From Verrucomicrobiota bacterium (GTDB taxonomy: Bacteria; Auribacterota; JABMQX01; JAFGEW01), in assembly GCA_016931415.1 (NCBI GenBank), contig JAFGEW010000092.1, positions 1 to 64,000 on the forward strand: a DNA stretch of 64,000 nt. The letters run 5' to 3'. The notes below the pieces were generated by a model. That model was not told the origin of the DNA, did no database searches, and saw nothing but the letters and a program-made list of their open reading frames with translations. Positions 1-64,000 of this stretch are shown one piece after another; position 1 is the first letter of the stretch, and each line of letters starts with the position of its first letter. The position numbers were made by a program, and so were the translations under genes.

Positions 1-65
1 AGCCCCGAGAGCAGGGGTGAAACCCGAGACCATCTTGGCGTCGATGATGCGGCGGGTCAGAAGCA
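1..65 (-). CDS. possible 5' end of a gene leaving the window (partial, unidentified)
   Basis: An ATG at 65 on the minus strand, preceded by an AGGGGG-type ribosome site, opens a frame (MLLTRRIIDAKMVSG...) with no stop before the window edge. Only about 21 residues are visible, too few to assign a family. It would follow the GH38-like gene on the same strand. It could equally be chance. Confidence 0.25.
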
Positions 66-86
66 TATGCCGCCCCCTGCGGGGGC

Positions 87-130
87 TTTGCTCTCGTCGG
101 GATTCGCGTACCACACGCTGACGCGTGTGG
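87..130. repeat. palindromic spacer sequence
   Basis: This spacer holds a perfect 8-bp inverted repeat, CCACACGC at 111-118 and GCGTGTGG at 123-130, followed by CTACAAGG. It resembles the CACGGGC/GCCCGTG-CTACTTGG palindromes at 17.8 and 18.5 kb. It directly abuts the stop codon of the GH38-like gene, whose last residues read into repeat-like sequence. Confidence 0.5.
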
Positions 131-2647
131 CTACAAGGTGTCGTCCCCTGCGGGGACTCGGCTTGCGGGCACTCCGCGTTTGACAACGGCCCCCGACCGT
201 CGCTTCTGCTTTGGGAGCGGGATCTCGAGCCAGCCGATCTGGAAGGGGGCGAAGGTCTTTCTGGGGACACCGTCGAGAGTGGTGGCGCGGCATTTCGTGC
301 GTTTTCCGTGGAGAAAAGCGGCTGGGTTGGCCCGTCTTCCGGCGCGTTCGAAGACGAGGCAGCGGAGCTTGCCGGCTTGGGACTCGATGGTGACAGGCTC
401 AAGGTTGTCTGGGGCGATGCGCAGGATGTCGGGATGCTGAACGGCCTCGGCGCCAACGGACGTGATGGTGCCGGTGAGGGGCTCGGCGAAGCGGCGGGCG
501 ATGTCCGGGGCGCCGGCGGCGGACGAAAGGCCCGCGTGCGGCATGACGGCCCAGCGGTAGATGTGTGCACCATTGAGGGTGAGATCGAATTGCTTGGCAT
601 ATTCCATCGCGCCGTAGCATCGGCTGTTCCAGTGGTTGGTCCGGGTGCCCCACGCCAACAGGTTGCAGAGCGTCCCGTCACTCACCCAATGCTTGAGCAT
701 GCCTGACTGAAGATACGTAACGCCTGCTTGTTGGGATGATATATCGAGCCAACCAATCACTTGAGCTGGCCGTTCGGGTGCCGAAGACTCGACTTGCCCG
801 AACGGGACCTCGTAGCGGACGGCGCCGTCGAACGCGAGCGGCCACCGGATGTGCAGTTTTGACTCGTCTTTCCAGTAGTCGCCGTAAGAGGCCTTGCTGA
901 ACTCGAACCGTGCGGTGAACTCGGCCCACGGCAGGTCGTGGAAGAAGGCGCCCATGAGAGTCAGACCGGCCTGCGGCAGCTCGAAATGCACCCACGCGAC
1001 GTCGGCGACCGGCCCGCGGACCAGTCGGGTCTCTTTCGGGGCCAGCTCGGCCGTTGAGACCCACTCCCCCGCCCCGGTCATGCCGCGGATCTCGTTCGCG
1101 GGGCGCTCAGGGCCAGCCAGGGACTCGCGCGCGTCAGACGCACGCAGGCTGGTCAGGGTGAGGTTCGGCTGGATGACGGCCGAGTAGTGCTTGTTGGCGA
1201 ACTTCCAGGCTTTCCGGACAGGCTGGGCCTTCGGCTCACGCGCTTCGGGCTGAGTCCGGAAGGATCGCGTCCCCAGGCCGCCGAACGCGGCGGTCAGCCA
1301 GACTTCCCAGCCGTCGGGCGTGGGCACGACTTGGGTTGGTTGGACACGCCCTTTCTCATCGAGCACGGAGACGGGCGCCGGTCTCTCTCCCTCGATCCTG
1401 GTCCGTGCAACGTCGCGCCGCTTCCTCGGCAGGGAGTTGAAGACGACGATCCGGCCGGGGACCTCTGAGGCGGCCTCATGCGGCACGAGCGCCGCCCGCA
1501 TGCGTTCTCGCAGCTTGGGGACAAGGGCCTCGAGCCGCGCGATGCTCTTGGCGCGCAGTTCGGGGCCGCCGGGCCAGTAGGCATCGTGGTGCTGGCAGGT
1601 GAGCAACGTGCGGAGCTCGTCGGCGAAGCTGCCCGCTCTCCGGCCGCCCGCGACCGCCCGGAAAACCTCCGCGGCCCGCGCCTGGCGGAGGGCGGTCTCG
1701 GCCTCGCGGTTGAGAATGCTCAGGCGCGACCCACCCGTGCCCTCGCCATACGTCGAGAAGGACGGGGTGATCGCCGCCTCGGATCGCGGCGGGCGCTGCT
1801 TGAGCAGGTCTCTCAGGGCGTCGTCGAGGAGCACGAACCGGCCGTTGCGCGTCTGGGCCTCGATCCAGGCGTCGTCGGGCGCGATCATGTCGGGGTAGTT
1901 GATGCGGACGGCGGGGGCGCGCAGCTTGTCCTTCTGGTACTCCCAGAAGACGCCGTCGTCGCTGATGCCGCCGTGGAGGGGGCCGCCGACGTCGGCCAGG
2001 TAGAACGGAATGCCCGTGCCGTCCAGCGCGCGCCAGGTGGTGAACGGTTCGGCGTCATAGAAGTACAGCCGCCCTCGGTAGCCGAGCAGCGGGTGCGGCG
2101 TGCGGAAGGTAAGCGTCCAGGCGAAGTGTGTCAGCGTGGCGGTCTCGTAGCCGAGCGCGTCGAGGAGTTGTGGCATCTGCTCGGTGAGCACGGGTTCCTG
2201 GCTGGCGAAGGTGCGGACCTTCGCGCCGAGCAGGCGTTTGATCGTCGCCAAGCCAAGCTCAAACTGGCGGTAGACGCTCTCGTGGCCGAGGCATTGGACG
2301 TGCGGCTGCGACCACGTCCCGTTGACGAGCGTGATCCGGCGCACGCGGAGCATGTCGCGCATCGTGGCGATGAGATCAGGCCGGTGCTCGGCCACCAGCT
2401 CGAGCTCGACGGCGGCGAAGTCGAAGCAGACGCACAGGTCCGGGTAGCGGTCGAGCGAGGCGAGATTCCGCTCGAGGCGCGCCATGTGGTGGTCAAAGTC
2501 GCCGCCCCACGAAGCGTCGCGTTCGGCGCAGAGCGTGTCCTCCTTGATGAGGAGCAGCATGGGATGCTGGCAAAGCGCCAGCTCCCAGCGCGAGAGGACG
2601 CGCGCGGCGTCGATCGTCGGGATGATCGTGTATTTCTCGTCGTGCAT
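131..2647 (-). CDS. divergent GH38-like glycoside hydrolase (alpha-mannosidase superfamily)
   Basis: A protein of about 838 residues with no visible signal peptide. Its first third resembles the GH38 N-terminal barrel: 'NGTWSQPHVQCLGHESVYRQF' sits where GH38 has the GGMWVEPD...GESLVRQ stretch, and 'FASQEPVLTEQMPQLLDALG' sits where GH38 has WLPDTFGYS. A 'CQHHDAYW' motif follows, like the QHHDAI motif of the middle domain, and then a long beta-rich C-terminal half. The HSHDDVGW zinc motif and the WLPD nucleophile are not visible, so mannosidase activity is uncertain. The frame also opens at a TTG at 2692; the ATG at 2647 was preferred. It lies just downstream of the fucose-isomerase-like gene, suggesting joint use of a sugar substrate. 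Confidence 0.7.
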   Translation of the reverse strand: MHDEKYTIIPTIDAARVLSRWELALCQHPMLLLIKEDTLCAERDASWGGDFDHHMARLERNLASLDRYPDLCVCFDFAAVELELVAEHRPDLIATMRDMLRVRRITLVNGTWSQPHVQCLGHESVYRQFELGLATIKRLLGAKVRTFASQEPVLTEQMPQLLDALGYETATLTHFAWTLTFRTPHPLLGYRGRLYFYDAEPFTTWRALDGTGIPFYLADVGGPLHGGISDDGVFWEYQKDKLRAPAVRINYPDMIAPDDAWIEAQTRNGRFVLLDDALRDLLKQRPPRSEAAITPSFSTYGEGTGGSRLSILNREAETALRQARAAEVFRAVAGGRRAGSFADELRTLLTCQHHDAYWPGGPELRAKSIARLEALVPKLRERMRAALVPHEAASEVPGRIVVFNSLPRKRRDVARTRIEGERPAPVSVLDEKGRVQPTQVVPTPDGWEVWLTAAFGGLGTRSFRTQPEAREPKAQPVRKAWKFANKHYSAVIQPNLTLTSLRASDARESLAGPERPANEIRGMTGAGEWVSTAELAPKETRLVRGPVADVAWVHFELPQAGLTLMGAFFHDLPWAEFTARFEFSKASYGDYWKDESKLHIRWPLAFDGAVRYEVPFGQVESSAPERPAQVIGWLDISSQQAGVTYLQSGMLKHWVSDGTLCNLLAWGTRTNHWNSRCYGAMEYAKQFDLTLNGAHIYRWAVMPHAGLSSAAGAPDIARRFAEPLTGTITSVGAEAVQHPDILRIAPDNLEPVTIESQAGKLRCLVFERAGRRANPAAFLHGKRTKCRATTLDGVPRKTFAPFQIGWLEIPLPKQKRRSGAVVKRGVPASRVPAGDDTL

Positions 2648-2698
2648 GGGTCGTGCACGCGGTCCCGTCGCCCCTTGGGGGCGATTCCGCAATAGCGT

Positions 2699-4234
2699 TC
2701 AGTCTTTGTCTGGGTTGTAGTAGACAATTCCGTAGTAGCAGCAGAGGTCCTCGAGCTCACCCGTGATGTCGCCCATGGCGACGGCGAGGTGGTGGGCGAA
2801 GCCGTGCTCGAGGATCAGCTCGTGCAGCCGCTTGTGGTTGCGCACGCGCACGTCGGCGGCGGTGTAGAGCATGCCCTTCGCTGTCTCGGGGCTGTTCTCG
2901 CCGGTGAAGGCGAGCATCTTGTACGAGTCGCCCGACTCGATGAGGCACACGCCGGTCTTGACGCCGTACTGGAACTGGCCGACGAGGTTCGGGCCGGTGG
3001 TGAAGCCGCCGTGCCGGGGCGGGCCGCTCGTCGTGATCGCGTCGTTGACCTTCACCTCGCCGCGCGTGATCCTCTCGCGCAGCTCGTCGGGCACCCTGGC
3101 ACAACCGGCGCAGGCGGCGCCAAGCTTCGCGTCGTTGGGCGCCATGAGGCCCGGAATACCGACGCCGCAGTGGCCGAGCTGAACGACGTCGCTGCCGCCG
3201 ATGAAGTTGACGAAATCGAGGCACGCCGACGGCCGGCCGCTCAGGTGCGTGGCAAACGATTGCGCGACGGCGATGAGGCAGTCGGACTCGCAGCCCGCGC
3301 CGGTCACGACGCCGTCGGCGAGCAGTTGGCCCATGGCGAGGCACGGCGTGTAGGGAAAGATGCCGGACTGGAGCTCGGGCCAGCAGCGCACGGCGATGGT
3401 CGTCATGCCGCTCGCCTCGATGACGGCGCGCAACGCATGGTAGAGGCGCGCGCCGGCGGTGAGCATCTCGTCGGTGACGAGACAGAGGCGGCCGCTGCGC
3501 ATGCGCTCGGCGGTGGCCTTCACGTCGGCGTCGGAGAACGAAACCTCGCCCTTGAGACCGCTTGCCTTGCCGGTCTTGTACACGTTGAGCAGGGCGCTGA
3601 GATCCACCTGCTCGATGCGCGTGCCGACGAGCGCCGTGAGCCGCAATTCGTTGATGCTGGCCGAATGGAAGCCGGGCGGCGCGTCGCCGAAGCGGCCGAG
3701 GTAGTCGTTCCGCATCACGGCGACGGTGCGGTAGACGTTGAGGAGCGCCTTGAGCGCATCGCGGTATGCGGCATCATCGGGATTGCCCGCGAGCGGGCGG
3801 ACGAAGCGGTCCATGTGCGTGGCGGCGCAGTTGTTCATGATCACGCCGCACCAGGCGTTTGTTTCCCACTCGCTCGAGCCGGTGAAAGCCGGCTCGCGGT
3901 CGGCCGTGATGATGATCGGGATCTTGGCGAGATAGGGATCGCTGGCCAGCGTCGAGAACGCGTTGCCGTTGGGGAACGCGCTGTCGAGCATGAGGACAAC
4001 GTCGACCTGCGCGTGGCCGAAGTCGCGCGCCATGGCGTGCGCCTCGTGCGGGCCGAAGATGCGCTCGCGCAGGATCGAATCGGCGTGGATAACGCTCTCC
4101 GCCTTGAAGCCACTGAAAAGGCGCGCGAACGATTCCTCGGCCTTGTGCTTGCCGCGCTCACTGAAGGCGCCGATCGCGTTGGAGAACGCGCCGACCTTCG
4201 GGGCGGCTTCCTTGGTGTAACGGGGGGTGTGCAT
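2699..4234 (-). CDS. L-fucose/L-arabinose isomerase-like protein
   Basis: A 511-residue cytoplasmic protein of the L-fucose isomerase-like group, enzymes that interconvert aldoses and ketoses with a divalent metal. Supporting stretches are 'GRFGDAPPGFHSASINELR', 'VRCWPELQ', 'GAGCESDCLIAVAQSFATH', 'ACLDFVNF' and 'LGHCGVGIPG', which match the conserved C-terminal half of this family. The frame extends upstream to 4525, but the ATG at 4234 has a GGAGGAG ribosome site and begins the conserved sequence. The gene ends just before the GH38-like gene on the same strand, so the two probably form a glycan-use operon. The true sugar substrate cannot be told from sequence. Confidence 0.8.
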   Translation of the reverse strand: MHTPRYTKEAAPKVGAFSNAIGAFSERGKHKAEESFARLFSGFKAESVIHADSILRERIFGPHEAHAMARDFGHAQVDVVLMLDSAFPNGNAFSTLASDPYLAKIPIIITADREPAFTGSSEWETNAWCGVIMNNCAATHMDRFVRPLAGNPDDAAYRDALKALLNVYRTVAVMRNDYLGRFGDAPPGFHSASINELRLTALVGTRIEQVDLSALLNVYKTGKASGLKGEVSFSDADVKATAERMRSGRLCLVTDEMLTAGARLYHALRAVIEASGMTTIAVRCWPELQSGIFPYTPCLAMGQLLADGVVTGAGCESDCLIAVAQSFATHLSGRPSACLDFVNFIGGSDVVQLGHCGVGIPGLMAPNDAKLGAACAGCARVPDELRERITRGEVKVNDAITTSGPPRHGGFTTGPNLVGQFQYGVKTGVCLIESGDSYKMLAFTGENSPETAKGMLYTAADVRVRNHKRLHELILEHGFAHHLAVAMGDITGELEDLCCYYGIVYYNPDKD

Positions 4235-4750
4235 AGGTATGGATGCTCCTCCTCTCCTCCTGCCTGCTCTGTGGCAGGTTGTCCGTACCGTGGCGGCGAT
4301 CGAGGGCGGAGCCCCCTGGCCCCACCCTAGGCCCGCTGGAGGTCCGGCGGAAGCCAAAGGCACGCTACGTCTGCCGCAACAGAGCCTCTTTCGCAACGCT
4401 TGGGGCCGAGTCGCGGCGGGGCCAGGGGGCCCCGCCCTGCATCGTGACCTCGACGCGTCGCGGGGGATTCTGACCGCGGGTGGCGCTCGCCGTACGCGCT
4501 TCTCCTGTGCCACAGGCGGGGGCAAAGATCAAGCACGGACGGAGAAGACGATCAGGGCGTTTTTTCTTCGAAGCCGGCGGAACAAACGCGTGCCTCGCGC
4601 GTCAAACCAGCATATGCGCCCGTAGAGGAAACCACTACGGAATGGGAGCTGGTGCCGGTTGGGACAGCGCCGCCGAGGGAAGGCAATATCCGGCGCTGGG
4701 CGCCGGACAAGCCATCTGGCAGAAACGGTCGTGGTCCCGGGAGGTCTATC
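4235..4750. other. divergent intergenic region with GC-rich palindromes
   Basis: This 516-bp region separates the isomerase gene (minus strand) from the VIT/VWA gene (plus strand) and should hold both promoters. No convincing sigma-70 hexamer pair was found. A palindrome with TCCGGCGC and GCGCCGGA arms around TGG lies at 4689-4707, in the expected leader of the VIT/VWA gene. A GGGGCC/GGCCCC palindrome is near 4420-4435. Short reading frames here look like chance. Confidence 0.5.
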
Positions 4751-7700
4751 ATGAATGCCAAGGTTTTCCCCGTCCCGTCCTTTGTCTGCGTTCTTCTCAT
4801 TACGGCCGCTGTGGCCGGCCTGCTTGTCTCGGTCCCGCCGCGTCAGGCCGCGGCGAAGGAGGCTGAGGGACCGACGACCGAGTCGCTCGATCAGGACGTG
4901 ACGCAAGGCGCGTTGCGCGTCAAGGCCGAGGACGGCTCATACGTCGAGTGTCCCCTCAAGCATACCGACGTGCAGGCCGAGATCTCGGGCTTCATTGCGC
5001 GGGTCAAGGTCCGGCAGACGTTCTACAACCCGTACAACGAGAGGATCGAGGCCGTCTACGTCTTCCCGCTGCCGCACACGGCGGCCGTTGACCAGATGAC
5101 GATGGTGATCGGCGAGCGGCGCATCGTGGGTCTGATCAAACGGCGTGAAGCGGCGCGCCAGATCTACGAGCAAGCCGTTGCCGCCGGCGTCACGGCCGCG
5201 CTACTCGAGCAGGAGCGTCCCAACATCTTCACGCAGACGGTGGGCAACATCAAGCCGCACCAGGAAGTCGACATCGAGATCTCGTACGTGGACGTGCTCA
5301 AGTACGACATGGGCACGTACGAGTTCCATTTCCCGATGGTGGTCGGCCCGCGCTACATCCCAGGCAGGCCGATCTCGAAGCAGCCCGTCATGCCGCCCGA
5401 GCTCGAGGGCAAAGTCGGCGAGGCGGAGGAGGAAGGACCCGAGGACGGCAAGGATCCGAAGGGCACCGGCTGGTCGGCGGACACGGACCGCGTGGACGAC
5501 GCCTCGCGCATCACGCCGCCGGTGCTCAAGCCGGGCTTCCGCACGGGGCATGACATCAGCCTCGCCGTGCGACTCGACGCCGGGGTGCCGATCCAGGACC
5601 TCAAGGTCGTCAACCACGAGGCGGAGGTCGAGCGGGACGGCAATTCGGGCGCGGCGATCGGGCTGTCGCCGGCCGACTCGATCCCAAACAAGGATTTCGT
5701 CGTCAAGTATGCGGTCGTCGGCGAGAAGCCGGAGATGGCGCTGCTGTCGCACGCGGCGAAGCCGGGCGACGGCTACTTCATGCTCATGATCCAGCCGAAG
5801 CTCGACGAGGAACTGGCCAAGGCGCCGCCGCGCGACATCTGCTTCCTGATCGACGTGTCAGGCTCGATGAGCGGCAAGCCGACCGAGAAGGTCAAGGCCG
5901 CGATGCGCGAGTTCTTCAAGCTCATGAAGCCCGAGGACCGGCTCCAGGTCGTGACCTTTTCCGGCGACTCGCACCAGCTCTTCGACAAGTACGTGCCGGC
6001 CGACGAGGAGCACACGGCTACCGCGCTGCGGTTTACGGAGGGCATCCGGGGCGGCGGCGGGACTGAAATGCTCAAGGGCATCCAGATGACGCTCGCCGAT
6101 CCGCCCGATGACCCGAAGCGCGTGCGCATCGTCGTCATGCTTACCGACGGCTACATCGGCAACGAGGCGGAAATCATCAGGGAGGTCGGCGAGCGGGCAG
6201 GCGATCAGATCAAGTTCTGGACGATCGGCATCGGCTCGTCGCCCAACCGGTTCCTCATTGACGGCGTGGCCAAGACGGGCGGCGGGATGTCGGGCGTGCT
6301 CGAGCTCGACACTGACCCGAAGGAGCTCGTCGGCGACATCATGGAGCGCATCCATCGCGCCCAGTTCGCCAACATCAAGATCGACTGGAAGAGCCTGCCC
6401 GTGTTCGACACGTACCCGGCCAAGGTGCCCGAGCTGTGGGCCGGGCGGCCCGTGATCGTCTACGGCCGCTACGAGGCCGGCGGCGCAACGACGATCGAGC
6501 TGAACGGCACGATCGAGGGCGAGCCGCAGACGTACAAGCTCAAGGTGACGCTCGCCGACAAGGAGCCCGCGCACGACGTGCTGGCCAAGGTCTGGGCGCG
6601 GCAGAAGATCGAGGACCTGTCGGCGCAGGTGTTCTACGGCGACGACGCGGCGCTGGTCGAAGAGGTCACGGTGGTCGCCCTCAACTACAGCCTCATGAGC
6701 CAGTACACGAGCTTCGTCGCCGTGGACGAGAGCGAGCGCGACGCGTTCGCCGACCCGCCGAAACCGCCGCGCCGCATGCTCGTCCCCGTGCCGATGCCCG
6801 AAGGCGTGAGCTTCGAGGGCGTGTTCGGGGCGGACGCTGCACTCGCGTTCGATGCGGACGTGGACGAGAAGCTGCTCTTCGAAACGAAGGACGCTTTCGG
6901 GGGTTCCGGGGCCGCCGGCTCGGGCAGCAGGGGCGACATGGTGGTTCGCGCGCAGCTCGAGCCGAAACAAGCAGAGATGCTGGTTGGCGCGATGCCGAGA
7001 CGCGTGGGCCCCGGACGCATGTATTCCTACGCCGCACGCTCCAAGGCGCTGAATGCCCCTGTCAGTCCGTCCTCAACGCTTTTCATGGGCAGCAGCAAGA
7101 GCATGGGCGGGGTCAGAACGGAGATGTTGGCGGTCAAATCCGTCTACGAAGCACGGATGCGGATAACGACGGATCGGGCCACGATCGGCGATTTGGCGAG
7201 CACGGACGCCGCCACGCGGCACACCGAAGCCGGCAAGGCGATCGAGAGGGCCGAGGAGCTGCGGAAAGCGGGCGATCTCGACGGCGCGATGGCCGCCTAT
7301 CAGCAGGCATACCTGCTCGAAGCGGCGTTCCTGGGCGCCAACCCGTGGCGTGACGACGGGACCTCGCTGATGGCGGAAACGGCGCTGGCGGAGCTGCTCG
7401 ACGAGCTGCTTGAGGCACGCGCGAAGACACTGCCGGCGCTCGAGACGAAACTGGACCTCGTCATCCGGGACCTGAGCGTTGCCGACGCGCTCGAGCATCT
7501 CGCCCAAACGGCAGGCTTCAAGGCGACGATCATCCCGGGCAGTCTGGACGACGCGCGCGCCCAGCTCGACGTCGGGGAGCCGCGCGTAACGTATCTCGAC
7601 CTGCGCCGCGCGACGGCGGGCCAGGCGCTCAACTGGCTGCTGACGCCGGCGCACCTCGCGTGGCGATTGGACGAGGACGGCGGTGTTGTCGTCGGGACGT

Positions 7701-8857
7701 CGCGCCGGATGGAAGGCGCGTCGCCGTGGGTCTACGAGGTCGGCGCGCTGATGATTCCCGTCAAAGACGAGGTTCCCGCCGGGGCGGAGGTCGAGGACAA
7801 GGAGACGGCGGCCGAGATCGTCAAGGCCGCGATGGACGACTTCCTGAAGAGCGTCCGCCTCGTCCTCGGACAGGAGGACGAGTCGGGCCTGGAGCCGGGG
7901 TCGGCCATCCTGCTCGACCCGACGCGGCTGCTCGTCTACGGCGATCGCCCCGCGCACGAGCACGTCTCGGCGTTGCTCGACGCGCTGCGCGACAAAGAGG
8001 CCGATGTCGTCACGGTTGTCGGGCGTGCGATCTCCGAGGACGAGACCGCGGCGCTCCACGCGCTGCAGGCGGCGGCAGCGAAGCGGTGGGCCGAACGCAA
8101 TGATGTGCCCGAGAAGCGCGTCGCGGCGCAGACCAAGGCCGAGACCTTCGGCGCCCTTGACCAATTCGGCTGGCAACTGCTCGCCGCGGCGTGCAACGGC
8201 GAGGTGGACGACGAGGCGCTCACCGAGCTGCGCATCGCTTGGAGCCGGCCCGAATGCGCCGGGTTGATCGACTCGCCCGCGGCGTGCGTGGCGATGCGGA
8301 CGGCGTGGATTCTTATCGAGGCATCGCGCGCCGTGCCGGAGAACGAGGCGCTCCGCGAGCTGGCGGCCGAGGCCGTTGCGCTTGCGGCGGCGCGCGCACG
8401 CGACTGCCTCCAAGCGCTCGAAGAGGAACCCTTGAACGTCAACCACTATCTCGGCGTGCTCTATGCCCGGCTCGCGCTCGAGCGCGCGGCCGAGTTCGGC
8501 GTCGAGGTGGCCGACGACCTTATCGAGCGGCTGACGCTGGTGCTCCTCGCGCAGCGCACGGAAGGCCCGCTCGTGCCGATGAGCCGGCTCGCCCACATGC
8601 TTCTCGTGCCCAAGCCGTCGGGCCTGCCGCCCTGGCCGAGCGACGGCCCAACGAAGGCACTCGAAGCGCTTCACATGAGCAGCGACGATCTCGTCGTGCT
8701 CGCGGCGCTCGCGGCGCGCCGCATCGGCAACAGCGCCTGGCTCTCGTTCCGGCAGGACATGCACGATGTGATCGCCGACTCGTACCTGAGCGGCCATGCC
8801 GTAGTCGTGGTCAACCGGCTGGCAAACCCCAAGCTGCCCTTCGCCGTCAACAACTGA
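4751..8857 (+). CDS. exported VIT/VWA domain protein with C-terminal STN-like domain
   Basis: A 1,368-residue exported protein. Residues 1-35 are a signal peptide (hydrophobic run LLITAAVAGLLVS). A VIT domain covers about 55-185. A von Willebrand A domain covers about 355-530 and has an intact MIDAS motif (DVSGSMSG) for metal-dependent ligand binding. The stretch ending 'LNYSLMSQYTSFVAVD' matches the conserved segment that follows VWA in bacterial inter-alpha-trypsin-inhibitor-like proteins. Around 895-985, 'LDLVIRDLSVADALEHLAQ' and the following sequence resemble the short N-terminal domain of secretins and TonB receptors. The rest is alpha-helical and Ala/Glu-rich. The ATG at 4751 follows GGGAGG; the open frame extends upstream to 4652. 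The role is unknown; adhesion or envelope surveillance is plausible. Confidence 0.85.
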   Translation: MNAKVFPVPSFVCVLLITAAVAGLLVSVPPRQAAAKEAEGPTTESLDQDVTQGALRVKAEDGSYVECPLKHTDVQAEISGFIARVKVRQTFYNPYNERIEAVYVFPLPHTAAVDQMTMVIGERRIVGLIKRREAARQIYEQAVAAGVTAALLEQERPNIFTQTVGNIKPHQEVDIEISYVDVLKYDMGTYEFHFPMVVGPRYIPGRPISKQPVMPPELEGKVGEAEEEGPEDGKDPKGTGWSADTDRVDDASRITPPVLKPGFRTGHDISLAVRLDAGVPIQDLKVVNHEAEVERDGNSGAAIGLSPADSIPNKDFVVKYAVVGEKPEMALLSHAAKPGDGYFMLMIQPKLDEELAKAPPRDICFLIDVSGSMSGKPTEKVKAAMREFFKLMKPEDRLQVVTFSGDSHQLFDKYVPADEEHTATALRFTEGIRGGGGTEMLKGIQMTLADPPDDPKRVRIVVMLTDGYIGNEAEIIREVGERAGDQIKFWTIGIGSSPNRFLIDGVAKTGGGMSGVLELDTDPKELVGDIMERIHRAQFANIKIDWKSLPVFDTYPAKVPELWAGRPVIVYGRYEAGGATTIELNGTIEGEPQTYKLKVTLADKEPAHDVLAKVWARQKIEDLSAQVFYGDDAALVEEVTVVALNYSLMSQYTSFVAVDESERDAFADPPKPPRRMLVPVPMPEGVSFEGVFGADAALAFDADVDEKLLFETKDAFGGSGAAGSGSRGDMVVRAQLEPKQAEMLVGAMPRRVGPGRMYSYAARSKALNAPVSPSSTLFMGSSKSMGGVRTEMLAVKSVYEARMRITTDRATIGDLASTDAATRHTEAGKAIERAEELRKAGDLDGAMAAYQQAYLLEAAFLGANPWRDDGTSLMAETALAELLDELLEARAKTLPALETKLDLVIRDLSVADALEHLAQTAGFKATIIPGSLDDARAQLDVGEPRVTYLDLRRATAGQALNWLLTPAHLAWRLDEDGGVVVGTSRRMEGASPWVYEVGALMIPVKDEVPAGAEVEDKETAAEIVKAAMDDFLKSVRLVLGQEDESGLEPGSAILLDPTRLLVYGDRPAHEHVSALLDALRDKEADVVTVVGRAISEDETAALHALQAAAAKRWAERNDVPEKRVAAQTKAETFGALDQFGWQLLAAACNGEVDDEALTELRIAWSRPECAGLIDSPAACVAMRTAWILIEASRAVPENEALRELAAEAVALAAARARDCLQALEEEPLNVNHYLGVLYARLALERAAEFGVEVADDLIERLTLVLLAQRTEGPLVPMSRLAHMLLVPKPSGLPPWPSDGPTKALEALHMSSDDLVVLAALAARRIGNSAWLSFRQDMHDVIADSYLSGHAVVVVNRLANPKLPFAVNN

Positions 8858-8870
8858 GGTAGTGTTCAAC

Positions 8871-8918
8871 GCGGCTCTGCGCGGATCGGTCGAAGTGGCC
8901 GGGTCCGCGCAGAGCCGC
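8871..8918 (+). terminator. hairpin terminator after the VIT/VWA gene
   Basis: A perfect 15-bp inverted repeat (arms 8871-8885 and 8904-8918, GCGGCTCTGCGCGGA and its complement) begins 14 bp after the stop codon and is followed by TTCTCTCT. The pyrimidine-rich tail is not a clean T-run, so termination may be partial. Confidence 0.7.
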
Positions 8919-8976
8919 TTCTCTCTGCAGGCGCCGCGTTCATTCACGCTGAAGTGCGGGAGAACTGCGCGGACGC

Positions 8977-9108
8977 TTCCTGCAGGCCGCGTGCGTGCAT
9001 CCTGCACGGTGCGTGCAGACATCCTGCACGGTGCGTGCAGACATCCTGCACGGTGCGTGCAGACATCCTGCACGGCGCGGGCAGGCATAATGCACGGTGC
9101 GGGCAGGC
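8977..9108. repeat. six tandem 22-bp hairpin repeats between convergent genes
   Basis: Six head-to-tail 22-bp units start at 8977, 8999, 9021, 9043, 9065 and 9087. The three central units are identical, and each contains the hairpin CTGCAC-GGTGC-GTGCAG. Outer units are degenerate. The array ends 3 bp before the stop codon of the subtilase gene. There are no spacers between units, so this is not a CRISPR array. It may act as a bidirectional transcription barrier or mRNA 3'-end protector. Confidence 0.9.
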
Positions 9109-9110
9109 GC

Positions 9111-12100
9111 CTACTGCAGAACCTGGATCTTGTAGCGCTTCTCGACGAGGCTGGGAGTGGAGATGTCGGTCCACTCGGTCTGAGCGCCTGCAGAGGTGAC
9201 AACGTCACTCGGCAACCACGTCGTGCGGTCGGTGCTCCAGTAGACGCGGTAGAGCTTATTGGGGCGGCTCTGCCAGCGGACGACGATGAAGCCCTCGGGC
9301 GTCTCCTCGATCTCGACGACGGCGAGGAGCGAGCCGGGGTTCTGTGGATCGGTATCGGCAGCGAGTTCGTCGCCGTTGGGTGAGCCGTCGCCGTCCGGAT
9401 CGCCGCTCGCGCCATCATCGCCGACACCTGAGTACGGGTCAAGACCGTGGGCAATCTCCCACGCATCCGGCATCCCATCGCCGTCGGTGTCGACGGCGGA
9501 CACCAGCGCCTGCGCCGTTACAACGACGTTCGTGCCGCCCTCCGCGTTGTCGGCATCCGTGTAGCTCACCGTGATCGTGTCGCCATCGGAGATGCGCACC
9601 GAGCCCACTCCGGTATAGAGCGAGATCGGCATCGCGCCGAAGAAGATGCCGGAGGCTGCATCGCTCTCGGTGAGCACGGCGGTCGTCGGGCCCGGCTGGG
9701 TCGTGCTCGACACGGAGACACTGACGGTCTCGATCGCGCCGGGGTCTGAGTTGAGGTGGCCGTCCTTGAGCGTGATGATGACCTGGTCGACAATTGTGTA
9801 GACACTGCGGTCGAGGCGCAGCACGCCGTAGCCATACGGCTTGAGAACATAGACGCTCACGTCGTCGAGGTACCAGCCTGGGTAGTAGTACTCGATCGTC
9901 TGGTTCGCGCTGAGCCGATAGCGGACCTGGACCGCCGCCGTGCCGAACGAGGCGAGCGACAGCGTCTCCTCGTGCCAGCCGGCCTTCGCCTTGCCCGTAT
10001 AGCCGCCGTCGCGTGAGATGTTGGTCCAGTTCACGCCGTTCGCGCTGACCTCGACGGTGCCGACGCCGTCGTCGAGCCCGTACTCCTCGATGCTGTACCA
10101 CTGATTGAACGAGAGCCGCGCGTTCGACGCGAGCGCGATTGACGGGCTGACGAGCGACGCGTCGACCGTGGCCTCGTAGTTGCCGTCCAGGTCGGTCGCC
10201 CAGCAATAGGGCGGTGACGCGGCGTTGCTCACGCCGAGCGCCGGCACGCCGCGTTCCCACTCGTCGCCGACGCCCGAGTGCGTCCAGCCCTTCTCGTCGC
10301 GGTCGAAGTCGTCCAAGAAGAGCTCGTTGCGCACCTGCGTGTAGACTCGGTGCCACGCGCCGCCGTTGTCGTCGAACACCTCGTTGCCGGCCGCGTCGGT
10401 AGCCGAGACCCTGACGAAGTAGCCGGCATTCTCATCGAGGCCGCTTACGACGGTGGAATGCGACAACACGTACCCGGCGGACCAGAGCACCTCGGCCGCA
10501 TCCGTCGTCTTGCCAAAGTAGACCGTGCCGATGCAGGGCTCGTTCGTCGTCCAGCTCGCCGTGAAGCTGGTGTCGCTCACGTCCGAGAAGGCCAGCCCCG
10601 TGATCTGCGGCGCGACGAGGTCCACGTTCGCCTGCGCGTTCGCCAGCGCCGGCGAGCCGGTGCCGTCGTCGGCATCGTTGTACTGGACACTGATCGTGTC
10701 GGTCGCCGCGACCTGGAGCAGGGCATCGCTCGCGGCGGGGCCGTCATCAAGCATACAGGTCGCAAGGAACTTGCCCGAGTTCGACGCCGTCTCGGTCAGC
10801 GTAATGCCGAGGCTCTCCTTCGAGCTCGAGACGCTGAGCATGACCGTCTCGGCGACATCGGGGTTCGCGTTCAGGTGCGCGTCGATGAGCATGACCTCGA
10901 CCGGCGTACTCAGGCTGTAGACGTCGCGATCGAAGAACAGGGCGCCTTGGCCGAACGGGATCGTCTTGACGAGCGCCACGTCGTCCACGTACCAGCCAGG
11001 ATAGTCGTAGAGCACAATGTCCGATTCCTGTGAGTAGAGCCGGAAGCGCAGCCGCACGTTCTGCGAGCCGTACGCAAACAGGTTGATGGTCTCCGGCAGC
11101 CACTCGAGGCTCGCGCCGACGTACCCGCCGAGCGTGGGTGTGATGTCCTGCCACGTCGTGCCGTTCGTCGTGATCTCGACGATACCGTACCCTTCCTCCT
11201 CGATCATGTACTCGTTGATGCCATACCAATGCTCGAAGGAGAACTCGCTGCCGGGCTCGAGCGTGATCCAGCCGCTCGTGATCGCCACGTCGCATGTGAT
11301 CGGGTACGGTCCGTCGAGGTCCGTGGCCCAGCACGCGGGCGGCGAGTGAGCAGCGTTGGGGCCGAACTCAGGCGTACCAAGCTCCCACACCGCGTTGTCC
11401 GACGAGAACTCGAGCTCGCTCGTCTCACCGTCGAACGCATTCGCCGCGTACGTGTACGCCGCGCGCGTGCCGAACGAGTAAGCGCTGGGCGGTGTGTTAT
11501 ACGGCACCGCGTTACCGGCGGCGTCCTCGACGATGATCGTGAATGTGTAGCGCGTGTTATCCTGCAGGCCGTCGAGCGTGAATGCGAACTCGCCGTTCTC
11601 GCTCACAGCACTCAGCTCGTGATCTTCGACGCCGCCCGTGCCGTAGGCCACGGTTGCCGCGACGCCCGGATCCGACGTGAACTCGATGATAGCGCTCCGC
11701 GTCGTGATCTCGCTGATCGTCAGGCCGCTCAGCGACGGCCCGTCCAGATCCGTCACGGCGGTCGCCGTGCGCTCGACGTTCGTGCCGCCGAGCCCGTCGT
11801 CGAGGTCCGTGTAGCGTGCCGTGACTGTGTCGCCCTCCACGACGCCGACCTTGCCGTCGCCGCCGATCACGGTTGCGGAAAGGAGAATCGTCCCGGAGAA
11901 CATGCCCGTGTTCGCGCCCGTCTCGGTGAGCACCAGCGTCTCGCCGGCCGGTTCGGAATCGCTCGAGACGTTCACGCTGACTGTCTCGACGGTGAGCGCG
12001 TCGTCGTTCTCATGCCCGTCCGTGACGGTGACGACAACGGGCGTGGCAAGACCATAGGCGCTGCGGTCGAAGGTCACGTCGCCGTAGCCGAACGCGTGGA

Positions 12101-15100
12101 GCGTGGCGATCTCCACGTCGTCAACGTACCAGCCCGCGTGCGGATCGAGATAGTCGAACCACACGTCGGCCCAGATGTTGAAGCGGATGCGGATCGTCGA
12201 GTTGGCGAACGCCGACAGGTCAATCGTCTCCTCGACCCAGCCGAAGCTCGCGCCGTCGTAGCCGCCGCCCGGCGTCACGTCTTGCCACGGCCCACCGTTC
12301 TGCGAAATCTCGACGGTCATCTCATCGCTGCCCGCGACGAGGTCGTACCAGTGCCAGAACGTCAGTGTCGCACCCTGGCCGATGGCGACCGACGGGCTCA
12401 CAAGCCCCTCGCGGATCCAGTAGCCGTCAAAGTAGTCGTCGTGCACGAAGTAGCCGTCGAGGTTGGTGCCCCAGCAGTTCTCGGGCGAATGCGCCGACGA
12501 CGGGCCGCCGAGGTACGCCGGCACGCCGTACTCCCACTGGTCGAAGTCGCCCGAGTGGATCCAGCCGCCAGGGCCGTCCTCCATGTCGTCGGCGAACGTC
12601 ACCGCGCCGTAGCCGGTGGCGAACGTGTAGAGCGCGCCGCCGTTGTCGTCAGTAACCGTGTTGCCTGCCGCGTCGGTCGACTCGATGCTGTAGTAGTAGC
12701 GCGTGTTCGGCTGCAGGCCCGTCAGCTCGATCGTGCGCCCGATGACGTACGTGCCATTGACGGCCGAGCTGCCAAGCGCCGGGAACTCGCCGTAGTGCAC
12801 AACGCCGTTGCACGCCTCGGACGTCGTCCAGCCGATCGCCGCGCGGTCGATGTCGACAAGGATGAGCGAGCGGCTAACGATCGTCGGGATAACGAGGTCC
12901 ACACTTGCCGTATCGTACACGTCCTGGGGCGATCCCGCGCCGTGGTCGGCATCGTGGTAGACGGCCGTGATCGTGTCGCCGTGCGCGACGTGGATCTGGC
13001 CCACGCCCGGGGTGCCGGTTGTCAATCCGACCTGTCCGGCGAACACGCCCGAGGTCGTCTCGGTCAACGCGATTACCTCGCCCGACGGATCGCTCGTCGA
13101 AGTCACCGTCACGTTCTGCGTGCCGCCGCCTGCGATGTCCGTATCCACGACCGTGATCGTCGCCGCCGTGTCGGCGACGCCGTAGGCAATCTTGTTGAGG
13201 ACAACGTGGCCCGCGCCGCTGGCCTTACCGCGTGACACGACGAGCGCGTACGGTTGCGGGCCATACGGCGTGCTGTGTGCGTTGACGCGCACGGTGTACG
13301 TGCCCGCGGTGGGGGTGGCGATTTCGACCATCTCGACGTTGTTGAGCCGATCGGCGCCACTCAGCCGGTTCGGGTAATGGGGCACGCCGTTGCCGTCGGT
13401 CACGACGAGGTCCAGGTCGTTAACGAGTTGCACGGCGGCGGCCGGGTTGCCCGGATAGTCGGTATAGACGAGCGTCACGCGGAACGCGACGCCGGGATTG
13501 CCGACGATGTACTCGTACTCCGCGAATCCGCCCGTGCTCAGGCCGGGCGCAATGTCGAGGGTGCTGATCTCGGTCTCGGTCGAGGCAAGCAGCGCGCCGG
13601 CCGCATCGATCCTCCCCCACCCCTCCGCGTTGTTGGGCCGCGGACCCATCTCCTGCTCGAGCCCCACGCCGTACTGGCCGGGCGTCATCTCGTAGGCGCC
13701 GTTGATCAGCGCGGCCTTCACGAGCGCGGCACTCGGATCGGCGATGCCTGCCTCCTCGACGAGGTATTGCCGCACAAGCGCCGTGGCGCCCGCCGCGGCG
13801 GGCGCCGCCATGCTCGTGCCGCCCATGTAGACGTAGTCGTTGTCGTAGACGCCCCACGTGTTGTAGTCGGCGAGCGAGTAGCCGACCGGATCCTGCGTGC
13901 GGCACGAGATGATGTCCGTGCCGGGCGCGACCACGTCGGGTTTGATGCGCCCGTCGTCGCACGGGCCGTGGCTGCTGAAGGCGGCAAGGCCGTCCTCATT
14001 GTCGGAGATCGGGTCGCTGTAGATCGGCTCGGCCTGCCACGTGCCGTCGAGAATGCCGAGCAGGCCCCACGTGTACTCGGAAAGCCCGCCCGTTTCGCGC
14101 ACGTTCTCGGAGGCCCCGACGGCGAGGCAGTTCTTCGCCGTCGCCGGCGAGTAGAGCGAGTCGAGGTCAATCACGCCGTCATTGTTCGCGTCCACGCCAT
14201 CGTTGCCGCACGCGAAAACGATGAGCATGTCCTTGTGGTCCCACATAAACTCGTCGACCTGCTCGGAATACGCCGAGTAGCGACCGCGGTCGGGCGAGCC
14301 CCAGCTATTGCTGTGGATGCGTGCACCCGCGCCGTATGCCTGCTCGAAGAGCGTGTAGAGGTCCGGCGGGATGCCGCCGAGCGGGTCCGCCTCGTCCACG
14401 TAGGCTGACTGGAACACGAGCTCCGCGCCCCACGCCCCGCCGCGGAACAAGCCGCCGGAGCGCGCGCCGTCGCCGACGGACGTCCCCGCAACGTGCGTGC
14501 CGTGGCCGTGGTCGTCGCTCCAATCGCCGGGCCGGCCCAGTGCGAATGCGGCGAGCAGGCGGCCCTCGAAGTCGTCGTGCAGCGGCGCCCCGTTGATGCC
14601 CACGTCGAGGCCGGTGTCGCAGATGCCGACGATCTGGCCCGCGCCATCGAAGCCCGCGCTCCAGACTTCTTCCAGATTCATGATGTCGGCCGGCACGTCG
14701 CCCGTGATCGTGGGCGGCGCCTGGATCAGCTCGAGCGGGCGCTGCGGCTCGATCCACGCCACACCCTCGATCGCGGCCAAGCGCTCGAGGCGCATGCGCG
14801 GCGCGGCCCGGAACGTAAGATGATGGAAACGACGCCCCGGCGAGTAGCGCTCGAACCGCAGTCCCTGCGCAGCGAGCGCGCCAACGACCCCCTTCACGTC
14901 GGCGCCGGCGAACACGAGCACGGTGAGCCGCTCGGGTGCGCGGCCGCGCTCGACGTCGCGCGTCAGGCCGGGCGCGACCTTGTACTCGGGCCGGTACGGG
15001 CCCGACCAACGGACCGATCCGAGCGCATTGAGCTGATCCTGCACGGCGGGTGCGGCCTCGACGAGAAACGCGTCGTCGGGCAGGTACGAGATGATGCGCG

Positions 15101-15362
15101 CGCCGCGCGCTTCGAGTGTCCGGACGAATGCTTCGTCCACGGGCGCAGCGGATTGAACGATAAAATAGCGGCTCGCCCTCGGAGAGGGTTGGTCCCGGCG
15201 CACGGGCGCGGGGACCTCGACCGGCTCGCTCGTGTCAATCGTCGCCGCCTTGAGCCGGATTGACCGGGCGGCCTGCCCGGCCCCGTACGCCGCGCCCCAA
15301 GCCAGCACAATGCAGAGGCTTAGGACAACAACAACCCCGCGCACCAGATGCCCCGTCTTCAT
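9111..15362 (-). CDS. very large secreted subtilisin-family (S8, KP-43-like) serine protease
   Basis: A protein of about 2,083 residues with a signal peptide (VVVVLSLCIVLAWGAAYG). After a propeptide-like region the S8 catalytic triad is intact: Asp in 'ICDTGLD' (about 250), His in 'DDHGHGTHVAGT' (about 286) and Ser in 'GGTSMAAPAAAG' (about 515). The next sandwich domain ('VNDLDLVVTD...NNVEMVEI') is typical of KP-43-type alkaline proteases. The C-terminal two thirds is a tandem array: beta-sandwich (FDRxxY...ETVxVxVSS...TEt...DTITVxYTDAD), fibronectin-III-like (DAAGN) and MAM/jelly-roll-like (WYVDDV) domains, repeated three times plus a fourth beta-sandwich. A thrombospondin-3-like calcium motif (DTDGDGMPDAWE) and a terminal beta domain end the protein. 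The ATG at 15362 follows GGGAG; the frame opens further upstream. Confidence 0.92.
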   Translation of the reverse strand: MKTGHLVRGVVVVLSLCIVLAWGAAYGAGQAARSIRLKAATIDTSEPVEVPAPVRRDQPSPRASRYFIVQSAAPVDEAFVRTLEARGARIISYLPDDAFLVEAAPAVQDQLNALGSVRWSGPYRPEYKVAPGLTRDVERGRAPERLTVLVFAGADVKGVVGALAAQGLRFERYSPGRRFHHLTFRAAPRMRLERLAAIEGVAWIEPQRPLELIQAPPTITGDVPADIMNLEEVWSAGFDGAGQIVGICDTGLDVGINGAPLHDDFEGRLLAAFALGRPGDWSDDHGHGTHVAGTSVGDGARSGGLFRGGAWGAELVFQSAYVDEADPLGGIPPDLYTLFEQAYGAGARIHSNSWGSPDRGRYSAYSEQVDEFMWDHKDMLIVFACGNDGVDANNDGVIDLDSLYSPATAKNCLAVGASENVRETGGLSEYTWGLLGILDGTWQAEPIYSDPISDNEDGLAAFSSHGPCDDGRIKPDVVAPGTDIISCRTQDPVGYSLADYNTWGVYDNDYVYMGGTSMAAPAAAGATALVRQYLVEEAGIADPSAALVKAALINGAYEMTPGQYGVGLEQEMGPRPNNAEGWGRIDAAGALLASTETEISTLDIAPGLSTGGFAEYEYIVGNPGVAFRVTLVYTDYPGNPAAAVQLVNDLDLVVTDGNGVPHYPNRLSGADRLNNVEMVEIATPTAGTYTVRVNAHSTPYGPQPYALVVSRGKASGAGHVVLNKIAYGVADTAATITVVDTDIAGGGTQNVTVTSTSDPSGEVIALTETTSGVFAGQVGLTTGTPGVGQIHVAHGDTITAVYHDADHGAGSPQDVYDTASVDLVIPTIVSRSLILVDIDRAAIGWTTSEACNGVVHYGEFPALGSSAVNGTYVIGRTIELTGLQPNTRYYYSIESTDAAGNTVTDDNGGALYTFATGYGAVTFADDMEDGPGGWIHSGDFDQWEYGVPAYLGGPSSAHSPENCWGTNLDGYFVHDDYFDGYWIREGLVSPSVAIGQGATLTFWHWYDLVAGSDEMTVEISQNGGPWQDVTPGGGYDGASFGWVEETIDLSAFANSTIRIRFNIWADVWFDYLDPHAGWYVDDVEIATLHAFGYGDVTFDRSAYGLATPVVVTVTDGHENDDALTVETVSVNVSSDSEPAGETLVLTETGANTGMFSGTILLSATVIGGDGKVGVVEGDTVTARYTDLDDGLGGTNVERTATAVTDLDGPSLSGLTISEITTRSAIIEFTSDPGVAATVAYGTGGVEDHELSAVSENGEFAFTLDGLQDNTRYTFTIIVEDAAGNAVPYNTPPSAYSFGTRAAYTYAANAFDGETSELEFSSDNAVWELGTPEFGPNAAHSPPACWATDLDGPYPITCDVAITSGWITLEPGSEFSFEHWYGINEYMIEEEGYGIVEITTNGTTWQDITPTLGGYVGASLEWLPETINLFAYGSQNVRLRFRLYSQESDIVLYDYPGWYVDDVALVKTIPFGQGALFFDRDVYSLSTPVEVMLIDAHLNANPDVAETVMLSVSSSKESLGITLTETASNSGKFLATCMLDDGPAASDALLQVAATDTISVQYNDADDGTGSPALANAQANVDLVAPQITGLAFSDVSDTSFTASWTTNEPCIGTVYFGKTTDAAEVLWSAGYVLSHSTVVSGLDENAGYFVRVSATDAAGNEVFDDNGGAWHRVYTQVRNELFLDDFDRDEKGWTHSGVGDEWERGVPALGVSNAASPPYCWATDLDGNYEATVDASLVSPSIALASNARLSFNQWYSIEEYGLDDGVGTVEVSANGVNWTNISRDGGYTGKAKAGWHEETLSLASFGTAAVQVRYRLSANQTIEYYYPGWYLDDVSVYVLKPYGYGVLRLDRSVYTIVDQVIITLKDGHLNSDPGAIETVSVSVSSTTQPGPTTAVLTESDAASGIFFGAMPISLYTGVGSVRISDGDTITVSYTDADNAEGGTNVVVTAQALVSAVDTDGDGMPDAWEIAHGLDPYSGVGDDGASGDPDGDGSPNGDELAADTDPQNPGSLLAVVEIEETPEGFIVVRWQSRPNKLYRVYWSTDRTTWLPSDVVTSAGAQTEWTDISTPSLVEKRYKIQVLQ

Positions 15363-15428
15363 ACCGGCTCCCGATCCTTGTATCTTGCGACTCCGCCTCC
15401 GACCCCCGAAACACCTGCGCCTACACCT

Positions 15429-15458
15429 ATTATCCCATATCGGCAGGCCCGCAGTCAA
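15429..15458 (-). promoter_or_regulatory. sigma-70-type promoter of the subtilase gene
   Basis: On the minus strand, TTGACT (15458-15453) and GATAAT (15434-15429) are separated by 18 bp. The -10 box lies about 65 bp upstream of the chosen ATG. Confidence 0.55.
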
Positions 15459-15620
15459 TCCAAGGTCGCAGAATGCCCGGCCCGCGCCTTGACGGCACGT
15501 GAGGAACATGCTGCCCATGTGCCACTGGCGGAGCATGGCGCCAAGGTCGGCAGCAGCCACTGATCCATGACTTGGGCGGGCCCGCAGGAACCGCCCAACT
15601 TGACGGCAGGGGGACAAACG

Positions 15621-15740
15621 ATGCAGCGTCTCACGAAGCGTGCTCTCCTGATCATGCTGGCCACCGTCTTCGTTAACGTGGTGGCTGGAATAGTCGTCCC
15701 GGCGTGGGAATCGCATCACACCCCCGCCAGGGGCGATTGA
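15621..15740 (+). CDS. candidate 39-residue small hydrophobic peptide
   Basis: ATG at 15621 follows an AGGGGG ribosome site at good spacing. The peptide begins MQRLTKRALLIMLATVFVNV, a positively charged start followed by a hydrophobic stretch typical of a signal peptide or single membrane helix, and ends after about 14 polar residues. Its stop codon lies inside the 14-bp palindrome at 15728-15771, so it may be a small membrane protein or a gene truncated by repeat insertion. Codon evidence is too short to be decisive. Confidence 0.35.
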   Translation: MQRLTKRALLIMLATVFVNVVAGIVVPAWESHHTPARGD

Positions 15741-15959
15741 GGGTGTTGCCCACGTCGCTCAATCGCCCCTGACGAGGCTCGGGTCTCGTCGGGTCACCGC
15801 TCTCCACGGGGTGTCGCCCGGTCCGACGCCCCGCGTCGGCGGCTACTCCCAGTCGCTGCAAAGCGGCTCCCCACACCACACATGCAACCACAAGTGAGAG
15901 ATGCGGGTCAGCCTCCTTCCTCGTGCTTCATCTCTCCTCGCTGCGATCACCTCGCCGGC

Positions 15960-17474
15960 TCAAACGATAAAACCGGGCGGGAGGGGCGAACGCGTCGGCA
16001 GTTCGGGTTTGCGGAACGCCGCGAGGTGGATCACCTGGCCCTCGGCCACAAGCGCGGTGCCGACGAGCCCGTCGCCCTCGATGTAAACATAAAGACCTTC
16101 GCCCAGCGCCGGCCGGGCGTCGCGCACCGAGGCGCGGACGGATGCCAGAAACTCGTCCGCCGACTCCTCCGCTGTGGGTTTCACCTCCTTCGACCGGCGG
16201 GCGGACATGACGGCCTCGGTTGCATACGCCTCGATCAGCTTTCCCCACGTGCGCCGCAAGGTTTCGGCCTTGTCGAACAACTCGATGCCGGCCACGGTGC
16301 CGTCAATGGCGACGATGACCCCCTTGGCATCTGCCGGACAGGTCAGCTTCTGGCGATACGCTTCGAGCGTCTTCCCGACCGCTTCGTAGCCCTCGCTGAG
16401 CGCCTCGCTCTGCGACTCGACGCCGAGCGCGTTGAGTTCGGCGTCCACCTTGCTCCACACGGCGCTCTGGTCAGCGAGTATGCCGTTGCCGGCGAGGACC
16501 GACGCCCTGACCGACGCGCACTGGAGGCCGCGCAGCGACGGACTGACCCGGCGGCCCGACTCGAACTGGCGCGACACCGAATGCCAGCGCCCCTGCTCGA
16601 CGCAGCTCACCGGCACGACGAGCGTCTTCTTCGCGCCGACGAGGATGGTGATGTTGATGATGCGGTTCTGCTTCGCCCCGATAAGCTGGTCGCCGTCGAG
16701 GAGCAGCACGCGGCGTTTGCCCTTGTTGACGAACCGCAGCTGGGGCACGCTGCCTCCCTCGCTCATCTCGGTGACCACGGCGTCGCGCGACTTGAGCGCG
16801 TCGTCGAGCAGCACGTAGTCCACGCCCGCGCCGTCATCGCCCAGCAGCGGGAACACGGCCATGTTCTCGTGCACGAGCGGGTCGCCCAGCACGAGGCGGC
16901 CCAGCATGGCTTCGACCAGATCGGGCTCCTCGACCGCCGTCGTGTCCTTCAGTTTCGCGGCGCGCGCCCCGATCAGCTCGTACAGCAGCCTCGTCTCCGG
17001 CCACACGTCGCGGTGCACGAGGCCCCGCAGCACATCGAGCAACTCGGCGGCCGGCTCGACCTCGCCCTTCACGACCGACTGGAACGCCTCGGCCATCGTC
17101 CTGTGCGCGAACGCGGCCGCCGTCTGCGGCTTCTCAGGCGGGTGTGCGATCTCCGCCCCCTTCGCCGCCACGTAGACGTCCAGCTCGAGCCGCGCCGTGT
17201 TCTGCCGCGGGCGATCCGTCACGGCGCCTTCGAGCACGATCTTGCCCGCGTCGAGCAGCGGCGCCAGGTAGGCGGCCTCTCGCTTGGGCAAGTGGCCCAC
17301 CGGCTCGAAGCGCGCGTTCTCGACGCGGATCGCATTGGCGTCGTGCGCATTGTCCGGCTCGCGCTCGAGGTTCACGCGCCCCTTCTCGACCGACGCCTCG
17401 TGGTACTGCAGGCCGACCACCTCGCTCCGGAGCTTGCCCAGCAGCTCGGCCTGCGACTCCCTGTCCTTACCCAT
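15960..17474 (-). CDS. HIRAN domain + ARPP-1 (DUF6569) protein
   Basis: A 504-residue cytoplasmic protein. Residues about 14-110 look like a HIRAN domain ('VVGLQYHEASV...LEREPDNAHDANAIRV...VGHLPKREA'), a fold that in HLTF-type helicases binds DNA ends. Residues about 205-470 look like the ARPP-1/DUF6569 domain ('DPLVHENMAVFPLL', 'RVLLLDGDQLIGAKQNRI', 'VPVSCVEQGRW'). ARPP-1 is a conserved domain of unknown activity. The ATG at 17474 follows AGGAG; the frame opens further upstream without conserved sequence. The gene stands alone between palindrome-rich spacers. A role in DNA repair or stress is only inferred from HIRAN. Confidence 0.8.
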   Translation of the reverse strand: MGKDRESQAELLGKLRSEVVGLQYHEASVEKGRVNLEREPDNAHDANAIRVENARFEPVGHLPKREAAYLAPLLDAGKIVLEGAVTDRPRQNTARLELDVYVAAKGAEIAHPPEKPQTAAAFAHRTMAEAFQSVVKGEVEPAAELLDVLRGLVHRDVWPETRLLYELIGARAAKLKDTTAVEEPDLVEAMLGRLVLGDPLVHENMAVFPLLGDDGAGVDYVLLDDALKSRDAVVTEMSEGGSVPQLRFVNKGKRRVLLLDGDQLIGAKQNRIINITILVGAKKTLVVPVSCVEQGRWHSVSRQFESGRRVSPSLRGLQCASVRASVLAGNGILADQSAVWSKVDAELNALGVESQSEALSEGYEAVGKTLEAYRQKLTCPADAKGVIVAIDGTVAGIELFDKAETLRRTWGKLIEAYATEAVMSARRSKEVKPTAEESADEFLASVRASVRDARPALGEGLYVYIEGDGLVGTALVAEGQVIHLAAFRKPELPTRSPLPPGFIV

Positions 17475-17894
17475 GTTCTCACTCTCCTTCTGAAAACGGT
17501 GACACCTCGGGCCGCGACCTGCACAGTCCGGCCACGCGCAGGCATTGTCGCATGCCACCCGTGACATAAATTGACATGGGCCAAGAAAAATCTGTCTTGG
17601 GGGCTCAAGGGCGTATTTCGTCCCCCGGAAGCCTGTCACGCACCAGGTGCGACATCTCGGCTCCGGCCAGCCCCTATCCGACGATCTGGGAACGCGCGGC
17701 GCACGCGTAGAGGTGGAGGAAACGGAGGGAATTAGCCACGGAGGGCACGGAGGAAACGTGGGCGCACGCATGGTCCACGGGCGGGACGGCACATGCTACT
17801 TGGTGCGTGCGTCTTGCACATTCCAGACGGGCGGGACGCCCGTGCTACTTGGCCTGCCCTGCAGCGTCGCGCGGATCGGTTCGGATGCGGCGCC
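17475..17894. other. 420-bp intergenic region with dispersed palindromic repeats
   Basis: The spacer upstream of the HIRAN gene contains two copies of a dispersed element (about 17765-17803 and 17824-17880) built around CCACGGGCGGGACG and CCCGTGCTACTTGG. No supported gene was found. Direct repeats of TGACAT (near 17560-17580) lie in the likely promoter region of the HIRAN gene. Confidence 0.5.
17824..17880. repeat. dispersed palindromic repeat, copy B
   Basis: The element reads ACGGGCGGGACGCCCGT, then GCTACTTGG, then GCCCTGCAGCG and GGATCGG. The same order of blocks recurs at 18522-18592, with small differences, over about 60 bp. A partial copy lies at 17765-17803. The core can fold as a hairpin (CGGGC/GCCCG). 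Confidence 0.75.
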
Positions 17895-18200
17895 CTAGTC
17901 GATGTCTTCGTCCAGGTCCTCGTCGAGGAGGTTGCTGATTTTGTCGAAGACGGAGTCGAGCGCCGTTCTCATCTTGGCGCTGCGGGCTCGGTTGGCGGCG
18001 GTGGCGATGTAGCCCTGCAGGTCGTCGAGCTCGTCGAGCGTCAGGCGGAACTCGATCTGGCCGGCTTTGGCGACGCCGAGCTTGAACTTGTCCTCCAGGC
18101 CGGCAAACAGCGCCGCCTCCTTGAGCAGCGCGTCGCGCTCGGCGGCGGTCAGGACGAGCTGAATCGTGTCATCGGAATCGGCGTGATCGCGTGCGCTCAT
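17895..18200 (-). CDS. small acidic protein of unknown function
   Basis: A 101-residue soluble protein with a strong GGAGGAGG ribosome site before its ATG. It is largely helical and ends in an acidic tail (LLDEDLDEDID). The central 'FRLTLDELDDLQGYIATAANRA' could form a helical hairpin. No family was recognised. It is a single gene flanked on both sides by copies of the dispersed palindromic repeat. Confidence 0.7.
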   Translation of the reverse strand: MSARDHADSDDTIQLVLTAAERDALLKEAALFAGLEDKFKLGVAKAGQIEFRLTLDELDDLQGYIATAANRARSAKMRTALDSVFDKISNLLDEDLDEDID

Positions 18201-18614
18201 GTCTCCTCCTCCCGACAGAGAGACAACTGTGTCGTTCGATCCGGGTGGCAGTGTATCGCTTCAGGTGGTCTCACGTAAAGGCACGGAGGAGGGCGAAGGA
18301 GAAAGGATGAGCGATGAATGAGGAGACTGGACCGGGTCATCGAAATGCTTCCTGATCGGGATAGATCGTGCTTGAAGAAGGCAGAAGGGTCGAGCAGCGG
18401 CGGTTGTTGTTGGTTTTCTCGTCGAGGTGGCTGTTGTAGCCGCGGAGGACCGGGGGGATGTGAGGCGGGTCACCCCTGGCCCACCGTCCGGGTGATACAG
18501 GCACGCGTGGCCGGGGACGGGCGCGCATGGTCCACGGGCAAGACGCCCGTGCTACTTGGTACGCCCTGCAGCGCAACGGGGATCGGGCTGTTGATTCTCG
18601 TCGGATGTCGTGGA
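18201..18614. other. 414-bp intergenic region with a repeat copy
   Basis: The spacer between the small acidic protein and the beta-barrel gene contains repeat copy C (18522-18592). The open frames that cross it are low-complexity shadows. No gene or RNA was recognised. Confidence 0.5.
18522..18592. repeat. dispersed palindromic repeat, copy C
   Basis: It contains the perfect 7-bp inverted repeat CACGGGC-AAGAC-GCCCGTG, followed by CTACTTGG and GCCCTGCAGCG. This matches the copy at 17824-17880. Confidence 0.75.
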
Positions 18615-19871
18615 TTAGTTGTAGATGGCAAGTTGGAGGAAGACGGTGGAGGGGGCGGCGCCGTATTCGGATTGCGGGGTGCCGGCGGCATCGAGGCCGT
18701 CGCCGTAGGGAACGTAGAAGCTGCCGAGGATGGTAACGTTGTCCGACAACGTGAGCTTGGCGCTGGGCGCAAGGACGCCTGAGCCGTCGTCTGGATTGGC
18801 GATCCAGACGAGGCTGACGGTCCACAAATCGTCAACGAGGTAGCTGGTTTGGATCGCCGCGGCGCGCCGGCCGAGGATCTGCGTATCACCGCGCAGGATT
18901 CGGGCGACGTACGCCGGGTCGGCCAGCCGCTGCTGCGCCAGCGCCATGTCGTCGGAGCCGAAGCCGGAGAAATGGTATTCGGCCCAGACGGTGAGCCCGT
19001 TGCCGATGTTGAACGTGTACGAGGCGCCGAGAACGGCCTTGGCGACGAGATCGTCGCCGCCGAAGAGCCCGCCATCGGCGAATCCATCGGGCGTGTCGAA
19101 GAGGGCCAGCTCGCCGTGCACGGCGGCGTCGCCGACGGTCGCTGAGAACGCGCCGGCGAACATAGTGTCCTCGGCGCGCTTGCCGGCGATGAACTCGGCG
19201 TCAACGAGGCCCGATGCCGTGCGCGCGCGCAGCCGGCCAAGCAGCGCGGAATCGTCCCACGACTCGCCGAACGCGCCGACGACGTCGAGCGAGGCCGTGT
19301 CGCCGAGGCGCACGTCGGCGCGGATCGCGTCGATGCCGCGGCGCCACTCGCGATCGACCTCGAGCGGCGAGAAGGGCGCAAAGACATCAATGCCGCTAAA
19401 GAGCACGCCTTTCCCCCACCCCACCGCCTGGCGGCCGACGGTGACGCTGGCGCGTTCGTCATGGAGCGCGGCCAGCGCACGGTCGAGTTCGTGGCGGTAG
19501 CCGTAGGCGTCGGTCTCGCGGATGGCGTCGTCGAGCTGCACGATGCGGTATGGCGCATCGGCCTGCGACGGCAGCACGGCGAGGTCGCCCGACGGAGGGG
19601 AGCCCAAGGTGCGCAGGCGTTGTTCGTAGGCGGCCTCGACCGTCGTGTCCGCGCCCAGACGCGCGCTCAGTGCGAACCGCAGCCGGCACAGGCCGGTGAG
19701 CGAATCGTCGTCTGAGATGAGTGTGCTCTGCTTGAAGGCGGTGACGAGATCGGCCGTACGCCCGCCATCGTCGCTGGACCAGATCTCACGCGCATCAGCC
19801 CACCCGCACATGAGCAGGGCGACACACGCCGCGATCACGGGCAAGCAGGTTCTCGCGCGTGCGGTCTTCAT
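18615..19871 (-). CDS. outer-membrane beta-barrel-like protein of an export cluster
   Basis: A 418-residue exported protein with a signal peptide (CLPVIAACVALLMCGWADA). The remainder alternates short amphipathic strands, for example 'LTVWAEYHFSGFG' and 'TVSLVWIAN', and ends in an aromatic strand (VFLQLAIYN) like outer-membrane porins. It resembles DUF1302-type barrels, but the family is unconfirmed. ATG at 19871 starts 4 bp after the ATPase stop; an alternative start at 19889 would overlap it. As the last gene of a LolA-like/FtsX/FtsX/ATPase cluster it may be the outer-membrane partner or the cargo. Confidence 0.75.
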   Translation of the reverse strand: MKTARARTCLPVIAACVALLMCGWADAREIWSSDDGGRTADLVTAFKQSTLISDDDSLTGLCRLRFALSARLGADTTVEAAYEQRLRTLGSPPSGDLAVLPSQADAPYRIVQLDDAIRETDAYGYRHELDRALAALHDERASVTVGRQAVGWGKGVLFSGIDVFAPFSPLEVDREWRRGIDAIRADVRLGDTASLDVVGAFGESWDDSALLGRLRARTASGLVDAEFIAGKRAEDTMFAGAFSATVGDAAVHGELALFDTPDGFADGGLFGGDDLVAKAVLGASYTFNIGNGLTVWAEYHFSGFGSDDMALAQQRLADPAYVARILRGDTQILGRRAAAIQTSYLVDDLWTVSLVWIANPDDGSGVLAPSAKLTLSDNVTILGSFYVPYGDGLDAAGTPQSEYGAAPSTVFLQLAIYN

Positions 19872-19875
19872 TGTG

Positions 19876-20598
19876 TCACGAGGCCTCATCTGTGGCAGCC
19901 GCTCTGCGGTCGCGTTGCTCGTCGGCGGTCACGTGCCCGTCGGTGAGCGTGACGACGCGTGAGGCGTAGGCGACGACGCGCGGGTCGTGGGTCGAGAAGA
20001 TGAACGTCATTGCGTGCTCGTCGCGCAGGCGGCGCATCATCGTCATGAGGGTCTCGGCGTTGTCGCCGTCGAGGTTGGCGGTCGGCTCGTCGGCAAGCAC
20101 GAGCTTGGGGCGCGACGCGACGGCGCGTGCCACGGCGACGCGCTGCTGCTGGCCGCCGGACATTTCGGGCGGCCGTCTGTCGGCAAGCTCGGCCAAGCCG
20201 AGCTCATCGAGCACGTCCTTCGAGCGCGTGCGGCGCTCGCGTCCGACGCCCTGAAGCTCGAGGACGAACTCGACGTTCTCGCGCGCCGTCAGCACGGGCA
20301 CGAGGTTGTACGCCTGGAAGACGAAGCCGAGTGACCGCATACGCAGATCGGCGCGCGCGCGACGGCTCAAGCCGGCCATGTCGCTGCCCAGGACAACGAG
20401 CTCGCCGCTCGTGACGGAGTCGAGTGCGCCGGCGAGGTTGAGGAGTGTCGTCTTGCCGCTACCCGATGGGCCGACGATGGCGACAAACTCGCCCGCCGCG
20501 ACGTCGAGCGTCACGCCACGCAGCGCGTGCACTTCAACGTCGCCGGTGCGGTAGACCTTCGTCACATCGAGTGCGTGAACGAGCCTGTTGTCAGTCAT
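19876..20598 (-). CDS. ABC transporter ATPase, LolD/MacB type
   Basis: A 240-residue ATPase with Walker A (GPSGSGKTT), Q-loop (FQAYNLVPVLTA), signature (MSGGQQQRVAVARA), Walker B (LVLADEPTANLD) and H-loop (STHDPRV). Length and motifs fit the LolD/MacB/FtsE subfamily, which drives mechanotransmission rather than substrate transport through the membrane. One base separates it from the upstream permease stop, so it is translated with the two FtsX-type permeases and probably powers them. Confidence 0.93.
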   Translation of the reverse strand: MTDNRLVHALDVTKVYRTGDVEVHALRGVTLDVAAGEFVAIVGPSGSGKTTLLNLAGALDSVTSGELVVLGSDMAGLSRRARADLRMRSLGFVFQAYNLVPVLTARENVEFVLELQGVGRERRTRSKDVLDELGLAELADRRPPEMSGGQQQRVAVARAVASRPKLVLADEPTANLDGDNAETLMTMMRRLRDEHAMTFIFSTHDPRVVAYASRVVTLTDGHVTADEQRDRRAAATDEAS

Positions 20599-20599
20599 G

Positions 20600-21835
20600 T
20601 CAGAACTCCCTCATTGCCTGTGCGGGTTCCGTTCGTGCGGCGCGCCACGCCGGGTAGGCCGTCGCGCCGAGCGTGGCGACGAGCGACACGCCGAGCGCGT
20701 ACCAGACGATCCACAGCCCGAAGTCGCCGTGCATGACCGGGTCGATGAGGACGCCGCCCATCGAGAGGTCGTCGCCCATCATGGCGCGGATATCAACGCC
20801 CCATGCCGAGAGCCAGTAGGCCACCGGCCCGCCGACGAGCAGCGCGACTGCTGCGCCGCCGAAACCGATGACGAAGGCCTCGATAATGAGGAGGTTGGCG
20901 ATCTGCCGGCCCTTCATACCGAGCGCGGCCAGCATGCCGAACTCGCGCCGCCGCTCGAGCACGGCGGTGAGCTGCGCGCTCGCGATGCCAAGCAGCACGA
21001 CAAGCACCACAATGCCGATGATCACCCGTGTAAAGACCCGGTCGCCGGCGACGCCGGCGGCGATCTCGGGCTCGACCTCTCGCCACGTGATCGCCTCGCT
21101 CCCATCGGGGATCATTGTCGCAAGCCGGTCGCGCGCGTGGTCCGTCTGGCGCGCGTCGTCGAGCAAGATGGTGATCTCTCCCGGGCCCTCGTAGCCGGTG
21201 ATCGCGTTGAGCTCGTCGAGCGTAACCTGGCAGATCGCGCCGTCGATCTCGCGGCTGCCGGTCTCGAGGAGACCGACGATCGTGAGCATCGCCTGCTGCA
21301 TGCCGTCGCGGCCGGAGAGGGTGGCGAGCAGATCGTCGTCGAGGCCGACGTCGAGCTTCTCGGCCAACCTGCGGCCGATGACGACCATGCCCCGGTCATC
21401 GGCGCGCAGGTAACGCCCGTCGACACGCGCGCGGCGAATGACGCGATTCGAGCGCAGCTCATCATCAGGCATAGCGCCAACGAGCTCGACGCCGGCGGTG
21501 CGGTTGCCGAACGCGAGCAGCCCGTTGGCCCGGGCGCGCACGGCGACGGCGCGCACGCCGGGCAGTGTTTCGGCGGCGGTGAGCGCGTCGCTCCAGTCGG
21601 CGATTCGAAGCGAGTTCTCGCGCGTCTCGAGCCATCCCTCGGGCGCAACGCGCAGGTGGCCCCTGCCGCTCTCGGCGGTGGCGCGGATCTGCATGTCGCC
21701 ACCGCCGTAGATCCACGACGTGGCGACGAGGCCGATCGCACAGCCAATGCCTACACCCACAACGGACAGCACCGTGCGCCGCCTGTGCCGGCGCAGGCTG
21801 CGCAGCGCGTAGGTGAGTGCAACCGTGCCGATCAT
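20600..21835 (-). CDS. FtsX-type ABC permease (second of pair)
   Basis: A 411-residue inner-membrane protein. It has one N-terminal transmembrane helix after a basic stretch (RSLRRHRRRTVLSVVGVGIGC), a large periplasmic domain of about 220 residues, and three C-terminal helices containing the FtsX core with 'LERRREFGMLAALGMKGRQI'. That is the LolCE/MacB layout. Its ATG overlaps the upstream permease stop by four bases (ATGA), indicating translational coupling. The two permeases probably form a heterodimer with the adjacent ATPase. Confidence 0.9.
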   Translation of the reverse strand: MIGTVALTYALRSLRRHRRRTVLSVVGVGIGCAIGLVATSWIYGGGDMQIRATAESGRGHLRVAPEGWLETRENSLRIADWSDALTAAETLPGVRAVAVRARANGLLAFGNRTAGVELVGAMPDDELRSNRVIRRARVDGRYLRADDRGMVVIGRRLAEKLDVGLDDDLLATLSGRDGMQQAMLTIVGLLETGSREIDGAICQVTLDELNAITGYEGPGEITILLDDARQTDHARDRLATMIPDGSEAITWREVEPEIAAGVAGDRVFTRVIIGIVVLVVLLGIASAQLTAVLERRREFGMLAALGMKGRQIANLLIIEAFVIGFGGAAVALLVGGPVAYWLSAWGVDIRAMMGDDLSMGGVLIDPVMHGDFGLWIVWYALGVSLVATLGATAYPAWRAARTEPAQAMREF

Positions 21836-23085
21836 GTGCGTGTGGCCTCCGCGGGTTCGAGCCGGGCCGCGATCATCGCCGGCCACAGCGAGGCAAGCAC
21901 GGCCGTGGCCGTCACGGCAGCGAATCCGAACACGATCTGGCGGATCTCGAACTTCGGGTAGACCGTGTACGAGAAGTTCAGGCCGCGGTAGGCGATCTCC
22001 TGGCCACCCAGGCCGCCGAGCGCGCCGTAATCGATGCCCGTGTGCGACGTGATGAGCACGACCACCGTCCCGAGCACCGAACCGATGGCGACGCCGACGA
22101 GCCCAAGTATGATCGCCTCGACGAGCACAAGCCGCACGACGCGCTTCGGCCTCGTCCCGAGCGCGAGCAGCATGCCCAACTCTCGACGCCGCTCGAAGGT
22201 GGCCATCATCATCGTGTTGGCGATCCCCGCGGCCGCGGCCAGAAACAGGATTGCGATGAAGATCCCGTCGGACCAGTTCTTCATGTCGAGCATCGAGACG
22301 AGCTCGGGCGCCGCCTCGCGCCACGTGTGCACCGTGGCGTCGCGCAGCGCGGGGATCGCGGCAATCTGCTTCGCCAACTCGTTGGCACGGCGGTACTCGT
22401 CGCCTTGCACGAGGAGTTCGTGTGCCTGGTCGGGCATGCCGAGGAACCGGCCGGCCTCATCGAGCGCCATAATGATGCCGAGCCGGTTCACAACGTCGGT
22501 CTTGCCGCTGATGATGGCCTTGATAACGAAGAGGCCGCTCACGGGAACCTCGTCAACGTCCTGGCCGATCACGGCGACCTGCCTCCCTACCTCCAGGCCG
22601 AGCCGGCGCGCGAGCACCTTGCCGACGACAACGCCCCCGCCCCCGGGCAGCTCTTCGGGCGTGAGCGCATCGAGGATGCCCCCGCGCCCCGCTTCGACCG
22701 CCACGTCGAGCCCGAGAACCATGGCGGCCTCGGCATCGGCGGGCTCGTCGGTCTTCTCTCCGCGCGCGGCGAGCACGGCCGAGTAGATGCGCGGCGAGAC
22801 GCCGCTCACCGACGGGATTGCCTCGATGCGCGCGCGCAGCTCGTCGAGGTGGTCCACGTAGAGGTCGACGGCTTGCTCGTCGCGCCAGTCCGTGTGGTGG
22901 ATCTGAACGTGGCCGACGAGCGGGCCCGTGATCGTGCGCAGGATGTCCTCGAACATGCCGGCCATCATGCCGTTGACAGCGACGAGCGTGAGCTGGCCGA
23001 GCGCGATCGCGGCCAGAGCGAGCGCGGTCCGCTTGCGATTGCGGCCCAGGTTGCGCCAGGCGATCCGCAGTGTCGTCAAACGCAT
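21832..23085 (-). CDS. FtsX-type ABC permease (first of pair)
   Basis: A 417-residue inner-membrane protein of the LolC/LolE/MacB class. It begins with 'LRIAWRNLGRNRKRTALALAAIA', has a long periplasmic region and three C-terminal helices, and carries 'FERRRELGMLLALGTRPKR' between helices. It is related to the next gene but distinct, which suggests a LolCE-like heterodimer. It lies directly downstream of the LolA-like gene, 33 bp away, which supports a role in moving lipidated or hydrophobic cargo out of the inner membrane. Confidence 0.9.
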   Translation of the reverse strand: MRLTTLRIAWRNLGRNRKRTALALAAIALGQLTLVAVNGMMAGMFEDILRTITGPLVGHVQIHHTDWRDEQAVDLYVDHLDELRARIEAIPSVSGVSPRIYSAVLAARGEKTDEPADAEAAMVLGLDVAVEAGRGGILDALTPEELPGGGGVVVGKVLARRLGLEVGRQVAVIGQDVDEVPVSGLFVIKAIISGKTDVVNRLGIIMALDEAGRFLGMPDQAHELLVQGDEYRRANELAKQIAAIPALRDATVHTWREAAPELVSMLDMKNWSDGIFIAILFLAAAAGIANTMMMATFERRRELGMLLALGTRPKRVVRLVLVEAIILGLVGVAIGSVLGTVVVLITSHTGIDYGALGGLGGQEIAYRGLNFSYTVYPKFEIRQIVFGFAAVTATAVLASLWPAMIAARLEPAEATRT

Positions 23086-23118
23086 GGTCCTGCCGTTGCC
23101 CCAGCCGCGGGTGACTGG

Positions 23119-24021
23119 CTAGCGGTGCTGCTCGAGCGTCGAGAGCGTGAACAGGCTCTCGGGCACATCGGCGCCGAAGTCCAGCTCGTCGTAGACCAGG
23201 ACTGTCTTATAGCCCTCTTTGTCTGCCGGCGCCATCTCCATCCGCGTCGGCACGGCGCGGCCGTCGAACTCGCGCACATCCGAGAACGTCATCACGCGCG
23301 CCAGGCGGCCACGTCGGTCGTAGTACCGTGCTTCGAGCGGCAGCGTCCCGTCGGGCGTCACGACGTACTCGATCCGGTCCCACAGCCCGACGGTGCCTTC
23401 CTTCGCCCTCAGGTCGACGATCCAGCCCTCGGGGTCCGTCGAGCGGCTGGTGACTTCGGCGTCGAAGTCGTCGAGCAGCGACGACTCGCGCACGAGGTCG
23501 TCGTTGGTGAAATCGCTGCCCATCCATGAGCTGAGCATCATCGAGGGGGGGATGCGGATCGTGCGCGCGATGTTCGGCATGTAGTTCCACAGGTTCTTGC
23601 CGATCCTGAGCGTGGCCGTGCCCTTCTCGCGCGCGGGTGCTTCGATCACGATGAGCGCCTTCTCCTTGCCGAGCGTCCAGGCCTTCATCGTGAGCTTGCG
23701 CGTGCGCCGCGGCTTGAACACTGTGAGCGTCATCGTCGAGATCGAGCTCTCAGCGCGATAGAGGTCGTCGAGATGTTCGAGGACACGCTTGAGCACGAGC
23801 TCACCCGTGGTGGGATGGACGAGCGGCGGCGTGTCGGCATGACTCTTCGAAGAATCCTTGCCATCGGCCATCGAGGAGGCCGTGTCCGAGGCCGCCTCGG
23901 CGCCGGTGGCGTCCGGCGGCTCGACGGCCTCGCCGCGGCCGGCTTCGTCTTGAGATCGCGCTTCCAAGCCGAAGGCGCCAAGAGCAACGATAGAGAGGCA
24001 GAGGCGCAGGATCCTGTGCAT
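23119..24021 (-). CDS. LolA-like outer-membrane lipoprotein-sorting protein
   Basis: A 300-residue exported protein with a signal peptide (LRLCLSIVALGAFGLEARS) and a Ser/Asp-rich linker. Its mature domain resembles the LolA-like 'outer membrane lipoprotein-sorting' family: 'MTLTVFKPRRTRKLTMKAW', 'IGKNLWNYMPNIARTIRIPPSMM', 'SWMGSDFTNDDLVRE' and 'LDFGADVPESLFTLSTLE'. It heads the five-gene cluster with FtsX permeases. Starts at 24048 and 24156 are also open; 24021 was chosen because it begins the signal peptide and has a GAGG site. Confidence 0.85.
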   Translation of the reverse strand: MHRILRLCLSIVALGAFGLEARSQDEAGRGEAVEPPDATGAEAASDTASSMADGKDSSKSHADTPPLVHPTTGELVLKRVLEHLDDLYRAESSISTMTLTVFKPRRTRKLTMKAWTLGKEKALIVIEAPAREKGTATLRIGKNLWNYMPNIARTIRIPPSMMLSSWMGSDFTNDDLVRESSLLDDFDAEVTSRSTDPEGWIVDLRAKEGTVGLWDRIEYVVTPDGTLPLEARYYDRRGRLARVMTFSDVREFDGRAVPTRMEMAPADKEGYKTVLVYDELDFGADVPESLFTLSTLEQHR

Positions 24022-24173
24022 GAGGACATGACCTCGCTTCACCGCCATGGTCTCCCTGTATCCAAGCTCGCTTGTCACTAGCCGGGCGAGCACCGCGTTC
24101 GGTGCTTGTGCTCCACACTCCGATCTTATGGACGTTGCATCAAGAGGAATCTTCACCGGAGCGCAGGGATTGC

Positions 24174-24202
24174 TTGCATGCGCGGGCCCTCGCCGCTATT
24201 GT
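24174..24202 (+). promoter_or_regulatory. sigma-70-type promoter for the radical SAM gene
   Basis: TTGCAT at 24174-24179 and TATTGT at 24197-24202 are separated by 17 bp. The GTG start at 24241 lies about 38 bp downstream. Confidence 0.5.
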
Positions 24203-24240
24203 AGGCGCCGACCCAACGAGGTAACGCATAAGGACAACCT

Positions 24241-25899
24241 GTGATAGCTCCGCTCGACCACAGAACCAAGTGCCTGCTTGTCCAGGCGCGGTTCTCGCAG
24301 TTCAGTTTCTGGAACTACGTCGACGTCTGCAAGATCGTCGGCGCCAAATACCCCGCCGCACCCCTCGGGCTCATGACCGTCGCCGCCCTGTTGCCGCAGG
24401 ACTGGACGCTCAAGCTCGTTGACGAGAATGTCGAGCCGTTGCTCGATGAGCATTTTGAGTGGGCCGACATCGTCTGCACGGGCGGCATGCTGCCGCAGCA
24501 GCAGAGCGTGCTGTCGGTCATCGACAAGGCGCACGCGCACGGCTGCCGCGTCGTGGTCGGCGGACCCGATCCCACGGCGCAGCCGACGCTGTACGAATCG
24601 GCCGACTATCTGGTCCAGGGCGAGGGCGAGCTGACGATCCCCATGCTGATCGAGGACCTGGCGCGCGGCGCCACGAGCGGCGTATACGCCTCGCCGGACC
24701 GGCCGGACATGGCTCACGCCGTCGTGCCGCGCTACGACCTCATCCGCTTCAAGGACTACATCCAGGTCGGCGTGCAGTACTCGCGCGGCTGTCCCTTCAA
24801 CTGCGAGTTCTGCGACATCATCGAGCTCTACGGCCGCAAGCAGCGCACCAAGCCCCCCGAGCAGGTGATGAAGGAGCTTCAGGTCCTCTACGACCTTGGG
24901 TATCGGGGCCACATCGATTTCGTGGACGACAACTTCGTCGGCAACAAGCGCAAGGTCAAGGCGCTCCTGCCGGCGATCCGCGCCTGGTCCGAAGCGCACG
25001 GTTACCCGTTCTACTTCTCGACGGAAGCCTCGATCGAGTTCGCTGACGACGACGAGTTGCTGGGCATGATGCGCGACGTCGATTTCCGTTACGTGTTCGT
25101 CGGCATCGAAACGCCCGACGACGAGGTGCTGAAGCAGGCGCAGAAGACGCAGAACCTCCACCGGTCGCTGACCCGGAGCCTGACCAGGATTCGCGCGCAC
25201 GGCATGATCGTCAACGCCGGCTTCATCATGGGCTTCGACAACGAGACCGACCAGACCGCCGATCGAATGATCCGCTGCATTCAGGACTCGGGGATCTGTA
25301 TGGCGATGCTCGGCATGCTCTACGCCCTCCCGAGCACTCAGCTCACCAGGCGATTGAGGCGGGAGGGCAGACTGCTCGACAATGGCTCAAAGCAACGCAC
25401 CAACAGCACGGACGTTGACCAGATGACGAGCGGGCTGAACTTCGTGACCGCCCGGCCGCGTTCGAAGATCCTCGAAGACTACGTGCGCGTGCTCAAGTAC
25501 ATCTACGACCCGGCGAACTACTACGAACGCATCGCCTCCACCGCGCTCAACCTGCGGCGGGTCGACAAATACAGGCCTTCCTTTGGGCGTATCCTGCGCG
25601 CCGCGCGGTCGTTCCTGCGGCTGTGCGCCAAGACGGCGTTCAGACGCAGAACGGGGCCGCTGTTCTGGAGACTGCTCGTCAAGGTGTTGCTGCGCAATCC
25701 CCGGGCGGCCGAATCGGCCGTCAACCTTGCGGCGATGTTCATCCATTTCGAGAAGCAGTGCAGGTTCATCGTCGAAAACGCGGGCCGGAGACTTGCTCAG
25801 ATCGAGGAGCACGGCGAGGAGCTTCGCGCGCGCACGCGATGCGAGGACGTCCGCAACGTGCGCCCCGCCGAGGCACTGATGCTTTCGGAGGCCGAGTAG
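24241..25899 (+). CDS. B12-binding-type radical SAM protein (DUF4070-like C-terminus)
   Basis: A 552-residue enzyme. An N-terminal cobalamin-binding-like Rossmann domain (about 10-140: 'PPAAPLGLMTVAALL'-like start, 'VVVGGPDPT', 'YLVQGEGE') precedes a radical SAM domain whose cluster ligands are Cys184, Cys188 and Cys191 (RGCPFNCEFC). 'DFVDDNFVGNKRK' and 'FVGIETPD' are typical of this superfamily, and the tail resembles DUF4070. The canonical DxHxxG cobalamin-ligand motif is not evident. Translation starts at GTG behind AAGGA. It stands alone, so the substrate is unknown. Confidence 0.88.
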   Translation: MIAPLDHRTKCLLVQARFSQFSFWNYVDVCKIVGAKYPAAPLGLMTVAALLPQDWTLKLVDENVEPLLDEHFEWADIVCTGGMLPQQQSVLSVIDKAHAHGCRVVVGGPDPTAQPTLYESADYLVQGEGELTIPMLIEDLARGATSGVYASPDRPDMAHAVVPRYDLIRFKDYIQVGVQYSRGCPFNCEFCDIIELYGRKQRTKPPEQVMKELQVLYDLGYRGHIDFVDDNFVGNKRKVKALLPAIRAWSEAHGYPFYFSTEASIEFADDDELLGMMRDVDFRYVFVGIETPDDEVLKQAQKTQNLHRSLTRSLTRIRAHGMIVNAGFIMGFDNETDQTADRMIRCIQDSGICMAMLGMLYALPSTQLTRRLRREGRLLDNGSKQRTNSTDVDQMTSGLNFVTARPRSKILEDYVRVLKYIYDPANYYERIASTALNLRRVDKYRPSFGRILRAARSFLRLCAKTAFRRRTGPLFWRLLVKVLLRNPRAAESAVNLAAMFIHFEKQCRFIVENAGRRLAQIEEHGEELRARTRCEDVRNVRPAEALMLSEAE

Positions 25900-25945
25900 G
25901 GAGGGATGCGTCGCCGCGCCGTGGGCCAGCGACTGCTCGAGCGGA

Positions 25946-26021
25946 TGGTGAGCCGGGTGGGGTTCGAACCCACGGCCAACGGATTAAAAGTCCGTTGCTC
26001 TGCCACCTGAGCTACCGGCCC
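25946..26021 (-). tRNA. tRNA-Lys (UUU)
   Basis: A complete cloverleaf with acceptor stem GGGCCGG/CCGGCTC (one G-U pair), D stem GCTC/GAGC, anticodon loop CTTTTAA between ACGGA and TCCGT (anticodon TTT) and T arm GTGGG-TTCGAAC-CCCAC. The discriminator is A and a CCA end is encoded. It lies between the convergent radical SAM and frr genes. Confidence 0.97.
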
Positions 26022-26031
26022 AACACGGGTC

Positions 26032-26060
26032 AGGATACGACAAGTACGCCGGGCCGTGAA
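26032..26060 (-). promoter_or_regulatory. promoter for tRNA-Lys
   Basis: On the minus strand, TTCACG (26060-26055) and TATCCT (26037-26032) are spaced by 17 bp. The predicted transcript would start only a few bases before the mature tRNA 5' end. Confidence 0.5.
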
Positions 26061-26146
26061 GTGCGAAACGCACACCCCAGTGCCCGGCGTCGGAACTCGT
26101 CAGTGGGGGTCCAGGCGCGGCGCTCGTTACCGAGCCGCCGGGGGCG

Positions 26147-26707
26147 TCAGACCTCCATGATCTCTTTTTCTTTGCCGGCGAGGAGCTCGTCGATCTTCCT
26201 GATGTGGCCGTCGGTCGCTTCCTGGACGCGCTTCTCCTCGCGGTGCAGGTCGTCCTCGGTGATCGTGCCCGCTTTTTGAAGCTTCTTGAGCTCCTCGTTC
26301 TGCTCGCGGCGGACGTTGCGGATCGACACGCGCGTGTCCTCGGCGATCTTGCGCACGGTCTTGACGAGGTCCTTGCGGCGCTCTTCGTCGAGCTCGGGAA
26401 TCGGCAGGCGCACGAGCTTGCCGTCGTTGACCGGCGTGATGCCAAGCGACGACTGGTTGATGGCCTTGACGATGGCCGGCACGACGCTCGGGTCCCACGG
26501 CTGGATGACAATAAGGCGCGGCTCGGGCGTGGCGATCTTGGCCATCTCTCGGAGCCGCGTCGGCGTACCGTAGTAGTCGACCTGGATGTTCTCGACGAGC
26601 GCGGGCGAGGCCTTCCCGGTGCGGATCGTGGAGAGCTCGTCGTGGAAGACCTGGATGGTCTTATCCATGCGTGCGTTCATCTCGATCAACAGCTTGTCAA
26701 CTGGCAT
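26147..26707 (-). CDS. frr: ribosome recycling factor
   Basis: A 186-residue RRF of normal length, which with EF-G splits post-termination ribosomes. Diagnostic stretches are '[28 protein letters not shown]', '[16 protein letters not shown]', '[26 protein letters not shown]' and '[14 protein letters not shown]'. It is the last gene of rpsB-tsf-pyrH-frr and its start overlaps the pyrH stop by 11 bp, implying translational coupling. Confidence 0.98.
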
Positions 26708-27431
26708 CGTTCACCTCCCGGATAACTGTCCCAACCTTCTCGCCCGTGACAACGCGTCGGAGGTTGCCCTCGACGTTGAGGTTGAACACGACAATCGGAA
26801 TCGCGTTGTCCATGCACAGCGTGACCGCCGTGCTGTCCATCACTTTGAGCCGTTCCTGGATCACATCAACGTAGGTGAGCTCCGTGTAGAGCTTCGCGTT
26901 CGAGTCCTTCTCGGGGTCGGCCGAGTAAACGCCGTCGACACGCGTGGCCTTGATCACCACGTCGGCACTGATCTCGCTCGCGCGCAGCGCCGCGGCGGTG
27001 TCCGTGGTGAAGAACGGGTTGCCCGTGCCGCCGACGAAGATGACGACGCGCCCCCGCTCGAGGTGGCGCATGGCGCGGCGGAGGATGAATGGCTCGGCGA
27101 GCTCCTTGATCTCAATCGCGGTGAGCGCACGCGTCGGCACGCCCTGGCGCTCGAGGGCTTCCTGGAGGGCCATGCCGTTCATGATCGTCGCGAGCATGCC
27201 CATGTAGTCGGCCGCGGTACGGTCGAAGCCCTTCGCACTGGCCGCCAGGCCGCGAAAGATGTTGCCGCCGCCGACCACGAGGGCCACTTCGACGCCGAGC
27301 TTGTGCACCTCGGCCACTTCGGCGGCAATGCGGTGGCAGGTGACGGGGCAGATCCCGTACCCAAGCTCCCCCTGGAGCGCCTCGCCGCTGAGCTTCAGCA
27401 GGATGCGCTTGAACGCCGGGGCGTCCGCCAT
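26697..27431 (-). CDS. pyrH: uridylate (UMP) kinase
   Basis: A 244-residue bacterial UMP kinase of the amino-acid-kinase fold, converting UMP and ATP to UDP. Motifs are '[13 protein letters not shown]', '[10 protein letters not shown]', '[20 protein letters not shown]', '[21 protein letters not shown]' and '[11 protein letters not shown]'. It sits between tsf (11-bp gap) and frr (11-bp overlap) in the widespread operon order. Confidence 0.98.
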
Positions 27432-27442
27432 GGCGTTGTCCC

Positions 27443-28318
27443 CTATTCCTCGGACTCGCCGACCGCGAAACGGCTGAACTGCTTGATCTCGATCGTGTCG
27501 CCGACCTCTTTGCCGCGCTTGCCGAGGTACTGGGCCACGCTCATCTCGCGGTCCTTGACGAACTCCTGGTCGAGCAAGCAGACCTCGGCATAGAACTTCG
27601 ACAGCTTGCCTTCGACGATCTTGTCGACGACGTGGGCCGGCTTGTTCTCGACCTGAGCCCGGTAGATGTCACGCTCGCGATCGAGCACGGCCGCCGGGAT
27701 CTCGCTCGAGCGGATGTAGCCGGGGCTGTGCGCGGCGACCTGGAGCGCCACGTCGCGCACGGCCTCGCGGAAGCCGTCGGCGGCCACCGTCTCGGGTTTG
27801 GTGCACGAGACCTCGACGAGCACGCCGACCTTGTCGCCGTGGTGGACATAGGCGGCCACGGTCCCGTTGCCGTTGACGCTGTAGACGACGCAACGGCGCA
27901 CGAGCATGTTCTCTCCGATCTTGGCGATAAGCGCCACGAGCACCTCGTTCACCGTGCCTTGGCCGCCGAGTGGCAGGGCACGCAGCGCCTCGACGTCACG
28001 CGGTCTCTTCTCGACGGCAAGCGCCGCGACGTCCTTGACAAACGCCCGGAAATCGTCGTTGCGCGCGACGAAGTCCGTCTCGCAGTTGACCTCAACGAGC
28101 ACGCCGCAATCGCCGGAAGCCGTGATCGCCGAGGCAATCAAGCCTTCAGCAGCCGCTCGGCCCGCGCGCTTCTCGGCCTTGGCAACGCCCGACTTGCGCA
28201 ACACGTCGATGGCGGCCTCGATATCGCCGCCGGTCTGCTCGAGCGCCTTCTTACAATCCATCATCCCCGCGCCGGTCTTGTCGCGGAGATGCTTGACTTC
28301 CGCTGCACTAATTGCCAT
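27443..28318 (-). CDS. tsf: translation elongation factor Ts
   Basis: A 291-residue nucleotide exchange factor for EF-Tu. The N-terminal UBA-like region '[37 protein letters not shown]' and the core motif '[16 protein letters not shown]' are intact. Its ATG overlaps the rpsB stop by 11 bp. Length matches the family. Confidence 0.98.
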
Positions 28319-29294
28319 CCGTCTCGTGTGCCTCGCTCGTCGTCGTCACTGGTGGTTGCTCGGCCGGCTGATCGGCGGCCGCAGCGGGTGCGGACTTCGC
28401 GCTCTCGGCCGGATGGGGTCTGTCTGTCGGCGCGCCGGCCTGATCCCTGGGCACGCGTTTCTTGATCACCTTCTTGACCACGCGCTTCTTGCCCCTGGGC
28501 CTATCCTTGGACCGGTCCCGGTCCCGGTCCCGATCCCGATCCCTGGGTGCGCCCCTGCGGTCCAGCTCCTTCTCGGCCTCAGCGCGCTTGGGCGTCAACC
28601 CAAGCTTCTCCAGCTCGGCCTGCGTCTCCGCGACAACGGCGGCGATCACGCCGGCGACAAGCGAGATCGACTTGACCGCGTCGTCGTTGCCGGGGATCGG
28701 GTAGTCCACCTCGTCGGGATCGGCGTTCGTGTCCACGAGGGCCACGATCGGGATGCCGAGTTTGGCCGCCTCGCTCGAGGCAATGCGCTCACGCTTGGTG
28801 TCGACGATGAACACGGCGCCGGGCAGCTCGCTCATGTCCTGGATGCCCTCGAGGTTGCGGTGCAATCGCTCGCGCTCGCGCGACAGCGACGCGGCCTCCT
28901 TCTTGGACAGCGAGGCGGCACGGCCGTTCTCGAAGAGGGCTTCGAGTTCCTTGAGGCGGCTGATGCTGCGCCGGATCGTCTGGTTGTTCGTCAGCGTGCC
29001 GCCGAGCCAGCGGTGCGTGACGAAGTGCATGCCGCAGCGTTTGGCAGCCTCCTGGATCGCCTCGCGCGCCTGGCGCTTCGTGCCGACGAAGAGCACCGCC
29101 TTGCCCGCGCGCACCACGTTGCGGGCGAACTGGCACGCCTCGCTGAGCTGAATGAGCGTGCGCTGCAAGTCGATGATGTAGATGCCGTTGCGCTCCTCGA
29201 AGATGAACCGCTTCATCTTCGGGTTCCACCGTCGAGTCTGGTGGCCGAAATGGACCCCGGCCTCGAGCAGACTCTTGATCGTGACTACCGCCAA
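28308..29294 (-). CDS. rpsB: 30S ribosomal protein S2 with long charged tail
   Basis: A 328-residue S2. The core (about residues 1-230) has '[19 protein letters not shown]', 'FVGTKRQA', '[15 protein letters not shown]' and '[19 protein letters not shown]'. About 100 further residues form an unusual tail: an RDRDRDRDR run, Lys/Arg blocks ([13 protein letters not shown]) and an Ala/Pro-rich end. Bacterial S2 usually stops soon after the core. The start is TTG at 29294, placed six bases after a perfect AAGGAGG; no ATG fits. It heads the rpsB-tsf-pyrH-frr operon. Confidence 0.96.
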
Positions 29295-29407
29295 GCGAAT
29301 CCTCCTTCTGCCCGCGCGCGAGTCTGTGCGCGTGCTCTGCGCATCATCTCTGCGCGCATTGTACACCGCCCCGGGCGCACACAGGCCCCCCGGGAATCGA
29401 GCGGTTT

Positions 29408-29435
29408 ACTATATCAGACAGCGCCGGGGAGGCAA
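29408..29435 (-). promoter_or_regulatory. promoter of the rpsB operon
   Basis: On the minus strand, TTGCCT (29435-29430) and TATAGT (29413-29408) are spaced by 16 bp. The implied leader is about 105 nt before the TTG start, long enough for S2 autoregulation, though no specific structure was identified. Confidence 0.55.
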
Positions 29436-29465
29436 CCCCATTTTCGCCGAATCGCACTTTTGCCC

Positions 29466-30197
29466 CTACCCGGCCTTGGCCCCGGAAGCCAGCCGCCGCC
29501 CCAGGTAGACAAACGGGGTGTCCAGCGCCGCCACAACAAGCTTGATGAAGTAGGTAGTCAGGAGGACCTGGAAAAACGCCTCCCGGGGAAGCGCCCCGGC
29601 AAAGGCTAGGGAGCAGAAAACGCAGCTATCGAGGAGCTGGCTGACCATCGTGCTGGCGTTGTTCCGAAGCCACAAGTGGCGGCCTCCGGTCTTGTCCTTC
29701 CAGAAGTGGAACGCCCAGACGTCGTGGAACTGGCTGATCAGGTAGGCAATGAAGCTGGCGACGACGATCCGGGCGAAACTGATCTCACGCACGACGTCGG
29801 AGACGGAGACCAGAGAGCCGAAGGAGCCGAAGAGCTCCTGCATGGCGGAGTGCTTAGGGATCGCATCCTCGGTCGGCACGAACTCGACGGCGAACAGCAT
29901 CGCGACCAGCGAGACGACCATGACGACGAACCCGAGCCAGACAGCGCGCCGGGCCTCGCGTTTGCCGTAGAGCTCGCTGAGCAGGTCGGTGGCGAAGAAG
30001 ATGGCGCCGTAGAGCACGTTGCCGAGCGTGAAGGTCAGGCCGACCATCGTAACCATCTTCTGCACCTGGATGTTGCAGAGAATCACGTTCATGACGATCA
30101 GCGCGTACAATCCCGTCTTGCCGAACGCCCGCAACAGGATCACCGCGGCGCAAAGCTCGGTAAGCAGAAAGATGATCCAGATCAGTTCATTCGGCAT
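29466..30197 (-). CDS. yhhQ: queuosine precursor transporter (YhhQ/COG1738 family)
   Basis: A 243-residue inner-membrane protein with about six helices. The family signature is clear: 'FTLGNVLYGAIFFATDLLSELYGKREARRAVWLGF', 'SFIAYLISQFHDVWAFHFWKDKTGGRHLWLRNNASTMVSQLLDS' (cut here into recognised pieces) and 'LTTYFIKLVVAALDTPFVYL'. Such proteins take up preQ0/preQ1 or queuine. No preQ1 riboswitch was recognised upstream. The frame opens to 30302 across tRNA-Gly; the ATG at 30197 starts the first helix and was preferred, although its ribosome site is weak. Confidence 0.9.
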   Translation of the reverse strand: MPNELIWIIFLLTELCAAVILLRAFGKTGLYALIVMNVILCNIQVQKMVTMVGLTFTLGNVLYGAIFFATDLLSELYGKREARRAVWLGFVVMVVSLVAMLFAVEFVPTEDAIPKHSAMQELFGSFGSLVSVSDVVREISFARIVVASFIAYLISQFHDVWAFHFWKDKTGGRHLWLRNNASTMVSQLLDSCVFCSLAFAGALPREAFFQVLLTTYFIKLVVAALDTPFVYLGRRLASGAKAG

Positions 30198-30277
30198 CGT
30201 GCAGGTCCATCCGTCGGTGGAGTCACACCCAGCGCGACCGTCGCCGGCAGGCACGCCGGCAACGGCCTGAGAAAAAG

Positions 30278-30348
30278 AGCGGGTGATGGGAATCGAACCC
30301 ACATGGCCAGCTTGGAAGGCTGGAGCTCTGCCATTGAGCTACACCCGC
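30278..30348 (-). tRNA. tRNA-Gly (UCC)
   Basis: A 71-nt cloverleaf with acceptor GCGGGTG/CACCCGC, D stem GCTC/GAGC, anticodon loop CTTCCAA between CCAGC and GCTGG (anticodon TCC), and T loop TTCGATT. CCA is not encoded, unlike tRNA-Lys in this window. A run of five T follows within a few bases and may act in termination. Confidence 0.97.
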
Positions 30349-30455
30349 TTATCGCGTGCTCCTTACCACATCCCCCGGGCGGGAGGGAACAGCAAAAGGC
30401 TTGCTTGGGCTGGACCGACAGCCGACGCGCTGGACGGGCAACAGGAATGAGGGAA

Positions 30456-30474
30456 CTTCAGCACATGTGTGAAG
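30456..30474. promoter_or_regulatory. candidate operator upstream of the Rrf2 regulator
   Basis: CTTCA (30456-30460) and TGAAG (30470-30474) form inverted arms around the 8-bp palindrome CACATGTG (30462-30469), about 45 bp before the GTG of the Rrf2-family gene. An autoregulatory site is inferred from position and symmetry only. Confidence 0.3.
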
Positions 30475-30516
30475 ATTGTAAGGAAAGGAGACGTGAAGAC
30501 TGAGAGGTGATGAAAC

Positions 30517-30951
30517 GTGATAACCATCTCCGCGCGCGTTCAGTACGCTTGTCTCGCCGTGCTGGAACTCGCAAAGCATACCGGAAGCCCGAGGCCGACA
30601 CGCATCGAAGAGATCGCGACAGAACAAGGCATTCCGAAACAGTTCCTTGTCCATATCCTACTGCAAATGAAGCAGAAAGGGATTCTCGCCAGCGTCCGCG
30701 GTGTCGGCGGTGGATACGCACTGGCCAAGCCGCCGTCGGAGATCACCGTGGGCGACGTCGTACGCGCCGTCGGATCGACCCTGACGACGCTGGAAGGCAG
30801 ATCAAGCGGCCGGGCCGGGGAGAACAAGGCAAACGCTGTCTTCTTCTCACTGTGGAGAAAGGTGGAGCAGGAGGCCATCGGCGTGCTAGACAAAGTCAGG
30901 TTCGACGAGTTGCTCCGGGGGCAAGCCAACTCGCCGGAGTATGTCATCTGA
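30517..30951 (+). CDS. Rrf2-family transcriptional regulator
   Basis: A 144-residue winged-helix regulator. The N-terminal 'SARVQYACLAVLELAKH', the recognition region 'RIEEIATEQGIPKQFLVHILLQMKQKGILASVRGVGGGYALAKP' (recognised in segments) and 'ITVGDVVRAV' define Rrf2. The three clustered cysteines that bind Fe-S in IscR are absent, so it is closer to the CymR type that controls cysteine metabolism. Translation starts at GTG after GAGGTGA. It lies 62 bp upstream of cysteine synthase on the same strand, which fits a role in sulfur assimilation. Confidence 0.9.
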   Translation: MITISARVQYACLAVLELAKHTGSPRPTRIEEIATEQGIPKQFLVHILLQMKQKGILASVRGVGGGYALAKPPSEITVGDVVRAVGSTLTTLEGRSSGRAGENKANAVFFSLWRKVEQEAIGVLDKVRFDELLRGQANSPEYVI

Positions 30952-31013
30952 ACTGCGGGGCCCGTGGAACCGGGTGAGGCCCCAGGCCGAGAGGCTCCAG
31001 GGAGCGTGGCTGG

Positions 31014-31952
31014 ATGGGCAAGGTTTACCAAAGCATTGTAGACACGGTCGGCAACACGCCGCTCGTCAAGCTCAACCGGGTCACCAAGGAAGACGGCTGC
31101 GTCGCCACCGTGGCGGCGAAGCTGGAGTTTTTCAACCCGCTCAGCAGCGTCAAGGACCGCATCGCGGTGGCGATGATTGAGGCGGGCGAGACCTCTGGCG
31201 CGCTGCAGCCGGGCGTTGAGATTGTCGAGCCGACGAGTGGGAACACGGGCATTGGTCTGGCCTTCGTAGCCGCAGCGCGCGGGTACAGGTGCCGGCTGTT
31301 CATGCCCGAGACGATGAGCGTCGAGCGGCGCGCGCTGCTCAAGATGCTGGGCGCCGAGGTAGTGCTCACGCCGGGCGCCGAGGGCATGACAGGCGCGGTG
31401 CGGCGCGCTGAGGAGTACATCGAGACACACCGCAACACGTTCATGCCGCAACAGTTCGTCAATCCGGCTAATCCGGCCATCCACCGCACGACCACCGCCG
31501 AGGAGATCTGGCGCGACACCGAGGGCCGGATCGACATCTTCATCGCCGGCGTGGGCACAGGCGGCACGATCACGGGCGTGGGCGAGGTGCTCAAGGAGCG
31601 CAAGCCCGGCGTTCGCATCATCGGGCTCGAGCCGGCCGGTTCGCCCGTACTTTCGGGCGGCGAGGCAGGCAAGCACCGCATCCAGGGCATCGGCGCAGGC
31701 TTCGTGCCCGCGGTGCTCAACACCAGCGTCATCGACGAGATCATCCTGGTTCAGGACGACGACGCCTTCCGGACCGCGCTCCGGGTCAGCGCGACGGAGG
31801 GCGTTCTCTGCGGCGTCTCGTCGGGGGCGGCGGCCTGGGCCGCCCTTGAAGTAGGCAAACGGCCGGAAAACGCCGGCAAACTCATAGTCGTTGTGTTTCC
31901 CAGCGCCGGTGAGCGCTACATCAGCTCGTTCAACCTCGCCGTTGACGGCTGA
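31014..31952 (+). CDS. cysK: cysteine synthase (O-acetylserine sulfhydrylase family)
   Basis: A 312-residue PLP enzyme that makes cysteine from an activated serine and a sulfur donor. The PLP lysine is Lys47 in 'NPLSSVKDR', the phosphate/substrate loop is '[13 protein letters not shown]', and '[17 protein letters not shown]' and '[12 protein letters not shown]' are conserved. It sits between the Rrf2 regulator and a MoaD-NIL gene. That context raises the possibility that it takes sulfur from a carrier-protein thiocarboxylate like CysM, rather than free sulfide; the sequence alone does not settle this. Confidence 0.95.
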
Positions 31953-31990
31953 CGTGGCGGATCCCCGTCGGGCGCATACGGGCTTTCTCT

Positions 31991-32020
31991 TTGACACGAG
32001 GGGCAGGCGCGCGCTACAGA
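31991..32020 (+). promoter_or_regulatory. weak promoter candidate before the MoaD-NIL gene
   Basis: TTGACA at 31991-31996 matches the -35 consensus. The best -10 match, TACAGA at 32015-32020 after an 18-bp spacer, is poor. Readthrough from cysK is also possible: the CCCGT/ACGGG hairpin at 31964-31982 is followed by a pyrimidine-rich stretch and would terminate only weakly. Confidence 0.35.
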
Positions 32021-32063
32021 TAGAGCTGGTTTTGTGATGTTCTGTTTGTCCGGGAGGGTTCAG

Positions 32064-32573
32064 ATGCCCGTTGTGGTCAGGATTCCTGAGGCGCTGCTTG
32101 CGCTTACCGCCGGCGAGCACGAAGTGACCGCCGAAGGGAACACGGTCAGCGAGCTGTTTGACGACCTGGACAAGCGCTACCCCGGAATCCGCCGCTGGGC
32201 GTTTGATGGCGAGGGTGCGCTCCGCTCGTACGTGAGCGTATTCGTCAACCGCTGCGAAGTCGATTCGCCGGCAGGGCCGTCGGGCACCGTGTCGCCCGGC
32301 GACTACGTGTCGATCCTGCCCGTGATCGCCGGCGGAGCCAAGACGTCGCGCAAGCTCTACCTGACCTTCCCCCAGGAGCTGATCCGCGAGCCGATCATCT
32401 TCCGCATCGGCCACGAGTTCAGTGTTCTCACCAACATTCGGGGTGCGAGCGTCTCGGACAACGTCGGTCTCGTAGCCCTCGAGATCGAGGGCGAGCCCAA
32501 GGAGATCGACCGGGCGGTCGACTGGCTCAAGGGCAAGGGCGTCAAGGTCGAGCCGCTTCCCGACGGAAGCTGA
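32064..32573 (+). CDS. MoaD/ThiS-like sulfur carrier fused to a NIL domain
   Basis: A 169-residue two-domain protein. Residues 1-91 are a MoaD/ThiS beta-grasp domain ('ELFDDLDKRYPGIRRW', 'VSVFVNRCEV', 'VSPGDYVSILPVIAGG'). Its Gly90-Gly91, normally the C-terminus that carries a thiocarboxylate, is followed by a NIL domain (about 95-165: 'RKLYLTFPQELIREPIIFRIGHEF', 'ASVSDNVGLVALEIEGEPKEIDRAVDWLKGKGV', recognised in parts). NIL domains occur in MetN and in the ferredoxin-linked sulfide-dependent homocysteine pathway. The ATG at 32064 follows GGGAGG; the frame opens at 32034. Location after cysK points to sulfur transfer for cysteine or homocysteine synthesis. Confidence 0.88.
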   Translation: MPVVVRIPEALLALTAGEHEVTAEGNTVSELFDDLDKRYPGIRRWAFDGEGALRSYVSVFVNRCEVDSPAGPSGTVSPGDYVSILPVIAGGAKTSRKLYLTFPQELIREPIIFRIGHEFSVLTNIRGASVSDNVGLVALEIEGEPKEIDRAVDWLKGKGVKVEPLPDGS

Positions 32574-32595
32574 CAGCCGCCCACCAGAGAATGGC

Positions 32596-32628
32596 AACGG
32601 CCTCCAGATCCGTCTGGAGGCCGTTTTG
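32596..32628 (+). terminator. intrinsic terminator after the MoaD-NIL gene
   Basis: A perfect 13-bp stem (AACGGCCTCCAGA at 32596-32608, complement at 32613-32625) with a 4-nt loop and trailing T residues follows the stop codon by 22 bp. It separates this gene from the convergent GH172-like gene. Confidence 0.85.
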
Positions 32629-32654
32629 GCGTCTGGATGAGAGAGGGCGCTCGC

Positions 32655-35090
32655 CTACTCCCCGCCCGTGGCCGGCAGCTTGTACTCGAGCGTGCCGTCT
32701 GGATCGACAATGCGGACCGAGAAGCCCCAGAATCCCTCTTGCTCGCTAATCTTGACCAAGAGGGTATTCGTACCTTGCTTGAGGTGTATGGGGGTGCGGT
32801 CCTCGTCAGGTGTGAACCCGCGAACCGCAAAGTTGTCGTGGACGAGTTCGCCGTTGAGCCAGATCTTGATCCCGTCGTCGCTGCCAGCGAGCAGCTCGGT
32901 GTCGCACTCCTCGGGCGAGACGACCTCGATGGCGGCGTAGGCGACGACCCAGCTGTTTGGCTTGAACGGCCTATCCAGGTCGATGCAACCGTCGCCCCGG
33001 GCCTTGACCGGCTTCCAGCGTGCCGTGCCGCCTACGACCTGATTCTCGCCGGTGAAGTCGAGGCGTTCTTCGGGCGCATATGCCTCTGCGTGGCCGGCGC
33101 CGTCGGCATTGTCGAACGGGCCGAGGATGAGCCAGTCGGTGATGTAGTTGCGGTACGGTTCCACGAGAAAGTAATCGAGCACGAGCGATTCGTTCGCGTT
33201 GAGCGAGGCGCGCAGGGTGAACGTGTGCGATCCGCCTGGAAGGTAGATCCGCTCGCGCACCGGTTGGCCATCGAGCAGCACGAGCGCCTTCTCGCTGCTC
33301 AGGGGCACTTCAAACGCGCTGTAGAGGCGGACCGAGTAGACATCGTCAGTCGTGGTTTCGACGGGGACTTGGACCCCGACCTCGCCCGTGCCCAGCTCGA
33401 CGGCCCGGCCGGCGGAGAACGTGTCGTATGTCTCGGGAGCATCGAGGACCTTGGCACCCGGCGCCTCGGCGAGCACGTCCTCGGCTTCCACCGCGCCCTG
33501 AACGATGTGTTCCGGCGACGGCCGGCGCTCAACGGCCGGCGGGAGCTCCTTGGGGAAGAAGTCATCGCCGCCTGCCATCTGGTACCAGTAAGCGACGCTC
33601 GCATAGCCGTTCTGCATGTCCGAGTTGAAGGCCGAGTAGTTCTCGATCGTCGCCATGAACGACGATGAGAACGGCACCGAGTCGCTGATGTGCCAGCGGT
33701 AGCAGACCTGCTTGCGGCCCTCGTTCTGCGGGCAGCCGTGGTACGGGTTGACGAACCAGACGATGCCCCAGGCATCGCCGTAGTAGTCCTCACTGCCGGT
33801 GCCGAAGGTTGAGGGGAACTTCTCGCCGTCCACGTAGAACTTCTCGTCGCCCTCGCCCCACCATCCGCCAACAAAGTTGTCGATGGCGAGCAGGTCGCCC
33901 ACGAACGTGCCGGCCGAGCCGCTGCATTCCACGAATGGGTAATCGAATGTCGTGCTGTGCGGCTCATTGCGCCACTTGGCGTGGAAGTAGGCGGCATTGT
34001 CGGGGACGCGGGCGGTGGTGTAGACGAACTTGGCCGTGAGCTTCAGCACGCTTGGGCCCTGGTTCTCGACGGTCAGCGTGCCGTGCCGGCGAAACGGCAT
34101 GCGCCAGTATGAGTAATCCATGTCGTTCGCCATGCCGAGCGGCAGCGAACGGTACTCCATGGCGCCAACCGCACGGCCGAAGAAATCACCGAGTGGCGTG
34201 AGGATGCTCGGCGATTCCTCTCCGTCCCAGAACGCGCGCAGGACGGCGTTGCGGGTGGCAAACGGATCATCGGATTCGATCTTGAGGTAGAACTGGCGGA
34301 TCGTCGCCGGCCCGGTGAGGTCGAAGATGGTTGCCGTAGCGCCCGGCTCGACCTCGAACGTGGCGTCCTTCACGTGCGGGCGGCCCACAACCTGCGGGTC
34401 GCGGCCACAGTCGTTCCACTTGCGGGCGACGTCTGCGAGCGTGCGCTTGGACTTGGCCGAGAGGGGCAGCCTGAACGTCTCGACCCGCCAATCCTTCGGA
34501 TAGAGCTTGTAGCCGATGTGGTAGTAGTGGCCCGGCGCCCGCTCGGGCTGCCCATTCTCGTCCAGAACGACGGACGTGACCCGGCACGACTTGGCGAACG
34601 GGATCGGGACGTAGCAGTTGGAGGCCGGATTGCCGCCGCCGAGCACGACCTTGCGCTGCCAGACCAAGGGGCGCACGAACGGCTCGATCTCACCGCTGAA
34701 GAACTTGTCGAAGCTGAACTCGTACGTCGGCTCGGTGTCGCCGTCGAGGTAGAAGCGGATCACACCATCCGGATTGGCCGACCAGATACGGAAGATGCAG
34801 CCGGGCCCTTCGAGCTCGGCCATCACACCTTCCTTGGTCGTCGCGTCCTGCCGAATGTACTGGCCCGCGTCGCTGTTTGCGGACCATTCGATGTACTCGC
34901 CCGTCTCGGCGTCGTAGCGCGACGCCCGGTCGTAGCTCGAGGCTTGGGCGCACGTGACACCTTCCTGGACCAGCGCCAGACCGTCGAGATCAATGAGCTG
35001 GTTCAGGAAGTACGTGTAGTCGCGCACCTCGGCGGCGTGGACGGCAGAGACAAGAAGAAGCGGGAGCAGAGCAAAGCACAGCCGAAGCAT
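32655..35090 (-). CDS. secreted GH172-like (DUF2961) glycoside hydrolase
   Basis: An 811-residue exported enzyme with a signal peptide (LRLCFALLPLLLVSAVHA). The first ~500 residues match DUF2961/GH172 jelly-roll enzymes: 'SSYDRASRYD', 'GPGCIFRIWSANPDGVIRFYLDG', 'YHIGYKLYP', 'AFWDGEESPSILTPLGDFFG', 'YWRMPFRRHGTLTVENQG' and 'GTGSEDYYGDAWG'. Known members cleave fructose- or arabinofuranose-containing glycans. The C-terminal region has two carbohydrate-binding-like sandwiches, the last with 'LLAGSDDGIKIWLNGELVHDN'. The ATG at 35090 follows GGAGGAGG; the frame opens at 35180. Confidence 0.88.
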   Translation of the reverse strand: MLRLCFALLPLLLVSAVHAAEVRDYTYFLNQLIDLDGLALVQEGVTCAQASSYDRASRYDAETGEYIEWSANSDAGQYIRQDATTKEGVMAELEGPGCIFRIWSANPDGVIRFYLDGDTEPTYEFSFDKFFSGEIEPFVRPLVWQRKVVLGGGNPASNCYVPIPFAKSCRVTSVVLDENGQPERAPGHYYHIGYKLYPKDWRVETFRLPLSAKSKRTLADVARKWNDCGRDPQVVGRPHVKDATFEVEPGATATIFDLTGPATIRQFYLKIESDDPFATRNAVLRAFWDGEESPSILTPLGDFFGRAVGAMEYRSLPLGMANDMDYSYWRMPFRRHGTLTVENQGPSVLKLTAKFVYTTARVPDNAAYFHAKWRNEPHSTTFDYPFVECSGSAGTFVGDLLAIDNFVGGWWGEGDEKFYVDGEKFPSTFGTGSEDYYGDAWGIVWFVNPYHGCPQNEGRKQVCYRWHISDSVPFSSSFMATIENYSAFNSDMQNGYASVAYWYQMAGGDDFFPKELPPAVERRPSPEHIVQGAVEAEDVLAEAPGAKVLDAPETYDTFSAGRAVELGTGEVGVQVPVETTTDDVYSVRLYSAFEVPLSSEKALVLLDGQPVRERIYLPGGSHTFTLRASLNANESLVLDYFLVEPYRNYITDWLILGPFDNADGAGHAEAYAPEERLDFTGENQVVGGTARWKPVKARGDGCIDLDRPFKPNSWVVAYAAIEVVSPEECDTELLAGSDDGIKIWLNGELVHDNFAVRGFTPDEDRTPIHLKQGTNTLLVKISEQEGFWGFSVRIVDPDGTLEYKLPATGGE

Positions 35091-35176
35091 GTGAGGTCCT
35101 CCTCCAACCTGGACGTTCGCAGAACCAACCATGGGTAACACAGTGGAGGGGCGGCTGACAAGAAATTCGGCGCGGG

Positions 35177-35536
35177 TCACTCGGAGAAGCGGATGATCTC
35201 GCCGTCCTGGACGGCGCGGAGAACCTCGAGATCGACCTCGAAGGTGCCGAAGACGTTGCAGGCGCTGTAGGCGCGCGGGCGGGCGTCGCGGCTCACCGGC
35301 GTGGGGCCGAAAAACAGGGCGATGCCGTGTTCGGGCGGCCAGTAGGCGATCTCGCCGACGGCCATGATCTCACGGGCACCGGCCTCCTGCTCAAGGCTGA
35401 TCTCAGTGAGGCAGTAGATCTCGTCGCCCCAACGGTGGGCATTCGCCTCGAAGGGGAGATCCTGGCTGATCGCCCGGGCGGTGGGCGTGTCGTACAGGTT
35501 GATGGTGAATTCACGATCCTGGATGGAGAACTTCAT
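35177..35536 (-). CDS. cyclophilin-like fold protein
   Basis: A 119-residue protein resembling the cyclophilin-like family of small bacterial and archaeal beta-barrels (TM1367 type): 'FTINLYDTPTARAISQDLPFEANAHRWGDEIYC', 'VGEIAYWPPEHGIALFFGPTP' and 'ACNVFGTFE' (in segments). These are not known to be active prolyl isomerases. It ends 87 bp upstream of the GH172-like start on the same strand, and diverges from rlmN. Function unknown. Confidence 0.82.
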   Translation of the reverse strand: MKFSIQDREFTINLYDTPTARAISQDLPFEANAHRWGDEIYCLTEISLEQEAGAREIMAVGEIAYWPPEHGIALFFGPTPVSRDARPRAYSACNVFGTFEVDLEVLRAVQDGEIIRFSE

Positions 35537-35639
35537 GGTGCAGCGCCTTTGGCATCATCTTTTTGTAGAATGGAGTATACCACACGGCACCGCATCCGGC
35601 AAGCTTCCGCGAGCGGTGCTTGCCGAAGGCGCGTGGCGG

Positions 35640-36719
35640 ATGCACAATACGGCTATGACGAAGAAGCAGGACATCAAGATGGCCGATCTGGCGGCGGTAA
35701 TGGCCGGGCTCGGGCAGCCGGCTTTCCGCACCAAGCAGGTGCGCGAGTGGGTCTTCTCGCGCGGGGTCGCCTCATTCGATGACATGACCAACCTGCCGGC
35801 CGGGCTGCGCACCGAGCTGAGCAAGCGGTTCGTCCTGCGGACCGTGAAGGCCGGCAACAGCGTGACGTCCGAGGACGGCACGCGCAGGTTCACGCTGCGG
35901 CTTGGCGATGGGCACGCGGTCGAGAGCGTGCTGATCCCGATGGGTGCGAGCTGGACGGCATGCGTCTCGAGTCAGGTCGGGTGCCGGTGGCGGTGCTCGT
36001 TCTGCGCGAGCGGTGCGCGGGGGCTCGTGCGTGACCTCACGACGGGCGAGATCCTTGATGAGGTGCTCCTGATGAATGCCGAGGCGCCGGGCGGGTTGCG
36101 CAACGTGGTGTTCATGGGGATCGGCGAGCCCCTTGACAACTACGATAACGTGATCGCCGCCGTCCATACCATTATGGCGCCCGACGGCCTCGGGATCGGG
36201 GCGCGGCGGGTGACGATCTCAACGTGCGGCGTCGTGCCGGGCATTGGCCGGCTTGCCCAAGAGGGTCTGCAGGTCAAACTCGCCGTTTCGCTCAATGCGC
36301 CCGACGACGAGCGGCGCACCAAGCTTATGCCCGTGAACCGCACGTGGCCGCTGCGTGAGCTGCTCGACGCCTGCGCACGTTACATTGCGGCGACCAACAA
36401 GCGGGTGACGTTCGAGTACGTGCTCATCGGCGGGGTGAATGACAGCCCCACCGACGCCCACGCGCTCGGCCGGCTCCTGCATGGGATGTTGTGCAAGGTG
36501 AACCTGCTGTGCCTCAATCCGCACGAGATCCAGCCGCACCAGACCGTCGGCCGGCGCGCCGCACACCAGTTCAAGCTCCTGATAGAGCGGGAGGGCATCG
36601 AGACAACCGTGCGCGCCTCGAAGGGCGCCGACAGCGCCGCGGCGTGCGGCCAGCTCCGCCTGCGGGACAAGAGTGGACAAGCTGCGCATTCATCCAGGTC
36701 TCGCACAGAAAGAAGTTGA
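35640..36719 (+). CDS. rlmN: 23S rRNA (adenine-C2)-methyltransferase RlmN
   Basis: A radical SAM methyltransferase of 359 residues. The cluster motif is in 'SSQVGCRWRCSFCASGARGLVRDLT', the conserved 'NVVFMGIGEPLDNYDNV' and 'KLAVSLNAPDDERR' follow, and the C-terminal 'GADSAAACGQLR' includes the mechanistic cysteine. RlmN methylates A2503 of 23S rRNA and some tRNAs. The frame opens at 35481; starts at 35640 (ATG) and 35655 (ATG) are both reasonable and neither has a strong ribosome site. Its stop codon lies within the -35 box of the fusA promoter. Confidence 0.94.
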   Translation: MHNTAMTKKQDIKMADLAAVMAGLGQPAFRTKQVREWVFSRGVASFDDMTNLPAGLRTELSKRFVLRTVKAGNSVTSEDGTRRFTLRLGDGHAVESVLIPMGASWTACVSSQVGCRWRCSFCASGARGLVRDLTTGEILDEVLLMNAEAPGGLRNVVFMGIGEPLDNYDNVIAAVHTIMAPDGLGIGARRVTISTCGVVPGIGRLAQEGLQVKLAVSLNAPDDERRTKLMPVNRTWPLRELLDACARYIAATNKRVTFEYVLIGGVNDSPTDAHALGRLLHGMLCKVNLLCLNPHEIQPHQTVGRRAAHQFKLLIEREGIETTVRASKGADSAAACGQLRLRDKSGQAAHSSRSRTERS

Positions 36720-36743
36720 CGCGGGATCGGTTTCCGCTATGAT
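36716..36743 (+). promoter_or_regulatory. strong sigma-70-type promoter for the EF-G gene
   Basis: TTGACG (36716-36721) and TATGAT (36738-36743), each 5/6 to consensus, are 16 bp apart. The -35 box overlaps the rlmN stop codon. The implied leader is about 150 nt. Confidence 0.7.
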
Positions 36744-36902
36744 ATATTCTTCTTTCCAGCAGTGCGAGAACGCTGCGGAATGCGGCTTCTTGCACCGGAC
36801 ACTCCTCGACGCAGCCAGCCGCTGTCTCCGCGCCTGATTCGTCCGGAGCACTGTCTGTACACGCGCAACAAGAACCACGCAACGAAGGACTGTACGGTTC
36901 GC

Positions 36903-38996
36903 ATGGCGAAGAACCACGATCTGACCCGGGTGCGCAACGTCGGCATCATGGCCCACATCGATGCGGGCAAGACGACGGTGACTGAGCGCATCCTCTACTT
37001 CTCCGGCAAGACGCACAAGATGGGCGAGGTCCACGAGGGCGAAGCCACGATGGACTGGATGGCGCAGGAACGCGAACGCGGCATCACGATCACGTCTGCA
37101 GCTACGACTGTGGCTTGGCGGGATCACGCGATCACCATCATCGACACGCCGGGGCACGTCGATTTCACCGTCGAGGTCGAGCGTTCGCTCCGAGTGCTCG
37201 ATGGAGCCATCGCGCTGTTCTGCGGCGTCGGCGGCGTCGAGCCGCAGTCGGAGACCGTTTGGCGCCAAGCCGACAAGTACGAGGTGCCCGTTATCGCGTT
37301 CGTCAACAAGATGGACCGCGCCGGCGCGGACTTCTTCGGGGTGATCGGACTCATCGAGTCGCAGCTCGGCGCCAACCCGGTGCCGGTGGTCATTCCGATG
37401 GTCGATGAGAACGATGGCCTGCTTGGTGTGATCGACCTCATCGACAACGTCGCCCACTACTATGACGACGAGGGCACCCGCCACGACGAGCCGGTACCGG
37501 CCGCCCGGCAGGCCGAGCGCGACTCCTGGTTCAAGCACCTGATCGAGAAGGCGAGCGAGGTCGACGACCATCTTATGGAGAGATTCGTGGCCGACGAGCC
37601 GATCTCGCGCGACGAGTTGATCGCCGGGCTGCGGCGCGCCACGCTCGCGCGCACAATCGTGCCGGTGCTGTGCGGCGCGGCGTTCAGGAACAAGGGCGTG
37701 CGGCGCTTGCTCGACGCCGTGGTTGACTTCCTCCCCTCGCCCATGGACCTGCCACCCGTGATTGGCACCTGCCCCGAGAGCCGGGAAGCCATGGAACGCC
37801 TGCCGAAGCCCGACGGGCGGCTCGCCGCGCTCGCGTTCAAGATCGTCGCCGACCAGCATACGGGCAAGACAACGTACGTGCGTGTCTACTCGGGCACGCT
37901 GCGCAGCGGGTCGCAGGTGCTCAACTCGACGCAGGATCGCCGGCAGCGCATCGGGCGACTCATGAAGATGCACGCGAACCGGCCCGAGATCGTTGACGAA
38001 ATCACGGCGGGCGACATCGGTGTCGCCGTCGGCTTGAGCGAGACGAACACGGGCGACACGCTCTGCGACCCGGCGCATCCTATCCTGCTCGAGGCGATCG
38101 AGTTCCCCGCGCCCGTGCTGTCGATCAGCATCCAGCCGGCCTCGCGCCAGGACCGCGACAAGCTCGGTACGGCGCTGCACCGGCTCGCGAACGAGGATCC
38201 GACCTTCGTCGTCAGCACGGGCGAGGCGCGGGGCGAGACCGTCATCAGCGGCATGGGCGAGCTTCACCTCGAGATCATCGTTGACCGGCTCCGCCGCGAG
38301 TTCGGGGTTGGCGCCGTCGTCGGCACGCCCGAGGTGGCCTACCGCGAGACGATCACGCTGCCGGCCGACATCGTCCACCGCTACGTCAAGCAAACGGGCG
38401 GCCGCGGTGAGTACGCCCACGTCGTGATGCGCATCGAGCCAGCCGGCGCGGGCGTCGGGTTCGAGTTCGTCAACGAGATCACGGGCGGCCGGATCCCGCG
38501 CGAGTACATCCCGTCGATTGAGAAGGGCATCATCGGCGCAATGGCCGGCGGCATCTATGCCGGCTATCCCGTCGTCGATGTGCGCGTCGTGCTCACCGAC
38601 GGCTCGTTCCACGAGGTGGACTCGTCGGATCGGGCCTTCCAGATCTGTGCGAGCCAGGCGTTTAAGGCCGCCTTCGCCAAGGCGAATCCCGAGCTGCTCG
38701 AGCCCGTGATGAGCGTCCAGGTCGTGGCGCCCGAAGAGCACGCCGGCCCGGTGCATGGCGATCTCTGCGCGCGGCGCGGCCGGATCACGGGCATGCACGT
38801 GAAGGGCGCCATGAACGAGGTCGAGGCCCTCGTGCCTCTCGGGACGATGTTCGGTTACGCCACCCAGTTGCGGAGCCTCACCTCGGGACGGGCGTCGTTC
38901 ACGATGCAGTTCGAGCGCTACGAGGCGGTGCCATACTCGATTGCCGAGGAAATCGTCGCGCGCCGTCGCGAGCGCCCGGCTGGACACCGCGGCTAA
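36903..38996 (+). CDS. fusA: translation elongation factor G
   Basis: A 697-residue EF-G with all G motifs: 'AHIDAGKTT' (G1), '[11 protein letters not shown]' (G2), 'DTPGHVDF' (G3) and '[10 protein letters not shown]' (G4). Domain IV loop 'GGRGEYAHV' and the domain V sequence are complete. It drives translocation and, with RRF, ribosome recycling. It stands alone, not in an rpsL-rpsG-fusA-tuf operon, so it could be a second EF-G paralogue. The frame opens at 36762; the ATG at 36903 begins the conserved N-terminus. Confidence 0.95.
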
Positions 38997-39015
38997 GCGA
39001 CCGGCTCTCGGCCCT

Positions 39016-39044
39016 TTGCCCTCCGGCACGCCTTCTGCTATGGT
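39016..39044 (+). promoter_or_regulatory. promoter of the membrane glycosyltransferase gene
   Basis: TTGCCC (39016-39021) and TATGGT (39039-39044) are spaced by 17 bp. Transcription would begin just before an AGAGGG ribosome site, giving a very short leader. Confidence 0.45.
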
Positions 39045-39062
39045 GCCGCGCAGAGGGAAACG

Positions 39063-41648
39063 TTGCGAATGCTTGTTCTTCTGCTGCCCATTGCCGTGGT
39101 GCTCGTCGGAGGGTGCGCGTATCTTGTCGTGAGCATGGTGCCGACGCGCACGCGCGTCGGCCGGTGGCTCGCGCTGTGGATCGCGGCGTGGGTCGAGGTC
39201 GTGTTCACGGTCGAAGTGCTCTCGCTGTTCGACGCGGTCACGCCGGCCGGCTTCCTCGTCTGCTACGTCCTGCTTGCCCTCATCGCCGTCGCCGTGTGGT
39301 ACAGGCGCGGCCGGCCGCGTGTGCGGCTGCTCACGCTGCCGCGGCGCAGCGCCCCGGCACACTCGCGCGAGAAGAAGAGCTGGAAGGGCCGTGGGGAATC
39401 GCGCGCGCCGGTGCACGGGCTCGTGCTCGGGGCGTTCCTGACGCATCCGGCGGTTGGCGTGCTGCTCGTCGTCCTGGCGCTCTGCACGCTCGTCAATGTC
39501 GTGCTTGGCGTCGGACTGCCGGTCAACAACTACGACGCGAACACCTACCATCTCTCGCGAGTCGGCTACTGGATCCAGCACGGCTCGACGGACCACTACT
39601 TCACGCACAATGAGCGGCAGAACTTCATGCCGCCCAATGCCGAGTACGGCTTCCTCGCCCTCATGATCTTCGTGCGGGCCGAGTGGCCGGCGCCTCTGGC
39701 GCAGCTTGCCGCGTATCTCATCTGCATCGTGGCCGTCTACGCGATCGCGCGCGAGCTCGGCGCGTCGGACGCCGCGGCGCTGTTCGCGGCGCTCCTGCTC
39801 GGCACAATGACGGAGATCGTGCTCCAGGCGACCGTGCCAAAGAACGATCTCCTCGTGAGCTCGTTTCTCGCGCCCGCGGTTGCGTTCGCCCTCCTCGGAC
39901 TCGGCGGTGGCGATGCTTCGCCGACGGAGCGCGCCCGGGCACTGGTCTGGTCAGGGCTCGCCGTAGGGTTGGCGTTCGGGACCAAGACAACGGCGCTTCT
40001 GTTCCTGCCCGGTCTCGCGCTCGGCGGGATCGCGGTCGCCGTAGGCGCGAACGTGCAAGCCGGGATACGCCGGCTCGCGCTGTGGAGCGGATGCTGCCTC
40101 GCCGGCGTACTGCTGCTCGGCTCGTTCAACTACGTCCGCAACTGGTCGTCGTACGGCTCGCCGACGGGGCCGCGCAGCTTTTCCGACGCGACGCGCATCG
40201 CGCGCCCGTCGGTGCGCAGCGTCGCGAGCAATCTCGCGCGGTACGGCTACCACCTGTGCGATTTCGGCGGGGTGTGGCCGCGGCCCATGGCGCGCTTGCT
40301 CACCGAGACCAAGGCGCGCGCGGCACCCGCCGTGTTCGACGCGCTCGGTCTTGAGGCCAATGCGCCTGACATCAACCTCGCCGGTGCGCAAGATAGCTTC
40401 CCCATCAACGCGGAGACGGGCTGGTTCGACCAGGTGCCGCACCTGCACGAAGACGTCGCTTGGTTCGGTCCGATCGCGTTCTTTGTTGGACTGCCACTCG
40501 GGGTGGCGACACTCATCCGCGCGCCGATCCGACGCCGGTGGTCGTGGTTCGCCGTGGCGCTCATGCCAGCCATGCTCTGGCTGGTGCAGTGCATTGTGCT
40601 TCGCTACTCGAAATGGAACGGGCGCTACCTGATCGTCGCGGCCGTGTCGGCTGCGCCGGTGCTTGCACTCGCCTACACGCCGTGGGCGCATCGGCGGAAT
40701 GCGGCCATGCGCGTCTCGGGCATGGCGCTGACGTGGCTGCTTGTCGTCATGAGTGTCACCACGGCGCTCACGGCGACGTTGTTCAACGCAGCGAAGCCGA
40801 TCGTTCCGAGGCCCGTACAGGAAGCGGCAACATCCGGGGAAGCCAGGAGGGTGCGAGGCGTTCTGACGCTGCCGCGCCTTCTCGTGCGATCCCGCTACAA
40901 CACGCCCGCAGCGGGATCGATCCTATCCTTGCCGGCTGACATTCTGCCGGAGACGATAACGCTCGGCATCGTGCTAGGCGGCGACGACTGGGACTGGCCG
41001 CTGTTCGGGCCGCGCATGAGGCGACGACTCGTACCGCTGCCACCAGATGCCGAACGCGTCGCCTCGGCCTTTGACTCGGGCGAGGTCGACATGGTCGCCA
41101 TCATGCTCACGGCCGCCCCATTGTCGAAGATGGGACCCATCATTGGCGAGCGTCGGCTCTTCGTGATGCCTGACGAAGATACAGATCGAACCGTTCTCCG
41201 GCTTCACATCGCGCTCCCAGACGTGTGGAGCTTCCTCGTCCCGGCAAGCGAACCGGTTACGCTCTTCTTACCGACGCGCGACTGGACCATCATACCCGGC
41301 AAGTTCTGGATTGATGGCGACCAGCAGTTCGTCCCGACGCGGCTGACGGGACAGGGACATGTCGAGTTCCGCTTCACCCCGAATCCCAAGATTCTCGGAT
41401 TGGGTCCGCTCGTGTTTGACTTCATCGGCCAGGGGCAGGTCATCCATCAGATGCGGGTGAGCCAACCGGGCGATAGGCGGGTCATCTTGGACTGGCATCC
41501 GGGTCCGGCGGTCGATGACCAGATCCTGCACGTGCGTGTGCACTCGGAGGTCAACGAAGCGGACGCCATCGTCCAACGTGTCGACAACGTGTACGAACTC
41601 ACCAACCTCATCTTCCACCCGGTAAGCCTGGGACCGTCGCAGCCATAG
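39063..41648 (+). CDS. multi-spanning GT-C-like membrane glycosyltransferase
   Basis: An 861-residue inner-membrane protein. The first ~570 residues contain about 12 hydrophobic helices with a large loop; 'NNYDANTYHLSRVGYWIQHGS' and 'FMPPNAEYGFLALMIFV' resemble the first periplasmic loop of polyprenyl-phosphate-sugar-dependent GT-C transferases. The last ~250 residues are soluble and beta-rich. The donor and acceptor are unknown. Start is TTG at 39063 (spaced from AGAGGG) or ATG at 39069. Neighbouring GT2 and epimerase genes suggest surface polysaccharide or protein glycosylation. Confidence 0.8.
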   Translation: MRMLVLLLPIAVVLVGGCAYLVVSMVPTRTRVGRWLALWIAAWVEVVFTVEVLSLFDAVTPAGFLVCYVLLALIAVAVWYRRGRPRVRLLTLPRRSAPAHSREKKSWKGRGESRAPVHGLVLGAFLTHPAVGVLLVVLALCTLVNVVLGVGLPVNNYDANTYHLSRVGYWIQHGSTDHYFTHNERQNFMPPNAEYGFLALMIFVRAEWPAPLAQLAAYLICIVAVYAIARELGASDAAALFAALLLGTMTEIVLQATVPKNDLLVSSFLAPAVAFALLGLGGGDASPTERARALVWSGLAVGLAFGTKTTALLFLPGLALGGIAVAVGANVQAGIRRLALWSGCCLAGVLLLGSFNYVRNWSSYGSPTGPRSFSDATRIARPSVRSVASNLARYGYHLCDFGGVWPRPMARLLTETKARAAPAVFDALGLEANAPDINLAGAQDSFPINAETGWFDQVPHLHEDVAWFGPIAFFVGLPLGVATLIRAPIRRRWSWFAVALMPAMLWLVQCIVLRYSKWNGRYLIVAAVSAAPVLALAYTPWAHRRNAAMRVSGMALTWLLVVMSVTTALTATLFNAAKPIVPRPVQEAATSGEARRVRGVLTLPRLLVRSRYNTPAAGSILSLPADILPETITLGIVLGGDDWDWPLFGPRMRRRLVPLPPDAERVASAFDSGEVDMVAIMLTAAPLSKMGPIIGERRLFVMPDEDTDRTVLRLHIALPDVWSFLVPASEPVTLFLPTRDWTIIPGKFWIDGDQQFVPTRLTGQGHVEFRFTPNPKILGLGPLVFDFIGQGQVIHQMRVSQPGDRRVILDWHPGPAVDDQILHVRVHSEVNEADAIVQRVDNVYELTNLIFHPVSLGPSQP

Positions 41649-41696
41649 ACACGCCCAAGCGTCCCGAACACACGGATCGTCGAGGCGGGCCAGCCG

Positions 41697-42755
41697 CTAT
41701 CGGCGCGAAATCATCCTTGGGATCCGGTGGCGGCGCGGGCCACGCCGGCCGACGAATCGGAACACGCCGCACAGCATGCCCCAGCCGAACGCTGTATGAT
41801 ACGTCAGGAACGTGAGCGGGACCCAGAGGTTTGGCCGGAGGCGGTTGGCGATGTGCGTCTCGATGGAAAACCCGATGGCGAGCACCAGGTAGACGCCGAC
41901 AAGCGAATAGGAGACCGTGCGTATGATCACGAGCGGGTGCACCTTGAGGAAGGTGCCCAGAACGCTTGTGACCAGCGCGACGATGCCCGACAGCACCAGG
42001 AGCATCGGCACGAACTGGCGCCAATAGCGGAACGTGAAGTGCTTCTGGAACAGCCGGATGCGCCACATCCCGTCGTAGACCGTGCGCTCCCAAAGCTTGG
42101 CCAGGTTGGAGCGGAAGCGGTGCGTGGCGCGGATCTTGGGGTTCATGGTGATCGTGCCGCCCACCTGGCGCAGCCGGCAGCTCAGCTCGTCGCTGTGGTA
42201 CTTCTTCAGATCGTCGTCGAACAGGCCGATCCGCTCAAAGACCTCGCGCCGGTAGGCGCCACACGGGATGCTGTCGATGAACTTGGCCCGGCGCCGCGGC
42301 CGCAGCGAGCTGATCCCCCACGAGAACGCGCTGCAGATCGCGCCGATCATGGCACGTTGAAAGGTCCCGTCCGCCTTGGGCAGCACGACGCCGGCGACGC
42401 TGTCGGCACCCGTTTCGTCCAGTGAGCGGACGGCTTCCGAGATACATGTCGGGTCAACGACGAGATCAGCATCGACGCGCACGATGATGCGCCCGCGTGA
42501 TTCCTTGATGCCGATGTTCAGGCCGTGGGCCGTGGTCCGGTGGTAGTTCTTGAGCAGCCGCACGCGCTTGTGGCGCATGCAGAACTCCTTGATGATGCCG
42601 CGCGTGCCGTCGTCGCTCCGGCCGTCGACAACAAGGACCTCCATCCGCTCGGCCGGGTAGTCCTGGGCGATGAGCGCATTGAGGCACTCACGCAGGCGGG
42701 CACGCTCGTTGCGCACGGGAACGACGACGGAAACGTCTATGCTCGACACGGTCAT
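41697..42755 (-). CDS. family 2 glycosyltransferase, membrane-anchored
   Basis: A 352-residue GT2. The GT-A domain is clear: 'VSVVVPVRNERARLRECLNAL', 'VLVVDGRSDDGTRGII', the metal-binding 'RVDADLVVDP' and a 'HSDELSCRLRQVGG' acceptor motif. Three or four C-terminal membrane helices follow (from 'FVPMLLVLSGIVALV'). It resembles ExoA-type succinoglycan glycosyltransferases. The frame runs open further upstream to 43457 through the epimerase gene; ATG at 42755 starts the conserved sequence, but its ribosome site is weak. Confidence 0.9.
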   Translation of the reverse strand: MTVSSIDVSVVVPVRNERARLRECLNALIAQDYPAERMEVLVVDGRSDDGTRGIIKEFCMRHKRVRLLKNYHRTTAHGLNIGIKESRGRIIVRVDADLVVDPTCISEAVRSLDETGADSVAGVVLPKADGTFQRAMIGAICSAFSWGISSLRPRRRAKFIDSIPCGAYRREVFERIGLFDDDLKKYHSDELSCRLRQVGGTITMNPKIRATHRFRSNLAKLWERTVYDGMWRIRLFQKHFTFRYWRQFVPMLLVLSGIVALVTSVLGTFLKVHPLVIIRTVSYSLVGVYLVLAIGFSIETHIANRLRPNLWVPLTFLTYHTAFGWGMLCGVFRFVGRRGPRRHRIPRMISRR

Positions 42756-42928
42756 CTCGTGTTGTGGATGCGTCAAGTCGCCTATGGGCCGGACGGTGTG
42801 AAGGTAGCATGGGGAGAGGCCGCCGGCAAGAGGCTTTTTGTCGCGCTGGAGCGACCCGCCCGTGGCGGGGGCTGTCCCGGCGGGTATCCTGCCCGCCGCG
42901 TGGACATCAAGCGGAGGGCGGGACACTG

Positions 42929-43894
42929 CTACTCCATGGCGCGCTGGTGGTCGGCAACGTCCTCGATGATGGCCGTGAGATCGAGCTTCGGCTCGAAGCC
43001 GATGAGCCGGCGCACCTTGGCGATGTCGGGCGCGCGGCGGCGCATGTCTTCGAAGCCCTCCTCGTACGCGTCTTCGTACGGCACGAGCACGATGTCGGAC
43101 TTCGAGCCGGTAACCGCCTTGACCTCCCCGGCGAGCTGCCGGATGGTAATCTCGCGGTCGTTGCCGATGTTGAAGATCTGGCCGATCGCCTCCGGGTGCT
43201 CGGCGAGCTTGATGAGCGCGCCGACAACATCGCGCACGTGGCAGAAGCAGCGCGACTGCTCGCCGTCGCCGTAGACCTGGATCGGCTTGCCCGCGAGCGC
43301 CTGGCGCACGAAGCTCGGCACGACCATGCCATACTCGCCCGTCTGGCGCGGACCGACGGTGTTGAACAGCCGCACGATGACGACGGGCAACCCCTTCTCC
43401 TTGTGGTAGGCGAGCGCAAGGAACTCGTCGAGCAGCTTCGAGCACGCGTAGCGCCACCGGCCCGTCGTGGGCGGGCCGATGAGCAGGTCGTCGTCCTCGT
43501 TGAAGCGCTCGCGCACGCTGCGGCCGTAGACCTCGGAGGTCGAGGCAAGCAGCACCTTCTTGCGCTTCTTGTTGGCGCAGGCCAGCACGTTCTCCGTACC
43601 CTGGACGTTGGTCTCGATGGTGCTCACGGGCCGCTCGACTACGAGGCGCACGCCGACCGCCGCCGCGAGGTGGAACACCACGTCGGCGGCGTCCACCAGC
43701 TCAGCGAGCACGGGCAGGTTCATCACCGAGTCGATCGTGTAGCGGAACCGGGTGTGGGGCTTGAGGTGCTCGATATTACGGATGCTGCCTGTCGAGAGAT
43801 CGTCAATGATCGAGACCGAGTCCCCGCGTTCGAGCAGCCCCTCGGCCAGGTGCGATCCAATGAAACCCGCCCCGCCCGTGATAAGTGCCTTCAT
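42929..43894 (-). CDS. NAD-dependent sugar-nucleotide epimerase/dehydratase
   Basis: A 321-residue extended short-chain dehydrogenase. It has the NAD motif 'GGAGFIGSHLAEGL', 'DLSTGS', 'VFHLAAAVGV', the catalytic Ser/Tyr/Lys ('LASTSEVYG' and 'RYACSKLLDE') and 'RLFNTVGPRQ'. It resembles UDP-glucose 4-epimerases and UDP-glucuronate decarboxylases; the exact reaction is not decided by sequence. It lies upstream of the GT2 gene on the same strand, 173 bp away. Confidence 0.9.
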   Translation of the reverse strand: MKALITGGAGFIGSHLAEGLLERGDSVSIIDDLSTGSIRNIEHLKPHTRFRYTIDSVMNLPVLAELVDAADVVFHLAAAVGVRLVVERPVSTIETNVQGTENVLACANKKRKKVLLASTSEVYGRSVRERFNEDDDLLIGPPTTGRWRYACSKLLDEFLALAYHKEKGLPVVIVRLFNTVGPRQTGEYGMVVPSFVRQALAGKPIQVYGDGEQSRCFCHVRDVVGALIKLAEHPEAIGQIFNIGNDREITIRQLAGEVKAVTGSKSDIVLVPYEDAYEEGFEDMRRRAPDIAKVRRLIGFEPKLDLTAIIEDVADHQRAME

Positions 43895-44033
43895 TACTCC
43901 TCCGCTGCTGCTCTGGGGCTACTGAACGCGTACAGGGCTCGGAGATCCAGCCTACGGCCCACAAACCCGCAGGATTGCCCCCGGCCATCCTATGGAGCCC
44001 CTTCGGGGTTCAATCCCCACCGCGCCCTCAGCG

Positions 44034-45236
44034 CTACGCCAGCTCGATCAGGTCAACGTGGATGATCTCGTCGGCGCGTCCCGCGAGCTCGTCGAGGACA
44101 CCGTGGCCGGGCTTGCTGTCGAGTTTGATCTTGGCGCAGGCGGCTTTGGCGCCGACGAAGATGATGTTCTCCATCTCCTGCACGTTGATGTGCTGCTCCT
44201 TGAGCGTGCTCAGCACGTTGGCGAGCACGCCGACCTTGTCGAAATGGCGCACGACGAGCTGCCAGCGCGCAGGCGATTCCTTCGCGAGGTTGACGCAGTT
44301 GGGCACGCTGCCGGTCTCGATGAAGCCGCGCACGATGCGCACCGCCTCGGCGGCAATGGCGTTCTGGGCCTGGGTAGTCGAGGCGCCGATATGGTGCGTG
44401 CCGTACACGCCGGGCTCGGCGAGCAACGCCTTGGCGTAGTCGGCCGTGGCGGGTTTGGGCTCGTCCTCGAATACGTCGAGGCCGGCGCGGATGCCCTTGG
44501 TCTTGACCGCCTCGTGCAGCGCGACCTCGTCGACAATGCCGCCGCGAGCGGTATGAATGAAGATCGCCTTCGGCCGCATGAGCGCGAAGAAGCGTTTGCC
44601 GATCACGTGCTGCGTCTCGGCCGTGCGAGCCAGATGCACGGTGACGATGTCGCTGCGCTGGGCGAGTTCCTCGAGTGTGAGGCACTGAACCACGCCGAGC
44701 TCGGTGGCGCGCTCGGCCGTAAGCGAGCGCGACCAGACGACCGGCTTGAGCCCCAGCCCGACGGCACGCTTGAGCACCTCGATGCCGATCTGGCCCAGCC
44801 CGACGATGCCGATCGTCTTGCCCTGCAGCCCGTCGGCCTTGCTGTACTCCTTCTTGTTCCACTTGCCCGCGCGCAGTTCCGCGACGCAATCGGGGATGCG
44901 CCGGTCGAGCGCGAGGATGAGGCCAATGGTGAGCTCGGCGACCGCGACTGAGTTCTTGCCCGGGCAGTTGGCGACGTAGATACCGCGCTCGGCGGCCCGG
45001 TCGGCGTCGATCGTGTCGTAGCCCGCGCCCGCGCGGACGATAAGCATGAGGTTCCCGGCCGCGTCGATCGTCGGCTTGCGCACCTCAGTCGAGCGCACGA
45101 TGAGCACGTGCGCGTCCTTCGCCGCCGCGGGCAGGTCGTCGCGCCCCAGCTCGGCGTTCAGCGTGACCGTGCAGCCGAGCTTCTTGAGCTCGCCAACGTA
45201 CTGCTCAGGGAACTTATCGGCGATCAGGACATTCAT
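44034..45236 (-). CDS. serA: D-3-phosphoglycerate dehydrogenase
   Basis: A 400-residue D-isomer-specific 2-hydroxyacid dehydrogenase that starts serine synthesis from 3-phosphoglycerate. NAD motif 'GIVGLGQIGIEVLKRA', catalytic Arg/Glu/His in 'HTARGGIVDE', 'GLDVFEDEP' and 'THHIGASTTQAQ'. A C-terminal ACT domain ('VRHFDKVGVLANVLSTLKEQHINVQEMEN', in part) suggests serine feedback. The ATG at 45236 has a GGGGAGGAG site; the frame extends to 45332. Serine would feed the cysteine synthase encoded elsewhere in the window. Confidence 0.94.
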   Translation of the reverse strand: MNVLIADKFPEQYVGELKKLGCTVTLNAELGRDDLPAAAKDAHVLIVRSTEVRKPTIDAAGNLMLIVRAGAGYDTIDADRAAERGIYVANCPGKNSVAVAELTIGLILALDRRIPDCVAELRAGKWNKKEYSKADGLQGKTIGIVGLGQIGIEVLKRAVGLGLKPVVWSRSLTAERATELGVVQCLTLEELAQRSDIVTVHLARTAETQHVIGKRFFALMRPKAIFIHTARGGIVDEVALHEAVKTKGIRAGLDVFEDEPKPATADYAKALLAEPGVYGTHHIGASTTQAQNAIAAEAVRIVRGFIETGSVPNCVNLAKESPARWQLVVRHFDKVGVLANVLSTLKEQHINVQEMENIIFVGAKAACAKIKLDSKPGHGVLDELAGRADEIIHVDLIELA

Positions 45237-45376
45237 CAACGTCGCTCCTCCCCTACTCGATTCGATTCGATTCGCGCAGGCCCGTTCAGCCCAACGCGCC
45301 GTGATGATAAGGGAAAACGGCGACCAACACAAAGCGAAACAGGCGATTCCGGCACAGAGGCTCTGGCGTGCGCACG

Positions 45377-46498
45377 CTACTTCACCAAGCTGACGGCGTC
45401 GATCGAGTACATCGTCGAACTGCGGCCTGAGTTGGTGATGGCGATCTTGCTGATGGCCGATTCCCCGGCATGCAGGTCGCGCAGCGGGACGTAGACGCGC
45501 TGCCAGCGTCCGGCGGGAATCCGTCCGGCTTCTGTGTAATCGGCCTTGTTGACGCTGACGGCTCCGAGCTCCTTGCCGTCTTCGTCAAAGACACTGACGC
45601 CGAGTTGCTGGCCGCCTTCCGAGCCGCCGTTCACGTAGAACGCGAACGCCTTGTAGCCCGTCGTGTCGACCTTGCCGTGACGGCCGAAGGCGAGCGCGCC
45701 ACCGGCCGGCTGGCTGACCGCGATGCAGGTTTGGCCTTCGGCGGGTTTGGTGCGGCTGAGAAGCTCCGCCTTCGATCCACCCCACGACCAGTCCTCCCAG
45801 CCGTTCTGCAGCCGGTCACCATAGACGATATGGGCCGTGCGCGGCGTCTGGGGAACAGGTCCTGGCGTGGTCGTGGTCGTGGTCGTGCCTTCCTCCTCCG
45901 AGGCGAGTGAAAGGCGCTCGGTGGTGAAGCCGACGTCGTCGAGGTAGAACGTCGGCATCGTCTCCTCGGACGGGTTGTAGAAGGCGATACGGGTGATGTC
46001 TCTCGGGCCAAGCTTGAAGTGCGACACGGGGATAACGAAGAACTGCCAGCGCTGGGGCACGATCTTGCCGCCGTTGATATAGCCCCGGTAGTTGAGGCGC
46101 AGCGACTTGCCGTCGGGCAGCACCTTGCCCTCGGCGTCGACCATGAATACACGCAGGTCCTGGCCGCCTTCGCTGCCGCCGTTGACCCAGCCGACCAGCG
46201 CGGCGTGGCGCGACAGATTGCGGCCGTTCTTGAACTCGAAGCAGAACGCGCCCCTGCCCTTAAGGGTGACCTCGATTGACGACTGGCCGTTGTAGACGCG
46301 CGTATCGTGCTCGGGATCGACCTCGGCCTTCCACGAACCGTCCGTCCACATGTTCTGGAACGTGTCGTCGTAGAGCATATGCGAGTACGTCGCCGCGACG
46401 GCAGGGCGCACCGCGAGACAGACCAACAGCAACAGACTGGCCGCGACAACGAGCACTGTGGCAGATGGCGTGCGTTCCCAGCACCGCTCAGAGCTCAT
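45377..46498 (-). CDS. exported protein with two tandem beta-sandwich domains
   Basis: A 373-residue exported protein with a signal peptide (VLVVAASLLLLVCLAVRPAVA). It consists of two related domains of about 150 residues, each containing 'VNGGSEGGQ(D/Q)L' and 'R(W)Q(R/F)...P(V/L)' motifs and ending in a 'YxID/YLDDV' strand, joined by a linker with six threonines. The repeats resemble carbohydrate-binding modules or endoglucanase-associated sandwiches. The ATG at 46498 follows AGGAGG. A surface glycan-binding or structural role is plausible but unproven. Confidence 0.8.
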   Translation of the reverse strand: MSSERCWERTPSATVLVVAASLLLLVCLAVRPAVAATYSHMLYDDTFQNMWTDGSWKAEVDPEHDTRVYNGQSSIEVTLKGRGAFCFEFKNGRNLSRHAALVGWVNGGSEGGQDLRVFMVDAEGKVLPDGKSLRLNYRGYINGGKIVPQRWQFFVIPVSHFKLGPRDITRIAFYNPSEETMPTFYLDDVGFTTERLSLASEEEGTTTTTTTPGPVPQTPRTAHIVYGDRLQNGWEDWSWGGSKAELLSRTKPAEGQTCIAVSQPAGGALAFGRHGKVDTTGYKAFAFYVNGGSEGGQQLGVSVFDEDGKELGAVSVNKADYTEAGRIPAGRWQRVYVPLRDLHAGESAISKIAITNSGRSSTMYSIDAVSLVK

Positions 46499-46962
46499 GA
46501 CAGCCTCCTGGCGTCTCGCGACCTCCTGGTTGGGCCGGGCGTCCATTCCCCTCGGTTACTCAGACGCCCAAGGGCAGGTGGAGGTTTCGCTGCCGCGTAG
46601 AGAAAGGATAGACACGGCCACGCCGAGCGTCAAGGGCTGAACCGGCAGACCTGGATGACCGCGTAAGCTCAGTGCAGTGTCTCTGCTGCAGTCTGCAGGA
46701 AACCACCGCAGGTATTACCGCGAGCATCCTGGAATGCGACTGCGGGGCTGCTGCATTCTCGCCGCTACGGACACACGGCAAGTTTGGACGATTCGCTTAC
46801 GCTTCGGAGATCGGTCGGGGCATGAAAAACGGTTGACAAGACGCTCGTGCTATGGTATGGTATTAGCGTTGCTAGGGGGTTGCAGTTTGTGTTTTCCCAA
46901 CGGCAGGGCAAGCGCTCTGCGCTCTAACTACTTGCACGTGGTCAGGTAAGGGGGTTGTATCT
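46499..46962. other. 464-bp divergent intergenic region
   Basis: The region between the duplicated-domain gene and the PEP-CTERM gene contains a strong promoter for the latter (46833-46861) and a leader of about 95 nt. CTGCAG-rich sequence at 46670-46760 may form hairpins. No gene was recognised. Confidence 0.55.
46833..46861 (+). promoter_or_regulatory. promoter of the PEP-CTERM gene
   Basis: A consensus TTGACA (46833-46838), a 17-bp spacer and TATGGT (46856-46861); the TATGGT motif is duplicated immediately upstream. This is one of the best promoter matches in the window. Confidence 0.7.
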
Positions 46963-47751
46963 ATGAAGAAACTCGTACTCATCCTCATGGTGCTGGCTAT
47001 TCCAGCGCTCGCGTCAGCCGGGACGACCTGGTACGACACCTTCGGGTTCGAGCCAGGGGTCGATCCGACAATGATGACGCCCGACTTTACCCTCACCCCA
47101 CTCAATGGCCAGGGCAACTGGCCACAGGCCGCTGGGCCTTGGGCGGGCGTGGGCAACGGTCCGGGCGGCGTGACACCGATGGTTGTGTTTGACCCGCTCG
47201 CCCTCCAGGGTCAGTGCGTCGAGCTCAATGTCGGCGACACGCAGGGCGATCAGTCGGGCATGGATATCGGGATCAACGATCCTCTGGCCGCTGGCTACCA
47301 GGTCGTCACGGTCAGCTTCGACATTCTGCGGCTTCAGCCCGCCACCCAGAACCTCTGGTGGTACTGGTGGGATGCGGGAACACCCACCTATGGGCTGCAG
47401 TGGGACCTTGCGCAGGCCACGCTCCCGTTCGGCTGGAATCCCGGCGCGGGACAGGCACCGAACGTCGTCGGCACGTGGGCGAACCTGACGATGACGTGGG
47501 ACTTCACCACCATGACCACTTCGTCGTGGTACAACGGCGTGGCGGTGGACGTGAATATCCCGATGCCCGGCGACATCACGACGCTGACCGGGTGGGGCAT
47601 CTGGCTCCAGCATGATAATGACAGCGGCAAAGGATCCGACGTCGTATGGATCGACAACTTCGCGATCACTGTCGACGCGCAGATTCCTGAGCCGAGCATG
47701 TTCCTGCTGGCCGGCTTCGGTCTGCTGCCGTTGCTGCGCCGGAAGAAGTAG
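46963..47751 (+). CDS. PEP-CTERM sorting-domain protein
   Basis: A 262-residue exported protein with a signal peptide (KKLVLILMVLAIPALASA) and a C-terminal sorting signal: 'IPEPSMFLLAGFGLLPLLRRKK', a PEP motif, hydrophobic helix and basic end. Such proteins are processed by exosortase and attached to or passed through the envelope, often with exopolysaccharide production. The middle is a beta-rich, Trp/Gly/Asp-rich lectin-like domain. The ribosome site AAGGGGG precedes ATG. No exosortase gene is in the window. Confidence 0.9.
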   Translation: MKKLVLILMVLAIPALASAGTTWYDTFGFEPGVDPTMMTPDFTLTPLNGQGNWPQAAGPWAGVGNGPGGVTPMVVFDPLALQGQCVELNVGDTQGDQSGMDIGINDPLAAGYQVVTVSFDILRLQPATQNLWWYWWDAGTPTYGLQWDLAQATLPFGWNPGAGQAPNVVGTWANLTMTWDFTTMTTSSWYNGVAVDVNIPMPGDITTLTGWGIWLQHDNDSGKGSDVVWIDNFAITVDAQIPEPSMFLLAGFGLLPLLRRKK

Positions 47752-47780
47752 CACCAGACATCTGAATCGACCGATCTAAC

Positions 47781-47824
47781 GGCCCAGGGTCTTCGCCCCT
47801 TTCTGGAGGCGAAGGCCTTGGGCT
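47781..47824 (+). terminator. hairpin after the PEP-CTERM gene
   Basis: A 17-bp stem with two mismatches (arms 47781-47797 and 47808-47824) and a 10-nt loop lies 29 bp after the stop. The following GTCTTG is only weakly T-rich. Confidence 0.6.
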
Positions 47825-47893
47825 GTCTTGTGGGAGCACACCGCGACAGCTTTGGAGACGGCTGCATGGGAACTCAGTTCCCCCGCCAGCCCA

Positions 47894-48865
47894 TCAGGAG
47901 ACGTGGACGATTTTCGTGCCCTGCGGCTCGAGATCGACGGGAATCTGGCGCAGCTCGGCGAGGGCCTTCTTGATCTCCGGGTGCTTGTCCTGGCGAGCGT
48001 AGACCAGCAGGAATCCGCCGCCGCCGGCGCCGAGGATCTTGCCGCCCAAGGCGCCCGCCGCACACGCACGGTCGTAGGCGGCGTCAATCGTCTCGTTCGA
48101 GATGCCGCTCGCCAACTCGCGTTTGAGCATCCAGCCTTCGTGCAGGAGCTCACCGAACTCGTCGAGATCGCGGCCCTCCTGGAAGACACGGCGGATCTCG
48201 CCGGCCAGGTGTGCCATCCGGCGAAGGAACTCGATCTTGTTGCCCGTTTGCTTTTTCTGCTCCGTCAGGATCTCGCTCGCCGAGCGCGTGATGCCTGTGT
48301 AGAAGAGCAGCAGCCGGTCGCCCAGCGAGTGCTTCAGCTCGGCGGAACAGACCACGGGATCGACGAAGACACTCTCGTCGGGGTTGAACCGGATGTACTG
48401 CAGGCCTCCATAGGCGGCGATGTACTGGTCCTGCTTGCCGATCGGCTCGCCGACGATGTCGATCTCGATCTCGCACGCTTCTTGCGCGAGCCGCTCGGGC
48501 GGCGCATAGGTGCCCGTGTAGGCGTAGAGCGCGTTGAGCAGCCCGACGGTGAAGCTCGACGACGAGCCGAAGCCTGTGCCGGCCGGGATGTCGGAGATCG
48601 AGGTGATCTCGATGCCGTTGGTGATGCCGGCCTTCTTGAGCGCCTCGCGCACGAGCGGGTGCTCGACCTCATCGGCGATCTCGACGATCTCGGTCTTTGA
48701 GTAGCTCACGCGGACCGTGTGGTCGAAGCGCTCGTTGACAGTGAGATACATGTACTTGTCGATCGTCGTGGAGATGACGGCGCCGGCCTCGTGCTGGTAG
48801 AAGGCACGCAGGTCGGTCCCGCCGCCGGCGAATGAGACGCGGAACGGTGTCCTCGAGATGATCAC
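47894..48865 (-). CDS. GHMP kinase, D-glycero-D-manno-heptose 7-phosphate kinase-like
   Basis: A 323-residue sugar kinase. The start 'SRTPFRVSFAGGGTDLRAFY', the ATP loop 'PAGTGFGSSSSFTVGLLNAL', 'EPIGKQDQYIAAYGGLQYIRF' and the C-terminal 'GGKILGAGGGGFLLVY' match HddA-type kinases, which phosphorylate heptose 7-phosphate on the route to GDP-heptose for S-layer or LPS glycans. It is near glycosyltransferases and a PEP-CTERM protein. It diverges from smpB. Confidence 0.88.
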   Translation of the reverse strand: MIISRTPFRVSFAGGGTDLRAFYQHEAGAVISTTIDKYMYLTVNERFDHTVRVSYSKTEIVEIADEVEHPLVREALKKAGITNGIEITSISDIPAGTGFGSSSSFTVGLLNALYAYTGTYAPPERLAQEACEIEIDIVGEPIGKQDQYIAAYGGLQYIRFNPDESVFVDPVVCSAELKHSLGDRLLLFYTGITRSASEILTEQKKQTGNKIEFLRRMAHLAGEIRRVFQEGRDLDEFGELLHEGWMLKRELASGISNETIDAAYDRACAAGALGGKILGAGGGGFLLVYARQDKHPEIKKALAELRQIPVDLEPQGTKIVHVS

Positions 48866-48921
48866 ATGTGTTTCCTCTCAACGAGGCTGCAGTTGGCCGG
48901 GAGCACCCCGGCGTCTCGGCC

Positions 48922-48950
48922 AGTATACAGAACGGCCTTGTGCGGCACAA
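48922..48950 (-). promoter_or_regulatory. promoter of the GHMP kinase gene
   Basis: On the minus strand, TTGTGC (48950-48945) and TATACT (48927-48922) are 17 bp apart, about 55 bp before the ATG. Confidence 0.5.
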
Positions 48951-48987
48951 CTTTAGGCAGAGAGCCGCCCACAGTCGCGCCCGCTGC

Positions 48988-48996
48988 TGCTATAAT
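48988..48996 (+). promoter_or_regulatory. extended -10 promoter of smpB, probably leaderless
   Basis: TGC-TATAAT is a perfect extended -10 box. Its last base is at 48996 and the smpB ATG begins at 49003, the expected transcription start. No ribosome site precedes the ATG and no good -35 box is visible. Confidence 0.6.
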
Positions 48997-49002
48997 GCAC
49001 CC

Positions 49003-49479
49003 ATGAGTACGGAGAAGACAGACCCGCACATCAAGCCGATCGCGACGAACCGGCTTGCGCGGCACAACTACCACATCACGGAGACCCACGAAGCGGGCAT
49101 CGCGCTCCGGGGCACCGAGGTGAAATCGCTGCGCGCCGGCAACGTGCAACTGCGCGATGCCTACGCCAAGATCGTCGACGACGAGGTTTGGCTCTACAAC
49201 GCCCACATCAGCCCGTACGAGTTCGGCAATATCCACAACCACGAACCGATGCGGCCGCGCAAACTGCTGCTACACCGGCAGGAGATCCGGCGCCTGCTCG
49301 GCAAGACGGCCGAACGCGGGTTTACGCTCGTGCCGACGCGCATGTACTTCAAGCGCGGCAAGGCGAAGGTCGAACTCGGCCTCGGTAAGGGCAAGCTCCT
49401 GCACGACAAGCGCGAGGACATCAAGGCGCGCGACGCCGCGCTCGAAATGAAACGCGCCTTGGGCAAGCGCCGGCAGTAG
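49003..49479 (+). CDS. smpB: SsrA-binding protein SmpB
   Basis: A 158-residue tmRNA partner needed for ribosome rescue. 'ATNRLARHNYHITETHEAGIALRGTEVKSLRAGNVQLRDAY' (recognised in parts), 'HISPYEFGNIHNHEPMRPRKLLLH' and 'GKGKLLHDKREDIKARDA' are diagnostic. The frame opens to 48868, but the ATG at 49003 begins the family sequence. It appears to be translated from a leaderless mRNA. Confidence 0.96.
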   Translation: MSTEKTDPHIKPIATNRLARHNYHITETHEAGIALRGTEVKSLRAGNVQLRDAYAKIVDDEVWLYNAHISPYEFGNIHNHEPMRPRKLLLHRQEIRRLLGKTAERGFTLVPTRMYFKRGKAKVELGLGKGKLLHDKREDIKARDAALEMKRALGKRRQ

Positions 49480-49538
49480 GAATTCGCCGCAGATTTCCGC
49501 AGATGAGCAGAGATGGGCACCGATCTGTCGCGGCAATG

Positions 49539-50174
49539 CTAAGCAAGGAACGGGTTGGTGGCGCGTTCGGTCGCGACCGTGGTGCTCGGGCCGTGGCCTG
49601 GATAGAGCACCGTGGCATCGGCGAGGGTAAGGATCCCGTTGCGGATACTCTGGATGAGCTGGGTCCACGAGCCGCCGGGCAGGTCAGCGCGGCCGACGCC
49701 GCCGGCGAAAATGGTGTCGCCGACGAAGACAACGTCGTCGACTTTGTAGCAGACGCCGCCCGGGCTGTGGCCGGGCGTGTGGATCACCTCGACGCGCAGC
49801 GGACCGAACTGAAGCGCCTCCCCGCCCTTGACTGTGCGGTCGACGGGCGGCTGCGGATCGGCGTGGAAGCCGAACAGGGCGGCCTGCTCAACGACGCGCT
49901 CGTAGAGCGGCACGTCGGCCTCGTGCAGGTAGACGGGCGCGCCGTGGGCAGCGCCGGACATTCTCTCCGCGAGTTCACGCACGCCTCCGATATGGTCCCA
50001 GTGCGCGTGCGTGAGCAGGATAGCGAGCAGTTCTGCCCCGGTCTGATCGAGGCGCGTGATCATCGGCTCGGGGTCATCGCCGGGGTCTATGACGACAGCA
50101 GCGCTGCGCTTGTCATCGAAGACGAGGTAGCCGTTCTCCTGCAGCTCGCCGAGGACAAACGTCTCGATGCGCAT
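49539..50174 (-). CDS. metallo-beta-lactamase-fold hydrolase (glyoxalase II-like)
   Basis: A 211-residue cytoplasmic hydrolase with the metal motif 'LTHAHWDHIGG' and later ligands in 'HTPGHSPGG', 'FVGDTIFAGGVGR' and 'YPGHGPSTTV'. It belongs to the glyoxalase-II-like group; substrate unknown (thioesters are common). The ATG at 50174 has a GAGGAG site. It lies downstream of pnp on the same strand, 102 bp away. Confidence 0.92.
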   Translation of the reverse strand: MRIETFVLGELQENGYLVFDDKRSAAVVIDPGDDPEPMITRLDQTGAELLAILLTHAHWDHIGGVRELAERMSGAAHGAPVYLHEADVPLYERVVEQAALFGFHADPQPPVDRTVKGGEALQFGPLRVEVIHTPGHSPGGVCYKVDDVVFVGDTIFAGGVGRADLPGGSWTQLIQSIRNGILTLADATVLYPGHGPSTTVATERATNPFLA

Positions 50175-50276
50175 GTGCCACTCCTCGCGTCGTACGCAGA
50201 GAGAAGACGCAGCCCATGAGACCATAGTCTCATGGGCTGTGTGATCCATGTCGCGCCAGGACGCGAGCGACGCGAA

Positions 50277-52571
<2,295 letters not shown>

Positions 52572-52628
52572 TTGATTCTCTCCTTCCAACATCTCACTCG
52601 GTAAGCCGGCTTGGCGTGGTGCGCCCTG

Positions 52629-52898
52629 CTACTTGCGCAGGTTGAGCCGCTTGATGAGCGCGCCGTAGCGATCTGGGTCGGTGTCGCGCAGGTAATCGAG
52701 CAGCCTGCGGCGGCGGCCGACCAGCTTGAGCAGGCCGCGGCGGCTGTGGTGGTCCTTGGCGTGGGCCTTCAGATGATTCGTAATGTCGTTGATGCGCTCC
52801 GTCAGCAGTGCGATCTGCACGTCGGACGAACCGCTGTCGCGTTCATGGAGGCCGTAGGCCTTCATGATGTCGGTCTTTCTCGCCTTGTCCAGCACCAT
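52629..52898 (-). CDS. rpsO: 30S ribosomal protein S15
   Basis: An 89-residue S15, exactly family length. '[26 protein letters not shown]', '[22 protein letters not shown]' and the terminal 'LIKRLNLRK' are diagnostic. The ATG at 52898 follows GGAGGG; a longer frame to 52946 is not needed. It is followed by pnp on the same strand. Confidence 0.98.
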
Positions 52899-53035
52899 CG
52901 TTTTGCCCTCCGTTTGATGGTTGCCGCTGTAATCCCCCTGGACCACGGACAGGCGAACGGGCCTCGCGTCTCTCGCGCGGCGACCCGCCTGGCCTCGAAC
53001 GTTGGCGAATCGTCCGCCGTAGTCTAGGGCTCTAT

Positions 53036-53082
53036 CGAAAACCCGGATCCCCGCCGGCGTCGGCCGCCTGGCGGAACCGGGG
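53036..53082 (-). terminator. hairpin terminator after ribF
   Basis: On the minus strand a GC-rich imperfect stem (CCCCGGTTCCGCC paired with GGCGGGGATCCGGG) ends in TTTT, 14 bp after the ribF stop. It would separate rbfA-nrnA-truB-ribF from rpsO-pnp. Confidence 0.6.
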
Positions 53083-53095
53083 CTGCTGGTGAAGA

Positions 53096-54070
53096 TCAGC
53101 GCTGCGCCGGGCCCTCCGGCGGCATGCCGAGCACCTCACGCGTGTCAAGCACGTCGCGCCGGATCTGCTCGCGCAGCAGTTCCACGCTCTCGAATCGTCG
53201 CTCCTCGCGGAGCTTTCTGCAAAAGATCACTTCGAGCTCGCGTCCGTAGATGAGCTCGTCGAAGTCGAGAATATGCACCTCGATGGCCCGGGATACCTGG
53301 TCGGGGTCCTCGAACGTGGGCCGAAGCCCCACGTTGAGCACGCCGCCCAGCTCGCGCCCGGCAAGCCGGTCACGGCCCCCAAGCCGCACACGCACGACGT
53401 AGACGCCGCACGGCGGCACGACCTCGTTGGTCGGATCCAGGTTGGCCGTCGGATACCCGATGCGGCGACCCCGCGTGGCGCCCTGCACGACGGTGCCGAG
53501 CAACGAAAACGGCCGGCCGAGAAACGCGGCGGCCTGATCAAGCTCGCCGCCCTGGACGAGCGTGCGGATCACCGTGCTGTTGACGATCATGTCGTCAACG
53601 CGGACCGGCTCGACGACTTCTACGTCGAATCCCATCCCTACGCCGCATTGTTGCAGAAACCGGGCGTCACCGGAAGCGTTTTTTCCGAAGCGGCTGGTCG
53701 CGCCAATGACCACGGCCTGCAGCCTGAAGCGGCCGGCAAGCAGGTCTCGCACAAACGCCTCGGCATCGATGTCGGCAAGCGTGCGGTCGAACCTCACAAC
53801 TACGCACAGGTCAACACCTTGCGCCGCAATCAACTGGAGCTTGTGCGCCGCCGAGGTCAGCAACAGCCCCTCCTCGGGACGCCCGAGCACGACCCTCGGG
53901 TGCGGCTCGAAGGTGATGACCACGCTGGCCGCGTCGCGGGCCCGGGCGGTCTCGACCACGCGCTGCAGGATCGCCTGGTGCCCCACGTGGACGCCGTCGA
54001 AGGTGCCGATCGTGACGACAACCGGCTCGTCGAGCGGTGCCATGTCTCGCAGGCCGTGGATTATCCTCAT
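53096..54070 (-). CDS. ribF: bifunctional riboflavin kinase/FAD synthetase
   Basis: A 324-residue enzyme making FMN and FAD. The adenylyltransferase domain has '[14 protein letters not shown]', 'ITFEPHPR' and the C-terminal kinase domain has '[11 protein letters not shown]', '[12 protein letters not shown]', '[10 protein letters not shown]' and 'LREERRF'. One departure is the usual 'GHDFRFG' motif, here '[13 protein letters not shown]'. The ATG at 54070 overlaps the truB stop by four bases (ATGA). Confidence 0.95.
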
Positions 54071-54777
54071 CCGGGCCTCACTCCCCGCTTGCGGATCGCT
54101 CGCTCGGTCGGCATGAGCAGGGCGTAGATCTCGTCGGTGCTCATCGTCTCGAGGGCTTCGAGTGTGACCGCCTCGTCGATAGTGAAGAAGCCGGACCTCG
54201 TGCGCCGCAGCCAGGCCATAGCGCCGCCGCAGCCGAGCGTCTCGCCGATATCGGCACACAGGGTGCGGATGTAGGTGCCTTTCGAGCAGTGGACGTGGAA
54301 GGTCACGTTGGGCGGCGCGAACTCGTGCACGTCGATCTCGTGAATGGTCACCGGCTTGGGCTCGCGCTTGACCTCGATGCCCTGGCGATGGAGCTTGTAG
54401 AGCCGCTTGCCGCCGACCTTCTTGGCCGAGACCATGGGCGGGATCTGCTCGATCTCGCCCTTGAACCGCTCGAGGGCGTGGTCGAACTGCTCGCGCGTGA
54501 CGTTGACCTCGCGCTCGCCGACCACCGTGCCGTCGAGGTCCTGCGTGTCGGTAATCACGCCGAGCTTGACGGTCGTGGTGTATTCCTTCTCGTCCTCGAC
54601 GAAGTAGCGGACCGCCTTGGTCGCCGTGCCCACAGCGAGCACGAGCACGCCCACGCCGAGCGGGTCGAGCGTGCCAAGGTGGCCGATCTTGCGGATGCCG
54701 AGGATGCGGCGGGCGCGGTCAACGACGTCGTGCGAAGTGATGCCGGCCGGCTTGTCAATGACGAGGAATCCGTTCAC
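54067..54777 (-). CDS. truB: tRNA pseudouridine-55 synthase
   Basis: A 236-residue pseudouridine synthase acting on U55 of tRNA. 'GFLVIDKPAGITSHDVV', the catalytic Asp in 'GHLGTLDPLGVGVLVLAVG', 'IPPMVSAKKVGGKRLYKLHRQG' and 'CSKGTYIRTLCADIG' are present. A C-terminal PUA-like extension is short. GTG at 54777 overlaps the nrnA stop (GTGA). It is coupled with nrnA and ribF. Confidence 0.96.
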   Translation of the reverse strand: MNGFLVIDKPAGITSHDVVDRARRILGIRKIGHLGTLDPLGVGVLVLAVGTATKAVRYFVEDEKEYTTTVKLGVITDTQDLDGTVVGEREVNVTREQFDHALERFKGEIEQIPPMVSAKKVGGKRLYKLHRQGIEVKREPKPVTIHEIDVHEFAPPNVTFHVHCSKGTYIRTLCADIGETLGCGGAMAWLRRTRSGFFTIDEAVTLEALETMSTDEIYALLMPTERAIRKRGVRPG

Positions 54778-55796
54778 GTGGTGCTGTCTGCTTCCTCCAA
54801 GGCTTGGGTGATGGCGGTGACAATTGTCTGTTCGACGGCATCGAGGCCGCCGCGGAGCGTGCATGCGGCCGCCTTCGGGTGCCCACCCCCGCCGAGGCGC
54901 GAGGCGATACGGCTTACGTCGAGCCCGGCGGAATTGGACCGCAGGCTGACGCGGACGCTGTCGCCGTCGGGCTGCTCGCGCAGCAGGACGGCGACCTCGG
55001 CGCCGGTGACCGAGCGCGGATAGCGGATGAAGCGCTCAGAATCTTCCATAACCGTGCCGGTGGCGGCAAGCATCGCCTGCGAGATCGCCATCGTGGCAAT
55101 GCGGCCGTTCGCGTGGACGCGCAGCGTGCAGAGCGCTTCGCCGAGCAAACGCTGCTTGGCCAGCGGCACCGAGCCGAACAGGTGGCGCCACACGGCAAAC
55201 GGCACGACGCCGCGTTCGACGAGCGCACCGGCAACGCGGAACGTGCGCGCCGTTGTGTTCGAGAACGAGAAGCCGCCCGTGTCACTCGCGATCGAGACGT
55301 AGAGATACTCGGCCGTCTCGCGCCGAATCTCAACGCCCCAAGCCTCGAACAGCTCGTAGAGCATCTCGCCCACCGACGAGGCCGTTGCGTCGACCCAGTT
55401 CATCGTGCCGAACCCCGTGTTCGACTCGTGGTGGTCGATATTCGCGAGCATGGGGACCGTGGCGGTGTCGAACGGCGGCGGGTCGCCGAGCCGCTCAAAC
55501 GTTGCCGTATCGACCGCAATGGCGACGTCGATCTCTTCCCCCGCCGGGCAGTTGGTCGTGATCCGGTCGACGCCGGACAGGAAGCTGTACTGGTCCGGCA
55601 GCGGCGCCGGGCTCCAGAGCCACACCTGCTTGCCGAGCGCCTCGAGCACGGCGCCCAGCGCGAGCTGCGAGCCGACACAATCGAGGTCGGGATCGACGTG
55701 GCCGAGCACGATAAACCGCCGCCCGCGATCGAAGGCGGCGATCAGCTCCTCAACGACGCTGGCGGCCTTCGTCGCGCGGTTGCGGGGGCGGCTCAT
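54774..55796 (-). CDS. nrnA: DHH/DHHA1 phosphoesterase, NrnA-like oligoribonuclease/pAp phosphatase
   Basis: A 340-residue enzyme that degrades nanoRNAs and 3'-phosphoadenosine 5'-phosphate. Motifs are 'LGHVDPDLDCVGSQLALG', 'AVDTA', 'NIDHHESNTGFG' (DHH) and the DHHA1 loop 'LGGGGHPKAAACTL'. pAp hydrolysis is relevant because a PAPS-type sulfotransferase lies a few kilobases away, but that link is speculative. The gene overlaps truB, and its start overlaps the rbfA stop by four bases. Confidence 0.93.
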   Translation of the reverse strand: MSRPRNRATKAASVVEELIAAFDRGRRFIVLGHVDPDLDCVGSQLALGAVLEALGKQVWLWSPAPLPDQYSFLSGVDRITTNCPAGEEIDVAIAVDTATFERLGDPPPFDTATVPMLANIDHHESNTGFGTMNWVDATASSVGEMLYELFEAWGVEIRRETAEYLYVSIASDTGGFSFSNTTARTFRVAGALVERGVVPFAVWRHLFGSVPLAKQRLLGEALCTLRVHANGRIATMAISQAMLAATGTVMEDSERFIRYPRSVTGAEVAVLLREQPDGDSVRVSLRSNSAGLDVSRIASRLGGGGHPKAAACTLRGGLDAVEQTIVTAITQALEEADSTT

Positions 55797-56257
55797 GCTT
55801 TGCTCCGGCCGCCGGGCGGGTCGTCGTCTGGGGACGCGTCAGCGTCCTCGCCCGCCGGTGCGTCCTCGCCCGCTGGTGCGTCCTCGCCCGCTGGTGCGTC
55901 CTCGCCCGCTGTGTCCCGCTCGTGGATCTCGCCGAGAATCGCCTCGACCCGGTACACGGCGTCGAGACTTCGATCGAGCTTGAACTGGAGGCGGGGCATT
56001 GTTCGGATCGTGACGCGCTGGCCGAGCACGTGCTGGACGAAGCCGGCGGCCTTGTTCAGCTCCTCGACGGTGGCGGTGCGTTTCGCATCGTCGCCGAGCA
56101 CGCTGACGCGCACGGTGGCATACTTGAGATCGGCCGAGACCTCGACGTGGCTCACGGTGGTGAAACCGAGGTTCGGGTTGCCCAGATCACGCTGGATGAT
56201 CTGGCCGATCTCGCGTTTGAACAGCTCGTTGACCTTCTGGAGGCGGAGTGACGCCAT
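55793..56257 (-). CDS. rbfA: ribosome-binding factor A with repetitive acidic tail
   Basis: A 154-residue RbfA, a 30S maturation factor. The KH-like core (about 1-120) has 'KVNELFKREIGQIIQRDL', 'GFTTVSHVEVSADLKYATVRVSV', 'AAGFVQHVLGQRVTIRTMPRLQFKLDRS' (in parts). A tail of GEDAPA repeats comes from four tandem 18-bp units (55843-55914). The ATG at 56257 follows AAGGATC; the frame runs on to 56767. In most bacteria rbfA follows infB/DUF503 directly; here about 2.8 kb intervenes. Confidence 0.95.
   Translation of the reverse strand: MASLRLQKVNELFKREIGQIIQRDLGNPNLGFTTVSHVEVSADLKYATVRVSVLGDDAKRTATVEELNKAAGFVQHVLGQRVTIRTMPRLQFKLDRSLDAVYRVEAILGEIHERDTAGEDAPAGEDAPAGEDAPAGEDADASPDDDPPGGRSKA
55843..55914. 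repeat. four tandem 18-bp repeats in the rbfA 3' end
   Basis: Units begin at 55843, 55861, 55879 and 55897 and encode GEDAPA in the RbfA tail. They differ by one to a few bases. The array is in frame, so copy-number change would alter only tail length. Confidence 0.92.
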
Positions 56258-56349
56258 AGGTTCGTTGATCCTTACGCGCCGGCTGGACGGCCGGCCAAGA
56301 CCCATTTCCAGGCCCCCCGAAGGGCCGACTCCGACTAACCACGGGCTCA

Positions 56350-56375
56350 CGCGCAACCGTTGCAGCAGTTGCGCG
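56350..56375 (-). promoter_or_regulatory. hairpin in the rbfA leader
   Basis: A perfect 8-bp stem (CGCGCAAC and GTTGCGCG, 10-nt loop) lies between the predicted promoter and rbfA. It could be a leader structure, with no T-run to make it a terminator. Confidence 0.4.
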
Positions 56376-56389
56376 CATGAGAATCTTTT

Positions 56390-56418
56390 AGTATAGGGTT
56401 TATCTCCTTGTTCACCAA
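56390..56418 (-). promoter_or_regulatory. promoter-like sequence upstream of rbfA
   Basis: On the minus strand, TTGGTG (56418-56413), a 17-bp spacer and TATACT (56395-56390). It lies just after the stop of the APH-like gene and would let rbfA-nrnA-truB-ribF be transcribed independently of nusA-infB-DUF503. Confidence 0.55.
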
Positions 56419-56423
56419 GCTTT

Positions 56424-57608
56424 TCATCGCTCAAGAGGAGGCATGGTGTCCCCAAACAGCTTCTCCATGAGTTTCTTGCAGAGGCCGATGAACAGGTGGA
56501 CGAAATCCCTGGAACGCGTCTGGTACGGGACCCAGCGCAACGCTTCGACATGACCAAGGAGGTAGCGAAGATGGGCGAAGAAATACGCCCACGGGATTCG
56601 AGCCCGAAACGCCGCCGGTTCGATCCGACGTCCGGTCTTGTCGGCATAGACCTCAAGGTAGTAGCCCAGGAGGTCGTCTTTCTGCGCGCTGTCCGCATTC
56701 TTGATGCGTCCCAATAGGACGTCGACATCCTCCTCCATTGGCGCAAGTCGAGCGGCGCCCCAATCAAAGGTCACGAGCTCGCTCTGGTTTCCGTCACGGA
56801 TCCCGAAGTTGTCTTGTTTCCAATCCCCGGTCACGCACACCATATCCCATTGCTCGACCCACTCGGGAACGTGCGCCAACGCCTCACCGAATGCGTCAAG
56901 CGACGCCCGTTCCTCATCGCTTACGCCAATGCCTGAAAGGAACGAGGGGTCAGCAACGGCTTGCGTCAACCACGACTGGAGCGTCTGCGAGGCACAGGCG
57001 TCAACAGTGACCCCATTGCCGACAGGGAAAACACCCCGAAGCTCCTCGATTCTGGATCTGCTGTACGCGTGCAACAGGGCCGCTTGACGCATGATCGTGC
57101 GCAGCCTGCCCGTGTCGGCAGAGAAATGGCCCGGACCCTTTGGCTTGGTTGCGTCGAACCCCGGCCAACCAACCTGCGGGAAGTACTCATGGATGACCCA
57201 GAACTCCCGGGCACGCCTATCGGCACGTGTATCATAGATTACGGGAACCCACGGCACATCCTGGTTCCCCCACCAGTCGGCCCACGCGACCTCCTTCAGT
57301 CTCGACGAGAAACGGAGGTCGATCTGGAAGAGATTGACCGGGTCCGGGGAGAGGATCTTCGCAACGAGATCCAGGGTGTCACCGCCGTCGAGCGTGAGTG
57401 ACAGACAGAGGACGGTCGCCCCCGAACAACTGACGCCGCCCCAGTTGTTCGCGCAGAGATTCGTTGTCGCGCACTCGGCAATCGTGATGTCCCGCCCCAG
57501 TTTCCGCGAGAGCACGTCGGCGAGATACGCCAGATTGAGTCGCGGCGGTACGTGGACGAACACGTCATCGCCACTATTATGAGGAACTGCTATCATCTTT
57601 GTCCACAT
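56424..57608 (-). CDS. aminoglycoside phosphotransferase (APH)-like kinase
   Basis: A 394-residue protein with a protein-kinase-like C-lobe: 'CVTGDWKQDNFGI' corresponds to the catalytic HGDxxxxN loop with His replaced by Thr, and 'LVTFDWGAA' corresponds to the metal-binding IDWE segment. The N-lobe 'LDLVAKILSPD' provides the ATP-site lysine. Such kinases phosphorylate antibiotics, choline, or other small molecules; the target is unknown. A/T-richer than its neighbours, it lies in the insert between DUF503 and rbfA. Its 3' end carries the ATGGTGTCCC motif that recurs in the palindrome at 57636-57716. Confidence 0.75.
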   Translation of the reverse strand: MWTKMIAVPHNSGDDVFVHVPPRLNLAYLADVLSRKLGRDITIAECATTNLCANNWGGVSCSGATVLCLSLTLDGGDTLDLVAKILSPDPVNLFQIDLRFSSRLKEVAWADWWGNQDVPWVPVIYDTRADRRAREFWVIHEYFPQVGWPGFDATKPKGPGHFSADTGRLRTIMRQAALLHAYSRSRIEELRGVFPVGNGVTVDACASQTLQSWLTQAVADPSFLSGIGVSDEERASLDAFGEALAHVPEWVEQWDMVCVTGDWKQDNFGIRDGNQSELVTFDWGAARLAPMEEDVDVLLGRIKNADSAQKDDLLGYYLEVYADKTGRRIEPAAFRARIPWAYFFAHLRYLLGHVEALRWVPYQTRSRDFVHLFIGLCKKLMEKLFGDTMPPLER

Positions 57609-57635
57609 GCCAACCTTGATTTCACATTAAACCAC

Positions 57636-57716
57636 GGGACACCACACCCGATTCGGCCTCACTCGGCCCTGACGGCCGCCGACCCAGGCGTGCGCAGCAA
57701 TTGGGTATGGTGTCCC
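57636..57716. repeat. palindrome with GGGACACCA(C/T)ACCC arms
   Basis: Arms 57636-57653 and 57699-57716 are 18 bp with two mismatches around a 45-bp loop. The arm core ATGGTGTCCC also occurs near 56442-56452. The sequence resembles ends recognised by single-strand (REP-associated/IS200-type) transposases, but no transposase is nearby. Confidence 0.75.
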
Positions 57717-57776
57717 TCGAATTGCCAAACGTCATGAACCAGGCGCAGCCATTGCCTCCATCCGACTTGTTATGAG

Positions 57777-58475
57777 TTACCGTATTCGTAATGCGTTGGC
57801 TGCGTCCCTCGGCAGGCCGCAATCGAAACGACGATAGCCGAATGCCTCAAAATCCTCGGCGGCATAGGCCCACACGACTTGCTCCTCGTCGGTATCGCGG
57901 AACAAGTCAAAGAACGTCCCGGAAGGACGAATGCCCCGTTCAGGGTGGTGCGAGAACGGCGGGACACTGGTCGGATCGACAAAGGGAAGCTCCCGCAGAC
58001 ACTGTGGCAGTCGCTCGAAGTAGAGCACCAAGTCAACTCCGGCCAGATCCACAAAGCGCTTCTGGTTCATCCCATGCCCGTCTTCTTTCTTCTTCTCCGC
58101 CGCAACACGAATCCTCTCCGCAAGGGGGACTGGAGACTGTTGAGGGCATTCCCTCTGCCGTTGCCGTTCCCTCGTCTTGAGAACAGCGCGGATCTTCCTC
58201 AGCCGTTCCGGCGCGCTCCGGCACTCCCTCAGCTCTTCCTCCGTCACCCCCTGCTCATCCCAGGTTACGGCGAAGTGGGAACTGACGTACCTGTCGTACG
58301 GGTTACGCACGAGAGTAAAGACCAGGTATTCGGCCGCCTCTTCGGGAACATCATAGTCGTGATGGCCGCCATGGTTCCGGCCATCGAAGTACTCGCACAA
58401 CCAGTGGTTCATCGACTTCGAGGCGTTCCGCGGGATGCCGATGTAGACATACTTGTGTGTATCAGAGATGATCAT
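57777..58475 (-). CDS. PAPS-dependent sulfotransferase-family protein
   Basis: A 232-residue protein with the 5'-phosphosulfate-binding loop 'KYVYIGIPRNASKSMNHWL' and the 3'-phosphate-binding motif 'LVFTLVRNPYDRYVSSHF', typical of carbohydrate/Golgi-type sulfotransferases (Sulfotransfer_2). It would transfer sulfate from PAPS to a glycan or small molecule. A charged central segment (about 95-135) is unusual. It sits in the insert between DUF503 and rbfA, beside the APH-like kinase. Ribosome site is weak. Confidence 0.82.
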   Translation of the reverse strand: MIISDTHKYVYIGIPRNASKSMNHWLCEYFDGRNHGGHHDYDVPEEAAEYLVFTLVRNPYDRYVSSHFAVTWDEQGVTEEELRECRSAPERLRKIRAVLKTRERQRQRECPQQSPVPLAERIRVAAEKKKEDGHGMNQKRFVDLAGVDLVLYFERLPQCLRELPFVDPTSVPPFSHHPERGIRPSGTFFDLFRDTDEEQVVWAYAAEDFEAFGYRRFDCGLPRDAANALRIR

Positions 58476-58541
58476 GCTGCGCTTCTTCTCCGCTCATGAC
58501 GGTGGTGCTCAGCGGCGGGCTTGTCCCCGGCGGCCACAAGG

Positions 58542-58823
58542 TCATGCGACCGCAATGACCCAATACGCGCCGCGATCCGGCGAGTGGTTATTCTCTATTA
58601 CGGTAAGGCCCGCCTCCGCCAAACGTTCCTGAAGCTGCTGAAAAGTGAAGGGGTGATAGACTATCGGATAGATGTGCAGGTCAACCGTGTCCTCGTCTTC
58701 TAAAGGCAGAAGCACCTCCACACGCACCGGCTCGTCTGCACTCTGTGGGAAGTCCCAGACGTACGCCGAGACGTATTGCGCGTTCACGTGTTCGTCCTTA
58801 CTTGACTGCACACGGGGCGCCAT
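58542..58823 (-). CDS. 93-residue protein, possible C-terminal remnant of a methyltransferase
   Basis: The sequence 'VDLHIYPIVYHPFTFQQLQERLAEAGLTVIEN' resembles the last strand-helix region of class I SAM-dependent methyltransferases, but the SAM-binding part is missing. An in-frame stop lies directly before the ATG. It may be a small independent protein or what remains after deletion. The ~220-bp inverted repeat begins 21 bp upstream, consistent with a rearranged end. Confidence 0.5.
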   Translation of the reverse strand: MAPRVQSSKDEHVNAQYVSAYVWDFPQSADEPVRVEVLLPLEDEDTVDLHIYPIVYHPFTFQQLQERLAEAGLTVIENNHSPDRGAYWVIAVA

Positions 58824-58843
58824 TCATTCTCGGACAGCCTGCC

Positions 58844-59064
58844 AGTACACTGTATTCTAGATTTCTGACACGGCTATCGGCGATGGCGGCGCGTTGTAGG
58901 GCGGGCGCCCCCGCGCCCGCCGCGATACACCACCAACGCGCTCAGTGACCACAGGCCCTCGACGACCAATACAGGCTCGGTGCACCCGGCGGACGCGGGG
59001 GCGCCCACCCTCCAACGTGATCATCGTCAAATACGTGTGTCAGAAGTCCAAGATACACTGCACT
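58844..59064. mobile_element. MITE-like imperfect inverted repeat (~221 bp)
   Basis: The left half (from 58844) and the complement of the right half (ending at 59064) align along roughly 80 bp. Shared blocks are AGT(A/G)CA(C/G)TGTAT at the outer ends, then TTCTGACAC, then CGTTG(T/G)AGGG and GGGCGCCCCCGCG. A central loop of about 50 bp remains. There is no reading frame or transposase, and no clear target duplication. The right end overlaps the DUF503 stop codon. Confidence 0.7.
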
Positions 59065-59344
59065 AGAGGAACGAGAGCCGGTAGTCGACCAGCTCGACGT
59101 TTCGCTCATTCTCGACGAGATTGACGATCTGCGAGAGCACCTGGTTCGAGAACTTCTGTTCGTTGCTGACGTGGGCGACTCCCAGCAGGCCGTGCTGGTG
59201 GGCGTCGCCGCCGTCGACCTCGGCGACCGAGACATTGAACCTATTGCGGATCCGGTCGCGCAGGCTGCGCACCACCGCCCGTTTGTCCTTGAGGCTCTGG
59301 GCCTCAGGAATGCGCAGCTCCAGTTCGAGCAGACCGATGACCAT
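59063..59344 (-). CDS. DUF503 (YlxP-like) protein
   Basis: A 93-residue protein matching DUF503: 'MVIGLLELELRIPEAQSLKDKRAVVRSLRDRIRNRFNVSVAEV' (in parts) and 'VSNEQKFSNQVLSQIVNLVE'. This family usually lies between infB and rbfA and may act in ribosome maturation. It starts 13 bp after infB. Its stop codon lies in the outer end of the MITE-like repeat, so the element sits exactly at the gene's 3' end. Confidence 0.88.
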   Translation of the reverse strand: MVIGLLELELRIPEAQSLKDKRAVVRSLRDRIRNRFNVSVAEVDGGDAHQHGLLGVAHVSNEQKFSNQVLSQIVNLVENERNVELVDYRLSFL

Positions 59345-59357
59345 GGCTCGCTGCGGC

Positions 59358-61916
59358 TCACAGGGTCTGCGCGATCTTCTCGTAGGCGAAGACACGGATC
59401 ATATCGCCGACCTCGATGTCGCCCCAGCCCTCGAGGCGGATGCCGCATTCATAGCCTGCCTGCACCTCGCGTACCTCGTCCTTGAAGCGGCGCAGCGAGG
59501 CGATGCCGCCTCCCCAGAGCTGCTCGTCGTTGCGGAACAGCTTCGCCTTGGCATTGCGCTGGACAACGCCGTCGCGCACGTAGCAGCCGGCGATCATGCC
59601 GAAGCTGGACGACTCGAAGACCTGGCGCACTTCGACCAGGCCGACCTCGACCTCGCGGATCTCCGGGTCGAGCAGATTCTCCATCGACTGCCGGATGCTC
59701 TCGATCGCCTTGTAGATGACCTCGTAGAAGAACACGGGCACGCCGTCGCGTTTGGCCGCCTCGGTGGCGGCGACGTCGGCCCGGACGCGGAACGCGATAA
59801 TCGAGGCGCCCGAGGCGGCGGCAAGCATCACGTCCGAGACGTTGACCTCGCCCACGTTGGAGTGAACCACGGAGAGGTTGACCTTATCGGTCGAGAGCCC
59901 GCTGAGGTTCTTCACAAGCGCCTCGACCGAGCCCTGAACGTCGGCTTTGATGATGACCTTGAGGTCCTTCTTCTCGGCGGCCGCCTGCATGCCGAACAGC
60001 TCTTCGATCGTCGTGGGCCGCAGCGGCGCGGCGGGCGCCGAGGGCTTGGCGCCCGAAGCGGCTTCGGCGGCGCGGCGTGCTTGCTTCTCGTTCTTCAGCA
60101 CGCGGAACGCCGAGCCGGCCGCCGGCGCCCCGTTGAGACCGAGCACCTCGACGGGGATCGACGGCCCGGCATCATGGAGCGCCTGGCCGCGGTCGTCGGT
60201 GAGCGCGCGCACCTTGCCGTAGCAGTCGTCGCTGACAACGTAGTCGCCGGTTCGGAGTGTGCCTTTGCGCACGATGACTGAGGCGACCGGCCCGCGGCCC
60301 GCATCGAGTTTGGACTCGATCACGATACCTTCGGCGCGCCGCTTCGGGTTCGCCTTGAGCTCGAGCATCTCGGCCTGGAGCAGAATCATCTCGAGCAGAT
60401 GATCGATGCCCTCCTTGGTGATCGCCGAGACGTGACAGATGATCGTCTGGCCGCCCCAGTCTTCGGGGCTCAGGCCGCGTTCGGCGAGCTCGCGCTTGAC
60501 CTTGTCCGGGTTGGCCGCAGGGAGATCGCTCTTGTTGACAGCGACCAGAATCGGCACCTTGGCGTTGTTGGCGTGGTTGATCGCCTCGACCGTCTGCGGC
60601 ATGACGCCGTCGTCGGCGGCGACCACGAGCACGACGAGGTCGGTGGTGTTCGCGCCGCGCTGACGCATGGCGGTGAACGCCTCGTGACCGGGCGTATCGA
60701 TAAACGTGATGACCTGGCCGTTGAAGAGCACCTTCGAGGCGCCGATGTGTTGCGTGATGCCGCCCGACTCGCCGGCAACAACCTGCGTGTTGCGGATGGC
60801 GTCGAGGATCGACGTCTTGCCGTGATCGACATGACCCATGACAGTAACGACCGGCGGTCGAGGCTCGAGATGCTCGGGCTCCGGCTCGGGCAACGCGAGT
60901 TCGATCTGGACCCCGAGCTCCTGGCCGACAATGATGATCGCGTCCTCATCGACTTCCGCGTCGGGATGCGAGTCGGCGCCGAGATCATCAAGCACACTGC
61001 GCAGGGCGTCGAGGCTCCTGTGCAGGAGTCGCGCAAGCGTAGAGACTGTCGGCACTTTGTCGATTGTCACCTGGGTGATAACCGGCTCGCGCTTCTTCGG
61101 TGGTTCGGCGGCTTTCGGAGGCTCGGCCACGGCGCCTGTCGGGCGCGAGGGCCACGACGGCCGGCGGCGCACAACCTTCCGGATAATCTTCTTGATGACC
61201 TTCTTCTTGACGCCTTTCTTGGCCGGCGCAGCCGCGCTGGAACCGCTCGCCAGTTCGGCGGCGAGCGATTCGAGGTATTCCTTGGCCACTGGGGCCGCAG
61301 CCGCTTTCTTCGGCTGAGGCTTGTCGGGCCACTTGATCACGACTGCTTCGCCGTGGGGACCGAGGCCGTCAGTACGGGTCCGGGGCTTCTCCTCGACAGG
61401 CGGTTCTTCCTCGACTTGAGGTTCGATCCCGGCCGGGATCTCTTCGGCCGGCGGCGCCGGGATCTCAGCGGGCACCTCAGCCATGGGCGGCTCCTCGACC
61501 GGAGCGGCGGCCACAGCGGCCTCCACCGGCGTCTCAACGAGGGGTTCCGGCTCTTGAGTCACAGCGACGGCGGCTTCCTCTTCGGCAACCGCTTCTTCCT
61601 CGGCCGGCACCTGCTCCTTGCGAGCCTTGATCGTGACGGTCCTCTTGCTGACCTTCTTGGCGGCTATTTTCTTGGCGACTTTCTTCTTTGGCGCCTTCTT
61701 GATCCGGCTCTTCTCAGGCGTGCGAATGATCTTGGTGCCAACGGGCACGCCGGCGAGCTTCATCGCGACCTTGACACTGAGATCGTTGGCGACCTTCTCG
61801 TCGAGCGCGGCGGTGGCCGACTTCAGGTCGTGACCGAGCTCCTGCGCGTGCTTGAGGAAATCCTCGGGGGAAATCCCCAGGCTCTTGGCAACCGTTGTCG
61901 CCGTGCGCTTACTCAA
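59358..61916 (-). CDS. infB: translation initiation factor IF-2
   Basis: An 852-residue IF-2. An N-terminal IF2N module ('[27 protein letters not shown]') is followed by Lys-rich and Pro/Glu/Ala-rich linkers, a second IF2N-like segment ('[23 protein letters not shown]'), and the GTPase core with '[14 protein letters not shown]' (about 366), '[12 protein letters not shown]' and 'NKSDLP'. Start is TTG at 61916 behind AAGGAG, overlapping the nusA stop by 8 bp. The frame opens to 62045 inside nusA. Confidence 0.96.
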
Positions 61917-63195
61917 CAGTGGGCTCCTTCTCGTCCGTGGGCTGACCCTCGGGTGCCGGAGGCTTTGGCGCTTCCGTCCGGTCGGCGGTCTCCTCGGCCG
62001 GCGCAGGCTCCGGCGAACCCTCGTCGCCCGACGCCTCGTCGGCAACTTCCTCGTACACGGTCACCGTCTCGTACTCGACGTCGTCGCCTTCACCCTCGCC
62101 GCCGGCTTCGACCTCCTCGTAGATCTCGATAACCTCCTCGCTGATGAAGCTCGCCTTCTCCTCGGCGAGCTGCTCGACGCTGACGATATCGACGTGCCAG
62201 CCGGTGAGCTTCGAGGTAAGCCGGGCGTTCTGGCCGCGCTTGCCGATCGCGAGCGAGAGCTGGTCGTCGTGCACGATGACGCGCACGCGCTTGTTCTGCT
62301 CGTCAATCTCCATGTCCTTGACGTGGGCGGGGCTGAGCGCCTCCTCGATGTAGCGGCGCACCTCCGGGTTCCAGCGGATGATGTCGATCTTCTCGCCGCT
62401 AAGCTCGCGCACGATGTTCTTGACGCGCGAGCCGCGCATGCCGACGCATGCCCCGACGGGATCGATACGATCATCGGTGGACACCACCGCCACCTTGGTG
62501 CGGTGGCCGGGCTCGCGGGCGATGCTTTTGATGACGACCGTCCCCTCGGCGATCTCGGGGATCTCGAGCTCGAAAAGCTTGACGATGAGCTTGCTCGTCG
62601 TGCGTGACAGGATGATCTCCGGCCCGCGCGCCCCCTCGCGCACGTCAACGATGACGGCGCTGATGCGGCTCCCGATCGGGTAGCGCTCGCCGTGCACCTG
62701 CTCCTTGATCGGCACGATGGCCTCGGCGCGGCCGATCTCGACGATGAGGCTGCCGTGGCTGTAGCGGCGTACGATGCCGGTGGTCAGTGTGCCGAGCTTG
62801 TCGGCAAACTCGCCCAGGATAATGTCTTTCTCGGCCTCGCGCAGTTTCTGGATGATAACCTGGCGCGCCGTTTGGGCCGCGATCCGTCCGAAGTCCTCGG
62901 GCGTGACCTCCATCTGCATTACGTCGCCGATCTGGACGCTCGGGTCCTGTTCGCGCGCCTCGGCGAGGTCGATCTCCTCCATCTCGTCGGCATCGGACTC
63001 GACCACGCGCAAGTTGGCATAGACCTTGATATCGGCCGTCTTCGGGTCAATGGTCACACTCAGATCGTGCCCCGTGCCCAGGCTCTTCTTCGAGGCAGTG
63101 AGCAGCGACGACTCGACCGCGGCAATGATGGTCTGCCGCGAGATGCCCTTCTCGCGTTCGATATACTCCAGAACCTGGAGCAGCTCGCTGCTCAT
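61909..63195 (-). CDS. nusA: transcription termination/antitermination factor NusA
   Basis: A 428-residue NusA. An N-terminal RNA-polymerase-binding domain (to about 125), S1 (about 135-200, 'GIVRRYSHGSLIVEIGRAEAIV'), KH1 (about 230-295, 'DPVGACVGMRGSRVKNIVREL') and KH2 ('LAIGKRGQNARLTSKLTGW') are intact. The C-terminus is acidic and Pro/Glu-rich rather than a repeat domain. It starts the nusA-infB-DUF503 operon. The rimP gene that usually precedes nusA is absent. Confidence 0.97.
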   Translation of the reverse strand: MSSELLQVLEYIEREKGISRQTIIAAVESSLLTASKKSLGTGHDLSVTIDPKTADIKVYANLRVVESDADEMEEIDLAEAREQDPSVQIGDVMQMEVTPEDFGRIAAQTARQVIIQKLREAEKDIILGEFADKLGTLTTGIVRRYSHGSLIVEIGRAEAIVPIKEQVHGERYPIGSRISAVIVDVREGARGPEIILSRTTSKLIVKLFELEIPEIAEGTVVIKSIAREPGHRTKVAVVSTDDRIDPVGACVGMRGSRVKNIVRELSGEKIDIIRWNPEVRRYIEEALSPAHVKDMEIDEQNKRVRVIVHDDQLSLAIGKRGQNARLTSKLTGWHVDIVSVEQLAEEKASFISEEVIEIYEEVEAGGEGEGDDVEYETVTVYEEVADEASGDEGSPEPAPAEETADRTEAPKPPAPEGQPTDEKEPTVE

Positions 63196-63256
63196 TTTCT
63201 ACCCGTCCTTTGTCTAGCGCTTGGACCCGAAGTCCAGCGTGATGCCTTGAGAACAG

Positions 63257-63281
63257 AAAAGAGCGGGCAGCTACCCACTCT
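63257..63281 (-). terminator. attenuator-like hairpin in the nusA leader
   Basis: On the minus strand AGAGTGGGT and GCCCGCTCT form a 9-bp stem (two G-U pairs) with a 4-nt loop followed by TTTT. It lies between the predicted promoter and the nusA ATG, so it could be an autoregulatory terminator. Confidence 0.6.
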
Positions 63282-63305
63282 TGGCATAGCACATACTTCT
63301 ACGCT

Positions 63306-63336
63306 ATTGTTTCCCAGATGATTGCGTCGCTGTCAA
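63306..63336 (-). promoter_or_regulatory. promoter of the nusA operon
   Basis: On the minus strand, a perfect TTGACA (63336-63331) and AACAAT (63311-63306) with a 19-bp spacer. The long spacer makes the exact -10 uncertain. Confidence 0.45.
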
Positions 63337-63400
63337 GCACATTTTTCGCCTCACACCGACACGGGGCAGACCGTGCAGAACACGCGAGGATCAGCCTGTC

Positions 63401-63979
63401 ATGAGGTACCCATCGTTCGCCGGCCACGATATCACCCTGGAGACCGAGCGCCTGGTCCTGCGGCCGTTCGAGCGCGAGGACTGGGCCGTGGCCCTGCCCT
63501 ACTACCAGGATCCCGAGTTCAAGGGTGGAATGGAGGAGAATGCGGACGCGGTCGTGGATATCAACTATCTGGAGAGGGTGGGCGAGCACCTGGCCAAACG
63601 CGGCATTCTGTTCGCCGTGGTGGAGAAGGCCACGGCACGCACGATCGGCGAGATCTGCCTCGAATGGATGAACCTGACCCGGGCCAGCGTCCGGCCGGGC
63701 GAGAAGGTGATGCGGTCGCCGCTCGGCATCTGGGATAAGACGCTCTGGGGCAGAGGCTACGGCAAGGAGATGCTCCGATGCGTGATGCGCTACGCCTTCG
63801 AGGAGCTTGGTGTGGATCGCCTCTGCGCCATGTGTGTCAACTCCAACAATGCGCGATCGCGAGCCTTGTTCGAGGCATGCGGCTATCGGCTCGTCCGCGA
63901 GCTCGATGACACGCGGGAGCTGGACCTCGAAGTAACGCGCGATGCGTACGCGGCGTTGGGCGACACCCGGCCCGCGTGA
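63401..63979 (+). CDS. GNAT-family acetyltransferase (RimJ/RimL type)
   Basis: A 192-residue N-acetyltransferase. 'LETERLVLRPFEREDW' begins the fold, 'GIWDKTLWGRGYGKEMLRCVMRYAFEEL' contains the acetyl-CoA loop (GRGYGKE), and 'VNSNNARSRALFEACGYRLV' is the conserved C-terminal helix-strand. Substrates may be a protein N-terminus or a small amine; not decidable here. It diverges from nusA. Confidence 0.9.
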   Translation: MRYPSFAGHDITLETERLVLRPFEREDWAVALPYYQDPEFKGGMEENADAVVDINYLERVGEHLAKRGILFAVVEKATARTIGEICLEWMNLTRASVRPGEKVMRSPLGIWDKTLWGRGYGKEMLRCVMRYAFEELGVDRLCAMCVNSNNARSRALFEACGYRLVRELDDTRELDLEVTRDAYAALGDTRPA

Positions 63980-64000
63980 GGATGAAAGGGCGTCTTCTCA

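Follow-up and report, generated by a model that had tools for sequence, protein, structure and literature searches.

A gene of the window (the whole stretch of DNA that was analyzed, 64,000 nucleotides) encodes a MoaD/ThiS-type sulfur carrier fused to a NIL domain. We hold with moderate confidence that the protein is a carrier of the MetO/CysO type with a methionine-sensor-like NIL domain behind its Gly-Gly, that its family feeds an enzyme of the MetM type, and that the copy in the window is an orphan that has diverged from the rest of this family.

The MoaD-NIL gene and its product

The fusion gene is located on the + strand at positions 32064..32573, encodes 169 amino acids plus a stop and is the only copy in its own genome. 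The open reading frame and its Gly90-Gly91 (32331..32336, +) were exactly as claimed in a preliminary description of this DNA. The MoaD/ThiS-NIL fusion proposed there was also confirmed, as both Pfam domains scored over their cut-offs: ThiS (residues 13-91) reached 38.9 bits against a cut-off of 22.5, and NIL (residues 99-163) 47.3 bits against one of 24. The sulfur-carrier domain was assigned to residues 1-91 (32064..32336, +) from Pfam ThiS, a column comparison and terminal branch length. It is joined by the linker AKTSRKL (residues 92-98, 32337..32357, +) to the NIL domain (residues 99-163, 32358..32552, +), identified by Pfam and by a fold match to the C2 domain of MetN. The open reading frame is real and not a chance one, with full-length homologues at 36-50% identity in many phyla. 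GC content by codon position was 0.69/0.48/0.81 in the MoaD part and 0.64/0.38/0.90 in the NIL part, both in line with the adjoining genes.

The ATG at 32064 is preceded by what reads as a good ribosome-binding site, the Shine-Dalgarno-like GGGAGGG at 32052..32058 (+), 5 bases 5' of the start. Downstream of the gene, a GC-rich hairpin followed by TTTT (32596..32627, +; RNA fold -26.5 kcal/mol) is a probable intrinsic terminator, given its strong stem with four T; the consensus terminator scan requires five T and missed it. The consensus promoter scan found no separate promoter for the MoaD-NIL gene.

AlphaFold predicted two confident domains for the full fusion protein (mean pLDDT 86, pTM 0.51) and placed Gly-Gly in the inter-domain loop, between strands 81-86 and 94-103. 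The closest solved folds of the MoaD half were CysO of M. tuberculosis (3dwg/3dwm) and of Amycolatopsis (4n6e), and its best sequence matches were also CysO proteins. For the second half, the closest solved fold was the C2 domain of MetN. A NIL-domain profile run against the PDB found MetN chains only, and the model of the window NIL domain (pLDDT 93) superposed on the MetN C2 domains of 3tui and 3dhw, both MetNI structures, with a TM of 0.84-0.90. Asn124 (codon 32433..32435, +) aligned exactly with Asn295 of E. coli MetN, a residue needed for L-methionine binding (PMC12357092); this Asn was conserved in 99% of 84 NIL domains. Because sequence, fold and Asn all match MetN C2, we infer that NIL is a sensor of methionine or a related amino acid. 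In MetN the C2 domain shuts the transporter, whereas here a sulfur carrier bears the NIL domain, for which ligand binding is predicted.

We also considered 1v8c, a MoaD-related protein of Thermus thermophilus, as a solved MoaD-NIL. Foldseek aligned its full chain, and it likewise has a second small domain behind an internal Gly-Gly. However, it was outside the best 50 matches of the NIL-only model and its second domain has no sequence match to NIL, and it was rejected.

The MoaD-NIL family and its operons

We scanned one genome per species, obtained more than 500 related places and analyzed the best 80, a set biased to the closest relatives; in a sample of 384 genomes, 18 had a long match. The operon of MetM-type enzyme, carrier and NIL occurred in Deltaproteobacteria, Nitrospirae, Omnitrophota, Aquificota, Verrucomicrobia, Planctomycetota and other lineages. 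In plasmid records no annotated MoaD-NIL was found, as the MoaD half alone gave matches. Conservation of Gly-Gly, on which the preliminary description depended, was complete: it was present in all of approximately 100 homologues, and the MoaD domain always ended in (P)xIAGG.

The two domains formed one protein at 45 loci and were encoded by two adjacent genes at 39. At the split loci MoaD ended 0-8 residues past Gly-Gly and NIL was the next gene. On the MoaD tree the state switched approximately 10 times, against 33 expected with shuffled labels. Since the split form works with a nearly free Gly-Gly, most simply the fused form would require cleavage at its internal Gly-Gly, one of the two options in the preliminary description, and this invariant pair is the expected site of cleavage and of thiocarboxylation. 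A comparable case is MoaX, the fused MoaD-MoaE of M. tuberculosis, which also has an internal Gly-Gly and is cleaved directly after it, between Gly82 and Ser83, a step required for its activity (PMC4326299). Its partner domain is MoaE and its product molybdopterin, unlike the NIL fusion. JAB peptidases have been predicted to cut fused ThiS/MoaD proteins (Iyer et al. 2006, PMC1779556).

The genomic context of the homologues was strongly non-random. We counted genes for threonine-synthase paralogues (ThrC-like genes) within 5 kb of the fused and split loci, and such a gene was present in 96 of the 98 two-domain loci (44/45 fused, 38/39 split and 14/14 further genomes). The ThrC-like partners formed a single clade (89/89), separate from true ThrC. 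A representative gene order was ThrC-like, MoaD-NIL, ThiF, CysM, JAMM, so the neighbours suggested in the preliminary description, JAMM, E1 and cysteine synthase, do occur at homologue loci. ThiF (E1) was close to 34/45 fused and 10/39 split loci and JAMM to 28/45 and 12/39, respectively, and CysK/M was close to most fused loci and missing from most split ones. When only well-flanked loci were counted, JAMM accompanied 17/24 fused and 8/18 split loci (p = 0.12, relatedness ignored), a weak excess that is suggestive only.

The Rfam scan of 27 loci found a SAM riboswitch at the head of the operon in nine, 64 to approximately 270 bases 5' of the first gene; none occurred elsewhere in the approximately 400 kb scanned. 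In Streptomyces, a SAM riboswitch lies upstream of metM and the adjoining metO encodes a sulfur carrier, according to the account in PMC12172450, which cites Hasebe et al. 2024. This route makes homocysteine from O-phosphohomoserine and the thiocarboxylated carrier. The homologue operons resemble this arrangement, with a carrier beside a ThrC-like enzyme and a riboswitch upstream; NIL does not figure in that account of MetM/MetO. Our label MetM-type is based on context and homology, the likeness to Streptomyces MetM being one of description. Given the ThrC paralogue and the SAM riboswitches, the family therefore fits the MetM/MetO route rather than CysO/CysM, and most likely it makes homocysteine from O-phosphohomoserine via the carrier thiocarboxylate. 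Thus, from the earlier proposal of a CysO/CysM or homocysteine route, the homocysteine part most likely holds for the family and CysO/CysM as its main pathway does not.

Some loci showed other arrangements. In three Nitrospirae loci and others of this phylum the order was ThrC1-MoaD-NIL-ThrC2, with the paralogues in separate clades; the second, downstream ThrC fell in another clade in 20/20 cases. Two loci from the phylum of the window carried a SAM riboswitch followed by ThrC-like, MoaD, NIL and CysC genes, with MoaD and NIL split, unlike in the window.

The window copy and its genome

Within the MoaD-NIL family the window copy stands out as a diverged orphan. Its MoaD domain was the most divergent of 101 in the tree, with a terminal branch of 1.37 (next 0.76, median 0.07), and the branch of its NIL domain measured 0.55. 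The MoaD domain has lost Thr9, Pro10, Arg45, Arg55-Phe56, Asn58, Glu64-Asp65 and Arg67-Phe68, each conserved in 93% or more of the 86 others compared, with the conservation of Thr9 and Pro10 inflated by the scan pattern. The NDEDIRF surface is gone. After the loss of approximately nine conserved positions the domain may no longer be activated. The copy keeps SIxPxIAGG as well as the NIL positions that are highly conserved. That Gly-Gly persists in a domain which is changing fast elsewhere argues that it still matters.

The genome was 98.9% complete with 4.5% contamination, and absences reported from it are bounded by assembly gaps. The fusion is its sole ThiS-family protein and its sole NIL protein. 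The first of these facts would suit a function as MoaD for molybdopterin synthase or as ThiS for thiamine, but no match to MoaE was found in the genome and the closest relatives resemble CysO rather than true MoaD or ThiS; we rejected this function as highly improbable. The preliminary description had also likened the NIL domain to ferredoxin-linked homocysteine synthesis. It matches MetN C2 instead, and no NIL-ferredoxin, or any NIL besides the fusion, was found in the genome, so a DUF39/NIL-ferredoxin route was discarded here. At one locus from the class of the window, DUF39-like and NIL-ferredoxin genes form a pair to which a third gene is linked, and therefore homocysteine routes vary within this class.

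Two genes precede the fusion gene on the same strand, as had been described: an Rrf2-family regulator of 144 amino acids with a GTG start (30517..30951, +; Pfam Rrf2 111 bits) and cysK of the O-acetylserine sulfhydrylase A type (31014..31952, +; TIGR01139 434 bits, cut-off 351). The gaps are 62 bases between Rrf2 and cysK and 111 bases between cysK and MoaD-NIL. The best PDB match of the window CysK was CysK1 of M. tuberculosis (2q3b, 421 bits), and M. tuberculosis CysM was not among its best 60 PDB matches. By these matches the gene is of the ordinary, OAS-dependent CysK1 type and not of the CysM (O-phosphoserine) type. No SAM riboswitch was found at the window locus, and only a tRNA is close by.

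A variant of CysO/CysM, in which the cleaved and thiocarboxylated MoaD gives sulfur to the adjoining cysteine synthase to make cysteine under the Rrf2 regulator, would agree with the direct adjacency to cysK, with the CysO proteins as best sequence and fold matches, and with the CysK/CysM and JAMM genes of many homologue operons. We consider it unlikely. CysE is present in the genome, so that with a CysK1-type enzyme cysteine synthesis free of a carrier is available; the constant neighbour of the homologues is the ThrC paralogue, with CysK/M missing in most split loci; and the window copy no longer has the CysO-like surface NDEDVRF. Among solved carriers CysO of the M. tuberculosis CysO/CysM/Mec system is the closest, and JAMM, E1 and CysK/M also occur at the homologues' loci. 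However, CysO ends at Gly-Gly and carries no NIL, whereas in the window protein Gly-Gly is internal and the neighbouring synthase is of the CysK1 type.

The Rrf2 protein has one Cys only, near the N-terminus, and lacks the Fe-S ligand cysteines. Against the CymR model it scored 67 bits, under the cut-off of 195, and at best it would be CymR-like. Six Omnitrophota loci also carry an Rrf2-family gene without Fe-S cysteines, placed after the ThrC-like and MoaD-NIL genes, with cysK upstream in four of the six; the Rrf2 link is thus not unique to the window. An Rrf2 regulator without these cysteines beside cysK brings to mind the CymR-CysK pairing of a regulator with CysK. The main rival for the window copy is accordingly a role as regulator only, with NIL sensing methionine or cysteine and acting on CysK or with Rrf2 and MoaD serving as a scaffold. 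We regard it as rather unlikely. The resemblance to CymR-CysK speaks for it, and so do the conserved NIL positions, which were kept while the MoaD branch became by far the longest, and the absence of both a dedicated E1 and MetM from the genome. On the other side, SI-P-IAGG was kept exactly, which a mere scaffold would not need, and the regulator falls short of the CymR score.

No MetM-type ThrC paralogue was found in the window genome. Its one ThrC adjoins thrB, is approximately 30-31% identical to the MetM type, and is nearer to the second Nitrospirae clade than to the MetM-type clade (41% vs 30%). The JAMM and E1 partners expected from the preliminary description do not adjoin the window copy, and neither does MetM. 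There is no dedicated E1; the single E1 of the genome lies inside an unrelated cluster for ubiquitin-like conjugation on contig C83. No JAMM was found close to the window gene, and a lone JAMM, whose HSHP...D motif is intact, is encoded on contig C31, between the MtaB and MnmA genes. As the usual partners are missing from the window locus, the protein, if it is still a carrier, must rely on partners encoded elsewhere.

The cluster on C83 (locus L028, approximately 5.7-12.5 kb, +, outside the window) comprises Ubl, E1 (ThiF), JAB, FHA, Prok-RING and E2 (UQ_con) genes. The Ubl is of the YukD type and ends in ITAGG-HSREP, the JAB protein has a membrane segment, the FHA protein is a membrane protein, and the cluster also encodes zinc-finger membrane proteins.

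Both the CysE/CysK and the MetX/MetY routes are complete in this genome. In the HcyS/MetY route reported for Wolinella succinogenes (cited in PMC5764234), the sulfur of homocysteine comes from a protein thiocarboxylate, with MetY as acceptor. It shares thiocarboxylate sulfur donation with the route proposed for the family, with MetY and not a ThrC paralogue as acceptor, and to our knowledge it has no NIL fusion. An HcyS-like donation to the O-acetylhomoserine sulfhydrylase MetY of the window genome would gain from this precedent and from MetX standing beside MetY (TIGR01326 664 bits). We find it rather improbable, as MetX-MetY is on another contig where the carrier gene is absent, and MetY uses free sulfide in most bacteria.

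Proposed mechanism and significance

Under the reading that we prefer, a protease of the JAMM type, often from the same operon, would cut the family's fused protein after the position of Gly91. A ThiF/MoeB-type E1 would then convert the freed Gly to a thiocarboxylate. The carrier would donate its sulfur to the adjoining MetM-type ThrC paralogue, which would form homocysteine from O-phosphohomoserine. By its likeness to MetN C2, NIL would form a dimer that binds methionine or a related amino acid, and release or use of the carrier would thereby respond to the end product, in a direction that we can only suggest; the step gated could be cleavage, charging or docking. Where NIL is encoded as a separate gene it would act likewise in trans. 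If the window copy is still a carrier, its acceptor would, at our best guess, be the adjoining CysK or the MetY of the genome, with activation by the single E1 and cutting by the lone JAMM, both in trans.

A bolder version is that methionine on a NIL dimer controls both the cutting and the charging of Gly-Gly, as post-translational feedback on homocysteine synthesis in operons that are often under SAM riboswitches, and that in the window lineage the module moved to CysK/MetY with a borrowed ubiquitin-type E1. We offer it as a speculation with a small chance of being right.

Two Sulfurihydrogenibium loci (Aquificota) carry the gene trio ThrC-like, MoaD and NIL. For Aquifex aeolicus, a member of this phylum, PMC5764234 states that no homocysteine route is known, and the MetM-carrier-NIL operon of Aquificota may bear on this missing route.

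In summary, these results suggest that the fusion represents a widespread version of a methionine route that was described recently, and that its added domain plausibly provides feedback. A methionine-sensor-like domain on a sulfur donor would, if true, be a novel point of feedback control. The window copy represents a late stage, at which the usual partners were lost and Gly-Gly was retained.
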